DNA from: Candidatus Venteria ishoeyi
Lineage (GTDB): Bacteria > Pseudomonadota > Gammaproteobacteria > Beggiatoales > Beggiatoaceae
Length of the DNA stretch: 64,000 bases
NCBI RefSeq assembly: GCF_030378065.1
Contig: NZ_JAUCGJ010000011.1
Location: forward strand, 1-64,000
Direction: 5' to 3'
Shown: in pieces, positions 1 through 64,000 of the stretch
Layout: every line of letters begins with the position of its first letter
Position numbering within the stretch: the stretch's first letter is position 1
Notes under the pieces: generated by a model
What the model was told of the DNA's origin: nothing
The model's database searches: none
What the model saw: only the letters and a program-made list of their open reading frames with translations
Position numbers and translations under genes: made by a program

Positions 1-393
1 GTTTATCTGTTGTAAATCGTTGTCACTGAGAGTCATATGCTATGTGAGAACCTGAATGATTATGCTTTATACTGTTACATAAATTGTTCTGATATACAAT
101 ATTTGCTTTGGGGGTCTGAACGGTTACGGTGCTGGATAAGCTGAAACGGTATGAATTTAAGACAGATTTGTTGCCTTTATTGGGTGATAAAATGCGATGG
201 TACGGAAAGCAGCTAAACAAGCAATTGAGCACATACAGAAAGGGTAAGCATGTTTAATTATTCTATTATGACTGCTTCTGGTGACAGTACGTAGACAATA
301 CATGTCGCATTCGGCTAAGCTTCCCGACCCTGGAAAAATTAGAATACCGTAAAAATTAGTTATTAAATTGTTATGACAATCAAGGAAAACCTC
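1..393. other. No supported gene; AT-rich stretch with a short ORF relic
   Basis: I see no convincing complete gene here. On the + strand an open frame runs from 120 to the TAA at 255-257, just after a TGA at 117-119. It encodes a basic peptide of about 45 residues (includes LDKLKRYEFKTDLLPLLGDK) with no good start codon and no ribosome binding site. It may be the tail of a decayed gene. The opposite-strand frame at 23-232 has no recognisable features. The rest, about 258-393, is AT-rich and presumably carries the promoter of the toxin-antitoxin pair that follows. Confidence 0.4.
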
Positions 394-609
394 ATGCTCA
401 TTACCAGAGACGCGCTAAAAACTGAAATTGACGAGGTTGATACCCAGTATCTGGAAACCTTATACCGCATTATCAAATCACTGCAACAACCAACTGTGCC
501 AGCAAAACCTTCCGGTTTAATGGCAAAACTCAAAACCGTGAAAATCTCTGCGCCTGAAGACTTTGCAGAAAATATTGATGCTTATATCAATGGTGAAAAG
601 GATGCTTAA
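394..609 (+). CDS. Putative antitoxin of a PIN-type toxin-antitoxin pair
   Basis: A 71-residue acidic, helix-rich protein. I place the start at ATG 394 because AAGGAA at 382-387 sits six bases upstream; an in-frame ATG at 373 has no ribosome binding site. The middle (LETLYRIIKSLQQP) resembles the helical part of small antitoxins that pair with PIN toxins. The C-terminal half (residues about 42-71) is suited to wrapping a toxin. The last eight bases overlap the start of the PIN gene, a typical coupled toxin-antitoxin arrangement. I do not recognise a specific family, so the role rests on position, size and overlap. Confidence 0.7.
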   Translation: MLITRDALKTEIDEVDTQYLETLYRIIKSLQQPTVPAKPSGLMAKLKTVKISAPEDFAENIDAYINGEKDA

Positions 610-1009
610 GCCAATTTTTGTTGATACGGGTTTTGTCATCGGCCTGGTGAATGAACGGGATACTCATCATGCTGAAGCACTCAGACTGTCTGAATACTAT
701 GAAACCTATCCTTTTGTGACAACCGATGCCGTGTTATTGGAAGTCGGTAATGCGCTGGCAAAGAGCTTTAAGCCTCAAGGTACTGAGATTATTGATTATT
801 TCATAAACTCTGCTGATACAACAGTTATTCATCTCAATGCGCTGCTTTTTAAACGCGGTTTCGATCTTTATCAAAGTCATGCAGATAAAAGTTGGGGACT
901 GGTTGATTGTGTATCATTTGTGGTTATGCGGGAAATGGAAATTGAAGACGCCTTGACTTTTGATAAACATTTCACTCAGGCAGGTTTTCAAAAATTAAGT
1001 ATTAAATAA
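602..1009 (+). CDS. PIN-domain ribonuclease toxin (VapC-like)
   Basis: A 135-residue PIN-domain protein, expected to be a metal-dependent RNase neutralised by the antitoxin encoded just upstream. Acidic active-site residues are visible: the N-terminal Asp in IFVDTGFVIGL, a Glu in LLEVGNALAK, and Asp residues in WGLVDCVSFVVM and ALTFDKHF. The start at ATG 602 overlaps the antitoxin stop (607-609). A longer in-frame start at 563 would add 13 residues ahead of the first PIN beta strand and lies inside the antitoxin, so it is unlikely. The length fits VapC-family toxins. The target RNA cannot be read from sequence. Confidence 0.85.
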   Translation: MLKPIFVDTGFVIGLVNERDTHHAEALRLSEYYETYPFVTTDAVLLEVGNALAKSFKPQGTEIIDYFINSADTTVIHLNALLFKRGFDLYQSHADKSWGLVDCVSFVVMREMEIEDALTFDKHFTQAGFQKLSIK

Positions 1010-1063
1010 GAAAAGTGGGGTGAAATCAAAACTTTGTTGCAGTAATTGCTAACACCTGCATGT

Positions 1064-1207
1064 GATTTAGTCCAGGCTAGAACATGTGCGGAAAATCTGT
1101 ATAGTTTGGGGTTCAGTGTTGCGGATGCCGCTCATATTACCGTTGTTGAATAATTGGCAGATATGTTTATTGTGAAAAAAAGCTTTTTCAACATGACTCG
1201 CAACTGA
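1064..1207 (+). pseudogene. Decayed C-terminal piece of a second PIN-domain gene
   Basis: Read in one frame, this stretch gives ARTCAENLYSLGFSVADAAH, then ITVVE, an in-frame TAA, and LADMFIVKKSFFN. This matches the usual PIN C-terminal pattern, in which an Asp-Ala-x-His block is followed by a hydrophobic strand and then 'ADxFxT'. There is no start codon, the frame is interrupted, and the expected final acidic residue is gone. It looks like the remnant of another toxin gene next to the intact pair. Confidence 0.55.
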
Positions 1208-1358
1208 TAATAAAAAGTTTATCACGCACTTTACAGACAACTTCTAATTAAGCTATTGTACTGCAAAAAAATAACACATCCTTAGAATCTGATTTCAGTG
1301 CCAAAGACCTTGATAAATGGTTTAGACCTCACGCTAATTGATTGATAGTGAGCTAAGC

Positions 1359-1521
1359 TTAGGAACGGTCAGTAAATAACTAGCGCATTTAATGTGTTTT
1401 TTTATCCGTATTCTGTGTTATGAAAACAGTTACATAGCCCACTATGTGCCTGTTTTCGTGCCTTGAATACAAATAAAAATCCTGCGCCAACTGCGCAAGT
1501 TATTTAATTCCCATTCCTTAA
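1359..1521. repeat. Dispersed ~165-bp palindromic element, divergent copy
   Basis: The left end (TTAGGAACGG, AAATAAC, GCGCA) is mirrored by the right end (TGCGCA, GTTATTT, CATTCCTTAA). The core carries TGAAAACAG and CTGTTTTCG around CATAG-N4-CTATG-like arms. It shares its core with the copies at 6095, 16669, 41990, 44944 and 47830, but is the most diverged. It lies about 40 bp ahead of the pentapeptide operon. Confidence 0.75.
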
Positions 1522-1558
1522 CATCAAATTTCAGTGAACCCGACAGGAACCCAGTCTT

Positions 1559-2671
1559 ATGAAACCAATGAAAAAGTGTTTGCGCTATGCCTTGCCTGCG
1601 CTTGCCTTATCCGTATCGTTATTGCTTCAGCCACAAATGGGTTGGGCGGAAACGGTGGCTGATACCTCTGTGGATGAGCAGGCACTCATTGCACAAAATA
1701 CCCGTTTATTATTGAAAGAAAACCAATGTCAGCAATGTAATCTGAAAGCCGCTAATCTGTATCGTGCAGATTTATCCGGCGCGCAGCTTGAACAGGCGGA
1801 TATGCCCTGGATTAACCTGGAGCGCACCAAGCTTAAGGGTGCGAATATGGCACAGGCGAAAATGGAGCGCGCGCGCCTGTCTCATGCCAATCTCAAAGGG
1901 GTTAATTTACAGGGCGCGCAACTGGAACGGGCTAATCTGACTGACGTGAACTTAAAAGGCGCTGATTTAAGCGGAGCCAACCTGAAAGGTGCTAATTTAA
2001 GCCAGAGTAATCTGAAAGGGGCTAACCTGGAAGGGGCCAATCTGGAGCGTGCTGATTTAACGGGTGCGAATCTGGAAGGTGTTAATCTGTCTAACAGTAA
2101 TTTGAGCATTGCCAATTTTGAAAAAGCAAGCTTGCATCGTGCGAATATTAAAGGCAGCACAGTCATTGGTGCTAATTTTAATTATGCCGACTTGCAGGGG
2201 GCGCAGTTACCGGATATTTCCTTTGAGCGCACCAGTTTAAAGGCCACAAACCTACGCGGAACACATCTTGAAGGCGGCGAGTTTGAGCGCGCGGAACTGG
2301 CAGATGCCGATTTGGATGCAGCCATTTTAGAAACCCCGGATAGCCCGATAACACAGGGTCAATGTGCAGATTGTAAACTATCTGGTACGCAGTTATTGTG
2401 GGCAAATCTTAGTGGCGCGCGTCTGTTTCGGGCTGATTTGGAAGGTGCCAACCTGGAAGGGGCAAACTTATCTGCGGCAATGCTCAATGAAGCCAATTTT
2501 GCAGCCGCAAATCTGCACTGGGCGGATTTAAGTGGCGCACAGATGCAATGGGTCAGTTTAGTTGGCGCAAGTTTGCAAAGTGCACAATTAAAAGGTGCCG
2601 ATTTGCAAGGCGCGGTTTTAGAAGATACTGATGTGCAACATACGCTGTTACAAGAAAAAGGAAACCCCTAA
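1559..2671 (+). CDS. Exported pentapeptide-repeat protein, two Cys-capped repeat blocks
   Basis: A 370-residue protein with a signal peptide (basic MKPMKK, a hydrophobic stretch to about residue 28, then WAE). The rest is almost entirely A(D/N)LxG pentapeptide repeats, which form a right-handed quadrilateral beta helix. There are two repeat blocks. Each begins with a CxxC cap: C57/C60 (NQCQQCNL) and C269/C272 (GQCADCKL). The linker between them (about 255-267, ETPDSPITQG) is the only clear break. Pentapeptide proteins have diverse roles, including mimicry of DNA, structural scaffolds and surface proteins; export here points to a periplasmic or surface role. Its TAA overlaps the next gene's ATG (TAATG), so translation is probably coupled. 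The function is unknown. Confidence 0.85.
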   Translation: MKPMKKCLRYALPALALSVSLLLQPQMGWAETVADTSVDEQALIAQNTRLLLKENQCQQCNLKAANLYRADLSGAQLEQADMPWINLERTKLKGANMAQAKMERARLSHANLKGVNLQGAQLERANLTDVNLKGADLSGANLKGANLSQSNLKGANLEGANLERADLTGANLEGVNLSNSNLSIANFEKASLHRANIKGSTVIGANFNYADLQGAQLPDISFERTSLKATNLRGTHLEGGEFERAELADADLDAAILETPDSPITQGQCADCKLSGTQLLWANLSGARLFRADLEGANLEGANLSAAMLNEANFAAANLHWADLSGAQMQWVSLVGASLQSAQLKGADLQGAVLEDTDVQHTLLQEKGNP

Positions 2672-3246
2672 TGTTCAAACAAATCGGTTTTGCGATGCTA
2701 TTAATTGCTATCACAACCACTTCACAGGCGATTGCGCAGAATACGGATGCGCAGAAGCTGAACAGCCAACGCCTGGAAAATATTGAGCGTTTATTAAAAA
2801 CTTATGAATGCAAAGCCTGTGAGATGAAAGGCATGCGTCTGTTCCGGGCCAATCTGGTGGGGGCTAATATCAGTCGGGCGATTTTAAGTGGCGCGAATAT
2901 GGAGCGTTGTAATATGAAGCGTGCCAATCTTGACCATGCGCAGCTTTCCGGTGCCAATCTTGAAAAAGTAAAATTGACTGGAGGCAGTTTGATTGAGGCT
3001 AACTTAAAGGGGGCAAATCTTGAGCAGGCAACCTTGCAACGGGTGAATCTGATGGGCGCGAACCTTGCCGGAGCAAATCTTGAAGGGGTTAACCTGCAAA
3101 GTGCTAATCTGCGTAAAGCGGATTTAAGCGGGGCTAATCTTGAAAATGCAAATCTTGAAGGCGCGCAACTAGAAGGGGCTATCTTAAATAATGCCAACCT
3201 GAAAAATGCCAATCTGGAACGGGCTATCCTCAAACGCGTGCAATAA
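2671..3246 (+). CDS. Exported pentapeptide-repeat protein, single Cys-capped block
   Basis: A 191-residue paralogue of the upstream protein. The signal peptide MFKQIGFAMLLIAITTTSQA is followed by a short helical segment (residues about 25-45) and one pentapeptide block opened by C47/C50 (YECKACEM). Repeats run to the C-terminus. The ATG shares its A with the upstream stop codon, so the two are made together. The same layout of signal peptide, short helix, CxxC and repeats recurs in the protein at 16184-16663, which defines a local family. No catalytic residues are visible. Confidence 0.85.
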   Translation: MFKQIGFAMLLIAITTTSQAIAQNTDAQKLNSQRLENIERLLKTYECKACEMKGMRLFRANLVGANISRAILSGANMERCNMKRANLDHAQLSGANLEKVKLTGGSLIEANLKGANLEQATLQRVNLMGANLAGANLEGVNLQSANLRKADLSGANLENANLEGAQLEGAILNNANLKNANLERAILKRVQ

Positions 3247-3313
3247 CAAACTGTGCTGGAGTGCTGGTATGATGTTCAGCACTTCAGCCATGCAGAATCA
3301 AAAGGACTTCATG

Positions 3314-3595
3314 ATGAACATCCGTTATTATCTGATTGCCGCTTGCATGGTTACAAACGGTTTATTTTTCTCTGTCGCGCAGGCAGGGCAACCCACCAAT
3401 ATCACTTATTCGGGTAAAAACACGACTTTTACCGGAGATAAATATCGTTATTACAGCGTGCGCTGTTCTGATGGCAAGGTGCGCCATGTCACTTCCTGGA
3501 GTGCCAGAAAAAAGAGAAAATGGTGCGTAGGGAAAGGTAAAGACAACTCTTGCAGCAACAGCCAATTAACCTCGGCTAAACGCGCTTGTCGTTGA
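3314..3595 (+). CDS. Small secreted basic protein with four cysteines
   Basis: A 93-residue protein starting at ATG 3314; the ATG at 3311 is also possible. AAAGGA at 3301-3306 gives better spacing for 3314. Upstream in-frame starts lie inside the preceding gene and would bury the signal peptide (MNIRYYLIAACMVTNG to AQAG). The mature part is about 68 residues, Lys/Arg-rich, with four cysteines (in VRCSD, KWCVG, NSCSN and RACR) that probably form two disulfides in the periplasm. I do not recognise the family. It sits between pentapeptide genes and pal, on the same strand. Confidence 0.65.
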   Translation: MNIRYYLIAACMVTNGLFFSVAQAGQPTNITYSGKNTTFTGDKYRYYSVRCSDGKVRHVTSWSARKKRKWCVGKGKDNSCSNSQLTSAKRACR

Positions 3596-3666
3596 TGTAC
3601 TGATTAAAGTGGTGGAATAACAATGATTTTTATACTGTTTAAGATTTTACATGGGAGCAAAACCAT

Positions 3667-4179
3667 ATGTCCTTAAAACCTTATTTATTCCTGCCACTAT
3701 TATTGGCCTTATTCGCCTGTAGTAAACAACAAAAGCCGAGCACGGAAACCCCCGGTGGCATAGCAACGACTATTCAGCCTGGTGGACAAACCGTTGGACT
3801 TGGCAGTGAGCAGGCGGCTGAGGGCGTTGCCATACAACCGGGCATGAGTGCGCCGCTGCAAAACAGGGTGTATTTTGATTTTGATTTAAGTCATGTGCGC
3901 CCTGATCAACGTGATGCCTTGAATGCTCATGCCCGTTATCTGCTGGCACATCCGCAGGCGCGTATTCGTTTGGAAGGTCATGCCGATGAGCGTGGCAGCC
4001 GGGAATATAACCTGGCTTTAGGCGACCGCCGCGCACAGGCCGTGCAACGTTATCTCATGATTAGCGGGATTGATAAAACCCGTATGGATACGCTGAGTTA
4101 TGGTGAAGAAAAACCCCTGGCCTCAGAACATGAGGAAGCCAGTTGGCAACGCAATCGCCGCGTGGAAATTGTTTATTAA
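3667..4179 (+). CDS. pal: Peptidoglycan-associated lipoprotein Pal
   Basis: An outer-membrane lipoprotein of the Tol-Pal system that ties the outer membrane to peptidoglycan. The lipobox LFAC puts the lipidated Cys at residue 18. A low-complexity linker (about 20-60) is followed by the OmpA-like domain (about 65-170), with the signature VYFDFDLSHVRPDQ and the peptidoglycan-binding GHADERGSREYNLALGDRRA. The length of 170 residues is normal. GGGAG at 3652-3656 serves as ribosome binding site. cpoB follows, as in other gammaproteobacteria, but tolB does not precede it; pentapeptide genes lie upstream instead. Confidence 0.95.
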   Translation: MSLKPYLFLPLLLALFACSKQQKPSTETPGGIATTIQPGGQTVGLGSEQAAEGVAIQPGMSAPLQNRVYFDFDLSHVRPDQRDALNAHARYLLAHPQARIRLEGHADERGSREYNLALGDRRAQAVQRYLMISGIDKTRMDTLSYGEEKPLASEHEEASWQRNRRVEIVY

Positions 4180-4338
4180 CCGGTGTTACGCAAAAGCTTC
4201 TTTTTCGCAGGTTTTGAAACATGAAAAAACCGCTTTTACTTCACGCTGGTTTTCATTTGTTCCCTGCCAAATCCCATTTGGTACAAAAATACCGACTGTG
4301 TAACATCAGTTATTAAGCAGACAAATTGGAGTGTCACT

Positions 4339-5169
4339 ATGCTGCAAAAATTTTTATCAATTGCTGTTATTACTCTTTATCCTTCATTGTTATTGGCGCA
4401 ACAAGCTGTTGCGCCCGTAATTGCACCTATGGGGGCAACCCAGGCACAGTTAAACCAAGTGCAAAGTATTGTGCTGGATCAGGAGCAGCAACTGCAACAG
4501 CTACAGCAAAATCTCAATACCTTGCGCGGTGAAAACGAAAGCTTAAAACACCGCATCGTTCAATTTGAAAACAGTCAGCGTAATTTACTGGCGGATATGG
4601 ATCAGCGTTTGCGTAATCTTGAATCTGCTACGCCAGGAGTTGCCAATCCTGCTGCCAATCCTGCTGCCATTGAACCGGCAACGACGCAAGCGCCGACAAC
4701 GCAGCAAAATATGGAGCAGACACATCAAGCACCCGCAGAGATTCCGGCAGCGCCTCCTGTAAGCAGCGGACAAATTCAGGCGAATATTGCTGATCCAAAG
4801 GCACAGGTAGCGTATCAACAGATTTTTGCGCAATTACAAAATGGCCAATACGCACAGGCAATCACTGGCTTTCAGCAATTTTTACAAAATTATCCACAGA
4901 CTATCCAGGCACCGGATGCACAATATTGGATGGGGGAAGCCTATTATGCGCAAGCGGATTATCGCAATGCACTCAATGCCTTTAATCAATTATTGGAAAA
5001 GTATCCCAACAGCCAGAAACAGGCAGATGCCTTGTTGAGAATGGGCTTCAGTTATGACGCGCTGAAGGATCGTAAAAAAGCCAGGCAAGTGTTGAAATAT
5101 GTGAAAGGAAAATATCCTGGCACTGCAACGGCTCGCTTGGCGGAAACCCATTTGTTGAAAATGAAGTAA
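4339..5169 (+). CDS. cpoB: Cell division coordinator CpoB (YbgF)
   Basis: A periplasmic protein that in Escherichia coli links Tol-Pal energy to peptidoglycan synthesis by PBP1b during division. It has a signal peptide (MLQKFLSIAVITLYPSLLLA), a Gln-rich coiled coil at about residues 35-95 that would trimerise, and an Ala/Pro/Thr-rich linker at about 97-145. Three TPR units follow to the C-terminus (YQQIFAQLQNGQYAQAITGF, ADYRNALNAF, QKQADALLRMGFSYDAL). The order pal-cpoB is conserved. The 159-bp gap after pal contains a copy of a 20-mer (TTACGCAAAAGCTTCTTTTT at about 4185) found inverted ahead of grxD. Confidence 0.93.
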   Translation: MLQKFLSIAVITLYPSLLLAQQAVAPVIAPMGATQAQLNQVQSIVLDQEQQLQQLQQNLNTLRGENESLKHRIVQFENSQRNLLADMDQRLRNLESATPGVANPAANPAAIEPATTQAPTTQQNMEQTHQAPAEIPAAPPVSSGQIQANIADPKAQVAYQQIFAQLQNGQYAQAITGFQQFLQNYPQTIQAPDAQYWMGEAYYAQADYRNALNAFNQLLEKYPNSQKQADALLRMGFSYDALKDRKKARQVLKYVKGKYPGTATARLAETHLLKMK

Positions 5170-5198
5170 CCTGAGTTCGATTTAGGCTTCATTAAATA

Positions 5199-6098
5199 AT
5201 GCGTAACTGGAGCGGCATTGTTGACACACTGAACCAGCAAAGTGCTCAGCACTTTGAGTTCAAACACGCCCGTTATGTCGGGGGTGGTTGTATTAACGAA
5301 ACCTGGATACTGGAAGGGCAACAAAACTCAAAACCACAGAGCTATTTTGTTAAACTCAACCAGCCTGAACAGAGCCAAATGTTTGCCGCAGAAGCAGAAG
5401 GTTTGATGGCGCTGGCAGCGCCTGGGGTTATCGCCGTGCCACAACCTTTGACTTGGGGGATAGAGCAAAACCAGGCGTATTTGGTGATGTCCACTTTTCA
5501 AACGGGTTCAGGCTCTGGACAGGCCATTCGTCAGTTAGGCCGACAATTGGCAGCTTTGCATCGTCATCAGCAAGCAGATTTTGGCTGGCATCGTGAAAAT
5601 ACCATTGGCGCGACTCAGCAAGTCAATACACCCGATAGCCAATGGATTCGTTTTTTCCGTGAACAGCGCCTGGGTTTTCAACTCTCTCTGGCAGCCCGTA
5701 ATGGTTATACGGGTAAATTGCAAAGCACGGGCGAGCGTTTATTGGCTTGTGTGGGAGACTTTTTCTCTGGTTATCAACCGCGCCCTTCTTTATTACATGG
5801 CGATCTCTGGTCGGGTAATTATGCAATTACCCAAACGGGAGTGCCAATATTGTTTGATCCTGCCGTCTATTATGGTGATCGTGAAGCAGATTTAGCCATG
5901 ACCGAATTATTTGGTGGTTTTCCGGCAGATTTTTATGCGGCTTACCAGGAAAGCTGGCCATTAGATCCGGGTTATGCAACCCGAAAATCTTTATATAATC
6001 TGTACCATATTTTGAATCATCTAAATTTATTTGGTGGTGCTTATGCCGGACAAGCGCAACGTAGTATTGAGCAATTATTAAGTGTTTGTCAGGCTTAG
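5199..6098 (+). CDS. Fructosamine kinase-like protein
   Basis: A 299-residue cytoplasmic protein of the fructosamine-3-kinase / ketosamine kinase family. These enzymes phosphorylate sugar adducts on protein amines so that they decompose (deglycation); the bacterial substrates are less certain. Visible motifs are an N-terminal GGGCINETW nucleotide loop, a Lys in SYFVKLNQ, the catalytic loop LLHGDLWSGN and the metal-binding DPAVYYGDREADLAM, in the order expected for protein-kinase-like phosphotransferases. The gene follows cpoB by 29 bp and may be co-transcribed. Its TAG stop (6096-6098) is part of the end of the palindromic element that begins at 6095, so insertion may have reset the C-terminus. 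Confidence 0.88.
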   Translation: MRNWSGIVDTLNQQSAQHFEFKHARYVGGGCINETWILEGQQNSKPQSYFVKLNQPEQSQMFAAEAEGLMALAAPGVIAVPQPLTWGIEQNQAYLVMSTFQTGSGSGQAIRQLGRQLAALHRHQQADFGWHRENTIGATQQVNTPDSQWIRFFREQRLGFQLSLAARNGYTGKLQSTGERLLACVGDFFSGYQPRPSLLHGDLWSGNYAITQTGVPILFDPAVYYGDREADLAMTELFGGFPADFYAAYQESWPLDPGYATRKSLYNLYHILNHLNLFGGAYAGQAQRSIEQLLSVCQA

Positions 6099-6259
6099 GA
6101 GTGAGAATTTTATAACTTCAGCAACTTGGCTGGTCTTTTCCTCCATTTTCTGCGTTGTGAAAATAGTTACATAGCTTGCTATGCGCCTGTTTTCACGCCT
6201 TGAAAATGAATAAAAATCCTGCGCCCAGTTTCTGCATTTATTTCATCCTCACTCCTTAA
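6095..6259. repeat. Dispersed ~165-bp palindromic element, full copy
   Basis: The ends are TTAGGAGTGAG and CTCACTCCTTAA, which pair perfectly. The inner arms GTGAAAATAG and CTGTTTTCAC flank CATAG-CTTG-CTATG. CTGG near 6130 pairs with CCAG near 6220, so the whole element can fold into one long hairpin. It starts on the stop codon of the fructosamine-kinase-like gene. Confidence 0.85.
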
Positions 6260-6393
6260 AGCCATTTTTGTCAACGAATATAGCTGCCTGTTTTAGAATG
6301 CAAAATCTTCCGGGTATTATTCCTGCTTCATGAAACCAGCCGCAGACTGTTGTATAGTTAAACTATAGCGATTGAATTTTAACAATCGCCTTG

Positions 6394-6449
6394 TTAGGCG
6401 TGAGGCTGAAATAAGACCAGTCCGGTTGTATAAAATCCTCATTCCCTAG
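6394..6449. repeat. Internally deleted copy of the palindromic element
   Basis: About 56 bp. The left part TTAGGCGTGAGG, TGAAATAAGACCAG and the right part TATAAAATCCTCATTCCCTA match the two ends of the copy at 16669. The ~110-bp core is missing. It sits directly ahead of the ribosome binding site of the DUF928-like gene, so it lies in that gene's 5' leader. Confidence 0.65.
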
Positions 6450-6460
6450 GGGCTGGAGAT

Positions 6461-7237
6461 ATGAAAAGTAGTTATATTCCTTTCTTGCAGTGTTATCGAT
6501 TGCTTTGTGTTGTGTTATGCGCTGGTTTAAGCGTTATGCCTGCGGTACAGGCTGAGCTAAATTCTGAACCTCGCACAAAACCCATGCAGATGCCTTCTTT
6601 TAAAATTTCTTACATACCACCTAATGTCGGCGCGCCGACAAGGCGTGTGGGCGCGGGAACGCGCGGTAAGGTTTGCAATGAGGCGAACATGATTAGTGAA
6701 AGCTTTAAGATTGTAGCGCTTGGCCCTGTCATGACCGGTTACACGCTTTCTGCACAACCCGTTTTATATTGGTCGATCAATCAGGCGGTACAAGGTGATT
6801 TTATTTTTACCATTAACCCGTTAAGCAGTGATGCAGAAGCCTTCAGCTTATATGAACCATTGCTGGATGAAACCCGTCAGTTGTCTTTACAAGCGGGGAT
6901 TCACGCATTCAAGTTAAGTGATTATGTGATTGAATTAAAAACCAAGCAGGAATATGAATGGTCGGTGACTTTGGTGTGTGACAATAAAATGCCATCGTTA
7001 AATTTAAGTGCCACCGGCAGCATTCAACGCATTGCGCCCTCTCAGGGGTTACTTGCCCAGATCAAATCCACCAGTGAACAGCAGCAACCTTACCTCTATG
7101 CCCGTAGCGGTATCTGGTATGAAGCTTTGCAAAGCTTATCGCAACTGATAGAAAATGTGCCTGACAACAGACAACTGAAAAAAATTCGTCATAATCTGCT
7201 ACAACAGGAAAAGCTGGATCTCCCCATCCACTATTAA
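6461..7237 (+). CDS. Exported DUF928-like protein
   Basis: A 258-residue protein with a long signal peptide (to about residue 31, PAVQA). The region after it resembles the DUF928 family known from cyanobacteria and some Thiotrichales. The hallmark is 'YxPPNxGAPxRRxGxGTRG-C' (here SYIPPNVGAPTRRVGAGTRG, then KVC), followed by 'ALxP...GxTLSxxPxxxW' (here VALGPVMTGYTLSAQPVLYW) and beta-strand-rich sequence with a second Cys (VTLVCDN). In those groups DUF928 genes often neighbour CHAT or TPR proteins, but their function is unknown. Ribosome binding site GGCTGGAGA lies seven bases upstream. The C-terminal 60 residues look helical. Confidence 0.75.
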   Translation: MKSSYIPFLQCYRLLCVVLCAGLSVMPAVQAELNSEPRTKPMQMPSFKISYIPPNVGAPTRRVGAGTRGKVCNEANMISESFKIVALGPVMTGYTLSAQPVLYWSINQAVQGDFIFTINPLSSDAEAFSLYEPLLDETRQLSLQAGIHAFKLSDYVIELKTKQEYEWSVTLVCDNKMPSLNLSATGSIQRIAPSQGLLAQIKSTSEQQQPYLYARSGIWYEALQSLSQLIENVPDNRQLKKIRHNLLQQEKLDLPIHY

Positions 7238-7243
7238 ACGGCA

Positions 7244-7305
7244 TAAGGAACGAGGATAAAATAAGCCCCATTTAGTTTCAGGTGTTATAAAACCCTCGTT
7301 CCTTA
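7244..7305. repeat. Short palindromic-element copy between convergent genes
   Basis: The ends TAAGGAACGAGGATAAAATAA and TTATAAAACCCTCGTTCCTTA pair over about 20 bases. The core is replaced by some 20 bp. It lies between two convergent genes and could act as a bidirectional terminator. Its right end supplies the last nine codons (NKERGFYNT) and stop of the TOPRIM-like gene. Confidence 0.75.
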
Positions 7306-7883
7306 TTAAACAAATCATTCACCCGATATTCCAACCCACCAATATCCTCTGGGCATAGTTGTCGAATTCGTCGATAATTTTTGGCTGCTTCTTTTCCTAA
7401 GGTTTTCCTTGTTTTATTGTGAGCACGTTTATAAGGCTCATAATATGCCTCTTTGGGATCGCAATCTGCACGTATTTCTTTCATACTCCAGTTTTTTGGT
7501 AGATCAGCTTGACCAGCAAGCGTCCATACTTCAACTTCCTGCCAAGCATGTTCAGCAAAAAAATAACGTGACTTGGTTGCAGGTCTTTCTGCCGCAAATT
7601 TTTCTATTGCTTTGGCTTCCAGGTTATTCAGTTTTTGTTTACGATTTTGTTCACAGTCACGATCAACAATGAGTAAAAAAAGTTTAACCATCGGGTAACG
7701 TTCAATAATTTCATCCAGACGCTCCCATTTCAGTGCTTCACCCAAACCGCCCAGCACAGGATCAAGGCAGACATCTACAATTGCGTTGCGATTAAATTGC
7801 CTTATCATTTTTTGAATAAGCGGTTTGAGTATAAACTGGTCATTTGTAGAATCCTCGGGAATAATAAGTACATTAAAACTCAT
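7278..7883 (-). CDS. TOPRIM-like nuclease partner of the upstream ATPase
   Basis: A 201-residue cytoplasmic protein with the pattern of a small TOPRIM-type domain: an N-terminal strand followed by an acidic residue (VLIIPEDSTNDQFILKPLI), then a strand ending in Asp-x-Asp (LFLLIVDRDCEQ, about residue 93) and a later acidic block (AEHAWQEVEVW). TOPRIM proteins bind metal and cut or join DNA. Its ATG overlaps the ATPase stop (ATGA), so the two are translated together. OLD nucleases fuse these two domains, and PARIS-type defence systems encode ATPase and TOPRIM proteins separately. The final nine codons come from a palindromic repeat. I cannot assign it to a named family. Confidence 0.6.
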   Translation of the reverse strand: MSFNVLIIPEDSTNDQFILKPLIQKMIRQFNRNAIVDVCLDPVLGGLGEALKWERLDEIIERYPMVKLFLLIVDRDCEQNRKQKLNNLEAKAIEKFAAERPATKSRYFFAEHAWQEVEVWTLAGQADLPKNWSMKEIRADCDPKEAYYEPYKRAHNKTRKTLGKEAAKNYRRIRQLCPEDIGGLEYRVNDLFNKERGFYNT

Positions 7884-9202
7884 TGTTGTTTCTCTTCAGC
7901 AGTGATGTCAGTATCAGCTTCAGAAAATAATGCAACATTTTCCAGCCAGCCTGAAGCATGCAAACGCGCCAAGTTCTGGCTTTTTAATACCTCTTCAATA
8001 TCAGGAAGGGTACTGATACGTTTTACTCTGGAATCCGGGGTATCTTCATTACGGTAAATAAGCAAGGCATCGTTGCCTACTTCCTTATTAAGAAAAGTCA
8101 ACATGACCGGGTTATGGGTTGTGCATATCACCTGAATTTGTTGCTGCTGACAAACTTGCTGAATCAATTGCAGCAACAAACGCAAACGTGTAGGGTGAAT
8201 ACCATTATCAAATTCTTCAAAAAAATAGATTTGCCCTGAGTCTGGATTTAATAAAGCAGTAACTAAGGCCAGAAATCTCAATGTACCATCACTGGCGCTC
8301 AGCGCAGAAATTGTATGTCCATTGGATTCTATAAAATAAACAAGTAGCTCTCCAGAGTGATCTGTTTCAAATTTAAAATCTATAACGTCCATCGGCGTGA
8401 GCGCGTCCAGCCAATCAAGTAAGGTTAATTTAAGATTTTTATCCTGACAAATGCTAAAAAGCACCGATGAAAAATTCTCCCCCCTGTCCCCAAGTATTTT
8501 TGCACCTGGTATAGAAGGCTGACGAACTGTATCAGGATCAAGATCAAGAAAACGAATATGCTCTAACGCTTTTAGAACTTCTGTGCAAGCGTGTTGTGCT
8601 TTTTCTGGCTCTTTTTCGCGTTTACAAAGCTGGGATAATACTGGACGATCAGAATAAAAGTCAGATATTTTACCTTTAGCGTCATATTCACCACCTCTTG
8701 GATAAGCAATACGAATAAAGTCCGTTTTATCTTGTGTTATAAATGCCCCTTTAAGACTTGAACTCCATATCGGCTCTCTTGTGGACAGCGATGTTTTTTC
8801 AGCTCTTGTTTCAATATCCAGGGACTCCCCTATAATTTTGGGTTCTTGATACTTATTTGATAACTCAATAATTACTTGGTAATGATATTCAGAATAAATA
8901 CCTTTCGGTGAATACGCTTTTCTGATTACGCATTTAATTTTAAATACCGATTGTCCTTGAAAACCAGCTTCGCGAATACCTCCCCGGATACCCTTCCATT
9001 GCAATATACCATCTGGATTTGTTTTTTTTCCAAGGATTTCGACCAAGGTATAACCCAGGCCAATACCATGGAGAAAACGTAAAGCATCCCTTAGGTTGCT
9101 TTTTCCTGATGCATTGGTGCCAACAATAACAACTATATGACCAAAGTTGATTTCTACTTCTTTGAAACTTTTAAAATTTACCAGGTTGATTTGTGTCAAC
9201 AT
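7880..9202 (-). CDS. AAA/OLD-type ABC-like ATPase
   Basis: A 440-residue SMC/RecF-like ATPase. It has Walker A GTNASGKSN (residues 28-36), a signature-like LSASDGTLRFLAL, Walker B IYFFEEFDNGIHP and the switch His in VICTTHNPVM. I start it at ATG 9202, because MLTQINLVNFKSFKEVEINF is the normal N-terminus of this family and GGGG lies just upstream. The longer frame (to 9319) begins inside a REP-like repeat. It forms a two-gene unit with the TOPRIM-like gene (ATGA overlap). Such ATPase-nuclease pairs are commonly phage-defence modules. It lies downstream of metG on the same strand with no other link to it. Confidence 0.8.
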   Translation of the reverse strand: MLTQINLVNFKSFKEVEINFGHIVVIVGTNASGKSNLRDALRFLHGIGLGYTLVEILGKKTNPDGILQWKGIRGGIREAGFQGQSVFKIKCVIRKAYSPKGIYSEYHYQVIIELSNKYQEPKIIGESLDIETRAEKTSLSTREPIWSSSLKGAFITQDKTDFIRIAYPRGGEYDAKGKISDFYSDRPVLSQLCKREKEPEKAQHACTEVLKALEHIRFLDLDPDTVRQPSIPGAKILGDRGENFSSVLFSICQDKNLKLTLLDWLDALTPMDVIDFKFETDHSGELLVYFIESNGHTISALSASDGTLRFLALVTALLNPDSGQIYFFEEFDNGIHPTRLRLLLQLIQQVCQQQQIQVICTTHNPVMLTFLNKEVGNDALLIYRNEDTPDSRVKRISTLPDIEEVLKSQNLARLHASGWLENVALFSEADTDITAEEKQQ

Positions 9203-9247
9203 GTTAAACCCCATCCACTTTGAAATCGACAAAAATATTCTATTAAT

Positions 9248-9317
9248 GTCATACCTGTGCAAGCAGGTATCCAGTCGCTGTTCACGAGGGCTGGATTCCT
9301 GTCTGCACGGGAATGAC
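9248..9317. repeat. REP-like hairpin repeat
   Basis: Arms GTCATACCTGTGCAAGCAGG-TATCCAG and CTGGATTCCTGTCTGCAC-GGGAATGAC pair with a few mismatches around about 16 bp. Similar 'GTCATnCC...GGnATGAC' palindromes are scattered between genes in many proteobacteria. It lies between metG and the ATPase gene and may terminate metG transcription. Confidence 0.7.
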
Positions 9318-9347
9318 AAAAACTGTGGTTTTCAACTTAGACAGGGT

Positions 9348-11399
9348 TTATTTCACCTGCATCCCCGGCATTGCTCCTGCGTCTGGACTGAGCAGAAAGA
9401 TATTTTCCCCACCAGGGCCAGCAGCCAGCACCATACCTTCAGACACACCGAAACGCATTTTCCGTGGTGCCAGATTCGCTACCATGACAGTCAGTTTGCC
9501 TTCCAGCACTTTGGGATCGGGATACGCCTGACGAATACCGGCAAACACATTGCAGGTGTTTTCTTCGCCCACATTTAAGGTCAGGCGCAGTAATTTATCC
9601 GCACCTTCAACCAGTTCAGCCTGGATGATTTCAGCAATGCGCAAATCGGTTTGTGCAAAGGTATCGTAATCAACAATGGGTTTCAGGGGCGCGACTGATT
9701 TTTCTGCACTGTTTGCCGCTGCTTTAGGCTGCTGGGTAGCGGCTTGTTCAATTTCCCGTTGTTCCGCTTTAGAGGTCTCCAGCATGGCTTCAATCTGTTG
9801 CGGTTGCAGGCGCGTCATCAGCGGTTTGAAGGTGTGGATAAAGCTGTCGAGCAAAGGTTCTGGCTGCCAGACCACCGCTGCATCCAGAAAATCTTCCACC
9901 TGATTGGTCATTTTTGGCAAAATGGGTTGTAAATAGCCCATCAAGACCCGAAATAAATTTAAGCCCTGGGTGCAAATCGCTTGCAGTTGCGCTTCCTGGC
10001 CTTCCTGCTTGGCAATCACCCAGGGTTTGTGATGATCAATATACTGGTTGGCGCGATCCGCTAAGGCCATGATCTCGCGCACGGCATGACTGTATTCACG
10101 TTGTTCATAGGCTTTGGCAATGGCATCGCCTTCGCCAATAAACGCCTGATACAACTCACTGTCATGTAATTGTGGAGCCAGTCGGCCCTGAAAACGTTTG
10201 CTGATAAAACCCGCGCAACGGCTGGCGATATTCACCACTTTGCCAACCAGGTCGGCATTGACGCGCTGGCTGAAGTCTTCCAGATTGAGGTCGATGTCAT
10301 CCACGCCACTGCCCAGCTTGGCGGCAAAATAATAACGCAGATATTCAGGATTAAGATGTTTCAGATAACTGCTGGCGGTGATAAAGGTACCGCGTGATTT
10401 GGACATTTTCTGTCCGTCCACAGTCAGGAATCCATGCACAAAAACTGCGCTGGGTTTACGAAAACCACTGCCGCTGAGCATTGCAGGCCAGAACAGGGAG
10501 TGAAAATAAATAATGTCTTTACCGATAAAATGATATAGCTCGGCTTTGCTATCCTTATCCCAGTAGGTATCAAAATCAATGCCTTCACGGTCACACAGAT
10601 TTTTGAAGCTGGCGATATAACCCACGGGCGCATCCAGCCAGACATAAAAATATTTGCCCGGTTGTTCCGGGATTTCAAAACCAAAATAAGGCGCATCGCG
10701 GGAGATGTCCCAGGATTGCAGGCCGGTTTCAAACCATTCCTGTAATTTACGCTCAACTGCGGGTTGTAAGGTACCGCTGCTGATCCATTTTTTTAACATT
10801 GGCTCGAAATCTGCGAGCGAAATAAAAAAATGTTCGGATTCTTTGGTAATTGGTGTCGCACCGGAAATCGCAGAGACCGGGTTAATTAATTCAGTGGGAG
10901 AATAGGTGGCACCGCAGGCTTCGCAGTTGTCGCCATATTGATCCTCAGCTTTGCAGCGTGGACAGGTACCACGAATAAAACGATCAGGTAAAAATATACC
11001 TTTTTCGGGATCATAGGCCTGTTCAATGGTTTTTGTATGAACATAACCCTGGGCTTGCAGGCGGATATAAATTTTTTCAACTATTGCCTGATTTTCCGGC
11101 GAGTGGGTAGAATAATAGTTATCAAAATTGATTAGGAAACCGGCAAAATCCCCTTTATGCTGGCGACTGCTTCTGGAAATCAGCGCCTCAGGGGTGATAC
11201 CTTCCTGCTGGGCGCGTAGCATGATCGGTGTGCCATGCGCATCATCAGCACAAACATAATAACAAGTTTGACCATGAAGCTTTTGGAAGCGCACCCAGAT
11301 ATCAGTTTGGATATATTCAACCAAGTGACCAATATGGATAGGGCCATTTGCATAAGGCAAGGCACTCGTTACAAGAATGTTTCTATGTGTTTCAGACAT
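9348..11399 (-). CDS. metG: Methionyl-tRNA synthetase
   Basis: A class I aminoacyl-tRNA synthetase that charges tRNA-Met. The HIGH motif is at residues 22-25 (ANGPIHIGH) and KMSKS near 330 (GQKMSKSRG). The zinc-binding insertion [17 protein letters not shown] marks the two-knuckle bacterial type. The C-terminal tRNA-binding OB-fold (about 575-683, [20 protein letters not shown]) mediates dimerisation and is joined by an Ala/Gln-rich linker. The length of 683 is close to E. coli MetG (677). It is divergent from the hybrid kinase at 11536, with a 136-bp shared promoter region. Confidence 0.98.
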
Positions 11400-11535
11400 G
11401 ATAAAATATTGAACCGGAATTAAATGAAGGGAAAATAGAGCCAGAACAGCATGACCTTCAGTTTACTTTAACTATACTTTAGTGATAGAGGTAAACTGAT
11501 ATTAATGCACAGTTTTAGTATATCATTATTAAAAA

Positions 11536-14500
11536 ATGAAGAGAGTGATGAAAAAAAAATTTTCTGGTTTTTCGAATATTTATACCACGGGCTTAAGTGC
11601 TTTCATCCTGCTATTGCTGGTTTTTGTGCTGCTATGGACAAGTAGTATCCGTCTGGAAAATTTTGAAGCAGGTCAGAAGTTTATTGTCAAAAGCACAATG
11701 ACGGGCATCGTTAATCAAATCACCCTGCATCTACAAAGTCAGCAGCATCAATTATCTTTGTTTTCCCGCCACCACGCAAAATTGCTCGCGCAGTTAGCCG
11801 ATACTCCCGATAATGCCCAGCAACACACGTATTTATCTGCCTTGATTAAAGATTATTTTCCCACCTCGCAAACCTTTAATCTTTCCGCTCAGGATGGCAA
11901 GCCTTTACTTAATTTTGTTGAAAAAACATCAGTTGCCACAGGAGAAGCGGTTAATGATTCCGCTAACAAGTCAATGCATCCCTGCGAGGAACGTTTACCC
12001 TTGTTTGCCGAGCAACCTGATTTACCTTTGCAGATTTCTTCTCACCCCCCCCGGTATTCCATGGATTTGTTAATCCCCTGGTCTTATTCAAAAGCAAGCA
12101 ATAGCCTCACAGATAGTACGCATAAAATCCGGCAGGGGTTTTTATGTATCAGTTTTCAACCCACCTTATTAGCCCGTTTTTTACGCACAGGCAAATTACA
12201 TGGTTATGAAACACTGTTGCTGGATAAAAATAATCTCAAACGGATTGTGCTCAATTCACGTTATAGTTTGACCCGGCTTACGCAACAGGATTTATACCTG
12301 ACACCGGCACAACGCCGACAAATGGTTTTTTCAGTGCCGATTGCCGATAGTGATTGGCTTCTGGCGGCATTACAACCGCATTATCTGTTAGTGCAGAAAA
12401 AACAGGATATCTGGGATCAATCGGTTTTTATTTTTTCACTGTTTGCCGCTTTAATGTTAATGCTGTCAGTTTGGGCCAGACGCACAGAACAGCGCCGGGA
12501 TCAATTTGCCAATACTTTGCGTGAGCGCGAAGCGCAATATCGCACGATTGTGCAGGATCAAACCGAGTTAATCTGCCGCTTTCTGCCCAGTCGATGCATT
12601 ACTTTTGTCAACCATGCCTATTGCCAGTATGTTGGTAAAATAGAGCAAGACTTGCTTAACAGCTTGTTTGAACCAGAAATTTTTATTGAGGATCGCAGCG
12701 ATGTAGCCAATAAATTAAAACAATTAAGCCAGGGTCAGCCGCTGCTCACAGTTGAATATCGTATTGGCGAGCAGGAGCACTCAATCCGTTGGCAACAATG
12801 GACTTATCGCGCCTTATTTAATGAATATGGCGAAGTCAGTGAAATTCAGGCTGTGGGGCATGATATTACCGCCAGCAAACAAGTTGAAGCAACCCTGAAA
12901 AAAGCCAAAGAAAACGCTGAAATGGCGGCACGCGCCAAAAGTGAGTTTCTGGCAAATATGAGTCATGAAATTCGCACGCCGATGAATGGTGTGGTAGGCA
13001 TGGCAGAATTGCTGATGGGAACCCAGCTCACCAACAAACAACGGGAATACACCTCAACCATTGATCGCAGCGCCCATGCCTTATTAACTTTAATCAATGA
13101 TCTGTTGGACTTTTCCAAAATTGAAGCAGGCAAGCTGACCTTAGACCCACTACCCTGTGATCTGGAAACAGTGATTTTAGATGTGGTGCGTTTGTTAAAT
13201 ATGGGCGCAGGGGCAAAAAACCTGGAACTGCTGATTAATGTTTCTCCTGACGTGCCGCGCGGTGTCGTCGTTGACGCAGGCCGTTTACGTCAGATATTAA
13301 CCAACCTGGTAGGCAATGCCATTAAATTTACGGCAAAAGGCCATATACTGATTCAGGTTAAATTAGACAAACAGTTTTCTGATATATCTCTGGAACACTT
13401 GGCGATTTCTTTTGAAGTGATTGATACGGGTATCGGTATTTCCAAAGATCAACTTTCCCGGATATTTGAAGCCTTCACTCAGGGGGATACCTCAACCACG
13501 CGCAGGTTTGGGGGAACCGGGTTGGGTTTGAGTATCAGTCATCAGTTGATTTCATTAATGGGTGGAAAAATCAACGTCCGCAGCGAACTGGGACAAGGTT
13601 CCAATTTTTTCTTTACCTTGCCACTGGAAGTGATTGAGTTACCCACTGCTAACTATGTCCAGCAGCCGCATATTGTATTACGAGACTCCAGAATTCTGGT
13701 GGTTGATGACAATTCGGTGAATCGGAAAATATACCAACAACAACTGGCGGCAACCGGTGCGCGTTGTGATGTGGTGGGTGATGGTGAAATGGCCTTGCAT
13801 TATTTGCGGGAAGCGCAACGAGAGCAGAACCCTTATTGGCTGGCAATTCTGGATTATCAGATGCCGGATATGGATGGCAGACAACTGGGGCTGAAAATCA
13901 AACAGGAAAGTCTGCTGAAAAATACCTGCCTGGTATTATTATCTTCGGTGGCAAATTTTCCAAATAGCCAGAAATTAAGCACACAGGGCTTTTCTTCCGC
14001 TTTTTTAAAGCCGCTACCCATGAAACAATTACACGAAAGCCTGGAAGTATTATACGCCGCTTGGCAGGCTGCGGGAGAGCAGGCACCGGAATGGATTTCG
14101 TTGATGCAAGATCCGCTGTCTCAAGCATTACCGGGAGCCAACACCGATAATGCTGCCGCCCTGTCCACAGGCATCAACGAACAACTGGCAAATGACAGCA
14201 TTATCGAAGCCTATCCTGAAACCCGGGTATTGTTGGTTGAGGATAATGAAATCAATCGCGTGGTTGCCATTAATATGCTGGAGCAATTGCAATGTCCGGT
14301 GGAAATTGCAGTTAATGGTCTGGAGGCCATAGAAAGCTGGGAACAGGGCTTAACCGAAGCCCATCCCTATGACTTGATTTTAATGGATATTCAGATGCCA
14401 AAAATGGATGGCCTGGAAGCAACCCAGGTTATTCGCCAGAAAGCAGTGGAACATGAAACGCAGCATCATGTGATGATTATTGCGCTGACGGCTAATGCCA

Positions 14501-15051
14501 TGCAGGAAGATCAAGAAAAATGCCGGACGATTGGCATGGATGGTTATATTGTCAAACCTTTTAGTTTTGATCAGATCAAACAGGTATTTCAAGACTGGAG
14601 AAAACAGTACGGCACCCCCGATAATAGCGATAGCCTGCTGCAAAAATCAGCCGTGGATAAAAAACGCTTTCCCCCGCCTGAGGAAACGATTGAACAGTTT
14701 CCTGTATTTGATGCTGAACAATTACGCCTGATTGTTATTGGCAACCAGACATTACTTGAGCGAATTGTGGATGTTTTTCAAGAAGACAGCCAAAATCAAC
14801 TGGACACCTTAAAAGAACTTTTACAAAATAAGGATAAACCCAATGATATTCAGCGTTGCCTGCATTCACTAAAAGGTGAGAGTCGCAATGTCGGTGCAAT
14901 GGCTCTAGGTGAATTGGCCTGGCAAGGTGAGCAGGCAGCAAAGCACAAGGATTACCAACAGCTTGAACAACACTTACCCGCACTGACAGATGCACTGGAA
15001 ACATTGTTTAAAACCTGGAAAGCAATAGACTGGGAGCATTTTTTATCATGA
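11536..15051 (+). CDS. Membrane hybrid sensor kinase (PAS-HisKA-HATPase-REC-REC-HPt)
   Basis: An 1171-residue BarA/ArcB-like phosphorelay protein. A first membrane helix at about 17-36 and a second at about 294-312 bracket a ~260-residue periplasmic sensor region that I cannot match to a known fold. Then come a PAS domain (about 332-450), dimerisation domain with phospho-acceptor H477 (SHEIRTPMNG), and HATPase (N box GNAIKFT, G boxes DTGIGI and GGTGLGLS). Two receiver domains follow with D773 (LDYQMPDMDG) and D951 (MDIQMPKMDG), and an HPt domain ends the chain with H1110 (LHSLKGES). The complete relay lies in one chain, so output should pass from H1110 to a separate regulator. The stop overlaps the start of the next gene (ATGA). 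Confidence 0.93.
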   Translation: MKRVMKKKFSGFSNIYTTGLSAFILLLLVFVLLWTSSIRLENFEAGQKFIVKSTMTGIVNQITLHLQSQQHQLSLFSRHHAKLLAQLADTPDNAQQHTYLSALIKDYFPTSQTFNLSAQDGKPLLNFVEKTSVATGEAVNDSANKSMHPCEERLPLFAEQPDLPLQISSHPPRYSMDLLIPWSYSKASNSLTDSTHKIRQGFLCISFQPTLLARFLRTGKLHGYETLLLDKNNLKRIVLNSRYSLTRLTQQDLYLTPAQRRQMVFSVPIADSDWLLAALQPHYLLVQKKQDIWDQSVFIFSLFAALMLMLSVWARRTEQRRDQFANTLREREAQYRTIVQDQTELICRFLPSRCITFVNHAYCQYVGKIEQDLLNSLFEPEIFIEDRSDVANKLKQLSQGQPLLTVEYRIGEQEHSIRWQQWTYRALFNEYGEVSEIQAVGHDITASKQVEATLKKAKENAEMAARAKSEFLANMSHEIRTPMNGVVGMAELLMGTQLTNKQREYTSTIDRSAHALLTLINDLLDFSKIEAGKLTLDPLPCDLETVILDVVRLLNMGAGAKNLELLINVSPDVPRGVVVDAGRLRQILTNLVGNAIKFTAKGHILIQVKLDKQFSDISLEHLAISFEVIDTGIGISKDQLSRIFEAFTQGDTSTTRRFGGTGLGLSISHQLISLMGGKINVRSELGQGSNFFFTLPLEVIELPTANYVQQPHIVLRDSRILVVDDNSVNRKIYQQQLAATGARCDVVGDGEMALHYLREAQREQNPYWLAILDYQMPDMDGRQLGLKIKQESLLKNTCLVLLSSVANFPNSQKLSTQGFSSAFLKPLPMKQLHESLEVLYAAWQAAGEQAPEWISLMQDPLSQALPGANTDNAAALSTGINEQLANDSIIEAYPETRVLLVEDNEINRVVAINMLEQLQCPVEIAVNGLEAIESWEQGLTEAHPYDLILMDIQMPKMDGLEATQVIRQKAVEHETQHHVMIIALTANAMQEDQEKCRTIGMDGYIVKPFSFDQIKQVFQDWRKQYGTPDNSDSLLQKSAVDKKRFPPPEETIEQFPVFDAEQLRLIVIGNQTLLERIVDVFQEDSQNQLDTLKELLQNKDKPNDIQRCLHSLKGESRNVGAMALGELAWQGEQAAKHKDYQQLEQHLPALTDALETLFKTWKAIDWEHFLS

Positions 15052-16139
15052 AATTACTCATTGCAGAAGATGCCGCCACTTCCCGCATGATGCTGGAAGA
15101 ATGGGTGAAAGAATGGGGTTATGAGCCGGTTATTGCAGAAGATGGCGCAATGGCCTGGGATTATCTGAATCAAAGTCCGATTGAAACAATTCCCCGTTTG
15201 TTATTGGTGGACTGGATGATGCCAAATATGGACGGTCTGGAGTTATGCCAGCACATTAAAAACCACGAAAAATTTCCTTTTATTTATGTCATTTTACTGA
15301 CCAGTAAAAATGCCAAAGAAGATATTATTACCGGCCTGGATGCAGGGGCTGATGACTTTCTCAGTAAACCGATACAACCTGAAGAATTACGCAGTCGGCT
15401 GAACGTGGGCAACCGGATACTGGGCTACCAGCAACAACTCCTGGAACTGGATGAGCAGAAAAATAAATTTCTGGGCATGGCAGCGCATGATTTACGCAAT
15501 CCCCTCAGCTCAATTATGGGTTTCAGCCTGTTATTATTAGACACGCCATTAGAGGAAAGCAGTCGCCGGGAATTTCTCAATATTATTCACAAGGCCAGTC
15601 GAGAGATGCTGGTAACGGTTAATGAACTGCTGGATATCAGTGTCATTGAAAGTGGTCAGTTTGACTTACGCCTGGAACAACAGGATATTGCGCAACTACT
15701 ACAAGATCATATCCACTTAAATAGTCTTAATGCCCAGCAAAAAAATATTCAGATTCAACAGCAAGGCATTGAATCCCTGACAATGCGTTGTGACCCACAA
15801 CGCCTGGGACAAGTCATTGATAATTTATTAATCAATGCACTGAAATTTTCTCCCAAAGACAGTTGCATTATTGTGTCTTTAGAACAATTTGCAAATATGA
15901 TTGAAGTGTCTGTTCAGGATGAGGGTCCCGGCATTCCCGAAGAAGAACAAAAATATTTATTTGGTGAGTTTGCTACACTTAAACATCAAGACGTTGACCA
16001 AGATGCTGGTCATGATAAGCGTACAGGACTGGGCTTGGCTATCGTAAAAAAAATCCTTGCCGCGCACCAGGGTCATGTTGGCGTAGCATCAAAATCAGGT
16101 CATGGCAGTCGCTTTTATTTTCGTCTGCCTTTAGACTGA
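15048..16139 (+). CDS. Response regulator-histidine kinase fusion (REC-HisKA-HATPase)
   Basis: A 363-residue soluble protein with an N-terminal receiver (D55 in VDWMMPNMDG; Lys in FLSKP), then HisKA with H147 (AAHDLRNPLSS) and HATPase (NLLINALKF, DEGPGIP, TGLGLAIV). It has no membrane segment and no DNA-binding output. It overlaps the upstream hybrid kinase by four bases. The simplest reading is that H1110 of the upstream HPt domain phosphorylates D55, which then tunes the second kinase. The final DNA-binding or enzymatic output must be encoded elsewhere. The pentapeptide gene starts 44 bp downstream. Confidence 0.9.
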   Translation: MKLLIAEDAATSRMMLEEWVKEWGYEPVIAEDGAMAWDYLNQSPIETIPRLLLVDWMMPNMDGLELCQHIKNHEKFPFIYVILLTSKNAKEDIITGLDAGADDFLSKPIQPEELRSRLNVGNRILGYQQQLLELDEQKNKFLGMAAHDLRNPLSSIMGFSLLLLDTPLEESSRREFLNIIHKASREMLVTVNELLDISVIESGQFDLRLEQQDIAQLLQDHIHLNSLNAQQKNIQIQQQGIESLTMRCDPQRLGQVIDNLLINALKFSPKDSCIIVSLEQFANMIEVSVQDEGPGIPEEEQKYLFGEFATLKHQDVDQDAGHDKRTGLGLAIVKKILAAHQGHVGVASKSGHGSRFYFRLPLD

Positions 16140-16183
16140 AAAATATCTTTATCACAAGTTACCCTAACTAAGAGAACACGATT

Positions 16184-16663
16184 ATGAACCATCAAATGAC
16201 TGTTTTATTTATGAGTTTTGTACTCAGTCCCTTGTGTTTTGCAGAGTCAACAGTAGCGCCGGAAACAGCACCCATGCAAATTAAACAAGCTGCAAAACCG
16301 GCACAGGATAAAAATGCAAATCGACAACAATTGCTGCAAAGCAAAGCCTGTCAGGAATGCGATCTGTCAGGCATGGATCTCAGTGGTTTGGATTTAACAG
16401 CAGCCAACTTAAACAGCGCAATTTTAAAAAATGTAAATCTCAAGGGGGCAAACCTGGAAGGCGCTGACCTTAGCGGGGCAAATCTGGAAGGTGCAGACTT
16501 AAGTGCTGCGAAACTTAAAGGTGCGGTTTTATTTAATACTATTTTATATAAAGCCAAGCTGGAAGGCACAGATTTATCTGATCGCTCTGCAACGGAAATC
16601 AAGGAAATGACCAGTAAACCGGTGCAAACACCGCCTGTTACCAGTCGTGGCATTCGTGGTTAA
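16184..16663 (+). CDS. Exported pentapeptide-repeat protein, short
   Basis: A 159-residue protein with signal peptide (MNHQMTVLFMSFVLSPLCFA), a Gln/Ala-rich helical linker, then one pentapeptide block opened by C56/C59 (ACQECDLSG) and running to about residue 130 (ANLEGADLSGANLEGADLSA). The tail (about 135-159) is Pro/Thr-rich. It shares signal peptide, CxxC cap and repeat layout with the pair at 1559-3246. Position just after the two-kinase operon suggests co-transcription, but no functional link is shown. The upstream ribosome binding site is weak (AAGAGA). Confidence 0.83.
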   Translation: MNHQMTVLFMSFVLSPLCFAESTVAPETAPMQIKQAAKPAQDKNANRQQLLQSKACQECDLSGMDLSGLDLTAANLNSAILKNVNLKGANLEGADLSGANLEGADLSAAKLKGAVLFNTILYKAKLEGTDLSDRSATEIKEMTSKPVQTPPVTSRGIRG

Positions 16664-16668
16664 AATCA

Positions 16669-16832
16669 TAGGAACGAGGATGAAATAAGAACCGAAACCG
16701 GGCGCAGAATTTTTGTTCATTTTCAAGGCATGAAAACAGGCGCACAAGCAGCTTATGTCACAGTTTTCATAACGCAGAAAATGGAGAAAAAGGCCAGCCT
16801 GGTTTCGGGAATTATAAAATCCTCGTTCCTAA
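16669..16832. repeat. Dispersed palindromic element, full copy, inverted
   Basis: The ends TAGGAACGAGGAT and ATCCTCGTTCCTA pair perfectly. It is in the opposite orientation to the other full copies, and its core arms are ATGAAAACAGG and CACAGTTTTCAT. The end sequence AACGAG/CTCGTT differs from GTGAG/CTCAC in the copies at 6095 and 44944, with both arms changed together. Confidence 0.85.
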
Positions 16833-16849
16833 ACTCAGCCCTGGTATTG

Positions 16850-16987
16850 TTATTCTGTATCGTCTTTTTTACCGCTGCGTATGATAAAGAAAATAGTTAA
16901 CACAACAACAACTAAAGTTGAAAAACCAATAGTAAATAAAGATAACTGACCAATTGGATCTTTTAATAAAATATCAAGTATAGGCAT
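16850..16987 (-). CDS. 45-residue single-span membrane protein (DUF3149-like)
   Basis: A short open frame read on the minus strand: MPILDILLKDPIGQLSLFTI followed by a hydrophobic helix (GFSTLVVVVLTIFFII) and a charged tail (RSGKKDDTE). A near-perfect ribosome binding site, GAGGAG, lies eight bases ahead of the ATG. The pattern 'DPxGxLSL' plus one helix and a basic C-terminus resembles small DUF3149-type membrane proteins of proteobacteria. The family assignment is from memory. It is isolated, and convergent with the pentapeptide gene across the repeat at 16669. The function is unknown. Confidence 0.7.
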   Translation of the reverse strand: MPILDILLKDPIGQLSLFTIGFSTLVVVVLTIFFIIRSGKKDDTE

Positions 16988-17545
16988 CGTTATATTCTCC
17001 TCAAAGTTGAGCATTCATGTCATTGCACAAATACCGGAAAAATACATTCAATATGAATGTTGTTAAAAATTTCACTGTATTTGAATCGCTTTATTATAAC
17101 AAAATTTACAAGGGTATAGCGTGGGCAAAATCAGTGAAATATGACTGCATCAAACATGATTCTTTGCTAGCAAAATAGCATTCACCTCATAACTTCGTAG
17201 ATATTATCAAATGTTAATGATAATTGTAACAAAATACGAGCGGCTTGTTACGTCAAGGTGTAAAATCTATCCAGCAACGAGGGGGAGTTCGCATTGTGCC
17301 AAATAAAAACACTAAAAATACGCTTCAATTAAAAAATTCAGACATGTAACAAGCCTGACATAGTAGAATGCCTTTGCACTTTCCCGATTGGCTGCCTGAG
17401 TTTGGTGTCAGTTTCTTTTAGCCACTGCCTGGCTGAAGACCGCTTCCAGTTCACACCATTTATTGATAATGTATGCTAAATTTGAGTATTTTTACTTAAA
17501 AAACCTTACCTTGAGTTCAGGTGTTGAGTTACCTGCAAAGTAGTT
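16988..17545. other. Intergenic region ahead of pgsA and the small membrane gene
   Basis: About 560 bp with no open frame I can support. It is AT-rich at 17030-17130, which suits a promoter for the minus-strand small gene. A GATAAT-type palindrome at about 17212-17233 (ATGTTAATGATAATTGTAAC) loosely resembles a Fur box. Around 17390-17460 is GC-richer sequence that partly recurs after ntrC (21913 onward, 'GAGTTTGGTGT'), so it may be repeat-derived. Confidence 0.4.
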
Positions 17546-18109
17546 ATGAATCTACCTAATATACTGACTTTAATACGCATTGCACTGGTTCCAGTGTTTA
17601 TTCTTGTATTTTATCTGCCTTTTTCATGGTCCAGTATTGCTGCCATGTATGTGTTTTTGCTGGCCTCTCTTACCGACTGGCTGGATGGTTATCTGGCGCG
17701 TAAATACCAGCAGACCACCGCGTTTGGCGCATTTTTAGATCCGGTTGCCGACAAGCTGATCGTTGCCGTGGCTTTGGTGGTGTTGGTCAGTGCTTATCCG
17801 ACACTGTGGATGAGCATTCCGGCAGCGATTATCATCGGGCGGGAAATTATTATTTCCGCCCTGCGCGAATGGATGGCCGCAGAAGGCAAGCGTAGTGAAG
17901 TTGCCGTATCCGATATTGGCAAATGGAAAACCACAGTACAGATGCTGGCGATGTTGTTTTTGATTTATCAGGTGCCTTTATTTGGCGTGATCCCCGTGAT
18001 TGAAATCGGTTATGTGCTGCTGTATATCGCAGTATTTTTAACCCTCTGGTCAATGGTGAGCTATTTACGCGCAGCTTTGCCGGTATTACTGGCAAGTGAC
18101 AAGCAATGA
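17546..18109 (+). CDS. pgsA: CDP-diacylglycerol-glycerol-3-phosphate 3-phosphatidyltransferase
   Basis: An inner-membrane enzyme that makes phosphatidylglycerophosphate, the first committed step to phosphatidylglycerol and cardiolipin. The CDP-alcohol phosphotransferase motif is complete: D-x2-D-G-x2-A-R-x8-G-x3-D-x3-D (DWLDGYLARKY, then GAFLDPVADK, about residues 49-73). Multiple hydrophobic helices are present. The length of 187 residues is typical. It overlaps rsmH by four bases. In many gammaproteobacteria pgsA follows uvrC instead, so this pairing is unusual. Confidence 0.95.
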   Translation: MNLPNILTLIRIALVPVFILVFYLPFSWSSIAAMYVFLLASLTDWLDGYLARKYQQTTAFGAFLDPVADKLIVAVALVVLVSAYPTLWMSIPAAIIIGREIIISALREWMAAEGKRSEVAVSDIGKWKTTVQMLAMLFLIYQVPLFGVIPVIEIGYVLLYIAVFLTLWSMVSYLRAALPVLLASDKQ

Positions 18110-19047
18110 CGGCTACGGATTTTGCACATGAGTCCGTGTTGCTGGAAGCAGCGCTGCAAGGGCTGGCAATCCAGGAAGCGGGTATTTATGTGGATGCCAC
18201 GTTTGGGCGCGGCGGACACAGCAGGGCTTTACTATCGCAACTGGGGCCACAGGGACAATTATTAGGTCTGGATCAAGACCCCCAGGCCATCACTACCGGC
18301 TTAAAACTGGCGCAAGCCGATTCACGGTTTCAAATTATACACAGCAACTTTCACGATATAACCCAGGTATTAAGCGAGCTGGGCTGGCTGGGCAAGGTCA
18401 ACGGCATCTTATTTGATTTGGGCGTTTCTTCGCCACAACTTGATGATCCCGAGCGTGGTTTCAGTTTTTTACGCGATGGGCCGCTGGATATGCGCATGAA
18501 CCCTTTACAGGGTATTTCCGCTGCCGACTGGATTAACCGGGCGCAAGCTTCAGACATTGCCGATGTTTTGTATCAATACGGTGAAGAGCGTTATTCCCGG
18601 CGTATTGCCCGTGCCATTGTATATCAGCGTGGGCAGCAACCGATTTTACGCACTGCGGTTCTGGCGGAAATCATTAAAACCGCGCACCCCGCCTGGGAAA
18701 GACACAAACACCCCGCCACCCGCAGTTTCCAGGCAATTCGTATTTATATCAACCGTGAACTGGAAGGCTTGGAAGAGACACTGGCGCAAATGCCGCAAAT
18801 TCTGGCCCAGGGCGGTCGATTGGCAGTTATCAGTTTTCATTCATTGGAAGATCGTATTGTTAAGCGTTATCTGCGCGAACAATCACGCGGCGCACAATTT
18901 CCTCCCGGCGTACCCGTCACCGAAGCGCAAATCAACCAAACCCGGCTGTTTAAAACCCTGGGCAAGGCCATACGCCCTTCGCCACAGGAAGTACAGCAAA
19001 ACCCCCGCGCCCGTAGTGCAACATTAAGGGTTGCGCAAAGACTTTAA
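18106..19047 (+). CDS. rsmH: 16S rRNA (cytosine-1402-N4)-methyltransferase
   Basis: A SAM-dependent methyltransferase (MraW) that N4-methylates C1402 in the ribosomal P site. Motifs seen are the start HESVLLEAAL, the SAM loop DATFGRGGHSRALL, GILFDLGVSSPQLDDPERGF, and the C-terminal FHSLEDRIVKRYL and NPRARSATLRV. The length of 313 is normal. It normally opens the division and cell wall (mraZ-mraW-ftsL) cluster; here it is coupled to pgsA and followed by no cell wall genes. A short inverted repeat (AGACTTT-AAAGTCT) covers its stop. Confidence 0.95.
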   Translation: MTATDFAHESVLLEAALQGLAIQEAGIYVDATFGRGGHSRALLSQLGPQGQLLGLDQDPQAITTGLKLAQADSRFQIIHSNFHDITQVLSELGWLGKVNGILFDLGVSSPQLDDPERGFSFLRDGPLDMRMNPLQGISAADWINRAQASDIADVLYQYGEERYSRRIARAIVYQRGQQPILRTAVLAEIIKTAHPAWERHKHPATRSFQAIRIYINRELEGLEETLAQMPQILAQGGRLAVISFHSLEDRIVKRYLREQSRGAQFPPGVPVTEAQINQTRLFKTLGKAIRPSPQEVQQNPRARSATLRVAQRL

Positions 19048-19080
19048 AAGTCTAAATCCCTCTGAAATCGGGCGTTCCAT

Positions 19081-19114
19081 AGACCTGACAGGTTTTTAAA
19101 AACCTGTCAGGTCT
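19081..19114. repeat. Perfect 34-bp hairpin repeat (AGACCTGACAGG family)
   Basis: Arms AGACCTGACAGGTTTTT and AAAAACCTGTCAGGTCT are perfectly complementary with no spacer. Relatives occur at 27395, 27601 and 45107. It lies 33 bp after rsmH and probably terminates transcription. Confidence 0.85.
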
Positions 19115-19131
19115 TTGCATCAAATAAATGC

Positions 19132-19156
19132 ACTTTGCACTAAAATGGTGCAAAGT
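19132..19156. promoter_or_regulatory. NtrC-type enhancer box
   Basis: Perfect 9-bp arms ACTTTGCAC and GTGCAAAGT are separated by TAAAATG. This contains TGCAC-TAAAATG-GTGCA, which closely matches known NtrC-binding sites of enteric bacteria. It lies 245 bp ahead of ntrB, so it probably mediates autoregulation of ntrBC. The sigma-54 promoter was not located with confidence. Confidence 0.75.
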
Positions 19157-19252
19157 ATAATTTACTGATACAATAAAACATATCAATTCACTGATTTTTA
19201 TTTCCAGTTATGTTCCATGCAAAGCATCCTGAAATAGATTAAAAAATAGGCT

Positions 19253-19275
19253 AAATGATTGATAATCATTGTGAT
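19253..19275. promoter_or_regulatory. Possible Fur-like box
   Basis: AAATGATTGATAATCATTGT contains TGAT-TGATAATCATT, close to the Fur consensus half sites. No iron gene lies next to it, and ntrB begins 126 bp downstream, so this is a weak call from sequence alone. Confidence 0.3.
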
Positions 19276-19400
19276 ATTACCAGCCTTCCCCCCTTAAAAA
19301 CCGGTGCTTGCAGCTCAGGCAAATGACGACATAAAAAGAAAAATAATCTCTAAATAAAATGGTTTGTAATTTGCTCTAGCTCAATACAATAATTTTTACA

Positions 19401-20498
19401 ATGGCTATCCAATCCATGAACACCATGCCTTCCCCCGCTTTGATGTTTGAGCACCTCAGCACTGCCGTTTTATGTTTTGATCCCAAATTGCATTTACAAG
19501 CCATTAACCCGGCTGGCGAAGCGCTACTGGAGTTGAGTGCTAAAAAATTACATGGCATCCATGCATTAACGCTGTTTCCTGATTGCAAATGCTTACTCAC
19601 GCCTCCCACCACACCCCATCCAGTAACGGAGCATGGCCTGCGTCTTAACGTATTGGGTCACCACTTTATTATGGTGGATTGCACGATTACTTCGATTTGG
19701 AGCGCAGAGGATCAACAAGGCAGTGCTTTTTTAGTGGAACTGGTCAATATTGATCAGCAACTGCGCCTGACCCGTGAGGAAAGCTTATTATTGCAGCACC
19801 AGGCGACCCAGAATTTATTGCGCGGCATGGCGCATGAAATCAAAAATCCTCTGGGGGGGCTGCGCGGCGCGGCACAATTACTGGCGCGGGAACTACCAGA
19901 GAATCAACGCGAATATACTGAAATTATTATTGGCGAGGCGGATCGCCTGCAAAATCTGCTTAACCGGATGCTGGGTTCGCATACCCCGCCACAAAAAGAA
20001 TGGATTAACGTCCATAAAGTGTTATGCCGGGTACGCCAAATCGTACTCACTGAAGCCGGGGATAATGTCACTTTTCTGGCTGATTATGACCCCAGCCTGC
20101 CGGATATTTTTGTTGACCCGGATCAATTGCATCAGGTATTGCTGAATATCATGCGTAATGCCATACAAGCGATGGAAAACCAGGGTCATTTAATTCTGCG
20201 CACCCGCATTGAGCGCAATCTCAGCCTCTCGCATCCACAAACCAAATCTAAACAATACCGCCTGGCAGTACGCATTGATATACAAGATGATGGCCCCGGC
20301 ATTGAAGAGACCATGCTGGAGCAGATTTTCTACCCTATGGTCACAGGACGCGCAGAAGGCACGGGTCTGGGTCTGTCGATTGTCCAAAACCTGATTCATC
20401 GTAATAATGGCATGATTCAATGCCGCAGCGAACCGGGAGAAACGGTATTTACTGTTTTTCTGCCCATAGAAAAAGCGACAAGCAAACAAGGTAAATAA
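19401..20498 (+). CDS. ntrB: Nitrogen regulation sensor kinase NtrB (GlnL)
   Basis: A soluble kinase that phosphorylates NtrC under nitrogen limitation, with its phosphatase activity stimulated by PII. It has a PAS domain (about 12-125), HisKA with H145 (GMAHEIKNPLGGLRGAAQLL) and HATPase (NIMRNAIQAM, DDGPGI, GTGLGLSIVQNL). The length of 365 is typical. The start could also be ATG 19416 (MNTMPSP), which resembles other NtrB N-termini. ntrC follows one base later. The NtrC-type box at 19132 suggests self-regulation. glnA, often upstream, is not in this window. Confidence 0.95.
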   Translation: MAIQSMNTMPSPALMFEHLSTAVLCFDPKLHLQAINPAGEALLELSAKKLHGIHALTLFPDCKCLLTPPTTPHPVTEHGLRLNVLGHHFIMVDCTITSIWSAEDQQGSAFLVELVNIDQQLRLTREESLLLQHQATQNLLRGMAHEIKNPLGGLRGAAQLLARELPENQREYTEIIIGEADRLQNLLNRMLGSHTPPQKEWINVHKVLCRVRQIVLTEAGDNVTFLADYDPSLPDIFVDPDQLHQVLLNIMRNAIQAMENQGHLILRTRIERNLSLSHPQTKSKQYRLAVRIDIQDDGPGIEETMLEQIFYPMVTGRAEGTGLGLSIVQNLIHRNNGMIQCRSEPGETVFTVFLPIEKATSKQGK

Positions 20499-20499
20499 A

Positions 20500-21912
20500 A
20501 TGAATAATGTATGGGTGATTGATGATGACCGTTCCATTCGCTGGGTACTGGAAAAAGCACTGAGCCAGGCAGGTCTGGACGTTACGAGCTTTGATCGCGC
20601 CGATAAGGTGATTCATGCCCTGGAGCAAAATCTGCCCTCCGTTATTATTACTGACGTGCGTATGCCCGGTATGAGTGGTCTTGCCTTGCTGGAACACTTA
20701 AGTGATCAATACCCCGATATACCGGTGATTTTAATGACCGCCTATTCTGATTTGGAAAGCGCGGTATCGGCCTATCAAGGCGGGGCTTTTGAATACCTGC
20801 CCAAACCTTTTGATATTGATGAAGCTGTTGATTTGACGCAACGCGCTATCAGTGAACGTCTGCAACGCCAGGAAGCTTCTGCCACAGAAACGCTGATTGA
20901 ATCCAGCGAAATGATAGGCTCGGCACCCGCCATGCAGGAAGTTTTTCGCGCCATTGGACGCTTATCCCGTTCCAACATCACCGTATTAATTACTGGCGAA
21001 TCCGGCACGGGCAAGGAACTGGTTGCCCATGCCCTGCATCGCCACAGCCCCCGCGCCAAACAGCCTTTTATCGCCCTGAACACTGCCGCCATACCCAAAG
21101 AACTGCTGGAATCTGAATTATTCGGGCATGAACGCGGGGCATTTACCGGCGCGGCGCAACAACGGCGCGGGCGTTTTGAACAAGCCGATGGCGGCACCCT
21201 GTTTCTGGATGAAATCGGTGACATGCCCGCAGAATTACAAACCCGTCTGTTACGGGTGCTGGCTGATGGCAGCTTTTTTCGGGTGGGTGGGCATAGCGCA
21301 TTGCAAGTGGATGTGCGCATTATTGCCGCAACCCACCAAAATCTGGAACAGCGCGTGCGCGAGGGACTATTTCGGGAAGACTTGTTTCACCGTCTGAACG
21401 TGATACGTATCCCGCTACCCGCCTTGCGTGAGCGCCGTGAGGATATTGCCTTATTAATGAATCACTTCCTCAGTGCCAGCGCCAAAGAACTGGGTGAAGA
21501 AATTAAAATGCTGCACCCCGACACCCAAACCTGCTTACAGCAACTGGACTGGCCCGGTAATGTACGGCAACTGGAAAACACTTGCCGCTGGCTGACGGTG
21601 ATGGCATCGGGTCAGGAAATACTGCCGGAAGACTTACCCAAAGAATTACAGCAACAACAGCATGATGACAATGCGAATAATGATTGGGAGCAGGGATTGC
21701 ACCAGTGGGCGGAACAACAACTGCAAAGTGGCTGTTCCGCATTGCTCGATGAGGCTCTGCCCCGGTTTGAACGGGTCATGATCAACACCGCCTTAAACTT
21801 TACCCACGGTCGCCGCCAGGAAGCAGCTAAATTATTAGGCTGGGGACGCAATACCATCACCCGTAAAATTAAAGAACTGGAAATTACAGCATTGGATAAA
21901 AAACTGGAATGA
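20500..21912 (+). CDS. ntrC: Nitrogen regulation response regulator NtrC (GlnG)
   Basis: A sigma-54-dependent enhancer-binding activator, 470 residues. The receiver domain has D52 (ITDVRMPGMSG). The AAA+ domain has Walker A GESGTGKE, the sigma-54 contact loop GAFTGA and Walker B GGTLFLDEIGDM, with the arginine-finger region LFREDLFHRLNV. A Fis-type helix-turn-helix is at the C-terminus (RRQEAAKLLGWGRNTITRKI). The order ntrB-ntrC with one base between genes is the conserved operon. Confidence 0.97.
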   Translation: MNNVWVIDDDRSIRWVLEKALSQAGLDVTSFDRADKVIHALEQNLPSVIITDVRMPGMSGLALLEHLSDQYPDIPVILMTAYSDLESAVSAYQGGAFEYLPKPFDIDEAVDLTQRAISERLQRQEASATETLIESSEMIGSAPAMQEVFRAIGRLSRSNITVLITGESGTGKELVAHALHRHSPRAKQPFIALNTAAIPKELLESELFGHERGAFTGAAQQRRGRFEQADGGTLFLDEIGDMPAELQTRLLRVLADGSFFRVGGHSALQVDVRIIAATHQNLEQRVREGLFREDLFHRLNVIRIPLPALRERREDIALLMNHFLSASAKELGEEIKMLHPDTQTCLQQLDWPGNVRQLENTCRWLTVMASGQEILPEDLPKELQQQQHDDNANNDWEQGLHQWAEQQLQSGCSALLDEALPRFERVMINTALNFTHGRRQEAAKLLGWGRNTITRKIKELEITALDKKLE

Positions 21913-22106
21913 GCTGAGTTTGGTGTGAGTGTTGTCTGCCGCTACACGGTTGAAAACCACTTCCAGGTAGCGCCATGCTAACCTTTAAAGTCGTGTGGCA
22001 ACTTATTTATTTTCCATGCACAAGGTTAAAACCTTCGCCTTTCAGGTGAACAGATTTATCTCTAATGTTTAACGGTAAAACTTAAAATATAGGTTTTAAC
22101 ACTAAC

Positions 22107-22369
22107 ACCCCAAAGGGGTATTTTAATACAGCCTGGGGCAACGCCCCAGGGTAGAGAATGACATGTTTACGCCCTGAAAGGGCAGGTTAAAATGATGGCA
22201 ATATTTTAATCTGCCCTTTCAGGGCGTGAATGGCACGGATACAATTCCAGGGGCGTTGCCCCTGGCTATATTAATGCGCCCCGTTGGGGCTAAACAACAG
22301 GGCTTGTCCGCCCTGTATCTCGGCTTTCAGCCACCAAACACTCTAACCCACCCGTCTTTTAGCGGGTGG
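22107..22369. repeat. Cluster of at least six GC-rich hairpins
   Basis: Palindromes occur in succession: ACCCC-AAA-GGGGT (about 22107), CCTGGGGC-AAC-GCCCCAGG (22132-22150), a long pair ACGCCCTGAAAGGGCAG / CTGCCCTTTCAGGGCGT (about 22169-22228), CCAGGGGC-GTT-GCCCCTGG (about 22247), GCCCC-GTT-GGGGC (22278-22290), CAGGGC-GCCCTG (about 22299-22315) and CCACCCG-CGGGTGG (about 22348-22369). No open frame is present. The stretch 21913-22489 separates ntrC from the STAND gene. Such clusters are mobile-repeat-like and recur in many environmental genomes. Confidence 0.75.
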
Positions 22370-22489
22370 TTGTTTAGTGGAAATCCAGCCTGAACTTGCC
22401 ATCAGTATCAATTAACGGCTGTATGCTATGCTAAAGTAATGGGCTACAATGGGTTGCAGCCAAATAGATGACAGCCAGAGAAAACGCTA

Positions 22490-25090
22490 ATGCCCAAAGA
22501 TAAAACTACCAATAAATTATTAAAAAAATTAAAAAAGCTCTTATTTGCAGAATTTGAAGAAATTATTTTTCATTATGGCATCCCGGTAGAGTACCTGAAT
22601 CCGGGCAGCCAAACCCAGCGTGCGATAGAAATCATACGTTATGCTGAAAATAACAATGAACTGTCAAAGTTACAACAAGTGCTTGCCAAGGTAAAAAAAC
22701 CGGAAGCGGCATCCCATCCTGACATCCATATCCAGCACCTGCCCACTCCCAGCAGCCAACTACTAGGCCGCGCCGAAGAACTCAAACAACTCAACCAAAG
22801 CTTCAAAAACCCAAAGCAAAGACTAATGGTATTAGTCGCCTCTGGCGGCACTGGCAAATCGGCATTGACTGAAATGTGGTTAAGCCAAATCGCGCCGCAT
22901 TATGGCGAAGTCGCAAGGGTGTTTGGCTGGTCGTTTTATAGTCAGGGGCATCATCGTTTATATACTGACTCTGGGGCTTTTTTTCGTGAAGTGCTGCCGT
23001 TTTTGGGACAAGCGGATATTCCAACTGATGAAACCGACAAAGGGCGGTTGTTGGCGGACTGTTTGGCACAGCAGCCGGTATTGCTGGTGCTTGATGGTTT
23101 AGAACCCCTGCAACTGGACAATGTTGGCAATGATGGTAGTTTGCAAGACTCCGCCCTGCGTGCGTTTTTTACTCAACTACCGCGCAGTTTGCAACAACAA
23201 CAGCAAAGTTTTGTATTAATATCATCACGCCAACCGCTAGTAGAATTAAAAACCTGGCAAGACGACAGCTATCATAGCCTGAACTTAAAACACCTAAGCT
23301 CGGCTGATGGGGCTTTATTATTAAAAACCAAAGGTGTCGTAGGTACAGAGACACAACGCCAGCAACTTGCCGATGAATCTGGAAATCATGCCCTGACCTT
23401 AGCCCTGCTTGGCGCCTTATTAAAACAACAATATGAGGGCAAAATTGTTGAAGAATGGAAAACCCTTAATGCCGAACTTGAGCAAGCCAATAATGCACAA
23501 AGCAATGAAGACAGACATTGCCAGCGGATTTTAAGCTGGTATCAACAGAATCTGCCAGAAAATAATAAACGCTTTTTATTTATGCTCGGATTATTTGACC
23601 GTCCGCTGGGCTGGGCAGAGAAAAACGAATTAATTAAGAAGGCAGACTGGTGTAAACCGCTTAAAAACTTAAGCACAGCTCAATTACAGAGCTTAGAGCA
23701 ACAACTAGAAACCGCAGGCTTATTGGCTCCAAATCCAAGCGCAACTAATGGCCAGCAAAACACACGAATGCAATGGGATTGCCATGCTTTAATCCGCAGT
23801 TGGGCGGGAAAATCCTTTGTAAGCCACGAAAAAGCCGCCTTTATCCAGGCACAAAAAGTATTATTTGCCTATTACCAGCAGCTACCAGCTAAACAGCAAC
23901 CAGATAGCCTGGAAGAATTACAACCACTGTATCGGGCAGTGGGGCATGGTTGTTTGGCGGGGGAATATCAGGCAGCAATGTATGAGGTGTATTATAAGCG
24001 TATTCGCCGAGAACAAGAATTCTACAGTTGCAAAAAACTCGGTGCTTATGCACAAGACCTCAGTGCCTTAGCAGCCTTTTTTCCTCAGGGCTGGAAACAA
24101 CCAGAACATACTGGCCTGTCTGTAGCTGATCAAGCATGGTTGCTGGGAGTAGCAGCATTTTGCCTGATGTCTCTGGGGCGTTTGTCCGAGGCACTGGCTC
24201 CGAGGGCAGCAGATTTGGAATTGTGTGTTAAAACCAAAGACTGGAAAAATGCATCCGCTACCGCCCAAAACCTCACCGACCTGTACCTGCCGCTGGGAAA
24301 CCTGGAACAAGCAGCAGCATCTGCACGCCAAGCAATTGATTATGCACAGCAAGCCGAGGATTTGTGGGAGCAAACGAAAAGCTATGCCCGTCTTGCCAGC
24401 GTATTACACCGCCAGGGACTTTTAGAGCAGGCAGCAACAGCCTTTAAGACTGCCGAGGAAAAACAGGCACAACATGATCCTCAACATCCTCGTTTAGCTT
24501 CTGGATATGGTGCATATTATTGTGCATTTTTGCTGGATCTGGTTGCGCTTGCAAACAACCGCAATAAATACTCAAAATCAGAAGTTGCCAAGTTTGGGAT
24601 TGAAAATCTGTTGTTAGACTGTTCTCCCCAGGAAACTATTCAGGAAGTGTTAGAGCGAGGGGAGTATGCTTTGAATCTTGTAATGAATGGTAGTCGTGAC
24701 CTATTAAGTATAGCTGTAAACCACCTCAGCATCGCCCGCACCCAGGCAGCGTTAAAGCAAAACCAAGCAGCCAGCAACAGCTTCAATTTGGCAGTGAAGG
24801 CAGTAGAGGAATCGAAACGTTATGATTTTACTCCATCATTCTACCTAAGCCGCGCCAACTTCCAACTGCAACAAGGCGAAACCAACAAAGCCCGCCAAGA
24901 CCTGGATGCAGCCTGGGCGATTATCAACACAAGCAACATGGAACTATACGCCGTAGATGCCCACCTGCTAGAGGCCGCATACCACCAGCTTATCCCCAAC
25001 CAACAACAAGTCAGCCTCCACCAACAACAAGCAGAAATGAAAATCAGCAACACCGGTTATAAGCTGCGTGAACTGGTGCCGCTGTCATAA
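22490..25090 (+). CDS. STAND-type NTPase with N-terminal adaptor domain and TPRs
   Basis: An 866-residue cytoplasmic protein. Residues about 8-70 (LKKLLFAEFEEIIFHYGI, then RAIEIIRYAENNNELSKLQQ) form a small helical domain resembling the effector-associated domains found in STAND and protease conflict proteins. The NTPase core has Walker A ASGGTGKS (117-124), Walker B LLVLDGLEPL (about 200) and sensor FVLISSRQP. A winged-helix-like segment (about 370-450) and TPR-like helices (about 560-850) follow. These proteins sense an invader with their C-terminal repeats and assemble through the NTPase. No effector domain is fused, so an effector carrying the matching adaptor should exist elsewhere. It is flanked by hairpin repeats. 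Confidence 0.7.
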   Translation: MPKDKTTNKLLKKLKKLLFAEFEEIIFHYGIPVEYLNPGSQTQRAIEIIRYAENNNELSKLQQVLAKVKKPEAASHPDIHIQHLPTPSSQLLGRAEELKQLNQSFKNPKQRLMVLVASGGTGKSALTEMWLSQIAPHYGEVARVFGWSFYSQGHHRLYTDSGAFFREVLPFLGQADIPTDETDKGRLLADCLAQQPVLLVLDGLEPLQLDNVGNDGSLQDSALRAFFTQLPRSLQQQQQSFVLISSRQPLVELKTWQDDSYHSLNLKHLSSADGALLLKTKGVVGTETQRQQLADESGNHALTLALLGALLKQQYEGKIVEEWKTLNAELEQANNAQSNEDRHCQRILSWYQQNLPENNKRFLFMLGLFDRPLGWAEKNELIKKADWCKPLKNLSTAQLQSLEQQLETAGLLAPNPSATNGQQNTRMQWDCHALIRSWAGKSFVSHEKAAFIQAQKVLFAYYQQLPAKQQPDSLEELQPLYRAVGHGCLAGEYQAAMYEVYYKRIRREQEFYSCKKLGAYAQDLSALAAFFPQGWKQPEHTGLSVADQAWLLGVAAFCLMSLGRLSEALAPRAADLELCVKTKDWKNASATAQNLTDLYLPLGNLEQAAASARQAIDYAQQAEDLWEQTKSYARLASVLHRQGLLEQAATAFKTAEEKQAQHDPQHPRLASGYGAYYCAFLLDLVALANNRNKYSKSEVAKFGIENLLLDCSPQETIQEVLERGEYALNLVMNGSRDLLSIAVNHLSIARTQAALKQNQAASNSFNLAVKAVEESKRYDFTPSFYLSRANFQLQQGETNKARQDLDAAWAIINTSNMELYAVDAHLLEAAYHQLIPNQQQVSLHQQQAEMKISNTGYKLRELVPLS

Positions 25091-25101
25091 GGCATGTCAT
25101 A

Positions 25102-25192
25102 TAGATTTTCAGCTATTAAATTTCCAAAGCAAATGCTGACAACACAGCAAATACTATCGGTGCCGGGAAAGTATTTACCTGAAAATCTATAG
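25102..25192. repeat. Imperfect inverted repeat downstream of the STAND gene
   Basis: ATAGATTTTCAG (about 25102) is mirrored by CTGAAAATCTAT (about 25178). The right arm with its flank (TATTTACCTGAAAATCTATAG) recurs inverted at about 27571-27594 with one or two changes. It may be a terminator or the ends of a small mobile repeat. The rest of the gap to 25341 holds Cys-free repeats of the type CAGAAAGACG. Confidence 0.4.
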
Positions 25193-25341
25193 TTTTAATT
25201 TAAGCCCTCTCTATATCCCAATGAGGATATTCAAGTGAATAATTTTCTGCATTTTTCTGCGTATTCAGCGGCAAAATAAAAAAGCCGCAGAAAACACAGA
25301 AAGACGCAGAAAGACGCAGAAAGACACATCAGGAGATAAAC

Positions 25342-26946
25342 TTGGAATCATTATTACTCGCCATCAACCCACAAGACCCCTTGTGGATAGCCATTGCTTT
25401 TGCCTGTGGTCTGGCGGTGAAGCTGGTGGGGCTGCCGCCGTTGATCGGATTTCTTATTGCCGGTTTTGTGCTCCATGCCGCCGGGGCTGAAAGTGGCGAG
25501 TTCCTGCGGGAAATTGCCGATCTCGGTGTCACTCTGCTGCTGTTCACCATCGGTCTCAAACTCAAAATCAATTCCCTGACCCGGCCTGAGGTGTGGGGCG
25601 TTGCCAGCATTCACATGGGCGCAGTGACGCTGTTGTTGAGCCTGTTCATATTTTTTCTGGCACAGTTAAACCTGCCCTTGTTTGATAGCGTTGATATAAA
25701 AACAGCCTTGTTGATTGGTTTCGCGCTGTCCTTTTCCAGTACCGTATTTGCTATCAAGGTGCTGGAAACCCTGGGGGCTTCAGCCTCGCGTCATGGTCGT
25801 ACCTCCATTGGCGTTTTGATTGTGCAGGATATTGCTGCCGTGACGTTCATTGCCGTGTCAGCCGGTAAGATCCCGTCTGTTTGGGCGTTTGCCTTATTCT
25901 TGTTAATTCCTCTGCGGCATATTTTTCAATGGCTACTGGGGCGCACCGGTCACGGGGAATTATTGGTGTTATATGGCATTGTCATGGCGCTGGGCGGGGC
26001 TGATTTGTTTGAAATGGTGGGCATGAAAGCCGACCTTGGGGCGCTGGTGTTTGGCATGTTGTTGACCAGCCATCCCAAGTCAAATGAGTTAGCCAAGGTG
26101 CTGATGGGGTTTAAGGATCTTTTTCTGGTGGGATTTTTTCTCAGCGTCGGCATGACAGCCATGCCGGGCTGGGCCGAACTGCTTGCCGCCCTGTTGCTGC
26201 TCACTTTTCTGCCGCTTAAAGTCGCGCTCTATTTCGGTTTCTTCACCCTGTTCAAGCTACGCGCCCATGCCGCATGGCAGTCTTCTCTGAATCTTGCCAA
26301 TTACAGCGAATTTGGTCTTATTGTCGGCACTATCGCCGCCACATCAGGTTGGCTGCCAAAAGAGTGGCTGGCAGTTTTTGCCATCATTCTGGCGGCTTCC
26401 TTTACCCTGGCAGCACCTCTGGCCTCCGGTGGGGATAAGCTCTATTCCTGGTGGCGCAAGCAAATCAAGACATTTCAACGCAAACAACGACTGAGCGATG
26501 ATGCCGACCTCGAAGCCGAAGCGGTTGAAGTGGTGGTGATTGGCATGGGGCGACTGGGCAGCGCGGCCTATGACAGCTTTGCAGCAAGCTTCCCCGGGCG
26601 CGTACTAGGCATCGATCTCGATCAACAAAATATTCAAAGGCATCAGGCAAAAGGGCATTTCCTGGTCATGGCGGACGGTACCAACCCCGCGCTTTGGTCA
26701 CGGGCACCGGGATTACCACAACGCTTGAAATGGGTCATATTGTGCCTGCCTAATCATCAGGCAAACCTCACTGCCGCGCGGCAACTGATGAAACAGGGTG
26801 TCAATTGCCGCATCGCCGCGACAACCAGGTATCCTGATGAAGCAGACGCGCTCAGGGCGCAGGGTGTGGAGTTTGTATTTAATATTTACGCTGAAGCCGC
26901 CACAGGTTTTGCCAGCGATCTATGCAAGCGGCTTGAAACAAGCTGA
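25342..26946 (+). CDS. Kef-type cation:proton antiporter with RCK domain
   Basis: A 534-residue CPA2 antiporter. About 11-12 membrane helices span residues 8-375, followed by a TrkA-N/RCK domain (about 392-520) with a Rossmann loop VVVIGMGRLGSAAYDSFAA and acidic strand end LGIDLDQQN. The family exchanges K+ or Na+ for H+, and the RCK domain binds NAD(H) or glutathione adducts. The start is a TTG at 25342, chosen because AGGAG (25331-25335) lies six bases before it and the first helix begins directly after. It is GC-richer than the preceding STAND gene. It stands alone. Confidence 0.88.
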   Translation: MESLLLAINPQDPLWIAIAFACGLAVKLVGLPPLIGFLIAGFVLHAAGAESGEFLREIADLGVTLLLFTIGLKLKINSLTRPEVWGVASIHMGAVTLLLSLFIFFLAQLNLPLFDSVDIKTALLIGFALSFSSTVFAIKVLETLGASASRHGRTSIGVLIVQDIAAVTFIAVSAGKIPSVWAFALFLLIPLRHIFQWLLGRTGHGELLVLYGIVMALGGADLFEMVGMKADLGALVFGMLLTSHPKSNELAKVLMGFKDLFLVGFFLSVGMTAMPGWAELLAALLLLTFLPLKVALYFGFFTLFKLRAHAAWQSSLNLANYSEFGLIVGTIAATSGWLPKEWLAVFAIILAASFTLAAPLASGGDKLYSWWRKQIKTFQRKQRLSDDADLEAEAVEVVVIGMGRLGSAAYDSFAASFPGRVLGIDLDQQNIQRHQAKGHFLVMADGTNPALWSRAPGLPQRLKWVILCLPNHQANLTAARQLMKQGVNCRIAATTRYPDEADALRAQGVEFVFNIYAEAATGFASDLCKRLETS

Positions 26947-27054
26947 TGGTTGCTCACTTAAAGCGGGATAGTGCGGGACAGTGCGATACTGTAAACCTTT
27001 GTCATTATCTGCGGCAAAAAATTTGATGGATTGATAACCCATTCTCGTATTCGT

Positions 27055-27297
27055 TTATTTCGTTTCCGGCGTGCAAAGACATTCAATCAATCGCTCTACC
27101 TCTTGGGTGCAACAACCAATTCCGCTTGTGGCATAGGTCTGTTTTTGTATTTCTGCCACAGTTGCTGCACCATTTACGATGGCATTGATAATATCCATTT
27201 TAAGAACGCCATTACAGGTGCATAGATTTTGGTCTAAATCTTTCTTAAGCAGAGGCGGAAGTTTGTCCAGAGGATTTGTTTCGGAATCAGTTTTCAT
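27055..27297 (-). CDS. BFD-like [2Fe-2S] domain protein with atypical cysteines
   Basis: An 80-residue protein resembling bacterioferritin-associated ferredoxin domains: LCTCNGVLKMDIINAIVNGA, then TVAEIQKQT, then GIGCCTQEVERLI. The canonical family has C-x-C, about 32 residues, then C-x2-C. Here C26 and C28 are in place, but the second pair is adjacent (CC). Such domains deliver electrons or sense iron. Whether a cluster forms with this spacing is open. A leading helix (about 1-24) precedes the domain. The gene is isolated and convergent with the antiporter. Confidence 0.7.
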   Translation of the reverse strand: MKTDSETNPLDKLPPLLKKDLDQNLCTCNGVLKMDIINAIVNGAATVAEIQKQTYATSGIGCCTQEVERLIECLCTPETK

Positions 27298-27394
27298 ATT
27301 ATTGTTTCATATTTTTGCATTAGCACGCTATTGTAACGGGAATATCAGTGAATGTCAGACGACTACACCAGCAAGTTTATTTTGATGGAAGCGC

Positions 27395-27427
27395 AGACCT
27401 GACAGGTTTTAAAAACCTGTCAGGTCT
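27395..27427. repeat. 33-bp hairpin repeat (AGACCTGACAGG family)
   Basis: AGACCTGACAGGTTTT and AAAACCTGTCAGGTCT flank one A. It is nearly identical to the copy at 19081. It lies in the 412-bp gap between the BFD-like gene and trpD. A 35-codon open frame (27433-27540) follows it but has no ribosome binding site, and I do not call it a gene. Confidence 0.8.
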
Positions 27428-27600
27428 TTGGTATGAAGCCCGACACTAGAATGTTGCTGATGTACTACAGTGACTTAGCAGTTTTGCGCTATTATGCCAG
27501 TCTGTGTTTTGATGACATTGACGAAGATGTGCGCTGGTAGTTTTATCAGACACGGATTAATATAGAGACTCATCTATAGGTTTTCAGGTAAATAACTGCC

Positions 27601-27639
27601 AAAAAAACCTGACAGGTCTTGAAGACTTGTCAGGTTTTT
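27601..27639. repeat. Hairpin repeat variant ahead of trpD
   Basis: AAAAAACCTGACA and TGTCAGGTTTTT flank an inner imperfect palindrome GGTCTTGAAGACT. It is an inside-out relative of the AGACCTGACAGG family, with the CCTGACAGG core kept and different outer bases. It is 70 bp upstream of the trpD start. Confidence 0.7.
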
Positions 27640-27709
27640 GTGGGAAATTCATTATAATCAAATAAAGCATTTTCCACATCACTTAGTAAATTCAGGAGTT
27701 CTCTTTTTC

Positions 27710-28720
27710 ATGATGAAACAAGCATTACAAGCAGTCTTAGAAGGACATGATTTTTCTGAAACGGAAATGACGGACATCATGCAAAGCATCATGACCGGGC
27801 AGGCCAGCAACGCGCAGATTGGTGGTTTTCTCATTGGCCTGCGCATGAAAGGGGAAACCGTCACTGAAATTACCGCTGCCGCTAAAGTGATGCGCCAGTT
27901 AGCCGCGCCGGTAACGGTCACTGGCTCGCATGTGGTGGATATTGTCGGCACGGGCGGCGATGGCGCGCATACCTTTAATATTTCCACCGCCAGCATTTTT
28001 GTGGCGGCGGCAGCGGGGGCAACCGTTGCCAAACATGGCAACCGTTCGGTTTCCAGCAAGTCTGGCAGCGCCGATGTGCTGGAAGCGGCGGGGGTGAAAC
28101 TGGATATTGATACGCAACAGGTCGCCGACTGCATTAATCAGACCGGTCTGGGATTTATGTTTGCACCCATGCATCACAGCGCCATGAAACATGCAATTAC
28201 TGCGCGTAAGGACATGGGCGTGCGCACAATTTTTAATCTGCTCGGGCCGCTGACCAATCCCGCAAATGCGCCGCGTCAGTTATTAGGCGTTTTCAGCCGT
28301 GACTGGGTGGAGCCGATGGCGGAAGTATTGCGTAATCTCGGCAGCGAGCATGTGCTGGTGGTGCATTCTGAAGATGGTCTGGATGAAATCAGTCTGGCTG
28401 CGCCGACTTTTGTCGCGGAACTGAAAAACGGCGAAATCACCACCTATACCATTAAGCCGGAAGATTTTGGCCTGCAAACCCAGGCGTTAGATGATCTGAT
28501 TGTAGAAAATGCCGCGCAGAGTCTGGAACTCTTGTGCGGTGTGTTGCAGGATAGGGCAGGCAGTGCGCGGGATATTGTGCAGCTTAATGCTGGTGCCGCG
28601 ATTTATGCCGCCGGTTTAACTGAGACCCTGGCGCAAGGCATGGAAAAAGCAGATGAAGTGATCAAAAGTGGCGCGGCGGCTGTTAAAATGACGGATTTAA
28701 TCCAATTTACCAATCAATGA
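27710..28720 (+). CDS. trpD: Anthranilate phosphoribosyltransferase
   Basis: Second step of tryptophan synthesis: joins anthranilate to PRPP. It has 336 residues from ATG 27710. That start is preferred because AGGAG (27694-27698) precedes it and the conserved N-terminus ([20 protein letters not shown]) begins there; the longer frame starts in the hairpin repeat. Motifs are the PRPP-binding [33 protein letters not shown], and [10 protein letters not shown]. It overlaps trpC by four bases. trpE and trpG are not in the window. Confidence 0.96.
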
Positions 28721-29541
28721 GTTCCGCAATGGATAAAACCCCTGATATTCTGAAAAAAATTCTGCAACGCAAGCAGGAAGAAATTGCTGAAGCCAGTGCA
28801 ATAACCTCCTTGTCTGCATTAAAACAGCAGGCCGCAAACGCATCACCTACGCGCGGTTTTGTGCGCGCCCTGCAAAATAATATAGCCGCCGGACGGCCTG
28901 CGGTGATTGCGGAAATTAAAAAAGCCTCACCCAGTAAAGGGCTGTTGCGGGAAAACTTTGCACCTGCTGAAATTGCCAAAGATTATGCCAAATATGGTGC
29001 CAGTTGCTTGTCGGTATTAACTGACCGGGATTTTTTTCAAGGTGCGCCTGATTATTTGCAGCAGGCGCGGGCGGCTTGCTCGCTGCCGGTATTGTGTAAG
29101 GATTTTATGATTGATCCTTATCAGGTGTATGCTGCGCGTAGTTGGGGCGCGGATTGTATTTTGCTGATTGTCGCCGCGCTCAGTGATGAGCAAATGCGGG
29201 AACTGGCGGATTTAGCCGCGCAACTGGGAATGGACGTATTAACCGAAGTCCATGATCAAGCGGAATTAGAACGCGCCCTGCAACTACCTTTGCCCCTGGT
29301 TGGCATTAATAACCGTAATTTGCGTACTTTTGCAACCTCACTGGATACCACGCTGGATTTACAGCAGCAGGTGCCGGAAGATCGTCTGCTGATTACGGAA
29401 AGTGGCATATTAAATCAGCAGGATGTACAAAAAATGACCGATGCCGGTATTTTTGGTTTTCTGGTCGGTGAAGCTTTCATGCGCGCACCAGAGCCAGGTG
29501 TTGCGCTGGGGCAATTATTTGGCTTGAGTGCAATAACTTAA
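28717..29541 (+). CDS. trpC: Indole-3-glycerol-phosphate synthase
   Basis: Fourth step of tryptophan synthesis: ring closure of carboxyphenylaminodeoxyribulose phosphate on a TIM barrel. Conserved strands are [15 protein letters not shown] (substrate-binding Lys), [25 protein letters not shown] (catalytic Lys), [18 protein letters not shown] and ITESGI. It is monofunctional at 274 residues, not fused to TrpF. The start overlaps trpD (ATGA). The cyclase gene follows nine bases later. Confidence 0.96.
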
Positions 29542-29550
29542 GGAAGACAC

Positions 29551-31776
29551 ATGAAAACCCTCTGGGCAGCCATACAACGACATGGATTTCAGGCCATTAT
29601 CAGCCTGGTTATCATTGTATTTTTTGCTGCCCACGTTACCGGTCATCTGCGCTGGTCTTTTATTGATGAAATGGAGCTGCGCAGCTATGACACCCGCTTG
29701 AACCTCACCAAACCGGGCGGCGTGGACTCGCGTATCGTCATTGTTGATATTGATGAAAAAAGTTTAAGTGCCATCGGGCGTTGGCCCTGGAAGCGCGATA
29801 TTCTCGCCAGCGTGGTTGATCAATTATTTGATTATTACCAAATTGACTTGTTGGGTTTTGATGCCGTGTTTCCTGAAGCGGATAAAAGCTCGGGTCTGGA
29901 AACGCTGGAAAATTTAGCCAATAACGAGTTACAAGATCAAGCTGATTTTCTGGCGGTTTTGGAAAAACTGCGCACCGGCCTGGATTATGACAGCCGTTTT
30001 GCGCAAAGCCTGAAAAATCGCCGGATTATTCTGGGTTACGCGATGATAGACGAGGACGATGCAGCGCGCTCCGGGGTCTTGCCAAAACCTGCGTTCAGCA
30101 CCAAAACCCTCAGCCCCTATGCCTTACAGCCTATTGAAGCCACAGGTTTTGCCAGTAATATGGCCCCATTTGAACAGGCCAGCGTAACCAGCGGACATTT
30201 TAACGCCCTGCCGGATAATGATGGTATCACCCGGCGGGTGCCGATGTTTTATGCCTTTCAGGGTAATTATTATGAATCCCTGTCACTGGCAATAGCACGG
30301 GTCTTGTTGAATGAACCGGAACTGGGTCTGGATGTGGTCAATCAGGGCAACTATCAGCAACTGGAAGCCTTGCTGGTTGGCAATCGCCGTATCCCGGTGA
30401 ATAGTCACCTGGAAGCACTGGTGCCTTATCGTGGTGAACAGGACAGTTATCCTTATGTATCGATTGTCGATGTCTTGTATCGCCAGGTTGAGCCTGAACG
30501 CTTACGCGGCGCGATTGTTTTAATCGGCACTACTGCTAAAGGCTTGTTTGATTTACGCGCAACCCCGGTCAGCGAAGTGTATCCGGGGGTGGAAATTCAC
30601 GCCAATCTGATTGCCGGGATATTGGATAACCGCATTCTGCAAGCTGATTATGGCAAGGGTGGCGAGTTATTTTTTATGATTCTGGCAGGTCTGAGCATGA
30701 CGGTACTGATGCTCTGGGTGACTCCCCTGTGGACGACAATTGCCGCAGTGGTACTGAGCGTGGGATTAATCTGGAGTAATTTTTATTTCTGGGAAAATCT
30801 GAATCTGGTGCTGAATCTGGCACCCACCCTATTAATGATTTGGGGTTTGTTTTTATTTAACTTGTCTTATGGTTATTTTGTGGAAACCCGCAATAAACGC
30901 CAGTTAACCGGTTTATTCGGGCAATATATTCCGCCGCAACTGGTGGATGAAATGAGCCAGAACCCCAGTGCAAAGTTTTCCATGGAAGGCGACAGCCGGG
31001 AGATGACGGTATTATTTTCCGATGTACGTGGTTTTACCAGTATTTCAGAAAGCCTCAATCCGCGTCAGTTGTCGGAACTGATGAATACCTTCTTAACCCC
31101 GATGACCCATCTTATCCATGAACATCGTGGCACTATTGATAAGTATATGGGCGATGCCATCATGGCTTTCTGGGGCGCGCCGCTGAGAGATGCCGAACAT
31201 CCCCGCCACGCCCTGGCTGCGGCAATGGCAATGATAGATAAACTGGATACCATGCAGGGCGAATTCAAATCTCGTGGCTGGCCACAAATTAAGATTGGCA
31301 TCGGTATCAACACCGGGGTGATGAATGTCGGCAACATGGGTTCAGAGTTTCGCATGGCCTATACCATCTTAGGCGATGCCGTCAATCTGGGTTCGCGCCT
31401 GGAAGGTTTGACCAAACAATATGGCGCATCCATTATTATCAGCGAATTCACCCGCAAGGCCGTGCCGGAATACGCCTGCCGCGAGCTGGACAGGGTCAGA
31501 GTCAAAGGCAAGGAAAAACCGGTTGCGATTTTCCAGCCGCTGGGGCTTAAAATCGACATTCCCGCCTGGGAAATGGAAGAACTGGAGCAATATCATCAGG
31601 CGCTGCAACACTATCGCCATCAGCAATGGCAGGAAGCCAAGGCCTTATTTATTGAATTGGAAATGCACCGCCCGCAACGCCTGCTGTATCATATTTATCT
31701 GGAGCGTATAGCACATTTTCTGCATCATGAGCCAGGGGATGACTGGGACGGGGTGTTTACGCATACCAGCAAGTAG
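29551..31776 (+). CDS. CHASE2-domain class III adenylate/guanylate cyclase
   Basis: A 741-residue membrane cyclase. It has one helix at about 15-34, a periplasmic CHASE2 sensor domain (about 38-365, with SRIVIVDIDEKSLSAIGRWPW) and three helices at about 370-440. The catalytic domain is at about 480-660: metal-binding D491 (FSDVRGFTSIS) and D535 (KYMGDAIMAF), and LGDAVNLGSRLEGL with the transition-state Asn/Arg. The Lys and Asp that choose adenine appear present, which favours cAMP. A C-terminal helical tail (about 680-741) looks TPR-like. It is close behind trpC (nine bases), probably by position only. The Crp/Fnr protein at 40237 lies 8 kb away and is not an evident partner. Confidence 0.9.
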   Translation: MKTLWAAIQRHGFQAIISLVIIVFFAAHVTGHLRWSFIDEMELRSYDTRLNLTKPGGVDSRIVIVDIDEKSLSAIGRWPWKRDILASVVDQLFDYYQIDLLGFDAVFPEADKSSGLETLENLANNELQDQADFLAVLEKLRTGLDYDSRFAQSLKNRRIILGYAMIDEDDAARSGVLPKPAFSTKTLSPYALQPIEATGFASNMAPFEQASVTSGHFNALPDNDGITRRVPMFYAFQGNYYESLSLAIARVLLNEPELGLDVVNQGNYQQLEALLVGNRRIPVNSHLEALVPYRGEQDSYPYVSIVDVLYRQVEPERLRGAIVLIGTTAKGLFDLRATPVSEVYPGVEIHANLIAGILDNRILQADYGKGGELFFMILAGLSMTVLMLWVTPLWTTIAAVVLSVGLIWSNFYFWENLNLVLNLAPTLLMIWGLFLFNLSYGYFVETRNKRQLTGLFGQYIPPQLVDEMSQNPSAKFSMEGDSREMTVLFSDVRGFTSISESLNPRQLSELMNTFLTPMTHLIHEHRGTIDKYMGDAIMAFWGAPLRDAEHPRHALAAAMAMIDKLDTMQGEFKSRGWPQIKIGIGINTGVMNVGNMGSEFRMAYTILGDAVNLGSRLEGLTKQYGASIIISEFTRKAVPEYACRELDRVRVKGKEKPVAIFQPLGLKIDIPAWEMEELEQYHQALQHYRHQQWQEAKALFIELEMHRPQRLLYHIYLERIAHFLHHEPGDDWDGVFTHTSK

Positions 31777-31838
31777 CCAGAGTTCGACGCAGGCTTCTTT
31801 CAACGTTAAAGACGCTGAAAACCGCCTTCGTCTCACGC

Positions 31839-32360
31839 TCAGGCATCATTCTCACTGACTTCCCGTAAATACTTAAACAAAGCACGGGCAGCCTTGGGTG
31901 GTTTGTTATTTTTCTGTTCGCGTAATGCCGAGCGCGCTAATTGGCGTAAGTGTTGGCGATCCGCTGCGGGGTGTTCATTGAGAAATAACTGAATAGCCTC
32001 ATCACCCTCGTTGATAATGGCATCTCTGGTTTGTTCTAACTGATGAAAATGATGTGTGGCCTGATGCTGCTTGGCATCGTGTAAGGCCAGTGCTTGCATG
32101 ATGTCTTCACAATCCCGGCTACGCATGAGCTTGCCTATAAATTGCAATTGGCGGCGGTAGCCTTCATGTTTATTGCGAATGCGCTGCGCTAATTCAATAG
32201 CATCTTTTAAGGTATCGTCTAAGGGCAATTTATCCAGAATCGGTTTGCCTAAATTGACTAAGCGGGTACCCAACGCCTGTAAAGTTTCCGCGTCTCTTTT
32301 TTGTTGACTTTTGCTCAGTAAATCTTCGTCATGGAGGGGGTTTTGCTCAAGATCTTTCAT
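31839..32360 (-). CDS. darP: Ribosome-associated protein DarP (YjgA, DUF615)
   Basis: A 173-residue highly charged helical protein. In E. coli it binds precursor 50S subunits and promotes late assembly. Recognisable segments are SKSQQKRDAETLQALGTRLV, LPLDDTLKDAI, RRQLQFIGKLMR and DRQHLRQLARSALREQKNNK. The length matches the family. It is convergent with the cyclase gene, and divergent from valS across a 536-bp region rich in hairpins. Confidence 0.92.
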   Translation of the reverse strand: MKDLEQNPLHDEDLLSKSQQKRDAETLQALGTRLVNLGKPILDKLPLDDTLKDAIELAQRIRNKHEGYRRQLQFIGKLMRSRDCEDIMQALALHDAKQHQATHHFHQLEQTRDAIINEGDEAIQLFLNEHPAADRQHLRQLARSALREQKNNKPPKAARALFKYLREVSENDA

Positions 32361-32506
32361 ATTGTATGTTTTCTTGCGTATGCACTAATGTGCTGTGTAT
32401 ATTTTTTATTGATACCGCGAATATGAGTCATTAACCAAAGTTTCAGGAATCTAATAAACTCTTTGCCAGGTTGCGTAATATCAATTAATTGCTATCAGAT
32501 GAATAT

Positions 32507-32702
32507 GGAGTCAGGCGTTATATTGATGATAATCAATTATAACGCCTGCTCCTTTTTTATTATATTTCAAATAGCCCGAATGATTGAACTATTTGACTCC
32601 TCAATAATGGCGGTTTGGCGGACACACGCTTCAGAAGGCGTTGCTTACTGCAAACGCTTCTGAATGCTGGAAAATTGAAGTTAAGATTAGACTTCAATTT
32701 TC
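32507..32702. repeat. Array of four successive hairpins upstream of valS
   Basis: Hairpin 1 (32507-32552): CAGGCGTTATA pairs with TATAACGCCTG, extended by TTGAT/ATCAA and GGAG/CTCC, then TTTTTT, like a strong rho-independent terminator on the + strand. Hairpin 2 (32567-32596): TCAAATAG/CTATTTGA. Hairpin 3 (about 32630-32664): TTCAGAAGGCGTTGC against GCAAACGCTTCTGAA. Hairpin 4 (32670-32702): GAAAATTGAAGT/ACTTCAATTTTC, nine-base loop. No open frame is present. Hairpin 1 also includes TGATGATAATCA, which resembles a Fur half site. The remaining gap, 32361-32506 and 32703-32896, is AT-rich leader sequence. Confidence 0.75.
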
Positions 32703-32896
32703 TCAGTGTTGCGAAGTATAATACAATTACGCGATAAATAAAATTATTTTTTATAAATCAGTGCTTTATAAGTATCTGCTATTTTTTTAATATTAGAAGT
32801 TTAATGAAGATCAATAATGAAGCGGTTTTGATTTTAGCGCAACTGCCTTTCTAATGGTAGAATCTAGCAAAGCAATTTTAGATAAACGAAGGAATA

Positions 32897-35683
32897 GTGA
32901 AGCCGCATATGGACACAACCTACAACCCTCAAGCCATCGAAAAAAATTGGTATCAAACCTGGGAAGACAAGGCGTATTTTACGCCGCGCAACGATGCGCC
33001 TGATCAGCCCGCTTATTGCATCATGATTCCGCCGCCCAATGTCACTGGCACCTTACACATGGGTCACGCTTTCCAGGATACCCTGATGGATATGCTGACA
33101 CGTTATTTCCGTATGAAAGGGGATAATACACTGTGGCAGATGGGTACTGATCATGCCGGTATCGCTACCCAGATGGTGGTGGAGCGGCAACTGGCAGCGG
33201 AAGGCAAGAGCCGCCATGATTTAGGGCGCGAGGAATTTATCAAGCGCGTGTGGCAGTGGAAAGAAGAATCTGGCGGTACCATTACCCGTCAGTTGCGGCG
33301 CATGGGTTCTTCTGTGGATTGGGAACATGAGCGTTTCACTATGGATGAAGGTTTGTCCAAAGCGGTGCAGGAAGTGTTTGTACGTTTGTACCGTGAAGGG
33401 CTGATTTATCGCGGCAAACGTCTGGTGAACTGGGACCCGGTGTTACACACTGCACTGGCGGATCTGGAAGTGATTTCCACCGAAGAAAATGGTTCCATGT
33501 GGCACATGTCGTATCCACTGACTGATGGCAGCGGTTCGCTGGTGGTGGCAACCACCCGTCCGGAAACCATGCTCGGTGATACCGCCGTTGCTGTGCATCC
33601 TGATGATGAGCGTTATCAGTCCTATATCGGCAAAACCATTGCCCTGCCGCTGACCAAGCGTGAAATTCCGATTATTGCTGATGAATATGTGGATAAAGAA
33701 TTTGGCTCGGGCTGCGTGAAAATCACCCCGGCGCATGATCATAATGACTATGAAATCGGTCAGCGCCATGATTTACCCATCATTAATCTGTTTACCATTG
33801 ATGCCAAGCTCAATGAAAATGCACCGGAAATTTATCGTGGCCTGGATCGTTTTGATGCGCGTAAACAAATTGTAAAAGACCTGGAAAAACTGGGTTTGCT
33901 GGAAAAAATTGAACCACACAAATTAATGGTGCCAAGAGGTGATCGCAGCCACGCCATTGTTGAGCCGTATTTAACCGATCAATGGTTTGTTAAAACCCAG
34001 CCGCTGGCGGAAGAAGCCATTAAAGTGGTGGAAGATGGGAGAATTAAGTTTATCCCGGAAAATTGGAGCAAAACCTATTTTGAATGGATGAATAATATTC
34101 AGGACTGGTGCATCAGCCGCCAAATCTGGTGGGGACACCGGATTCCCGCCTGGTATGACGAAGCGGGCGCAGTGTATGTGGGCTACTCCGAAGCCGATGT
34201 GCGCCAGCAATATAATATTCCCGAAGGTGATGTCTTGCGCCAGGACAATGATGTACTGGATACCTGGTTTTCCTCTGCGCTGTGGCCTTTCTCCACCCTG
34301 GGCTGGCCTGATGACACCGAGCGCCTGAAAGCCTTTTACCCGACCAATGTGTTAGTCACCGGCTTTGACATTATTTTCTTCTGGGTGGCGCGCATGATTA
34401 TGATGGGGCTGAAATTCATGGGTGACGTGCCGTTTCGTGAAGTCTATATTCACGGCCTGGTGCGTGATGCCAATGGCGATAAGATGTCCAAGTCCAAAGG
34501 CAATGTGCTTGACCCGCTGGATTTGATTGACGGCATTGAATTGGAACCTTTGCTGCAAAAACGCAGTCGCGGTCTGATGCAGCCGGAAATGGCTCCAAAA
34601 ATCGAAGCCGACACTCGCAAGCATTTCCCCGATGGCATCCGTCCTTACGGCACTGACGCATTGCGTTTCACCTTCGCGGCACTGGCCTCCACCGGGCGTG
34701 ATATTCGCTTTGACACCGGGCGCATTGAAGGTTATCGCAACTTCTGCAATAAACTGTGGAATGCCACCCGTTACGTGCTGATGCAGTGTGAGGATAAAGA
34801 TACGGGGTTAAGCGATGCAGCGTATGAATTAACCCTGGCAGATCGCTGGATTATTGACCGCTTGCAGGTCACTGAGGCCACGGTCGTTCAGCATTTTGCC
34901 GATTATCGTTTTGATTTGCTGGCAAATACGGTATACGAATTTACCTGGAATGAATACTGTGACTGGTATCTGGAACTGTCCAAGCCGGTGTTGTTTAATG
35001 AGCAAACCCCGGTGGCAGTACAGCGCGGTACCCGCCGCACCCTGGTACGGGTGCTGGAAACCCTGCTGCGGATATTACATCCCATCATGCCTTATATCAC
35101 CGAAGAACTGTGGCAGAAAGTTGCACCCTTAGCGGGCAAAAGCGGTGACACCATCATGTTGCAGGCGTATCCGCAAGCAGACGAAAGTAAACGTGATGCC
35201 GCTGCTGTTGCCGAAGTGGAATGGCTGAAACAAGTGATTATGGGCGTGCGCCGCATTCGCTCGGAAATGAATATCAATCCCGGCAAGCGTTTGGTTGTAT
35301 TGCTGCAAAACGGTGATGAAAATGATCGTCAGCGTTATCAAAACAACGAAGCCTTTATCCGTACTCTGGCAAAATTGGAAAGTATACAATGGCTGGAAGC
35401 GGAAGAAACCGCGCCGGAATCAGCAACCGCGCTGGCGGGTGAAATGAACATTCTGATTCCATTGGCGGGTCTGATTGATAAAGATGCGGAGTTGCAACGT
35501 CTGCAAAGGGAAATGGATAAGCTGGATAAGGAGCTGCAAAAAGTATTGGGCAAACTGAATAATCCCAAGTTTGTCGAACGTGCGCCACAGCATCTGGTGG
35601 AAAAAGAGCAGCAGCGCCAAGCGGAACTGGATGCCTCTAAAGCACAGTTGCAGGTGCAGGCGGAAAAAATCCGGGCTTTGTAA
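32897..35683 (+). CDS. valS: Valyl-tRNA synthetase
   Basis: A class I synthetase that charges tRNA-Val and edits mischarged Thr. The HIGH motif is in [15 protein letters not shown] and KMSKS in [11 protein letters not shown]. The editing domain (about 190-330) contains [13 protein letters not shown]. The C-terminal coiled coil (about 865-928, [15 protein letters not shown]) contacts tRNA. The start is either GTG 32897 (AAGGA close upstream) or ATG 32909 (MDTTYNPQ, as in other ValRS); I keep the longer form with low certainty. The length of 928 fits the family. Confidence 0.97.
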
Positions 35684-35760
35684 TAGTCATTTCTCGGTTG
35701 GTATAAGCCTGCTTCGGGAATGCGGCAAGTACAGTAACTGGTAAAAATAAATAATAACTT

Positions 35761-35795
35761 CAGGACTGGCAGTCCTTAAAGGACTGCCAGTCCTG
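35761..35795. terminator. Bidirectional hairpin between valS and metH
   Basis: CAGGACTGGCAGTCCTT and AAGGACTGCCAGTCCTG meet around a shared T/A, a perfect palindrome of about 35 bp. It lies between the convergent ends of valS and metH. It has the architecture of the AGACCTGACAGG family but a different stem sequence. Flanks lack long T runs. Confidence 0.65.
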
Positions 35796-35822
35796 CGTTA
35801 ACAAGGCTGAAGGCCTGAACGC

Positions 35823-38800
35823 TTATGCTAAAACCGGTGCCAGCCAGCGCTCAGCTTCGGCAATGGATAAGCCCTTACGTTTCGCATAATCCTCAAGCTG
35901 ATCGCGGTCAATTTTGCCAATGCCAAAGTATTTGCTGTCCGGGTGGGAGAAATACCAGCCGGAAACGGCGGCGGTAGGCAGCATCGCAAAGCTGTCAGTC
36001 AGCGTTAATCCAATGTGCTGATCCGGTTGCAGCAAATCCCATAACAGGGCTTTTTCCGTATGATCCGGGCAGGCGGGATAACCGGGCGCTGGGCGTATGC
36101 CCTGGTATTGTTCCGTAATCAGCGCATTATTGTCCATTCCTTCCTCCGGCGCATAGCCCCAGAATTCCTGACGTACCCGTTGATGCAGACGCTCGGCGAA
36201 GGCCTCAGCGAGACGGTCGGCGATGGCTTTAAGCATGATGCTGTGATAATCATCATGATCGGCTTCAAAACGCTGGATATGTTGTTCAATACCGATACCC
36301 GCAGTCACGGCAAAAGCCCCGATATAATCAGGCGTGTTTTTTGGTGCTATATAATCAGCCAGACAATGATTGTAGAATTTTTTCGGGCGTAAAGTCTGCT
36401 GGCGCAGGTGGTGCAGAGTCATTAGTTCATCATCACGCTGCTCATTGCTATACAAGGTGATATCATCATCATTGACCGCATTCGCCGGGAAAAAACCAAA
36501 CACAGCGCGGGCAGTGAGCCAGTTTTCAGCAATAATCTGCTCCAGCATTTTATTGGCATCGTCAAATAAACTGCGTGCCTGTTCTCCAACCACTTCATCT
36601 TGCAGGATTTTGGGGTAACGCCCTGCCAGTTCCCAGGATTGGAAAAAGGGTGTCCAGTCAATGAACTCACGCAATTCTGCCAGTGGATAGTCATCCAGGA
36701 CTTTTTTACCCAGAAACTGTGGTTTTGGTGCTGTATAGTTGTCCCAGTCCAGTGCTTGTTTATTGTCGCGAGCCGCATCCAGCGTGGCTTTTTTCTGTTT
36801 GCCCTGACGCGCTGCACGTTCAATGCGGATGGCTTCATATTCTGCCTGGATATTGGCAAAATAAGGGGCTTTCAGTTCTGCTGATAACAGACTTTGCGCC
36901 ACGCCAACCGCGCGCGAGGCATCAGCTACATAAATTGCGGGATGTTCATATTCCGGTGCAATTTTAACTGCCGTATGGACTTTCGAGGTGGTTGCGCCGC
37001 CTATCAGCAAGGGCAGTTCAAAACCCTGCCGCTGCATTTCTTTGGCAAGAAACACCATCTCATCCAGTGATGGCGTAATCAGCCCTGACAAGCCGATGAT
37101 GTCGCAGTTTTTTTCCTTTGCGGCCTGGAGTATTTGCTCGGCAGGCACCATCACCCCGATGTCAATCACTTCAAAGTTATTGCATTGCAATACCACGGCA
37201 ACGATATTTTTGCCGATGTCATGCACATCGCCTTTCACCGTTGCCATCAGGATGCGCCCGTTGTGCTGAATACTGCCACCTTTTTCCGCTTCGATAAATG
37301 GCATCAGCCAGGCCACGGCTTTTTTCATTACCCGCGCTGATTTCACCACTTGCGGCAGGAACATTTTACCCTCGCCAAACAAGTCACCAACCACGTTCAT
37401 GCCGTCCATCAGCGGCCCTTCAATCACATGCAGCGGACGCTCGACAGCCAGACGCGCCTGCTCGGTGTCTTCCTCAATAAAATCAGCAATGCCTTTCACC
37501 AGCGCGTGTTCCAGGCGTTTTGCCACCGCCCACTCGCGCCATTCCAGATTTTGTTTGTTATCCTGGGTACTGCCATCACCGCGATATTTTTCCGCCACAT
37601 CCAGCAGACGCTCGGTGCTGTCTTCGCGGCGGTTGAGTACCACGTCTTCAACCCGCTCGCGCAGTTCATCGGGTAAATCGTCATACACTGCCAACTGTCC
37701 GGCATTGACAATACCCATGTCTAAACCGGCTTTAATTGCGTGATATAAAAATACCGAATGAATTGCTTCACGCACCGGGTTGTTACCCCGGAAGGAGAAG
37801 GAAACATTGGACACGCCGCCAGAAATCAACGCATGTGGCAATGTTTGTTTAATCTGGTGGGTGGCTTCGATAAAGTCCACTGCGTAATTATTGTGCGCTT
37901 CTATGCCCGTGGCAACGGCAAAAATATTCGGGTCAAAAATAATATCTTCTGCCGGAAAATTTAATTGCTGCGTCAGAATGTTATAAGAGCGGGTACAGAT
38001 TTCAATTTTGCGCGCCTGGGTGTCGGCCTGCCCCTGCTCATCAAAAGCCATGACTATCACCGCCGCGCCATAACGCCGCACCAGTTTCGCCTGGGCGATA
38101 AATTTTTCCTCGCCTTCCTTGAGACTGATGGAATTAACAATACCTTTGCCCTGGATACATTGCAGTCCGGCTTCAATGATTTCCCATTTGGAAGAATCCA
38201 CCATCACCGGCACCTTGGCAATATCTGGCTCGGCAGCAATCAGATTCAGAAAACGCTGCATGGCAGGCAGGGAATCGAGCAAGCCCTCATCCATATTGAT
38301 GTCAATTACCTGCGCACCGTTTTCCACCTGGGTGCGGGCAATATCCAGCGCGGTATCGTAATCCCCTTCCATAATCAGGCGTTTGAATTTCGCAGAGCCG
38401 GTAACATTGGCGCGTTCCCCGACATTGACAAATAAACTGTCGGCCTCGATGTTAAACGGCTCCAGGCCGGATAAACGACATGCCGGGGCAATGCTTGGGA
38501 TAGCTCGCGGTGCATGTTGCATCACGGTATCGTGAATGGCGCGTATGTGATCCGGTGAAGTGCCGCAACAGCCACCAATAATGTTCAATAAACCGGATTG
38601 CGCCCACTCGCCAATTTCTGCTGCCATAGCTTCCGGGGTTTCATCATATTCACCAAATTCATTGGGCAGTCCCGCATTGGGATGCGCCGATACTGCGCAA
38701 TCAGCGATGCGTGATAACTCCGCAACATATTGACGCAGTTGTTTTGCACCCAAGGCGCAGTTCAAACCAATCGACAGGGGCTGGGCGTGGCGCAAAGCAT

Positions 38801-39503
38801 TATAAAATGCTTCGGTGGTCTGCCCGGACAGGGTGCGCCCGGAAGCGTCAGTAATCGTGCCGGAAATCATAATCGGCCAGCGCTGTTGCTGATCGTCAAA
38901 ATATTTTTCGATAGCAAATAAAGCGGCTTTGGCGTTAAGCGTGTCAAAAATGGTTTCCACCAGCAGAATATGCACGCCACCTTCAATCAAAGCATGGGTT
39001 GATTCATAATAAGCATCCACCAACTCATGAAATTGAATATTACGAAAACCGGGATCATTAACATCCGGGGAAATCGATGCGGTGCGGTTGGTGGGGCCTA
39101 AAATTCCGGCAACAAAACGCGGCTTATCGGGGTTTTGTGCGGTGAATTCATCACATACCGTGCGTGCGAGTTTTGCCGCCTCGCGGTTAATTTCCGCCGA
39201 CAAATCCTCCATGCCATAATCCGCCATTGCAACACGGGTGGCATTAAAAGTATTACTTTCAATAATATCCGCGCCCGCTTCCAGATACTGGCGATGAATA
39301 CCCGCAATAATATCCGGCTGGGTCAGCGCCAGTAAATCATTATTACCTTTAAGGTCGCTCTCCCAGTCCTTAAAGCGCAGGCCGCGATAATCGCCTTCTT
39401 CAAGCTTGTGGCGCTGGATCATGGTGCCCATTGCCCCATCAAGAATCAGCGGGCGTTGTTGCATTAATTGTTGAAGTTGTTCGTTGAGATTTGGCATGGT
39501 CAT
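35823..39503 (-). CDS. metH: Cobalamin-dependent methionine synthase
   Basis: Transfers methyl from methyltetrahydrofolate to homocysteine through cobalamin. It has 1226 residues in four modules. The homocysteine domain (1-330) has zinc-ligand cysteines in GLNCALG and [10 protein letters not shown]. The pterin domain (about 350-610) has [14 protein letters not shown]. The B12 domain (about 650-900) has the axial His in [11 protein letters not shown] near residue 760 and [13 protein letters not shown]. The activation domain (about 920-1226) has [15 protein letters not shown]. No cobalamin riboswitch could be recognised in the 125 bp upstream, although an inverted repeat AACCCGGATATTT/AAATATCCAGGTT lies there at about 39565-39596. 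Confidence 0.98.
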
Positions 39504-39628
39504 TTTACTTTCAGTAATAATCCCCCTTGTTACTTACCAGGGAGGATAAATCGGAAACAGGTGGTTAACCTGGATATTTCATAAATATCCGGGTTAAACA
39601 AATCTATAAAGATTTTCTAAAAGTACTG

Positions 39629-40234
39629 TTAAGCACTTTTAGTTGCAGTCAGTAAAAATACTGGAAAGTTTTTTTCTTCTTTTTCTATGCGGTGCGCAGT
39701 TACGAAATCAATGTCCTTAAATCCGTGCTGTGCAAAAATCTGAGTCAGGGCAGCGCGGTCAAAACCCGCGTGATAAACGCCTTTGATATGGGGCGCGTGA
39801 AAACTGCCATCTTCGCTGTCAAGATCGGCTAAGGCAATCATGGCACCGGGTTTTAAATGCGCGGCAAGACATTGCACCAGTTTATCCGTATCTGCGATAT
39901 GATGCATTGCCATCGCACTGATGATTAAATCAAACTGCTGGTCTAAGGGGTGCTGCATTATATTCTGCTTAAAACACGCCACCTTGCCTTGTAATTCAGG
40001 TTTGGTGCGCAGCTTTTCCAACATTGCTTCGGAAATATCCACGGCAGCAATATTTTTCACAAGCTCGGCTATCTGGGTGCAGACCAGTCCCGTACCCGCA
40101 CCAAAATCCATCACTGCCATCTGCGGATGGAGCGGGACATATTGCCGTATTGCCTCGCCAACTGCGGCTGACAATTGTTGGCTCATGGTTCTGGCGTCCC
40201 AGTTTTGGGCGCGTTCATTAAATAAATCAGCCAT
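39629..40234 (-). CDS. Class I SAM-dependent methyltransferase
   Basis: A 201-residue Rossmann-fold methyltransferase (UbiE/Methyltransf_11-like). Motif I is VMDFGAGTGLVCTQIA (about 39-54), motif II ends in AAVDISEAML, and there is a post-I segment FDLIISAMAMHHI. The substrate is unknown; the small size and N-terminal helix (DLFNERAQNWDA) suit a small-molecule substrate. It is two bases downstream of the Crp/Fnr gene and is almost certainly co-transcribed with it. Confidence 0.85.
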   Translation of the reverse strand: MADLFNERAQNWDARTMSQQLSAAVGEAIRQYVPLHPQMAVMDFGAGTGLVCTQIAELVKNIAAVDISEAMLEKLRTKPELQGKVACFKQNIMQHPLDQQFDLIISAMAMHHIADTDKLVQCLAAHLKPGAMIALADLDSEDGSFHAPHIKGVYHAGFDRAALTQIFAQHGFKDIDFVTAHRIEKEEKNFPVFLLTATKSA

Positions 40235-40236
40235 AA

Positions 40237-40977
40237 TTATTGATAAGCATTGCCGTAAGCGACAAGGGCTTTCAGTGCCTCATATTGATAAATATGTAAT
40301 TTTTGATGGTGAAAATCGAGTAGTTCCTGCTCGCGTAAACTACGCAAACTGCGGTTAACGTGTACCTGGGTTAAACCCAGCGTATCACCAATGTCTTCCT
40401 GGGTAATGGGTAAAACCACAACATCCTTAATGCCTGGATTCTGAGCCTGCATTCGGTGATATAAATCCAGAAACAAGGTGACAATACGCTCCTGCGCGTT
40501 CTGATGCCGGGTTGTGGTTTGAAATTCATAGTTTCTTGCGGTGCGTAGTGCCAACTCCAGAGTGAATTCAGGCACTTTAAGCATCATTTCCTGAATATTG
40601 TCACGGGAGAATGCGCACAAGCTGCAATCTGTCAATGCCAGCGCGGAATGATTAGCCGGTGCGTTAAAATTACCTTGCAGACCGATAAAATCCCCCGGCA
40701 AGGCATAAGTTAAAATCTGCCGACGCCCACTGCGCAAGGTTTTATAAATTATCACCCAGCCGCTATGCAGGGTATACAGCATAGGGTGGGGATTACCCTG
40801 GCGATATAAATGGCTTTTTTCTTTAAAAGAACATTTTTCATCCCGATAAACTTGTAACAAGGGCAGGTTATTACTACTGACTTTATGGCAGGGCGCGTAT
40901 TCACGCACCATGCATTCCAGGCAATCGTCCATTGACTCAATGTCAGTTTCTAATGGTTTAATTATTGTTGTCATCAT
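40237..40977 (-). CDS. Crp/Fnr-family regulator with FNR-like cysteines
   Basis: A 246-residue regulator. The cyclic-nucleotide-binding-type beta roll (about 40-150, LYTLHSGWVIIYK, LPGDFIG) is followed by a dimer helix and a winged helix with recognition region DTLGLTQVHVNRSLRSLRE. Cysteines C19, C22 and C30, plus C118/C121, recall the iron-sulfur ligands of FNR (C20, C23, C29, C122), although the first spacing is C-x2-C-x7-C. It may sense oxygen or redox state; cAMP contacts were not obvious. It leads a two-gene operon with a methyltransferase. Confidence 0.85.
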   Translation of the reverse strand: MMTTIIKPLETDIESMDDCLECMVREYAPCHKVSSNNLPLLQVYRDEKCSFKEKSHLYRQGNPHPMLYTLHSGWVIIYKTLRSGRRQILTYALPGDFIGLQGNFNAPANHSALALTDCSLCAFSRDNIQEMMLKVPEFTLELALRTARNYEFQTTTRHQNAQERIVTLFLDLYHRMQAQNPGIKDVVVLPITQEDIGDTLGLTQVHVNRSLRSLREQELLDFHHQKLHIYQYEALKALVAYGNAYQ

Positions 40978-41133
40978 ATTTAGCGCTGATCAAGCTAATA
41001 TCGAACTCAGGTATATATAGGTAGTATAGTATAATTTAATCAAATGATAATATACTCGATCCTGTATCGGGAATCATGGAAAAGTAACATTTTTTAAGAA
41101 AAAAGATTTCACAATAAAGTGTAAACTACTTTG

Positions 41134-41184
41134 ATTGAGGAAAGACCAGATTGGTTTCGGGAATTATAAAATCCTCATTCCTTA
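41134..41184. repeat. Truncated copy of the palindromic element
   Basis: TTGATTGAGGAAAGACCAG and GGTTTCGGGAATTATAAAAT, then CCTCATTCCTTA, match the two ends of the copy at 16669 with the core deleted. Its right end contains the TAA stop of the PP2C gene (41182-41184, minus strand). Confidence 0.7.
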
Positions 41185-41922
41185 ATAACAAACTGCTGCA
41201 ATCAAACTGACATTGTCGCCCTGCTTACCTCCTGATTTTACCGCCTCGGCAACCAGTTGCCTGGCATTGATTTCAAGATTGTTGACTTGCAACTGCACTG
41301 CGGTATGCTCCGGGCTAACGTGCTCCCAATAACCATCGCTGCATAAATAAATGTGATCCTGAGCTTGCACCTGTAATTGGTGAAAATCCAGTTCAGGTTC
41401 GGTTTCACCGCCCAGGCCACGCAATAGATAATTCTGCTCAGGATGCTGCCCCATTTCTGATTCTTTCAGACGCCCCATATCCACCAGCATTTGTACTAAT
41501 GAATGGTCACGGGTGCGAAACTGGGTTTGTGATGCGTGCAAATGATAAAGACGGCTGTCACCGACATGAATTAAATAAACCTGCCGGTCTTCAATAAAAG
41601 CACTGACGCAAGTGCTGTGTGGCGAAATGTTCTGAGCCTTGCCTAAATTAATAATAGCCTGGTGTGCCAGCGCACAAAAATCGCTCAGAAAAACCTGTGG
41701 ATTGAGTATGGCTCTACATTCTTCATTGTCTTGCCATAATTGTTTTGCGGTATCAATAATCGCTTGTGCAGCCAAAGCGCCACCATTATGCCCCCCCATG
41801 CCATCAGCTAATACCAGCCAATGACGCTCGCCATTGCTGGCGCTGAGTATCAGACTGCGATCCTGCTGTTCCTGCCGCCCGCCAATGTGATCCGCCTGTA
41901 CGATATTCCATTTCATAAGCAA
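41182..41922 (-). CDS. PP2C-type Ser/Thr protein phosphatase
   Basis: A 246-residue metal-dependent phosphatase. Metal-binding motifs are GGRQEQQDRSLI (Asp), LADGMGGHNGG, a central HVGDSRLYHL and the late DGYWEHV and KSGGKQGDNVSLI. PP2C enzymes reverse Hanks-type kinases, often within type VI secretion or stress signalling; no kinase gene is adjacent here. The start at 41922 (MLMKW) or 41916 (MKWNIVQ) cannot be decided. The stop is provided by the end of a palindromic repeat. Confidence 0.9.
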   Translation of the reverse strand: MLMKWNIVQADHIGGRQEQQDRSLILSASNGERHWLVLADGMGGHNGGALAAQAIIDTAKQLWQDNEECRAILNPQVFLSDFCALAHQAIINLGKAQNISPHSTCVSAFIEDRQVYLIHVGDSRLYHLHASQTQFRTRDHSLVQMLVDMGRLKESEMGQHPEQNYLLRGLGGETEPELDFHQLQVQAQDHIYLCSDGYWEHVSPEHTAVQLQVNNLEINARQLVAEAVKSGGKQGDNVSLIAAVCY

Positions 41923-41968
41923 AACCTGCGTGAAAACTATTAATAACTACTGTTATGCAAAGCAGTTG

Positions 41969-42154
41969 CTTTTATTTTATCCTCACTCCTTAGGAGCGAG
42001 AATTTTATAACTTCAGCAACCTGGCTGGTCTTTTTCTCCATTTTCTGCGTTGTGAAAACAGTTACATAGCTTGCTATGCGCCTGTTTTCACGCCTTGAAA
42101 ATGAATAAAAATCCTGCGCCCAGTTTCTGTATTTATTTTATCCTCGCTCCTTAA
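41969..42154. repeat. Palindromic element, full copy abutting a right-end fragment
   Basis: The full copy runs 41990-42154 with ends TAGGAGCGAG and CTCGCTCCTTAA. Immediately before it, 41969-41990 (TTTTATTTTATCCTCACTCC, then T) is a second right end in the same orientation, so two insertions lie end to end. It is in the PP2C-grxD divergent region. Just after it lies AAAAAGAAGCTTTTGCGTAA, inverted relative to the copy at about 4185. Confidence 0.8.
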
Positions 42155-42263
42155 AGTACAAAAAAGAAGCTTTTGCGTAATGTTTATTGATAAAATATAG
42201 GGTAGCCCCCATTTCTGCTAAGCATTTTTCCTGAAATATATCATTTAATATGGAGTCCAACTG

Positions 42264-42608
42264 ATGTCAGATGTTCTTGAGCGCATTGATGAGCAAGTTA
42301 AAAGTCACCCAGTAATTATTTACATGAAGGGTACACCTAAATTACCACAATGTGGTTTTTCCAGCCGCGCTGCGCAAGCATTACAGGCCTGCGGTCTGCC
42401 GTTTGCCTATGTCAATATACTCAGCGATCCCGAAGTTTTTCAAAATTTGCCCAGTTACGCCAATTGGCCTACCTTTCCACAATTGTACATTAATGGTGAA
42501 CTGGTTGGTGGCTGCGACATCACTTTGGAAATGTACCAAAATGGCGAATTAAAGCCAATGATTGAAGCCGCGCACGCCGCTCAAGAAGATAAACCCGAAG
42601 AATCCTGA
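42264..42608 (+). CDS. grxD: Monothiol glutaredoxin GrxD (Grx4)
   Basis: A 114-residue CGFS glutaredoxin that carries or transfers [2Fe-2S] clusters with glutathione and BolA partners. The active site is KGTPKLPQCGFSSRA, followed by the cis-Pro strand NWPTFPQLYINGELVGGCDI. It has a slightly long acidic C-terminus (AAHAAQEDKPEES). GGAGTCC precedes the start. A hairpin follows the gene. Confidence 0.96.
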   Translation: MSDVLERIDEQVKSHPVIIYMKGTPKLPQCGFSSRAAQALQACGLPFAYVNILSDPEVFQNLPSYANWPTFPQLYINGELVGGCDITLEMYQNGELKPMIEAAHAAQEDKPEES

Positions 42609-42640
42609 TTATCCGGCTTTCAGCGCTTTTAGTGCTGAAT

Positions 42641-42673
42641 AGGGATAACATCGCTCGCAGTGGTGTTATCCCT
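42641..42673 (+). terminator. Hairpin after grxD
   Basis: AGGGATAACA and TGTTATCCCT form a perfect 10-bp stem with a 13-base loop. A smaller hairpin, TTCAGC/GCTGAA-like, precedes it. There is no T run, so it may only attenuate or protect mRNA ahead of parC. Confidence 0.5.
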
Positions 42674-42712
42674 TCGCTACCAATGCCTGCAAAATTACCA
42701 TAAATATCCCCT

Positions 42713-44947
42713 ATGTCAACAAACCCTGATTACCTGGAACGCCAACCACTGCATGCTTTTACTGAGCAGGCTTATCTTGACTACTCCATGTATGTCATTT
42801 TAGACCGCGCACTGCCGCATATTGCCGATGGTCTCAAACCCGTGCAACGCCGCATTATTTATGCCATGTCGGAACTGGGTTTGAGTGCAACAGCCAAGTT
42901 CAAAAAGTCTGCGCGCACGATTGGAGATGTGTTGGGTAAATACCACCCGCATGGTGATAGCGCCTGTTATGAAGCGATGGTATTGCTGGCACAGCCATTT
43001 TCTTATCGTTACCCGCTGGTAGATGGGCAGGGTAACTGGGGTTCGATTGATGATCCCAAATCTTTTGCCGCGATGCGTTATACCGAAGCGCGTCTGACGG
43101 GGTATGCCAACCTGTTGCTGGAAGAAGCCGGACAGGGCACGGTGGACTGGAGTGCAAATTTTGATGGCACTCTGGAAGAACCCACCCTGCTGCCTGCGCG
43201 CCTGCCTAATGTATTACTCAATGGCAGTACCGGTATTGCGGTGGGCATGGCAACTGATATTCCGCCTCATAATCTCCAGGAAATCACCGCCGCCTGCGTA
43301 CATTTGCTGAAACACCCTGATGCCACGGTTGCTGATTTGTGCAAGCATGTCCCTGCACCGGATTATCCCACCGAAGCAGAAATCATCACGCCCCGTACCG
43401 AGCTGTTTAAAATGTATGAAACCGGGCATGGTTCCCTGCGTATGCGTGCGGTGTATACGCTGGAAGAGGGCGAGCTTGTGATTACCGCCCTGCCGCACCA
43501 GACTTCTGCCAGTAAATTACTGACCCAGATCGCAGCGCAAATGAACGCGAAAAAGCTACCACTGGTGGAAGACTTGCGCGATGAATCAGATCATGAAAAT
43601 CCGGTCAGGCTGGTGATTGTGCCGCGCAGTCGAAAAACTGACACTGAAACCCTGATGGCGCACCTTTTTGCCACCACCGATTTGGAACGCAGTTATCGGG
43701 TTAATCTGAATATGATTGGCCTGGATGGGCGACCCAGCGTTAAAAACCTGAAAACCATTTTGTCAGAATGGCTGGAATATCGCACAAATACGGTACGCAG
43801 GCGTTTATCTTATCGCCTGGATAAGGTGAAAAAACGCCTGCATTTATTGGAAGGGCTGCTGATTGCGTTTCTTAATATTGATGAAATCATCAAAATTATT
43901 CGTCTGAAAGATCGGCCTAAACCCCTATTGATTGCACGTTTTAACCTCAGTGATACCCAGGCTGAAGCCATTTTAGAAATGAAATTACGGCAACTGGCGA
44001 AACTGGAAGAGAAAAAAATCACCGCTGAGCAGGACAAGCTCAGTAAAGAGCGCCAGGCGCTGGAAACCACCTTAGGTGACGAGCAAAACTTAAAACAACA
44101 AGTGGCAAAAGAAATCAAAGCGGACACCAAAGCCTATGGTAATGTGCGCCGCTCGCCGCTGGTTGAGCGCGGTCAGGCGCAGGCCATAGACCAGCAAAAT
44201 CTGGCACCTGCCGAGCCGCTGACCGTGATTTTATCGGCAAAAGGTTGGATACGCGCCGCCAAAGGCCACGATATAGACCCGGAAAAACTCAATTATCGCA
44301 GTGGCGACAGGTTCTTAAACGCAACAAGTGGGCGCAGTGATCAAAATGTAGTATTTTTTGACAATAAGGGCCGCAGTTACGCATTGCCAACGCACAGCCT
44401 GCCCTCTGCACGCAGTCAGGGCGAGCCTTTATCAGGCCGCTTGAAGCTCAGTGATGGCGCGCAAATCTGTTGCCTGCTGAGTGGCGAAAATGACGACCAT
44501 TGGTTATTGGCTTCCAGCGCGGGTTATGGTTTTGTGACCCAGTTTTCACACCTGCAAACCAAAAACAAAGCGGGTAAGGCAAGCCTGACACTGCCAGCAA
44601 ACAGCCAGACCCTGCCACCATTACCTGTAAATAATCCACAATCTGATAGATTAGTGGTCATTAGCAGTCTGGCTTATTTGTTGGTATTCCCGATTGCCGA
44701 GTTACCGGAAATGGCAAAAGGCAAGGGCGTGAAACTAATGAATATCCAGCCCAAAAAAGAAGAGTTTATTCAATTTGTTTGTGTGCTACCGGCACAGGCT
44801 GTATTAAAAATTCAGGCGGGTAAACGCCATTTAACCCTGAAACCCAGTGACTTGGAAAATTTCCAGGGCAGCCGTGCGCAACGCGGACATAAGCTCCCCA
44901 GAGGTTTTCAGCAGGTGCAAGGGGTTGAAGCGCTTATAGAGTCTTAG
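42713..44947 (+). CDS. parC: DNA topoisomerase IV subunit A
   Basis: Type IIA topoisomerase subunit that decatenates chromosomes with ParE. The breakage-reunion domain shows the start [20 protein letters not shown] and [20 protein letters not shown] (quinolone region), with catalytic Tyr in [12 protein letters not shown]. The coiled coil and tower follow ([15 protein letters not shown]), and then a shortened beta-propeller C-terminal domain. The 744 residues are typical of ParC, shorter than GyrA, and no GyrA box is seen. Its TAG stop is part of the end of a palindromic element. parE is not in the window. Confidence 0.96.
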
Positions 44948-45108
44948 GAGTGAGAATTTTATAACTTCAGCAACTTGGCTGGTCTTTTTCTCCATTTTCT
45001 GCGTTCCGAAAACAGTTACATAGCTTGCTATGCGCCTGTTTTCACGCCTTGAAAATGAATAAAAATCCTGCACCCAGTTTCTGCATTTATTTCATCCTCA
45101 CTCCTTAG
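44944..45108. repeat. Dispersed palindromic element, full copy at the parC stop
   Basis: The ends TTAGGAGTGAG and CTCACTCCTTAG pair. The core has TCCGAAAACAG and CTGTTTTCACG. The parC stop (44945-44947) is inside the left end. The right end runs straight into the hairpin repeat at 45107. Confidence 0.85.
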
Positions 45109-45140
45109 ACCTTCCAGGTTTTTAAAAACCTGGAAGGTCT
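45107..45140. repeat. 34-bp hairpin repeat with compensatory variant (AGACCTTCCAGG)
   Basis: AGACCTTCCAGGTTTTT pairs with AAAAACCTGGAAGGTCT. Compared with the 19081 copy, GAC becomes TCC in the left arm and GTC becomes GGA in the right arm, keeping pairing. It lies between the convergent ends of parC and the CBS gene and can act as a terminator. Confidence 0.8.
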
Positions 45141-45145
45141 AAGGC

Positions 45146-45628
45146 TTAAATGGATGAGTTCATGGGACAAATCTTGCCCAGACTGGACATGACGCGGGCA
45201 ATGCCCTGAATCGTGACCAGACCTTTATACTCTCCCTCTTCATCAACGACAAAAATATAGCTGGTTTCATTTTTTTCCATCATTGCCAGCGCTTTAATCA
45301 AGGGTTCCTTTGCTGAGATGGTTTCGCTCAGTTCTCGCACATAGGGTTCAACCGGGTTACAGATAATCTCTTGCGCCTTGGCTTCAGCATTTTCGATACA
45401 GGACATCTGATTGCCCAGTAAATGCGCCAGTTCTATCATGTGCTCCGGCAGGCAGGAAAACTTCATAATATTTTTCAGCGTCAACCTGCCACTGAGTTTC
45501 CCCTTTTCATTATAATAAGGCAGGGCGTGGATATTTAACTTGCCACACTCGGTAAAAACATCCCGCACATACATGCCAGGGTGAATAATAATTGTTGGAA
45601 TTAGAACACTTTGTATATCCATAGTCAT
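45146..45628 (-). CDS. CBS-domain-pair protein
   Basis: A 160-residue stand-alone CBS pair (about 8-60 and 95-155), ending strands with IHALPYYNEKGKLSGRLTLK and SYIFVVDEEGEYKGLVTIQG. CBS pairs bind adenine nucleotides and regulate partners, often transporters. It lies one base after the permease gene, with a second CBS gene ahead of the permease, so it is probably a regulatory subunit of that transporter. The ligand is not predictable. Confidence 0.85.
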   Translation of the reverse strand: MTMDIQSVLIPTIIIHPGMYVRDVFTECGKLNIHALPYYNEKGKLSGRLTLKNIMKFSCLPEHMIELAHLLGNQMSCIENAEAKAQEIICNPVEPYVRELSETISAKEPLIKALAMMEKNETSYIFVVDEEGEYKGLVTIQGIARVMSSLGKICPMNSSI

Positions 45629-45629
45629 T

Positions 45630-46964
45630 TTAGAGATACCTTAAATAAACATAGATACTGGCAATTAAAATACTCAGCAGCATCAATGGAAAAGCCATCA
45701 GCATAAACTTGAGAAAATGAATCCGGTAACCCGCACGTTCAGCAAAACCGGCAACAATCAGGTTGGCGCTGGCACCCACCAGTGAGCCATTACCGCCCAG
45801 GCAGGCACCCAGTGCCAGTGACCACCACAACGGCATTAATTGCGCTTGCCCGCCAAAAGTGGATGACATGGATTCAATGATGGGAATCATCGTGGCAACA
45901 AAAGGAATGTTATCAACAATGGCGGAAAATATCGCCGAGGCCCAGATAATCGCCATTGCCGTCAGGGTGAGATCGCCCCCCGTGAATGCTAATACTTCTT
46001 TTGCCAATATATCCAGAAGGCCAGCATGTTCTATACCGTGGACGATGATAAAAAGACCAATAAAAAAGAAAATCGTGATCCACTCAACTTCAGCAAAACT
46101 TTTATGAACATGCTCACTCTGTTCTTCAGCACCACTATTAATACTCGTTAACAGTAACAATAGAGCCGCCCCCATCATGGCGATGGTGGCAGGCTCAAGG
46201 TGTAGTTGGTGCGCAAAAAGAAAACCAAGCGTCACTAAAAAGATAACCAGCAAGGATTGTTTGAGTAAGCGCGGGTCGGTGATTGCCTGTTTTTCATTAA
46301 ACAGCATAATGCGTTGCTTATCCTCATCACCGGCATGCATATGACGCCCCCAGATAAAATAAATAATCAGCATGGTAATCGGAAAAATAAGCAGGGTAAT
46401 GGGTGCCAGGTTCCATAAAAAATCATTAAAGCTCAAATTGACGGCAGAGCCAATCATGATATTGGGTGGGTCCCCGATTAGGGTTGCCGTGCCCCCGATA
46501 TTTGAGGCAAAAATTTCGGCAAACAGAAAGGGGTAGGGGTGAACCTTTAACTCTCCAGTAATTAACAGCGTCACCGGGGCAATCAACAAGACGGTAGTAA
46601 CATTATCCAGCAGTGCAGAGAATAAGGCCGTCACCAATGACAGCATGAATAGAATGCCCCAGGGACTGGCGTTGACCTTTTTTGCTGACCACACGGCGAC
46701 AAACTGAAACACCCCGCTGCGACGAGAAATCGCAACAATGACCATCATACCGGTCAACAGACCCAGGGTATTAAAGTCGATGCCATTGATTGCGGTTTCC
46801 TGATTGAGTATGCCCAGGCTGATCATCAAGCCTGCGCCTAATAGTGCAATAATAGAGCGATTAATTTTTTCAGTAACAACCATCGCATAGGTGATGATAA
46901 AAACGATGCTGGATACCCATAAAGGGTCCCAGCCGAATATGACAGATGAGGTGTGGGTATCCAC
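45630..46964 (-). CDS. ArsB/NhaD/SLC13-like ion permease
   Basis: A 444-residue integral membrane protein with about 11-12 helices. The repeated family signatures are LLDNVTTVLLIAPVTLLI with NIGGTATLIGDPPNIMIG in the first half, and IVDNIPFVATMIPII with GGNGSLVGASANLIVAG in the second half. These re-entrant TxIGDPPNI and NGSLVGASAN loops are typical of the ion transporter superfamily. The substrate (Na+/H+, anion, or arsenite) cannot be told; NhaD or a P-protein-like anion carrier are candidates. It is flanked by CBS genes in one operon. Confidence 0.88.
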   Translation of the reverse strand: MDTHTSSVIFGWDPLWVSSIVFIITYAMVVTEKINRSIIALLGAGLMISLGILNQETAINGIDFNTLGLLTGMMVIVAISRRSGVFQFVAVWSAKKVNASPWGILFMLSLVTALFSALLDNVTTVLLIAPVTLLITGELKVHPYPFLFAEIFASNIGGTATLIGDPPNIMIGSAVNLSFNDFLWNLAPITLLIFPITMLIIYFIWGRHMHAGDEDKQRIMLFNEKQAITDPRLLKQSLLVIFLVTLGFLFAHQLHLEPATIAMMGAALLLLLTSINSGAEEQSEHVHKSFAEVEWITIFFFIGLFIIVHGIEHAGLLDILAKEVLAFTGGDLTLTAMAIIWASAIFSAIVDNIPFVATMIPIIESMSSTFGGQAQLMPLWWSLALGACLGGNGSLVGASANLIVAGFAERAGYRIHFLKFMLMAFPLMLLSILIASIYVYLRYL

Positions 46965-47002
46965 GACTTATTCCTTGAGTTCGGGTTATTTAATGCCCGT
47001 TG

Positions 47003-47521
47003 CTATATTTTTTTAGTATTTTTACAGGGATCGCTATCTTTATCACTGAGAAGATTCACGGTTAATTTTGTCAAAATATCCCAATTGGAAACCATGCCAG
47101 CGAGTCTTTTCTTTTTACCTTCAACCACGACAACTGGCAGACTGACTGGGCTTTCAAAGAGCAATTGTAAGAGTTCGGGTAAGGTGGTATCGGGCTTGCA
47201 CAAACGCAATTTGCTACTCTTTTCCAATAAATCTGATACTGGTCGCTGACCTAACTGAATTAAGCGTTCTGATAATTCATCCGCACTGTCAGGCATAAAA
47301 TTAATATGCATGAGCAGGCTATTTTCATCCAGTTTTGCTGCTTTTGGCAGAAGTTCTCGTGACAAACGCCGCAAGCTGAATAAACCCAGAAAATTACCAC
47401 GTTTATCCAGAACCGGCAGATTGTGTATTGAATTTTTACACATCAGTTGTAGGGCTTCTGCGATGCTGTCATCTGCTTTCAGAGAAATAACATCCGTGCT
47501 CATTATGGTTGCGGCTGTCAT
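47003..47521 (-). CDS. CBS-domain-pair protein (first gene of the permease operon)
   Basis: A 172-residue CBS pair: TAATIMSTDVISLKADDSIA, HNLPVLDKRGNFLGLFSLRR, then a helical linker (about 63-108), LPVVVVEGKKKRLAGMVSNW and DILTKL. It resembles but is not identical to the CBS protein at 45146. It precedes the permease by 38 bp. Two different CBS sensors around one transporter suggest control by adenylate charge or a related nucleotide. Confidence 0.85.
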   Translation of the reverse strand: MTAATIMSTDVISLKADDSIAEALQLMCKNSIHNLPVLDKRGNFLGLFSLRRLSRELLPKAAKLDENSLLMHINFMPDSADELSERLIQLGQRPVSDLLEKSSKLRLCKPDTTLPELLQLLFESPVSLPVVVVEGKKKRLAGMVSNWDILTKLTVNLLSDKDSDPCKNTKKI

Positions 47522-47724
47522 CGCCGGTTACCTCATTGCTTGGTATTGTGAAAGAAAGGAATAAAAAATATGATGCCGATAGGGATAAATTGCATCAACG
47601 GGATAAAGCGTACAATAAGCGCTCAAAAATACCAAATTATACTGGAGTGGCAAAAGATTTTTCAGCACATTATGGATGTTTTGCCTGAAGGCTGTCCGAG
47701 AATATAACACGCCTTGTTATTTCT

Positions 47725-47792
47725 GCGAACTTCTGCGCCTTCTGCGGCTAAAAAATCTTCTTAATAAAGCCACTGAAAACGCAGAAGTTCGC
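47725..47792. repeat. Inverted repeat with 13-bp perfect arms
   Basis: GCGAACTTCTGCG (47725-47737) is mirrored by CGCAGAAGTTCGC (47780-47792) around a 42-base loop that itself holds CTTCTGCGGC. Related CTGCG/CGCAG palindromes occur at about 25240-25327 and 59433-59515. No gene lies in 47522-48038; the rest of this gap holds the repeat at 47830. Confidence 0.6.
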
Positions 47793-47829
47793 TGAATAGG
47801 CAATGCCTATGGAATACTCATCATGGCTA

Positions 47830-47993
47830 TAGGAGCGAGAATTTTATAACTTCAGCAACTTGGCTGGTCTTTTTCTCCATTTTCTGCGTTCCGAAAACAG
47901 TTACATAGCTTGCTATGCGCCTGTTTTCACGCCTTGAAAATGAATAAAAATCCTGCGCCCAGTTTCTGTATTTATTTTATCCTCACTCCATAG
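47830..47993. repeat. Dispersed palindromic element, full copy
   Basis: The left end is TAGGAGCGAG and the right end CTCACTCCATAG, so this copy carries one uncompensated mismatch (GCGAG against CTCAC). The core is nearly identical to the 44944 copy (TCCGAAAACAG). It lies between the CBS gene and the moeB-like gene and touches no coding sequence. Confidence 0.85.
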
Positions 47994-48038
47994 GAAATAT
48001 GAGAATCGTAGTTGATTATCTATACTGCGTATAAGCAC

Positions 48039-48803
48039 TCACACCGTATTTTCATGAGACACTTGCCCACACACCGCGCATTTGGGATCGCGGCGGACTT
48101 TCAAGGTGCGCCAATCCATGTGCAGGCCGTCGAGTAATAATAAACGTCCACAGAGCTTGTCGCCAATGCCCAACAGCAGCTTTAAGGCTTCCACCGCCTG
48201 CATACTGCCAATCACGCCCACCAGTGGCGCGAGTATACCCAGTTGCGAACAACTGTCACCCTCCTGACCATTATCCTGATAAATACAGTGATAACAAGGA
48301 CTGTCTGCCTGATCCGGTAAAAATACAGAAATCTGGCCTTCAAAACCGATAGCCGCACCGGAAACTAACGGTGTGCCGGTTTTCACGCAAACCCGGTTAA
48401 TTGCAAAACGGGTGCTAAAATTATCGCTGCAATCGAGTACCACATCAGCCTGCTGTATCTGGCTGTGCAGTTCTTCATCCACTAATTGATAGTCCAGGGT
48501 GGTGATTTTTAAGTCAGGATTTAATAATTGCAGGTGCTGGCGGGCTGAGGCCACTTTCAGCTCACCAATATCCTGGGTATTGTGCACAATCTGGCGTTGC
48601 AGATTGGACAGTTCTACGCGGTCATAATCGCTGAGTACCAGATGACCTACACCGGCAGTGGCAAGATAAATCGCCGCTGGTGAACCCAGGCCACCCATGC
48701 CGATAATCAGCACTCTGGCAGCCAGGAGTTTTTCCTGACCTTCCGGGCCGATGCCGGGCAGTGCGATTTGGCGGGCATAACGTTTTTGTTGTTCAGTATC
48801 CAT
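48039..48803 (-). CDS. moeB: MoeB/ThiF-family adenylyltransferase
   Basis: A 254-residue E1-like enzyme that adenylates the C-terminal Gly of a sulfur-carrier protein (MoaD for molybdopterin, or ThiS). The nucleotide loop is VLIIGMGGLGSPAAIYLATA, followed by LSDYDRVELSNLQRQI with the Arg/Asp switch and the crossover region VLDCSDNFSTRFAIN. Zinc ligands are CYHC and CAVC. The length fits MoeB better than full ThiF-rhodanese fusions. No molybdopterin or thiamine genes are adjacent, so the partner is undecided. It is 56 bp downstream of the amidase gene. Confidence 0.88.
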   Translation of the reverse strand: MDTEQQKRYARQIALPGIGPEGQEKLLAARVLIIGMGGLGSPAAIYLATAGVGHLVLSDYDRVELSNLQRQIVHNTQDIGELKVASARQHLQLLNPDLKITTLDYQLVDEELHSQIQQADVVLDCSDNFSTRFAINRVCVKTGTPLVSGAAIGFEGQISVFLPDQADSPCYHCIYQDNGQEGDSCSQLGILAPLVGVIGSMQAVEALKLLLGIGDKLCGRLLLLDGLHMDWRTLKVRRDPKCAVCGQVSHENTV

Positions 48804-48859
48804 ATTAAAAATCTCACATTTTTTATGACATAAGCCACAAAAAAGTTAACACTGCGTAA

Positions 48860-50194
48860 TCAATGTCGCGCAATGAGTGTTCCGGGTGGGGCATAATCTT
48901 GCAGATAACGACGTATGCCTGCAAAAATACTCTTTGCCAGTTTTGCCTGATAGGCAGCAGAGGCGAGTTTTTTCTCTTCAGCAGGATTCGATAAAAATGC
49001 GGTTTCAACTAAAATTGATGGCATATCCGGGGAGCGTAAAACCATAAATGCCGCTTGCTGCACTTTCCGGTGATAGATGCTGCCCACACCGCCCAGCGAT
49101 GTTAATACCGATTGTGCCAGTTGACCGCTGGATTCCAGCGTGCCGGTTTGTGATAAATCCAGTAATACCGAAGCTAATATATCCTCTTTATCATTGAGAC
49201 TGACGCCACCGAGCAAATCTGAGGCATTTTCCTTTTGCGCCAGCCAGTGCGCTGCTTCGCTGCTTGCGCCATTTTGTGACAGAATATACACCGAAGCACC
49301 TTTCAGGTGGTATTTGCGTTTTTCATAGGCATCAGCATGAATTGAAATAAATAAATCTGCCTGATGGCTGCGCGCAAAATCAATGCGCTCGCGCAGACGT
49401 AGATAATAATCCCCGTTACGCACCATCAGCGCCTGCATACCCGGTTCCTGATTAATACGTTTTGCCAGTTTGCGGGCAATGGCTAACACCACAGTTTTTT
49501 CATACACGCCGCGTTTGCCCACCGCGCCGGGATCAATGCCACCATGTCCCGCATCAATCGCGACCAGTACCTTGCGCTTACCGCTGGGTAATAAGGCTTT
49601 TTGTGTGGTTTTTTGTGTGGCTTTTAGCGGTGGATAGGTCGTCATGGGTTGCATTGCCGCCATCGGTGTTGGCAGGGAATTTATCCGCTTTGTTTGCATA
49701 GGCCGCTGCCGAATTTGTGTTTGCTTGACCAACTGCTTTTGAACTTGTGGCAGTGGTGCTTGCGGCTTTATTGTGGACAGGGTGACGACCAGACGATGAC
49801 CAAAACGTCCGGCGGGTTTTAAGGTAAAGCTGTTGATTTTAACCGTCTGGGCAACATCCAGCACCACGCGCAGATCATTTTCGTGACGCGGGGCGCTGCG
49901 GATATTCAGCAATAAATCACTGTATTGTGGTTTTTGTAGTAATGCGCCTAACAGCGCCGCATTGCTCAGATCAATCACCACTCGCTCGGCCTTATCTTTT
50001 TCCGCTGCCAATGTAAATGTATTGTGCGGTGTAGGCTCACTGAGATCAAACACCAGTTGCAAACGCTCGCCGCTATCGTCCAGCCAACGCATTTGTAACA
50101 CTTTGCTGTGTTCGGCTGCGCACACATTGTTCTGCAAAATAAACAGGTTGGCGTTGAGTGTGAGAATGGACAATATTATCAATATGCGTATCAT
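48860..50194 (-). CDS. N-acetylmuramoyl-L-alanine amidase (AMIN + Amidase_3)
   Basis: A periplasmic zinc amidase of the AmiB/AmiC group that cleaves peptide stems to split daughter cells. It has a signal peptide (to about residue 27), an AMIN domain (about 30-135, RMRWLDDSGERLQLVFDLS) for septal targeting, and a Gln/Pro/Thr-rich linker (about 140-205). The catalytic domain (about 208-435) has VAIDAGHGGIDPGAVGKRGV (zinc His), SIHADAY (zinc His) and ILVETAFLSNP (zinc and catalytic Glu). There is no LysM, unlike AmiB of some species. It is divergent from the hydrolase at 50353. Confidence 0.93.
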   Translation of the reverse strand: MIRILIILSILTLNANLFILQNNVCAAEHSKVLQMRWLDDSGERLQLVFDLSEPTPHNTFTLAAEKDKAERVVIDLSNAALLGALLQKPQYSDLLLNIRSAPRHENDLRVVLDVAQTVKINSFTLKPAGRFGHRLVVTLSTIKPQAPLPQVQKQLVKQTQIRQRPMQTKRINSLPTPMAAMQPMTTYPPLKATQKTTQKALLPSGKRKVLVAIDAGHGGIDPGAVGKRGVYEKTVVLAIARKLAKRINQEPGMQALMVRNGDYYLRLRERIDFARSHQADLFISIHADAYEKRKYHLKGASVYILSQNGASSEAAHWLAQKENASDLLGGVSLNDKEDILASVLLDLSQTGTLESSGQLAQSVLTSLGGVGSIYHRKVQQAAFMVLRSPDMPSILVETAFLSNPAEEKKLASAAYQAKLAKSIFAGIRRYLQDYAPPGTLIARH

Positions 50195-50352
50195 GATCGC
50201 TTTCCTGTTTTATCTGCATTCCTAAAGTCTGTTTTACTGTACAATCTACATTAAGTAGGAATCATATCTGTTTGTTTTTCAAATAACAAGTCGATTCATC
50301 CTTCAACAAAACCCTGGTTTGAACTTGACTGCCCGCCCATACTATTTTTCTT

Positions 50353-51927
50353 ATGCCCAAAATTTCGCGCCTGTTATGGTTTTTTTTATTCACGCTGTTG
50401 CTCTTATTGGCCTTGCTCTGGTTTTTACAAACAAGCCAGCAACCCAGCGCCAGCCTGCAAAATGGGGCGCGTCTGCAATGGACTCAATGTTGGTTTGAAC
50501 GCTCCTGGAGCCTGGGTAAAACCACACAATGTGCTTATTTTTATCCAAGCCATGCTGTTGAGCAGCCTGAGCATCAGAGGGTGCGTCTGCCTGTAGTGGT
50601 GATGGCGCAGAAAAAAATGCTCCAGGCCAATAATGGTCAGTTACAGAAAGACCCAGGCCCGGTATTGTTTCTTGCCGGAGGCCCAGGGTCTGCCACTGCG
50701 CTGGAGCAAGACAATATTGAAACCTGGTGGATGCTGATGGATGCTTATCAGTGGAGTTCCCGCCTGGTTTTATTTGATCAGCGGGGTACGGGCATGAGTC
50801 TGCCTGAGCTGCGTTGCCCAAGTTTACGCGCTGCCATTCGTAGCTGGTTGAACAAACCATGGAGCCTGGAAGCGGAAACACGGCAGTGGTATCAGGCTTA
50901 CCAATTATGTCATTCACAACTGCAAACGGCGGGTATACAATTAGAACAATACACTACACGTAAAAGCACTGAGGATGTACGGGATTTGATGGCATTGCTT
51001 GACAGCCAGCAATGGAATTTATACAGCGTCTCTTACGGTACCCGGCTGGCGCTGGATATTATGCGTAAATATCCGGGACGCATACGCAGCGTGATACTGG
51101 ACTCCGTGTACCCACCTGAAAAAGACAGTCTGCAAACCCTGGCTTTTGTGATTCATAACGCTTTTGACAATCTGTTTAAAGGCTGTGCTGAAAATCAAAA
51201 CTGTCAGCAGGCTTATCCGCAACTGGAAGCCCATTTTTATGAATTGCTCAAGCGTTTTGCCAAGCAACCCCCCGAACTTTTGCTATACCAAGGGGAGGAA
51301 AAAGAACCCCTGAAACTGGCGGTTTCTGCGCACCGTCTGCTGGATATGGTGTTTTACGCCTTATACAGCCGGGAGTGGATAGAAATGCTGCCCTACACCT
51401 TAGAGGCTGTCTGGCAAGGCGATCTGGAAGCATTGCAAGCGTTGGCGGACGTGTATTACTGGATGTTGATGGATGAAAGTTTCAGTTATGCGACCAATCT
51501 TTCCGTGGAATGTCATGATCAGAATAAAAAGCTGACAAAACAGGATATATTGGCGGCTGCACAAGCTTATCCCCGCCTGATGCCAATCATTGAGCAGGGG
51601 TTGAAGTGGGATCCCTGTCGTTTTTGGCGCAGTGGCAAAGTGGCAAAAGATTTTCACTGGCCGGTAGAATCTAATATCCCCACCTTGATTTTGAATGGTT
51701 TTTACGATCCCGTCACCCCGGCAGTTTGGGGGGAGGCACTGGCCCGGAAATTAAAAAACAGCTATCGTTTTCAGTTTCCCGATATGGGTCATGCCGTGAT
51801 TAGTAACAGCGAATGTGGCATACAAGTGGCGTATGATTTTATTCGTAACCCCCACCGCAAACCTGACCCCGCCTGTTTGGAAACCCTGGAAGCGCCAAAT
51901 TTTGTGACAGAGTATGAGGATTGTTAA
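50353..51927 (+). CDS. TAP-like alpha/beta hydrolase (peptidase S33 type)
   Basis: A 524-residue hydrolase anchored or exported by one N-terminal helix (about 5-24). It resembles tripeptidyl aminopeptidases and proline iminopeptidases: oxyanion strand VLFLAGGPGSATAL, VLFDQRGTGMSLPEL, nucleophile Ser in YSVSYGTRLAL (SxSxG in place of GxSxG), ILDSVYPPE, catalytic Asp in LNGFYDPVTP and His in PDMGHAV. Four or more Cys residues in the cap suit a periplasmic location. The natural substrate is unknown. Confidence 0.88.
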   Translation: MPKISRLLWFFLFTLLLLLALLWFLQTSQQPSASLQNGARLQWTQCWFERSWSLGKTTQCAYFYPSHAVEQPEHQRVRLPVVVMAQKKMLQANNGQLQKDPGPVLFLAGGPGSATALEQDNIETWWMLMDAYQWSSRLVLFDQRGTGMSLPELRCPSLRAAIRSWLNKPWSLEAETRQWYQAYQLCHSQLQTAGIQLEQYTTRKSTEDVRDLMALLDSQQWNLYSVSYGTRLALDIMRKYPGRIRSVILDSVYPPEKDSLQTLAFVIHNAFDNLFKGCAENQNCQQAYPQLEAHFYELLKRFAKQPPELLLYQGEEKEPLKLAVSAHRLLDMVFYALYSREWIEMLPYTLEAVWQGDLEALQALADVYYWMLMDESFSYATNLSVECHDQNKKLTKQDILAAAQAYPRLMPIIEQGLKWDPCRFWRSGKVAKDFHWPVESNIPTLILNGFYDPVTPAVWGEALARKLKNSYRFQFPDMGHAVISNSECGIQVAYDFIRNPHRKPDPACLETLEAPNFVTEYEDC

Positions 51928-51953
51928 ATATATTTATTGAGCTTTTTTATTGT

Positions 51954-53168
51954 TTACCGCGCCAAGCGCGGTAAATCACCTTCCAGACCCATTGCCTGCT
52001 GCATCAATTTATTTTTCAAAGGGTAAGCCGCATCAGTCAAACGCATCCCAATATTGCGCGCCCAGCGCAACGGCAGCCAGGAGTTGCCAAACAAGTTTTT
52101 AAAACCATCCATTGCCAGCAAAATTTTTAGATTTTCACCTTTACGCCAACGCTGATAATGTTGCAGGGTTTCCAATGCACCAATATCGCGGTGTTTAGTT
52201 TGTGCCTGTACAATCACATCAAACAGACTGGCGGCATCCAATAGCCCCATATTCACGCCTTGACCGGCTAAAGGATGAATACTGCGCACGGCATCCCCTA
52301 CCAAAGCAATACGGGGTTTCACATAAGGTTTGGCATGGCGGCGACGCAAGGGGAAAGCAAATAATTCACTACTTTCCAGTACAGAACCTAAGCGCGAATT
52401 AAATGCCTGTTCTAATGCCTGATGAAACGCTGGCTTATCTAAGGCTTGCATGGCTGCGGCCTGTTCTGGTGGCAGACTCCAGACAATAGAGCTGGTATGC
52501 GGCTGAGTCAGTGGCAAAAAAGCCAGCGGCCCGGAAGGTAAAAAGCGTTGGCGCGCTGTAGCCTGATGCGGCAAAGCAGTTTCAATGCTGGCAACCAGGG
52601 CATGATGTCCATAAGGTTGAATATCACAACTGATCCCCGCCAGTTTGCGAATTTGTGAATCACCGCCATCGGCACCCACCAGCAAGCGGGTTGTTAAAAC
52701 TTCACCCGTATCCAGATGCACTGCCAGATAATCTTCATGCTGTTGCAGGTGGCTGACTTTGGTCTCAAAATAGCCGTGTAACTGCGGGAAATCCTGCTGA
52801 CGTTGTTGCAAGGCGTATTGTATGACCTGCAACTCAATAATATGCCCAAGGTTTTCCTGCCCGATATCCTGGTGATCAAAACCAATTTCCCCAAAACTTT
52901 CCCAGACCTGCATGGCCTGATAAGGACTGACCCGCTGCGCGCACATGGCTTCCCAGACCCCCAATGCCCGAAAAATATGCTCGGAAGCACGGCTAATGGC
53001 AAATACCCGGTGATCAAAACCGGGTCTGGAAAAATCGACCGGTTCAATAGGCTGTGCCTTTTTAGCCTCGATCAAACCAGTATGAAAACCCTGTTGCAGC
53101 AGGGCCAGAGTCAGGCTGGCACCGACCAGACCGCCGCCAACCACCAATACATCCAGGGTCTGATTCAT
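51954..53168 (-). CDS. UbiH/UbiF-family FAD-dependent hydroxylase
   Basis: A 404-residue flavin monooxygenase of ubiquinone biosynthesis. The FAD loop is VLVVGGGLVGASLTLALLQQ, the family DG motif LLVGADGGDSQIRKLAG, and the late GD motif RIALVGDAVRSIHPLAGQGVNMGLLD. Which ring carbon it hydroxylates (UbiH, UbiI or UbiF) cannot be decided from sequence. Its ATG overlaps the bamC stop by one base (TAATG), so the two are co-translated. That is an odd pairing of an outer-membrane assembly factor with a quinone enzyme. Confidence 0.92.
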   Translation of the reverse strand: MNQTLDVLVVGGGLVGASLTLALLQQGFHTGLIEAKKAQPIEPVDFSRPGFDHRVFAISRASEHIFRALGVWEAMCAQRVSPYQAMQVWESFGEIGFDHQDIGQENLGHIIELQVIQYALQQRQQDFPQLHGYFETKVSHLQQHEDYLAVHLDTGEVLTTRLLVGADGGDSQIRKLAGISCDIQPYGHHALVASIETALPHQATARQRFLPSGPLAFLPLTQPHTSSIVWSLPPEQAAAMQALDKPAFHQALEQAFNSRLGSVLESSELFAFPLRRRHAKPYVKPRIALVGDAVRSIHPLAGQGVNMGLLDAASLFDVIVQAQTKHRDIGALETLQHYQRWRKGENLKILLAMDGFKNLFGNSWLPLRWARNIGMRLTDAAYPLKNKLMQQAMGLEGDLPRLAR

Positions 53169-54283
53169 TAGCGCAACTGCTCTAGCAATACTTGCAGAAT
53201 CTGTACGCTGACCGCTTCCGGCACGGCTTTGCCGTTTTCATCCAGCACACTAATTTGGGTTGTATTATTGCTCGCTTCATCCAGTTTAATCTGGAAATCA
53301 CGCGCTTTATCAGCTTCATCTCCACGCCAGAAAGCTAAACTGTCAAGCCAGCCTTTATCGTTGTCGGCAACGGTTTTCTGTGGAACATAGCGCACGTAAT
53401 ACAAACCTTTGGCACGATTGCGATCTTCCACGCTAAAGCCACTGCGATCCAAAGCTAAACCGGTTAAACGCCAGCTTTGCATGAAATTCTTGCGTACTCG
53501 CAAGGTCTGTTGTTCTAGCACCGCGCTTGCTTCCTGCACCTGCGCCTTGGCTTGCTGTGCTACTGCCTGTTCTTCGCTCAAGCCCAGATAAACCATCATG
53601 CGATTAAGCATTTCCACTTCCAGCTCTGGATCGGTAGGGCGGTATTGCCAGACAAAGTTCTCACCCTGAGACACTTGTTCTGCACCGCGATGTGTCAGAA
53701 ATATCTCAGTCTGGCCCTGATTATCCGGCGCGTGTTCCAAACGGGTGCGGAATTTATCACGGGTATAAGCTTCCCAGAAAAAGTCCAGTGCCTTGCCTAA
53801 GGTACGGCGCACAAGATCCTGAGGAATATCAGCACGGTTTTCCGTCCATTCGGTCTCCATAATGCCAACTTGCTTGTGATCGCGTTTCAGCAGAAAACCC
53901 GCTTCCAGCCAGAAGGTTTTAACCTTGGGCCAGACTTCATCCACTGGTGCCTTAACCCGCAACCAGCGACTGTTGCCATCACGCAATACCTGGACTGTAT
54001 CGGCAATCGGTAACACCTTTTTTTTCATATTGTGGCTACCAGGGCGGCCTTTGGCCTGATTTTTTTCATATCCAGTCAAGGTGTTATTGCGTTTGCTGCC
54101 GCCAGGAATAACCAGTTCATCTTCCATGGAGGCATCCAGGTCAGGCGGGATTTCCAACTGATTAATGTCATGTGATTTTTTGTATTCAATGCGGCGATCA
54201 TATTTTTCAGTAATGCCGCAGGCTGTCAGTGTCAGCACCAAAAAACTGCCCAGCAATGGCATTAACCAGTGGTTTTTTTTCAT
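53168..54283 (-). CDS. bamC: Outer membrane assembly lipoprotein BamC
   Basis: A 371-residue lipoprotein of the BAM complex. The start at ATG 54283 is preferred: AAGGA lies seven bases upstream, inside a longer frame that begins at 54307. The lipobox is LTLTAC, then the BamC N-terminal segment that contacts BamD (YDRRIEYKKSHDINQLEIPPDLD). Two helix-grip domains follow (about 90-215 with RWLRVKAPVDEVWP, and about 255-371). In E. coli bamC directly follows dapA; here dapA lies 5.3 kb upstream, separated by an accessory block. Confidence 0.92.
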   Translation of the reverse strand: MKKNHWLMPLLGSFLVLTLTACGITEKYDRRIEYKKSHDINQLEIPPDLDASMEDELVIPGGSKRNNTLTGYEKNQAKGRPGSHNMKKKVLPIADTVQVLRDGNSRWLRVKAPVDEVWPKVKTFWLEAGFLLKRDHKQVGIMETEWTENRADIPQDLVRRTLGKALDFFWEAYTRDKFRTRLEHAPDNQGQTEIFLTHRGAEQVSQGENFVWQYRPTDPELEVEMLNRMMVYLGLSEEQAVAQQAKAQVQEASAVLEQQTLRVRKNFMQSWRLTGLALDRSGFSVEDRNRAKGLYYVRYVPQKTVADNDKGWLDSLAFWRGDEADKARDFQIKLDEASNNTTQISVLDENGKAVPEAVSVQILQVLLEQLR

Positions 54284-54378
54284 CAGATATTCCTTTTGGG
54301 TATTCATTTGTAGGCTATACAGTGGGTTTATAAGGTAGCGCTAATTGCGGACATTTTAAGGCTTTAAATTCAGGGTCT

Positions 54379-54474
54379 TTATGCACCAGCGTGGCATCGC
54401 ACTGGCTGCTTCCAGGCATCTGCCAAATCCCGTAATGTCAGTAAAGCAGAGGTATCAAATAGATATGATTTCAT
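54379..54474 (-). pseudogene. Truncated PIN-domain toxin remnant
   Basis: ATG 54474 starts MKSYLFDTSALLTLRDLADA, the N-terminus of a PIN domain with its first active-site Asp. After 31 codons the frame ends at TAA 54379-54381, without the rest of the domain. It overlaps the antitoxin stop (ATGA), as in intact vapBC operons. It is likely inactive. Confidence 0.65.
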
Positions 54475-54686
54475 TTGTGTGCGTTATCCTTGCTACGCTC
54501 CGCCAATAAACGTGCAACCGAATCCTCTTTGCCCTGTCCGCGAAATGCAGCAATCGTATCTTCTTTGACAGGAACGACATGTAAGGTATTACCGTACATA
54601 AACCATTCGAGCCTGCCAGAAGGGGATAGATGCAGTTTTTGCCTGATTTCTGCGGGAATAACAGTTTGGCTTCTGGATGCTGCGCA
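54471..54686 (-). pseudogene. AbrB-type antitoxin remnant lacking its start
   Basis: The frame reads SQTVIPAEIRQKLHLSPSGR, LEWFMYGNTLHVVPVKED, then a helical tail to the stop at 54471. This is the swapped-hairpin AbrB/SpoVT fold common in VapB and MazE antitoxins. Immediately upstream the frame is closed by TAA (54687-54689), and the only near ATG is out of frame by one, so the N-terminus has been lost by a frameshift or deletion. The pair marks past toxin-antitoxin activity at the edge of the dapA-bamC insertion. The remaining gap, 54687-54765, is AT-rich with no gene. Confidence 0.65.
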
Positions 54687-54765
54687 TTAGGAATACCTGG
54701 ATGAATTACCTATTTATATATATTGTAATTCAGTTTATGTAAAACTGTCCAATTAAACAGTGGCT

Positions 54766-55677
54766 TCAACTACGTGCCAAAAAAACCACCTTGCCATCCT
54801 GATCTACAATATAACCCACTAATTGATCATTCGCATCATAAGCTAAAATCTTATCCGCTTGCTGTTTGAAACTGCCCTGCTTTTCGCCCTGCAAATCATA
54901 AACAACCAAAATATCAGCCTCCCGGACAACATGCGCCAGTTCCACGCCTTTTGCGTTATAAACATATAAAATACCGTCCTTAAAACTGGAATAACCGCTG
55001 ATGCTGCCATCGTCTGCATAGCCGTATATGCGCTCAGATTCAGGAAGCTGCTGCCCGGATGAAATTTGTGGCACGGGCATATAATCATGCCTGTTTCCCA
55101 AGGCATCCACAAAATAATTAATAATTTGATCTTCAATTTGCTCTTTTATGAACTGCCCCAGATACTGCTCATCACGGTCATAGGCAAGCAGGCGATTATC
55201 CAGGTTATGTAAGCGTGCCAGCTTTTGACCATCACTACGATATAGCATCAGACCATTTTTTTCCCATTGCGCAAAGCCCGTCTGTTTTCCTGCCTCCCGG
55301 AAAATTAACTTATCACCCTTCACCGTTGCACTGGAAATAATCCGCCCCTGTTTATTACGCACCGTATAAGGCTTTTTACCAAATAAACGCTGCATACGCG
55401 CCTGTCCCTGATGCACATGAACACGCCGGGTTTTTGCTTTGCTCAATAAAGTGGCACTGCGCCGCTGTAATATTTTTTTACCACCACCCTTAGCCAATTG
55501 TCTGAAGCCACTACGCACAACACCTCTGGAAACGCCGCCAGCGGCAACACGCGCAGTTGTTGTAAAAAAACCACGGGCAAAAAAACCGAAAATCCAGGCA
55601 TCAGCCTGACGCGGGAGCAAAGAAACTGAAAGTCCGGAAACCAATAAGGCAATGAGTGAAATTTTTAAATAAGTCAC
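54766..55677 (-). CDS. Exported protein with YD-like beta repeats, unknown family
   Basis: A 303-residue protein with signal peptide (to about residue 27, ADA), a hydrophobic Gly/Phe-rich patch (WIFGFFARGFFTTT), a basic region (about 50-90) and then repeated short beta units. Each unit carries a hydrophobic strand and Asp/Gly turn: AYDRDEQYLGQF, GYADDGSISGY, VYNAKGVELAHV, VYDLQGEKQGSF, AYDANDQLVGYI. The pattern recalls YD/RHS-like or MORN-like surface repeats. No enzyme motif is seen. The ATG overlaps the stop of the gene before it (four bases), so the two are coupled. Confidence 0.7.
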   Translation of the reverse strand: MTYLKISLIALLVSGLSVSLLPRQADAWIFGFFARGFFTTTARVAAGGVSRGVVRSGFRQLAKGGGKKILQRRSATLLSKAKTRRVHVHQGQARMQRLFGKKPYTVRNKQGRIISSATVKGDKLIFREAGKQTGFAQWEKNGLMLYRSDGQKLARLHNLDNRLLAYDRDEQYLGQFIKEQIEDQIINYFVDALGNRHDYMPVPQISSGQQLPESERIYGYADDGSISGYSSFKDGILYVYNAKGVELAHVVREADILVVYDLQGEKQGSFKQQADKILAYDANDQLVGYIVDQDGKVVFLARS

Positions 55678-56564
55678 GGTGAAACCCGCTTCAGCGTTTC
55701 AAGCAATGGCGTGGTTTGCGGGGGTGCGCCATTGACTTGAGTCAGCTTACAATTTGTAAACTTCAATTCAATTTCAGTTTTATCCCGATAATCACGCCGA
55801 TAAAGCCCCTCATAAAAACAAGCTGCCACCAGTTGATCATCGGCTTTCACACCATAGGCGGAAAAATCAGCAAATTCAAAAGCAGCAAAACTCACCCCCT
55901 GATTAGGTGACAAACAGCGAGATTGTTTACAATGCCTGGCAGTGAAAAAATAATTCAGGCGCTGATTTTTATTTTGATCCAGAAAAGCAGCCAGCAGATG
56001 ATTTTTAGCACGTGCAGTGCTGAGCGTATACTCTTTTTGCTGAATATCCCGCATCGGCACGTAAGTGCCGTAAAATATATTTGCCTGGTAATTGCTCGAA
56101 TTAAATGCCAGTATCTCTTTAACTGGCACATCCATAGAAAGACGAAGCCCCGGTGCATTTGCAATGGCGGTTAATAATTCAGTATCATTTTGCTGCAATA
56201 ATGCTATCAAAGAAACCGAACCACCAAAGCGAACCTGTGCGGGGGAAGCCCCTAATAAGGTTTTTTTAACTACCAGGGAAAGCTCGGAATCCAGCAGCTT
56301 TTGCAACGCAACCTCTCCAGCCGGATAACAAATCGCCAAATAACGGCGCGTCAATTCCTCTGCATCTTGTTGATGCATTTCCGGTGTTTGCAACAACTGC
56401 TCTAATTCCGACAAATTAAATGGACGTTTTGCCACATGCTGGTTTTTATCCTGCAAACCGAACATTTGCTGGATGAGTTCTGGAGAAACCTTAAAAACCT
56501 CGCTCGCTAACACAGAGGCAGGAAAGCAGAATAAAATAATAATAATTGAATTTTTTATGTTCAT
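55674..56564 (-). CDS. Exported protein of unknown family
   Basis: A 296-residue protein with a signal peptide (MNIKNSIIIILFCFPASVLA). The N-terminal half is helical (about 25-130). The C-terminal half appears mixed, with cysteines in RHCKQSRCLSP, VAACFYE and FTNCKLTQV that may form disulfides. I do not recognise a domain. It is coupled to the downstream gene at 54766-55677. About 170 bp of hairpins and tandem repeat separate it from the coiled-coil gene at 56737. Context suggests a periplasmic or surface role shared with its neighbours. Confidence 0.7.
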   Translation of the reverse strand: MNIKNSIIIILFCFPASVLASEVFKVSPELIQQMFGLQDKNQHVAKRPFNLSELEQLLQTPEMHQQDAEELTRRYLAICYPAGEVALQKLLDSELSLVVKKTLLGASPAQVRFGGSVSLIALLQQNDTELLTAIANAPGLRLSMDVPVKEILAFNSSNYQANIFYGTYVPMRDIQQKEYTLSTARAKNHLLAAFLDQNKNQRLNYFFTARHCKQSRCLSPNQGVSFAAFEFADFSAYGVKADDQLVAACFYEGLYRRDYRDKTEIELKFTNCKLTQVNGAPPQTTPLLETLKRVSP

Positions 56565-56570
56565 AATTTT

Positions 56571-56612
56571 ACGGTTTACGGTTTACGGTTTACGGTTTAC
56601 GGTTTACGGTTT
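56571..56612. repeat. Tandem heptamer repeat (ACGGTTT)x6
   Basis: Six exact copies of ACGGTTT, followed by ACCTCG. A short relative, CGGTTTACGGTTT, occurs at about 59357, just ahead of the second FGE gene. It lies seven bases upstream of the start codon of the exported protein gene at 55674-56564 (minus strand), so copy-number change could alter its leader. Confidence 0.85.
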
Positions 56613-56619
56613 ACCTCGT

Positions 56620-56728
56620 TCCCAATGTCCTCATTGGGAATGCAGACCTCGCAAGCTCCAGCTTGCAGTATATCAAGCAAAGTTTGCAAAGCAGGCGTTA
56701 CCAGGCAGCGTTTGGTAATGAGGAAAAC
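56620..56728. repeat. Cluster of small hairpins
   Basis: TTCCCAATG-TCCT-CATTGGGAA (about 56628-56650), GCAAGCT-CC-AGCTTGC (about 56653-56668) and a looser CGTTACC/TGGTAATG pair. The outer pair CTCGTTCCC / GGTAATGAGG brackets the cluster. It is a repeat-derived spacer between two minus-strand genes. Confidence 0.55.
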
Positions 56729-56736
56729 CGTAAATA

Positions 56737-57423
56737 TTAATTCCCTTGATTCACTGCCTGCTCAAAATCCCGTAAAGCCTGCTCCAAAGAAACGATGACC
56801 TCATTCATCACATCAATAGATTCTTTATTTGTTGCGCCTGACTGGTTTAATTTACCCGAAATTTTTTGCGCCATTTCATCCAAAGACTGTTCAAAACCCC
56901 GTAATCCCTTCAGGACTTTTTGGCGTTCTCTCAATTTACGCAATTGTAATAACTTAGGTTTGATAGCAGGAAAAAAATTCTGGCTGACTTCGGAAAGTCT
57001 AATACCCATTGCCGAAAGGTTGCGCTCGTCCGCATCCATTTCACTGACATCCGCATCCGCACCGAAATCACGTAAAATACCCGCCCGTCCTTGAGCCAGA
57101 TCATGCAGGCGTTGCGCTAAATCAACATATTGTTTTTGAATCAATAACAATGCTTTTTTCAAGGCCGCGTGTTCTTGTGCCATTTTTGCAATCCAGGGTA
57201 GTAATTGACCTTCATCAAAACGTACATCAGCCTGGTTAAACACGGTTTTATGAAAATACAGGACACCCTCTTGCGCATAGGTATAATTTGCAAATACATG
57301 GACGGCAGGGCCAAGACAATGCGGCTCGCTGGAATTCAGGCGACATTCAGCCAGCGCAATGGATGGCAAGAAAGAACAAATACATAACAAATGGAACAAT
57401 CCTGTGAGTTTAAAACGTATCAT
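56737..57423 (-). CDS. Exported coiled-coil protein, unknown family
   Basis: A 228-residue protein with signal peptide (to about residue 25, IALA), a short Cys-containing segment (ECRLNSSEPHCLGPAVHV) and a region from about 70 to 228 predicted to be nearly all helix with heptads (KKALLLIQKQYVDLAQRLHD, KLLQLRKLRERQ, VSLEQALRDFEQAV). It looks like a periplasmic spacer or scaffold. It is the first gene after the terminator downstream of the two FGE-fold genes. The family is not recognised. Confidence 0.72.
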   Translation of the reverse strand: MIRFKLTGLFHLLCICSFLPSIALAECRLNSSEPHCLGPAVHVFANYTYAQEGVLYFHKTVFNQADVRFDEGQLLPWIAKMAQEHAALKKALLLIQKQYVDLAQRLHDLAQGRAGILRDFGADADVSEMDADERNLSAMGIRLSEVSQNFFPAIKPKLLQLRKLRERQKVLKGLRGFEQSLDEMAQKISGKLNQSGATNKESIDVMNEVIVSLEQALRDFEQAVNQGN

Positions 57424-57435
57424 TTTGTTTCCTGA

Positions 57436-57466
57436 AAATTTTTAAAAAAATGGGGGCCAGCCCCCA
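57436..57466 (-). terminator. Rho-independent terminator after the first FGE gene
   Basis: On the minus strand TGGGGG-CTGG-CCCCCA (57466-57451) is followed by a T-rich run. The stem is GC-rich with a four-base loop. It lies 84 bp after the stop of the FGE gene at 57550 and 126 bp past its variable segment. Stem-loops with four-base loops downstream of variable regions are also used in retroelement homing, so a second role is possible. Confidence 0.7.
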
Positions 57467-57549
57467 TACCCCCGTGTTGTTGATTGTCGAGCAATAATTT
57501 TGACCGCAAACCATCAACTGAAAAGGGTAAAAGTATAAAGAAAAAAGGG

Positions 57550-58356
57550 TTATTTTATCCTGGCGAGACCCGAAAACACCACACGAAACCCGACATCGCT
57601 GCTACGTGTACCAGGGCCGTAGTAGTTGCGGTTGCCAAGGCGCAGGCCAACGCCATCGGTAACCCAGGAGCCGCCGCGCAACACACGAGGGCCTGATGCG
57701 CCAGAGGCATCACATTTTTTAGCATAGGGATTTTTATGCAAGCTACAAGTCCATTCCCAGACATTGCCGTGCACATCATATAAACTAAAAGGATTGGCTT
57801 GATAAGATTTCACCGGTTCTGTCCCTGTATTATTACATTGTTTGTCATCATTAAACTTGGCACCATTACGCGCCCCCTTTTGACATACAGGGGCTTGCGT
57901 ACCCCACCAATAATCAGCCTGACTGCCTGCGCGCGCGGCATATTCCCATTCCCACTCTGTCGGCAGGCGATAGTGTTTCCCTGGCTCGGTTTGATTTAAT
58001 TTGGCGATAAACTGCTCGGCATCCCGGTAACTGACCGGCTCCACCGGATGCTGATCACCTTTAAAATGAGAAGGATTGTCTCCCATCAGTTTTTGCCACT
58101 GCGCCTGGGTGACTTCTGTAGTGCCAACCCATAAAGGATAATCAATAGCACCTGGATAAGCACTATTGCCACCGCCACCGCAATCCTCAAAAAACAGGGG
58201 ATTGCAGCGGCGTTTGGCTGCGATGTCATCCGTTACGCCGCTGGTTGAGTTGCTAATTTTGACAAAATTCATACCAATAGAATTGGTGAATGTTTCTGCT
58301 GCCATACCTGATAAGGAAAATAGTGTAAATAAAGAAAAAATAAAATAAGGCATCAT
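57550..58356 (-). CDS. Exported FGE/C-type-lectin-fold protein, likely diversified target (copy 1)
   Basis: A 268-residue protein with a signal peptide (to about residue 20, GMAA) and a formylglycine-generating-enzyme/sulfatase-modifying-factor fold: NSIGMNFVKI, YPLWVGTTEVTQAQWQKLMG, PVEPVSYRDAEQFIAKLN, YRLPTEWEWEYAAR, LYDVHGNVWEWT, RVLRGGSW and GFRVV. The catalytic Cys pair of true FGE is absent, so it is a binding scaffold and not an enzyme. Residues 232-255, between GGSW and GFR, differ greatly from the paralogue while everything around is the same. Start ATG 58356 or 58353. The gene lies 162 bp after copy 2. Confidence 0.88.
   Translation of the reverse strand: MMPYFIFSLFTLFSLSGMAAETFTNSIGMNFVKISNSTSGVTDDIAAKRRCNPLFFEDCGGGGNSAYPGAIDYPLWVGTTEVTQAQWQKLMGDNPSHFKGDQHPVEPVSYRDAEQFIAKLNQTEPGKHYRLPTEWEWEYAARAGSQADYWWGTQAPVCQKGARNGAKFNDDKQCNNTGTEPVKSYQANPFSLYDVHGNVWEWTCSLHKNPYAKKCDASGASGPRVLRGGSWVTDGVGLRLGNRNYYGPGTRSSDVGFRVVFSGLARIK
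57592..57663 (-). other. Variable segment 1 of the FGE-fold gene (putative DGR variable region)
   Basis: Twenty-four codons for residues 232-255 (VTDGVGLRLGNRNYYGPGTR, then SSDV). Aligned with 58594-58665 without gaps, 16 codons differ at 23 positions, 22 at codon positions 1 or 2. Invariant codons (GAT, CTG CGC CTT GGC, CGC, CCT, CGT) interleave with the variable ones. Flanks are identical for about 106 nt on the 5' side and about 30 nt on the 3' side. Confidence 0.85.
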
Positions 58357-58518
58357 TAATCATCTATAAATTTGTGGTAAACCACGCACTGAAAATTTAA
58401 TAACAACGGAGTCTTCGGATAAACCTACCAACCCCGTTGCCCGTCATCCTGACATTTTATTTTGCAAACCCATCCGTGAGCGGCAAGGACAAATACCGCA
58501 TGGATACCCGAAATGACG

Positions 58519-59346
58519 CTATTGGTATCCATAAATACCAATATTCTGCAAACCGGGTAGGCTGGCGAGACCCGAAAACACCACACGAAACCCGATACCG
58601 TAGTTACGCCCATCAGGGTCGATGCTGACGCGGTAGCCAAGGCGCAGGTAATCGCTATCGCTATCCCAGGAGCCGCCGCGCAACACACGAGGGCCTGATG
58701 CGCCAGAGGCATCACATTTTTTAGCATAGGGATTTTTATGCAAGCTACAAGTCCATTCCCAGACATTGCCATGTACATCATATAAACCAAAAGGATTGGC
58801 TTGATAAGATTTCACCGATCCTGTTCTACTATCATCACATTGGTTAAACCTGGCACCATTACGCGCGCCCTTTTGACATACAGGGGCTTGCGTACCCCAC
58901 CAATAATCAGCCTGACTGCCTGCGCGCGCGGCATATTCCCATTCCCACTCCGTCGGCAGGCGATAGTGTTTCCCTGGCTCGGTTTGATTTAATTTGGCGA
59001 TAAACTGCTCGGCATCCCGGTAACTGACCTGCTCCACCGGATGCTGATCACCTTTAAAATGAGAAGGATTGTCTCCCATCAGTTTTTGCCACTGCGCCTG
59101 GGTGACTTCTGTAGTGCCAACCCATAAAGGATAATCAATAGCACCTGGATAAGCACTATTGCCACCGCCACCGCAATCCTCAAAAAACAGGGGATTGCAG
59201 CGGCGTTTGGCTGCGATGTCATCCGTTACGCTGCCCTTGGATGCGCCAACTTTGACAAACTTCATACCGATGGTATTGGTAAAGCTTTCTGCCGCTGAAA
59301 TTGATAAGGAAAACAGAAATAACAGAGGGAAAATAAAATAAGGCAT
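58519..59346 (-). CDS. Exported FGE/C-type-lectin-fold protein, likely diversified target (copy 2)
   Basis: A 275-residue paralogue of the gene at 57550, upstream of it on the same strand. It has the same signal peptide type (FLFSLSISAAES) and the same fold motifs (YPLWVGTTEVTQAQWQKLMG, YRLPTEWEWEYAAR, VHGNVWEWT, RVLRGGSW). The variable stretch is residues 228-251 (DSDSDYLRLGYRVSIDPDGR, then NYGI). After the shared FSGLA, it has a different tail (SLPGLQNIGIYGYQ) where copy 1 ends. No FGE active-site cysteines are present. Outside the variable segment the two genes differ sparsely, apart from the signal peptide and a short loop near residue 180. Confidence 0.88.
   Translation of the reverse strand: MPYFIFPLLFLFSLSISAAESFTNTIGMKFVKVGASKGSVTDDIAAKRRCNPLFFEDCGGGGNSAYPGAIDYPLWVGTTEVTQAQWQKLMGDNPSHFKGDQHPVEQVSYRDAEQFIAKLNQTEPGKHYRLPTEWEWEYAARAGSQADYWWGTQAPVCQKGARNGARFNQCDDSRTGSVKSYQANPFGLYDVHGNVWEWTCSLHKNPYAKKCDASGASGPRVLRGGSWDSDSDYLRLGYRVSIDPDGRNYGIGFRVVFSGLASLPGLQNIGIYGYQ
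58522..58541 (-). promoter_or_regulatory. Stem-loop just past the variable segment of FGE copy 2
   Basis: TTGGTAT and ATACCAA form a perfect 7-bp stem with a six-base loop, inside the last codons of the gene and 52 bp past the variable segment. Many retroelement targets need a hairpin downstream of the variable region for homing. The match to that role is inference. Confidence 0.4.
58594..58665 (-). other. Variable segment 2 of the FGE-fold gene (putative DGR variable region)
   Basis: The counterpart of 57592-57663. Coding-strand codons here retain more A at the differing positions (for example GAT, AGC, AAC, TAC). Of 23 differences, 20 have an A in one of the two copies. Third codon positions are unchanged except in one codon (ACA against GGG). 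The pattern fits adenine-directed mutagenesis copied from a template repeat. Confidence 0.85.
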
Positions 59347-59432
59347 GATGGGGACTCGGTTTACGGTTTAAAACTAATACGTTACAAAACCACTTGCAAT
59401 TAATTGGCTTTGCTCATCAATCCATCAATATT

Positions 59433-59515
59433 TCCCGCAGAGACGCAAAGGTGCAGAGACTTTAGAGCTGTCTTTAAGCTTTTCTCTGCGTCCCTGCGCC
59501 TCTGCGGGAGGTATA
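59433..59515. repeat. CTGCG-type long inverted repeat
   Basis: TCCCGCAGAGACGCAAAGGT and ACGCAGAGAAAAGC-type arms (right arm CTCTGCGTCCCTGCGCCTCT, then GCGGGAGG) pair with small mismatches around about 30 bases. It separates the FGE block from dapA and may terminate dapA transcripts. Similar elements with CTGCG cores are near 25240 and 47725. Confidence 0.6.
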
Positions 59516-59564
59516 AAAGGTTGCCGAATCAGAAACTAAGGCCAATTCAGCGTTATAGGTTTTG

Positions 59565-60440
59565 TTATACTTTCTCCGCCTGCTGCATCGCGCTTTTCAC
59601 CGCTTCATGATGGACTTCAGACAAGGGGGTTAAAGGCAAGCGAATCACACCCGAAAGCAGACCTTGTTGCTGCACTGCCCATTTGACCGGAATGGGATTG
59701 GGTTCTGCAAATAAACTGCTGTGCAAGCCTTGTAAGGTCACATCAATGGCATCTGCTGCTGCGATATTACCTGCCAGTGCCTGCTGACACATGTCATGCA
59801 TGGCTTTTGGTGCGACATTGGCCGTGACTGAAATGACGCCGTTACCACCCAGTGCCATAAGTTCTAAAGCGCTGTCGTCATTACCGCTGAACAGCAGAAA
59901 ATCCTCGCCGCATAAACGCCGCTGCAAACGCACCCGCATCAAATCTCCGGTGGCATCTTTCAGGCCGATAATTCCCGGCAGTTTTGCCAGACGCGCCACA
60001 GTTTCAGGTAATAAATCACAACCCGTGCGCCCCGGTACATTATAAAGAATGATCGGCAAATCCACCGCTGTGCTGATGGCTTTAAAATGTTGATATAAAC
60101 CTTCCTGAGTGGGTTTATTATAATATGGCGTCACCGAAAGGCTGGCTTGTACCCCGGCAGCTTTTGCGCATTTGCTTAAAGCAATCGCTTCAGCCGTGGC
60201 ATTAGCACCTGTGCCGCCAATAATCGGGATACGCCCTTTGGCTTGTTCAACCGCGGTCTTCAATAACTGGCAATGTTCCTGATGACTGAGGGTTGCAGAT
60301 TCTCCCGTGGTGCCAACGATCACCAGACCGTCGCTGCCCTGTTCGATATGATGCTCAATCAAACGCCGGAAAGCGGCATCGTCCAGACTGCCGTCTTCCT
60401 GCATCGGTGTGACTAAGGCCACAATACTGCCCTGAAACAT
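59565..60440 (-). CDS. dapA: 4-hydroxy-tetrahydrodipicolinate synthase
   Basis: First committed step of lysine and diaminopimelate synthesis: condenses pyruvate with aspartate semialdehyde. Motifs are FQGSIVALVTPM, GTTGESATLSHQEH (GTTGE), SVTPYYNKPTQEG with the catalytic Tyr, and IGLKDATGD with the Schiff-base Lys near residue 160. It has 291 residues, as in E. coli. Its usual downstream neighbour bamC has been displaced 5.3 kb away by an accessory block. Confidence 0.97.
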   Translation of the reverse strand: MFQGSIVALVTPMQEDGSLDDAAFRRLIEHHIEQGSDGLVIVGTTGESATLSHQEHCQLLKTAVEQAKGRIPIIGGTGANATAEAIALSKCAKAAGVQASLSVTPYYNKPTQEGLYQHFKAISTAVDLPIILYNVPGRTGCDLLPETVARLAKLPGIIGLKDATGDLMRVRLQRRLCGEDFLLFSGNDDSALELMALGGNGVISVTANVAPKAMHDMCQQALAGNIAAADAIDVTLQGLHSSLFAEPNPIPVKWAVQQQGLLSGVIRLPLTPLSEVHHEAVKSAMQQAEKV

Positions 60441-60541
60441 GACGTGTTATCTCCAAATATGGTTTTATGGTTATGATTTTACGGGGGAGGAATAATACCT
60501 ACAATTATAAGTAGTTAACTATCCTTCATCAATGAATATAC

Positions 60542-60811
60542 TCACTGCCGATAAATATCTTTTTGATGACCCAGTTTAATAACTGTTATGGTAATCGTTT
60601 CATCCTGAATATCACAAACAAGTCGGTAATCACCCACTCTATAACGCCACAGTTTTTTTAAGTTACCCTGCAAGGCTTTTCCCGAAAATCTTGGGTTCTC
60701 ACTCGATTGCACGCGCTGAGAAAGGAAGTTCAGAATTCTTGTTTGTGTTGATTTATCCAGCTTTAATATTGATTTACGGGCAGAGTCTTTAAATTCAATT
60801 CTCCAGACCAA
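60542..60811 (-). CDS. RelE/ParE-family toxin
   Basis: An 89-residue RelE-fold protein: VWRIEFKDSARKSILKLDKS, then LQGNLKKLWRYRVGDYRLVC and TITVIKLGHQKDIY. The Arg/Lys-rich strand and the C-terminal His-Lys-x-x-Tyr match RelE-type mRNA interferases. It overlaps the antitoxin gene by 17 bp (60795-60811). It is downstream of dprA-smg-topA on the same strand. Confidence 0.9.
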   Translation of the reverse strand: MVWRIEFKDSARKSILKLDKSTQTRILNFLSQRVQSSENPRFSGKALQGNLKKLWRYRVGDYRLVCDIQDETITITVIKLGHQKDIYRQ

Positions 60812-61040
60812 GTTCTTTCCTCAAATCTGCTAAAGAAATACTAGGTTCATTGCGAGATAACACCGCCTCGGCATCTTGAATGTCTTCCATGTCTTCCAGT
60901 AAAGCGATGATATCTGGTTGTTTATTTGCCATGGCAATAAGTAACTGCACACCTGCTTCAACAATTAGTTTGCGGTTGGAAATACCTGTTTTTTGTACCG
61001 CTTTACTCATCAAGTCATCTTCAATGGGGATCGTTTGCAT
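60795..61040 (-). CDS. Antitoxin of the RelE-like toxin
   Basis: An 81-residue protein starting at ATG 61040 with ribosome binding site GGGGAGG. A longer frame to 61076 lies wholly inside topA and lacks a site. N-terminal residues (MQTIPIEDDLMSKAVQKTGI) followed by SNRKLIVEAGVQLLIAM suggest a ribbon-helix-helix DNA-binding domain. The C-terminal half is acidic (LLEDMEDIQDAEAVLSRNEP). The start and ribosome binding site lie within the last codons of topA (20-bp overlap), so translation may depend on topA readthrough. Confidence 0.85.
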   Translation of the reverse strand: MQTIPIEDDLMSKAVQKTGISNRKLIVEAGVQLLIAMANKQPDIIALLEDMEDIQDAEAVLSRNEPSISLADLRKELGLEN

Positions 61041-63348
61041 CTTTATCCTCCCCTGGTATTTGCTCTGCATAATCACATTCTTTCTGTGGACAGACTTTTT
61101 CCGTACCCCGGCGTTTGGTGGTTTTAATGGTCAAAACCGGCCAGCCGCATTTAGGGCAGGGTTCTTTTAAGGGCGGGTTCCAGATGGCGTATTTACAATC
61201 TGGATAACGCGAGCAAGAATAAAAAATCTTACCATAACGCGATTTTTTCTCCATCAGATTGGCTTGTTTGCATTCTGGACATTCTACGCCGGTATCTTTG
61301 GGTTTTTCCAGTGGCTCAATGTGTTTGCACTTGGGATAGGCGCTGCAACCGATAAATTTGCCATAACGGCCTAATTTGATGTGCAACGCTGAATCACATT
61401 TTGGACAGGTGCGGCCTTCCACCACTTCCGGTTCGTTGGAGGATTCCGTGCCATCCATGTTGCGGGTGTATTTGCACTCCGGGTAATTGGTGCAACCGAT
61501 AAACTTACCGCGTTTACCCAAACGTATCGATAAGGGGCTGTCGCATTCCGGGCATTTTTCATCGAGTTCTTCATGGGTGACATCTTTGCGCTGTACCGAT
61601 TCGGTTTTATCCTTAATCAGCTTGTCAAATTTGGTCCAGAAGCGCTTCAGCAGCGGTACCCATTCCTGCTCACCGCGTGACACGGCATCGAGTTCATCTT
61701 CCAGTTTTGCGGTGAATTTATAATCCACGTACTGGGAAAAATGTTCAGTGAGAAATTTATTCACAATACGCCCGACATCGGTGGGGATAAAACGTTTTTT
61801 ATCCAGTTCCACGTATTCACGGTTTTGCAGGGTGGAAATAATGCTGGCATAGGTGGAAGGGCGGCCAATGCCATGTTCTTCCAGGGTTTTAATTAAACGT
61901 GCTTCAGAATAACGCGGTGGTGGCTCGGTAAAATGCTGATCGGCGCGTATGCCCAGCAAATCAATTTCTTCGCCTTCTTTTAAGGGTGGCAGCAAACGCT
62001 CTTCATCATCAGGTTTTTTATCGTCATCCATGCCTTCCATGTAAACCTGACGGAAACCGGGTTTAGCGAGTACGGAGCCGGTAGCGCGAAAGTTATTACC
62101 TTCACCGCAGCTTAAATCTATTGCCACCATATTTAAGGTGGCGTGAACCATCTGACAGGCAACGGTACGTCGCCAAATCAGGGTGTAAAGTTTGAGTTGC
62201 TCAGGTTTAAGGCGATCTTTAATTTCATCCGGGTGGCGCAAGGCTGAAGTCGGGCGAATTGCCTCATGCGCTTCCTGGGCATTTTTGGATTTGGTCTTAA
62301 AGGCACGCGGATTTTTGGGCAGGCTTTCTGCGCCATAGCGTTGAGTAATCACATTACGCAACTCATCCACGGCTTCCTGTGCCAGATTCACCGAGTCGGT
62401 ACGCATATAGGTGATTAAACCCACCGCGCCATCACCTGTATCAATGCCTTCATAGAGTTGCTGGGCAATCGACATGGTGCGCTGCGCGGTAAAACCCAGT
62501 TTACGTGCGGCTTCCTGTTGCAGGGTTGAAGTAATAAACGGCGGTGAAGGTTGCTGGCGACGCTGTTTCTTTTCAACTTTGTTTACAGTCAGTTTGCCAT
62601 TGGCTGTCGCCAGTAAGCTGTCACGCGCACCATGTGCCAGTTCTTCACTGTTTAAGCTAAACTGGCTGACTTTTTTACCACTATAAAGATTCAGCTTGCC
62701 AATAAATGGCAAGGATTGTTTTTTACCCTTTTTCTTGGGTTCCTGTACGTCAGCATCAACTGTCCAGTATTCTTTGGGTTTGAACTTTTCGATTTCTTCT
62801 TCGCGCTCGACAATCAAACGCAGCGCCGGACTCTGCACACGGCCTGCGGACAAACCACGGCGAATTTTTTTCCACAGCAGTGGCGAGAGATTAAACCCCA
62901 CCAGATAATCCAATGCCCGCCGCGCTTGCTGGGCATTGATTAAATCCATTGACAAGTCACGGGGATTGGCGACCGCATCATTAATCGCCTGTTTGGTGAT
63001 CTCGTGAAATACTACCCGTTTAACCAGCTTGTCGTTGAGCAAACCCCGATCTTTGAGTAATTCGTATAAGTGCCAGGAAATCGCTTCACCTTCGCGATCC
63101 GGGTCAGTTGCCAGATACAGGGCATCAGCCGCTTTCATTGCTTTGCTGATGGAAGAGACATGGCGAGCATTTTTTTCAATCAGCTCATATTTCATAGCAA
63201 AATCATGCTCAGTATCCACTGCGCCATTTTTGGGCAGCAAATCCCGCACATGACCATAAGAGGCCATGACTTCAAAACCCTTGCCAAGATATTTTTTAAT
63301 GGTTTTCGCTTTAGCGGGCGATTCCACAATAACCAGATGTTTGCTCAT
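61021..63348 (-). CDS. topA: DNA topoisomerase I
   Basis: A 775-residue type IA topoisomerase that relaxes negative supercoils. It opens with KHLVIVESPAKAKTIKKYLG (TOPRIM Glu) and has the Asp triad in LATDPDREGEAIS. The catalytic Tyr is in VGLITYMRTDSV. Four C-terminal zinc-finger motifs are visible (CPECDSPL/CTNYPEC, CPKCDSAL/CSAYPKC, CPECKQAN/CSRYPDC, CPKCGWPV/CPQKEC). It is shorter than E. coli TopA (865), lacking part of the C-terminal ribbons. It is part of the conserved order dprA-smg-topA. Confidence 0.97.
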   Translation of the reverse strand: MSKHLVIVESPAKAKTIKKYLGKGFEVMASYGHVRDLLPKNGAVDTEHDFAMKYELIEKNARHVSSISKAMKAADALYLATDPDREGEAISWHLYELLKDRGLLNDKLVKRVVFHEITKQAINDAVANPRDLSMDLINAQQARRALDYLVGFNLSPLLWKKIRRGLSAGRVQSPALRLIVEREEEIEKFKPKEYWTVDADVQEPKKKGKKQSLPFIGKLNLYSGKKVSQFSLNSEELAHGARDSLLATANGKLTVNKVEKKQRRQQPSPPFITSTLQQEAARKLGFTAQRTMSIAQQLYEGIDTGDGAVGLITYMRTDSVNLAQEAVDELRNVITQRYGAESLPKNPRAFKTKSKNAQEAHEAIRPTSALRHPDEIKDRLKPEQLKLYTLIWRRTVACQMVHATLNMVAIDLSCGEGNNFRATGSVLAKPGFRQVYMEGMDDDKKPDDEERLLPPLKEGEEIDLLGIRADQHFTEPPPRYSEARLIKTLEEHGIGRPSTYASIISTLQNREYVELDKKRFIPTDVGRIVNKFLTEHFSQYVDYKFTAKLEDELDAVSRGEQEWVPLLKRFWTKFDKLIKDKTESVQRKDVTHEELDEKCPECDSPLSIRLGKRGKFIGCTNYPECKYTRNMDGTESSNEPEVVEGRTCPKCDSALHIKLGRYGKFIGCSAYPKCKHIEPLEKPKDTGVECPECKQANLMEKKSRYGKIFYSCSRYPDCKYAIWNPPLKEPCPKCGWPVLTIKTTKRRGTEKVCPQKECDYAEQIPGEDKDANDPH

Positions 63349-63409
63349 AGTGTCCAGAAAATTAAAATGTCACGTTTATATTAATGCAGGCGATGTTACG
63401 CACCCTGAA

Positions 63410-63898
63410 TCAATGCAGGCAGTTTGGGGTTTCGTCATACACCAGTTTTTCCATCCAGGAAAAACCCTCTTCCAAGCCCGGCTGGTTAAACAATACCATT
63501 AAACAAACCCATTTGAGTTGGTCTAAATTGATTTCTTCATTATCCAGTGCCATTGCACGATCAATGATCAGTTCCCGTGTTTCATGATCAAGCACGTCCA
63601 TTTGCTCCAGAAATAATAAAAATCCCCGGGATTGAGTGCTTAGCCGTGCAATTTCATTGGGGTGAAACAGGCGAATACTACTGATTTCATGTAAGCTCAT
63701 GCCATTTTCAGCACGGCTCTGGGTTTGGCGATCAGCTAATACTTCCAACCAGTCAAAGGCTTTATTAATCTCCTGCTCAGAAAAACCCGCCCCACTCAGC
63801 TCATCTTTGAGCATTTCGTGATCCATCTGTATCTGGGATTCTTCGTCAGCATAATGCTCAAACAGATACATTAAGATGTCTATCGTATTCTCTTTCAT
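63410..63898 (-). CDS. smg: Smg protein (DUF494)
   Basis: A 162-residue protein of unknown function that sits between dprA and topA in many gammaproteobacteria. It begins MKENTIDILMYLFEHYADEE, the usual Smg start, with AAGGA upstream; a longer frame to 63931 overlaps dprA and is not used. The C-terminus has LDHETRELIIDRAMALDNEE and LDQLKWVCLMVLFNQPG, matching the family. Confidence 0.93.
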   Translation of the reverse strand: MKENTIDILMYLFEHYADEESQIQMDHEMLKDELSGAGFSEQEINKAFDWLEVLADRQTQSRAENGMSLHEISSIRLFHPNEIARLSTQSRGFLLFLEQMDVLDHETRELIIDRAMALDNEEINLDQLKWVCLMVLFNQPGLEEGFSWMEKLVYDETPNCLH

Positions 63899-63908
63899 AT
63901 TATTTTCC

Positions 63909-64000
63909 TTATGTAATACGAATATAGCCACCGGGAGCGCTATCGACCTTACCCTGCAACTCTAATATTAATAGCATGGAGGAAACTGCATCCGCCGTCA
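63909..64000 (-). CDS. dprA: DprA, C-terminal end (partial)
   Basis: The last 30 codons of a gene that continues beyond the window: TADAVSSMLLILELQGKVDS, then APGGYIRIT. This is the winged-helix C-terminal domain of DprA (LELxGxV...GGxYxR), which loads RecA on incoming single-stranded DNA in transformation. It ends 10 bp before smg. Confidence 0.85.
   Translation of the reverse strand, partial: TADAVSSMLLILELQGKVDSAPGGYIRIT

Follow-up and report, generated by a model that had tools for sequence, protein, structure and literature searches.

Variable regions of diversity-generating retroelement type in two tandem FGE-domain genes of Candidatus Venteria ishoeyi, one of them running into a template-type RNA element

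Two tandem genes for FGE-domain proteins in the genome of Candidatus Venteria ishoeyi differ densely within one short segment near their 3' ends and are identical on either side of it. Are these segments variable regions (VRs) written by a diversity-generating retroelement (DGR) and, if so, where are the template repeat (TR) and the reverse transcriptase (RT) belonging to them? Both genes lie in the window, i.e., the whole stretch of 64,000 nt that was analyzed. The original prediction, made from the letters of the window, regarded the pair as remote targets of a DGR sited elsewhere in the genome. The features discussed here are listed in Table 1.

Table 1. Features of the tandem gene pair and of the element between the two variable regions (positions in the window)
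Feature	Position	Strand	Basis
Gene 1, secreted-looking FGE/C-type-lectin protein, 268 aa	57550-58356	-	Pfam FGE-sulfatase 3e-42; N-terminal hydrophobic stretch by eye
VR1	57592-57663	-	Unlike VR2 at 23 positions; a single A-rich template could account for these
Target-type 3' flank of gene 1	57521-57565	-	Resembles 3' flanks of three C10 targets
Gene 2, FGE/C-type-lectin protein, 275 aa	58519-59346	-	Pfam FGE-sulfatase 3.9e-41
VR2	58594-58665	-	23 differences to VR1
Putative template-RNA 3' element (sp-like)	58402-58559	-	Covariance model R1 and helices P1-P4
Helix P1	58559-58554/58510-58505	-	Hand or script pairing
Helix P2	58543-58534/58529-58520	-	R1 and hand pairing
Helix P3	within 58490-58468	-	R1 and hand pairing
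Helix P4	58441-58431/58412-58402	-	Hand or script pairing

Variable segments of the two FGE-domain genes

Both VRs are 72 nt long and placed between GGSW and GFR, as are those of the complete DGR that the genome carries on contig C10. Recounting reproduced the figures of the original prediction, with 23 of the 72 positions unlike between the copies, 9, 13 and 1 of them at codon positions 1, 2 and 3 (22 of 23 at the first two; chance P = 0.0011 for at least that many), and an A in one copy at 20 of the 23. The flanks without any difference, previously put at about 106 and 30 nt, were confirmed with slightly different sizes, namely 105 nt 5' and 32 nt 3' of the segments. Eleven differences fall at an A of VR2, nine at an A of VR1 and three at neither, and one A-rich template, itself not found, is compatible with all of them. 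As an internal control, the 39 aligned codons at the beginning of the two genes hold 32 differences (11, 6 and 15 at codon positions 1, 2 and 3), and codons 40-160 only two; the pattern seen in the VRs is thus a local one and does not extend over the whole pair. A second variable patch was observed at codons ~160-185, with 11 differences in 22 aligned codons amid near-identical gene bodies; it shows no adenine pattern, contains a 3-codon indel and is unexplained.

Among solved structures, the Treponema denticola variable protein 1 (2y3c, 4e-27) comes closest to gene 2; it aligned through RVLRGGSW...GFR, and the VR position corresponds to the end of the C-type-lectin/FGE domain. We take the T. 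denticola protein to be a DGR target with its VR at the corresponding place. A close relative of the pair was not found in the family, where only three matches lie outside the own genome (E up to 1e-40), the best with 49% identity; the genus is represented by one genome. Concerning the surroundings, the pair and three further genes (53168-60440) separate a BamC-like from a DapA-like gene (named by eye); BamC and DapA genes are usually adjacent in gammaproteobacteria. A short tandem run of TTTACGG-type heptamers was also seen by eye between two genes at 56575-56617, with a similar stretch near 59355.

The assembly of the window genome (4.41 Mb, 115 contigs, 98.8% complete) contains four RT matches. 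Contig C10 (L011) bears a complete DGR. It comprises Avd (NCBIfam DivGenRetAVD 3.7e-26, Pfam bAvd), an RT immediately followed by a TR, and three targets that combine caspase and FGE domains; its order on one strand is target-VR, Avd, RT, TR and 3' RNA element. Its three VRs differ from the TR at 52 of 87 A positions and at none of 129 non-A positions. The TR of C10 and those of relatives, which played no part in choosing the window pair, were compared with it in eight Fisher tests; these are mutually non-independent and cover 8 of the 14 templates found (C10 and 7 of 13 TRs of relatives; G013, which is shorter, G016, G021, G026, G014 C147 and G016 C133 were left out). C10 TR adenines occur at 17 of the 23 variable sites of the pair, against 12 of the 49 invariable ones (9e-5), and the variable sites also coincide with A in the TRs of the seven relatives (9e-6 to 6e-8). 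Restricting the tests to codon positions 1 and 2 gave 0.018 (C10) and 0.0074 to 5.5e-5 (relatives). Additionally, a 129-nt template deduced from both VRs, with A at the variable sites, matched 11 of the 42 genomes of the family; an A-rich TR was seen in 10 of these 11, C10 included, and only 24 nt of flank matched in G029.

Could the two genes be ordinary paralogues, shaped by diversifying selection in a ligand-binding loop and by gene conversion elsewhere, with no retroelement involved? The pair is indeed a mosaic of near-identical and diverged stretches and the second patch lacks the A pattern, both as expected of such paralogues. However, third positions agree in 23 of the 24 VR codons, yet 16 codons change their amino acid; moreover, the variable sites match template adenines and a template-type element is attached to gene 2 (see below), which leaves this explanation highly improbable. 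The coincidence with template adenines, the Pfam FGE-sulfatase matches and the alignment to the T. denticola protein support the view, already taken in the original prediction, that the pair carries DGR-type VRs in proteins of the FGE/C-type-lectin fold.

The RNA element behind gene 2

Between the two VR segments lies an element that had previously gone unmentioned. The VR2 side runs straight into it, and the last codons and the stop of gene 2 fall inside it. The 3' side of gene 2 aligned with the sequence after the C10 TR with a local score of 70 (0/200 shuffles) and the same stretch was seen by blastn; the point of the switch, CGCCAG, is also the end of VR/TR homology in C10. The 3' flank of gene 1 was compared with those of the three C10 targets, giving scores of 28, 28 and 33, each reached by 0/200 shuffles (blastn: 56 nt, 73-75% identity, E = 5e-4, 0.006 and 0.006).

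Covariance model R1 was built from the elements of C10 and of the relatives G014, G026 and G018, without gene 2, and it was restricted to P2 and P3 because MAFFT alignments with P1 misplaced the 5' strand of that helix. It recognized the gene 2 element with 70.8 bits (E = 1.4e-12). Throughout the window genome it gave exactly two matches, C10 (1.9e-19) and gene 2, under Infernal's stricter filters, with which weak matches such as a divergent third element could be lost; with default filters over ten stretches of the own genome the same two again stood out. Of the 42 family genomes, nine contain R1 matches at E up to 1 (13 in total); nine of these matches, in seven genomes, were below 1e-11. 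An A-rich TR lies directly upstream in six of these nine (C10, G014 twice, G016, G018 and G026), and no upstream TR is present in the other three, namely gene 2, where the VR stands, G032 and G025 (by eye). Model R2, which includes gene 2, was run at E = 0.001 over 369 genomes sampled evenly from the class and detected only the own genome (G000), G014, G235 and G272, while a wider search at order level gave the same 42 genomes as the family. No match near the curated scores of Rfam was obtained for the C10 or the window element.

Two of the loci without an upstream TR were inspected by eye. In G032 (C182; L170 943-1600) a target gene of caspase/FGE-like type, internally deleted and lacking the VR, is fused directly to a well-kept element, and no RT was seen within 3 kb. 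In G025 (C261; L169 ~1400-1592) a MITE-like inverted repeat takes the place of the TR before the element, and an Avd-like gene is found on the opposite strand.

The pairing of the element was followed by hand and by model. Between the C10 and gene 2 elements 28 of 66 paired bases differ and all 33 hand-assigned pairs of P1-P4 are standard in both, a count that omits one P2 position mispaired in C10 and overstates the evidence somewhat, since the strands were hand-chosen from folds and alignments in a way that favours pairing. Eleven pairs are altered on both sides, and under random changes a mean of 16.4 pairs survives, with a maximum of 28 over 100,000 draws. In the model's own register the gene 2 element has 15 of 16 standard pairs (P2 9/9, P3 6/7); the hand pairing moves the outer P3 strand by one base relative to it. 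Over nine sequences, in an alignment that was fitted to R1, two-sided changes support P2 and P3 (26 cells, 0/500 shuffles), with six of the eight pairs concerned belonging to P2, and 92.7% of the cells are paired, against at most 51.9% when slid. The lowest-energy fold of the gene 2 element contains P1, P2 and P4 and replaces P3 by another pairing, and the folding energy is unremarkable (z = -1.76 for gene 2, -0.38 for C10 and 0.43 for G014). In a scripted helix search the P1 of G025 and G016 and the P4 of G018 and G014b are probably chance pairings, and no P4 was found in the G016 element.

In conserved sequence and helices the gene 2 element agrees with the template-RNA 3' elements of DGRs. 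The Bordetella phage DGR has a spacer downstream of its TR that folds and recruits bRT-Avd, and an adenine in this spacer primes cDNA synthesis (PMC12875486, available sections). Its position and conserved structure suggest that the window element is the counterpart of that spacer. The sp region of BPP-1 is likewise a structured RNA directly 3' of the TR, but its place is between TR and brt, where it recruits bRT-Avd, whereas the window element stands behind a coding VR and its function is putative (excerpts of PMC12875486). The BPP-1 target requires a hairpin/cruciform in the DNA that follows its VR (PMC3240598).

An element in this state could still be in use. The transcript of gene 2, i.e., VR2 with an intact 3' element, would then serve in trans as a template for the RT and Avd of C10, and VR2, being both protein-coding VR and template, would rewrite gene 1 and itself while slowly consuming its own adenines. 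The nearly or fully intact pairing speaks for this, as does the presence on C10 of an RT and an Avd of the same element type. Nevertheless, VR2 is not A-rich (A fraction of 0.21, against 0.40 in the C10 TR) and 12 of the 23 differences lie where VR2 has no A (nine with A in VR1, three with A in neither), so VR2 in its present form was not the source of VR1; the reverse candidate, VR1 as direct parent of VR2, was likewise rejected with 14 of 23 differences at non-A positions of VR1. An intact element is also weak proof of use, because the fusion in G032 has lost its VR and still keeps 8 of 9 pairs in P2, all seven in P3 and a P4 of 12 pairs. We consider such a coding template unlikely.

Search for a template and an engine

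The DGR of C10 shares with the window pair a 72-nt VR, a similar codon scaffold, FGE-type targets and a homologous template 3' element. It differs in having Avd, RT, an A-rich TR and a caspase domain in its targets, and its element is not fused to a coding gene; the window pair is without RT, Avd and TR and has its element joined to one. According to the original prediction, a third copy of the 72-nt segment with A at the variable positions should exist elsewhere in the genome, and a search across the assembly found no fitting template. Specifically, the skeleton pattern with up to three mismatches matched the pair alone in the whole assembly, and the A-template deduced from the VRs retrieved only the pair, the C10 TR and a shared flank of 26-32 nt at the three C10 targets. 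The C10 TR as it stands was rejected as the writer of the pair, as 19 and 22 of 43 non-A positions differ (this comparison by alignment covered the C10 TR and left out the C27 repeat described below). One exact template pattern had no match in IMG/VR, where records near the window genome may be absent.

Inside the window, tblastn at E up to 1 gave no match to the C10 RT, and for the C10 Avd a best value of 0.25 with no recognizable remnant. An A-rich TR was not found at the locus, where VR2 occupies the place of the template. RT and TR are absent here while the VRs are kept, which is the condition of an orphan DGR, within the limits of an assembly of 115 contigs; RT and TR would have been lost from the locus rather than never present. 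Of the remote-target proposal, the DGR type of the pair and the existence of RTs elsewhere (C10, and C27 as judged by its surroundings) stood, and a fitting template elsewhere did not. Gene 2 sits on a template-RNA 3' element, so the locus resembles what is left of a DGR more than a plain pair of remote targets.

It is also conceivable that the assembly lacks the cognate RT and template, or that the assembler joined VR2 to the far end of the TR. The 115 contigs leave room for this and another VR family of the genome is likewise without a template in a pattern search of the assembly. On the other side stand the completeness of 98.8% and the detection of only two elements (under the stricter Infernal filters) and four RTs; moreover, a complete missing locus would be needed together with a false junction exactly at the end of homology. 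This explanation too is improbable.

Apart from C10, several loci were noted. A second DGR-looking RT of 525 aa is located on contig C27 (112071-115718; L010) between two putative target genes, and an A-rich repeat is found where its frame begins; the C-termini of the flanking genes resemble DUF1566/Lcl_C, presumably another target type. Contig C86 (83541-87155; L007) encodes a 995-aa RT-Cas1 fusion (NCBIfam cas1 2e-62, above its cut-off), and an RT with the look of a group II intron is cut by the contig edge at C45:3-473 (L008). The VR family without template mentioned above is the third of the genome and involves three FGE domains, at C93:755-2428 (L140 764-868 and 1766-1870, minus strand) and C2:873-1610 (L141 1497-1601). 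Its members have a common scaffold with NNC-patterned variable codons and differ pairwise at 11, 15 and 16 positions per 72 nt, none of them third positions. The C93 gene adjoins a gene for an AAA-type ATPase (best NCBIfam match MadB, below its cut-off), and the locus is perhaps a ternary conflict system.

Possible origin of the locus

We favor, with a probability of roughly 60%, the reading that the window preserves what is left of a second DGR, akin to that of C10, after a recombination of target and template repeats had taken out Avd, RT and TR. Two FGE-type targets would have been diversified by mutagenic copying from an A-rich TR, of which the pattern described above is the visible trace, at an ancestral locus presumably ordered as in C10 (target-VR, Avd, RT, TR, 3' element). 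As direct repeats, the gene 2 VR and the TR would then have undergone homologous recombination, with deletion of Avd, RT and TR. In the product the VR of gene 2 would adjoin the template 3' element at CGCCAG, and gene 1, with its normal target-type flank, would come next. The pair would retain the diversity written before the loss and would undergo no ordinary rewriting for want of a fitting template, unless one is provided by other cells of the population or by a copy missing from the assembly. VR2, with its A fraction of 0.21, is VR-like and not TR-like, so the crossover may have occurred 3' of the variable sites, or VR2 may have been rewritten later.

A comparable order was seen in L188, from another family of the class, where target, Avd-like gene, RT start, TR and element follow each other on one strand (genes named by eye). 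The lost Avd, RT and TR of the window locus and any undeleted ancestor were never seen, and the deletion at gene 2 is deduced from the junction's present form. The near-absent decay of the gene 2 element would fit a very recent loss and equally a continued use. Gene conversion may also have acted, as the N-terminal parts look like those of older paralogues and the patch at codons 160-185 has no explanation. G032 looks like a second, more decayed case of fusion between a target and the element.

Orphan VRs and degenerate DGR loci are already known (PMC4891356; PMC10907252, in the sections available). In T. denticola SP32 a VR gene is left over after DGR loss; its VR is closer to a template type now absent from the genome, and, unlike at window gene 2, no template RNA element is mentioned there in the accessible text (PMC4891356). 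Thiohalocapsa PB-PSB1 offers a closer setting, being a sulfur bacterium with several DGRs, degenerate and trans-diversified loci, some without RT or TR, and targets of conflict type; the losses are ascribed there to transposons and MITE-like arrays, and the excerpts describe no fusion of target and element (PMC10907252). Remote DGR targets are expected to be under-counted (PMC8144416, in part). Across the accessible portions of the open-licence PMC literature, searched for DGRs in general rather than for such fusions, a target gene fused to a template 3' element was not encountered. What the present locus adds is the VR of gene 2 running straight into a putative template-type structured RNA element.

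The locus raises the question of whether a stranded VR with its 3' element can act as a template in trans. It also suggests a concrete route by which a DGR may lose its engine, in which recombination between VR and TR welds a target to the template 3' RNA element. Since the RNA model finds such scars without an RT or a template, some orphan VRs may be recognizable even where no TR remains.
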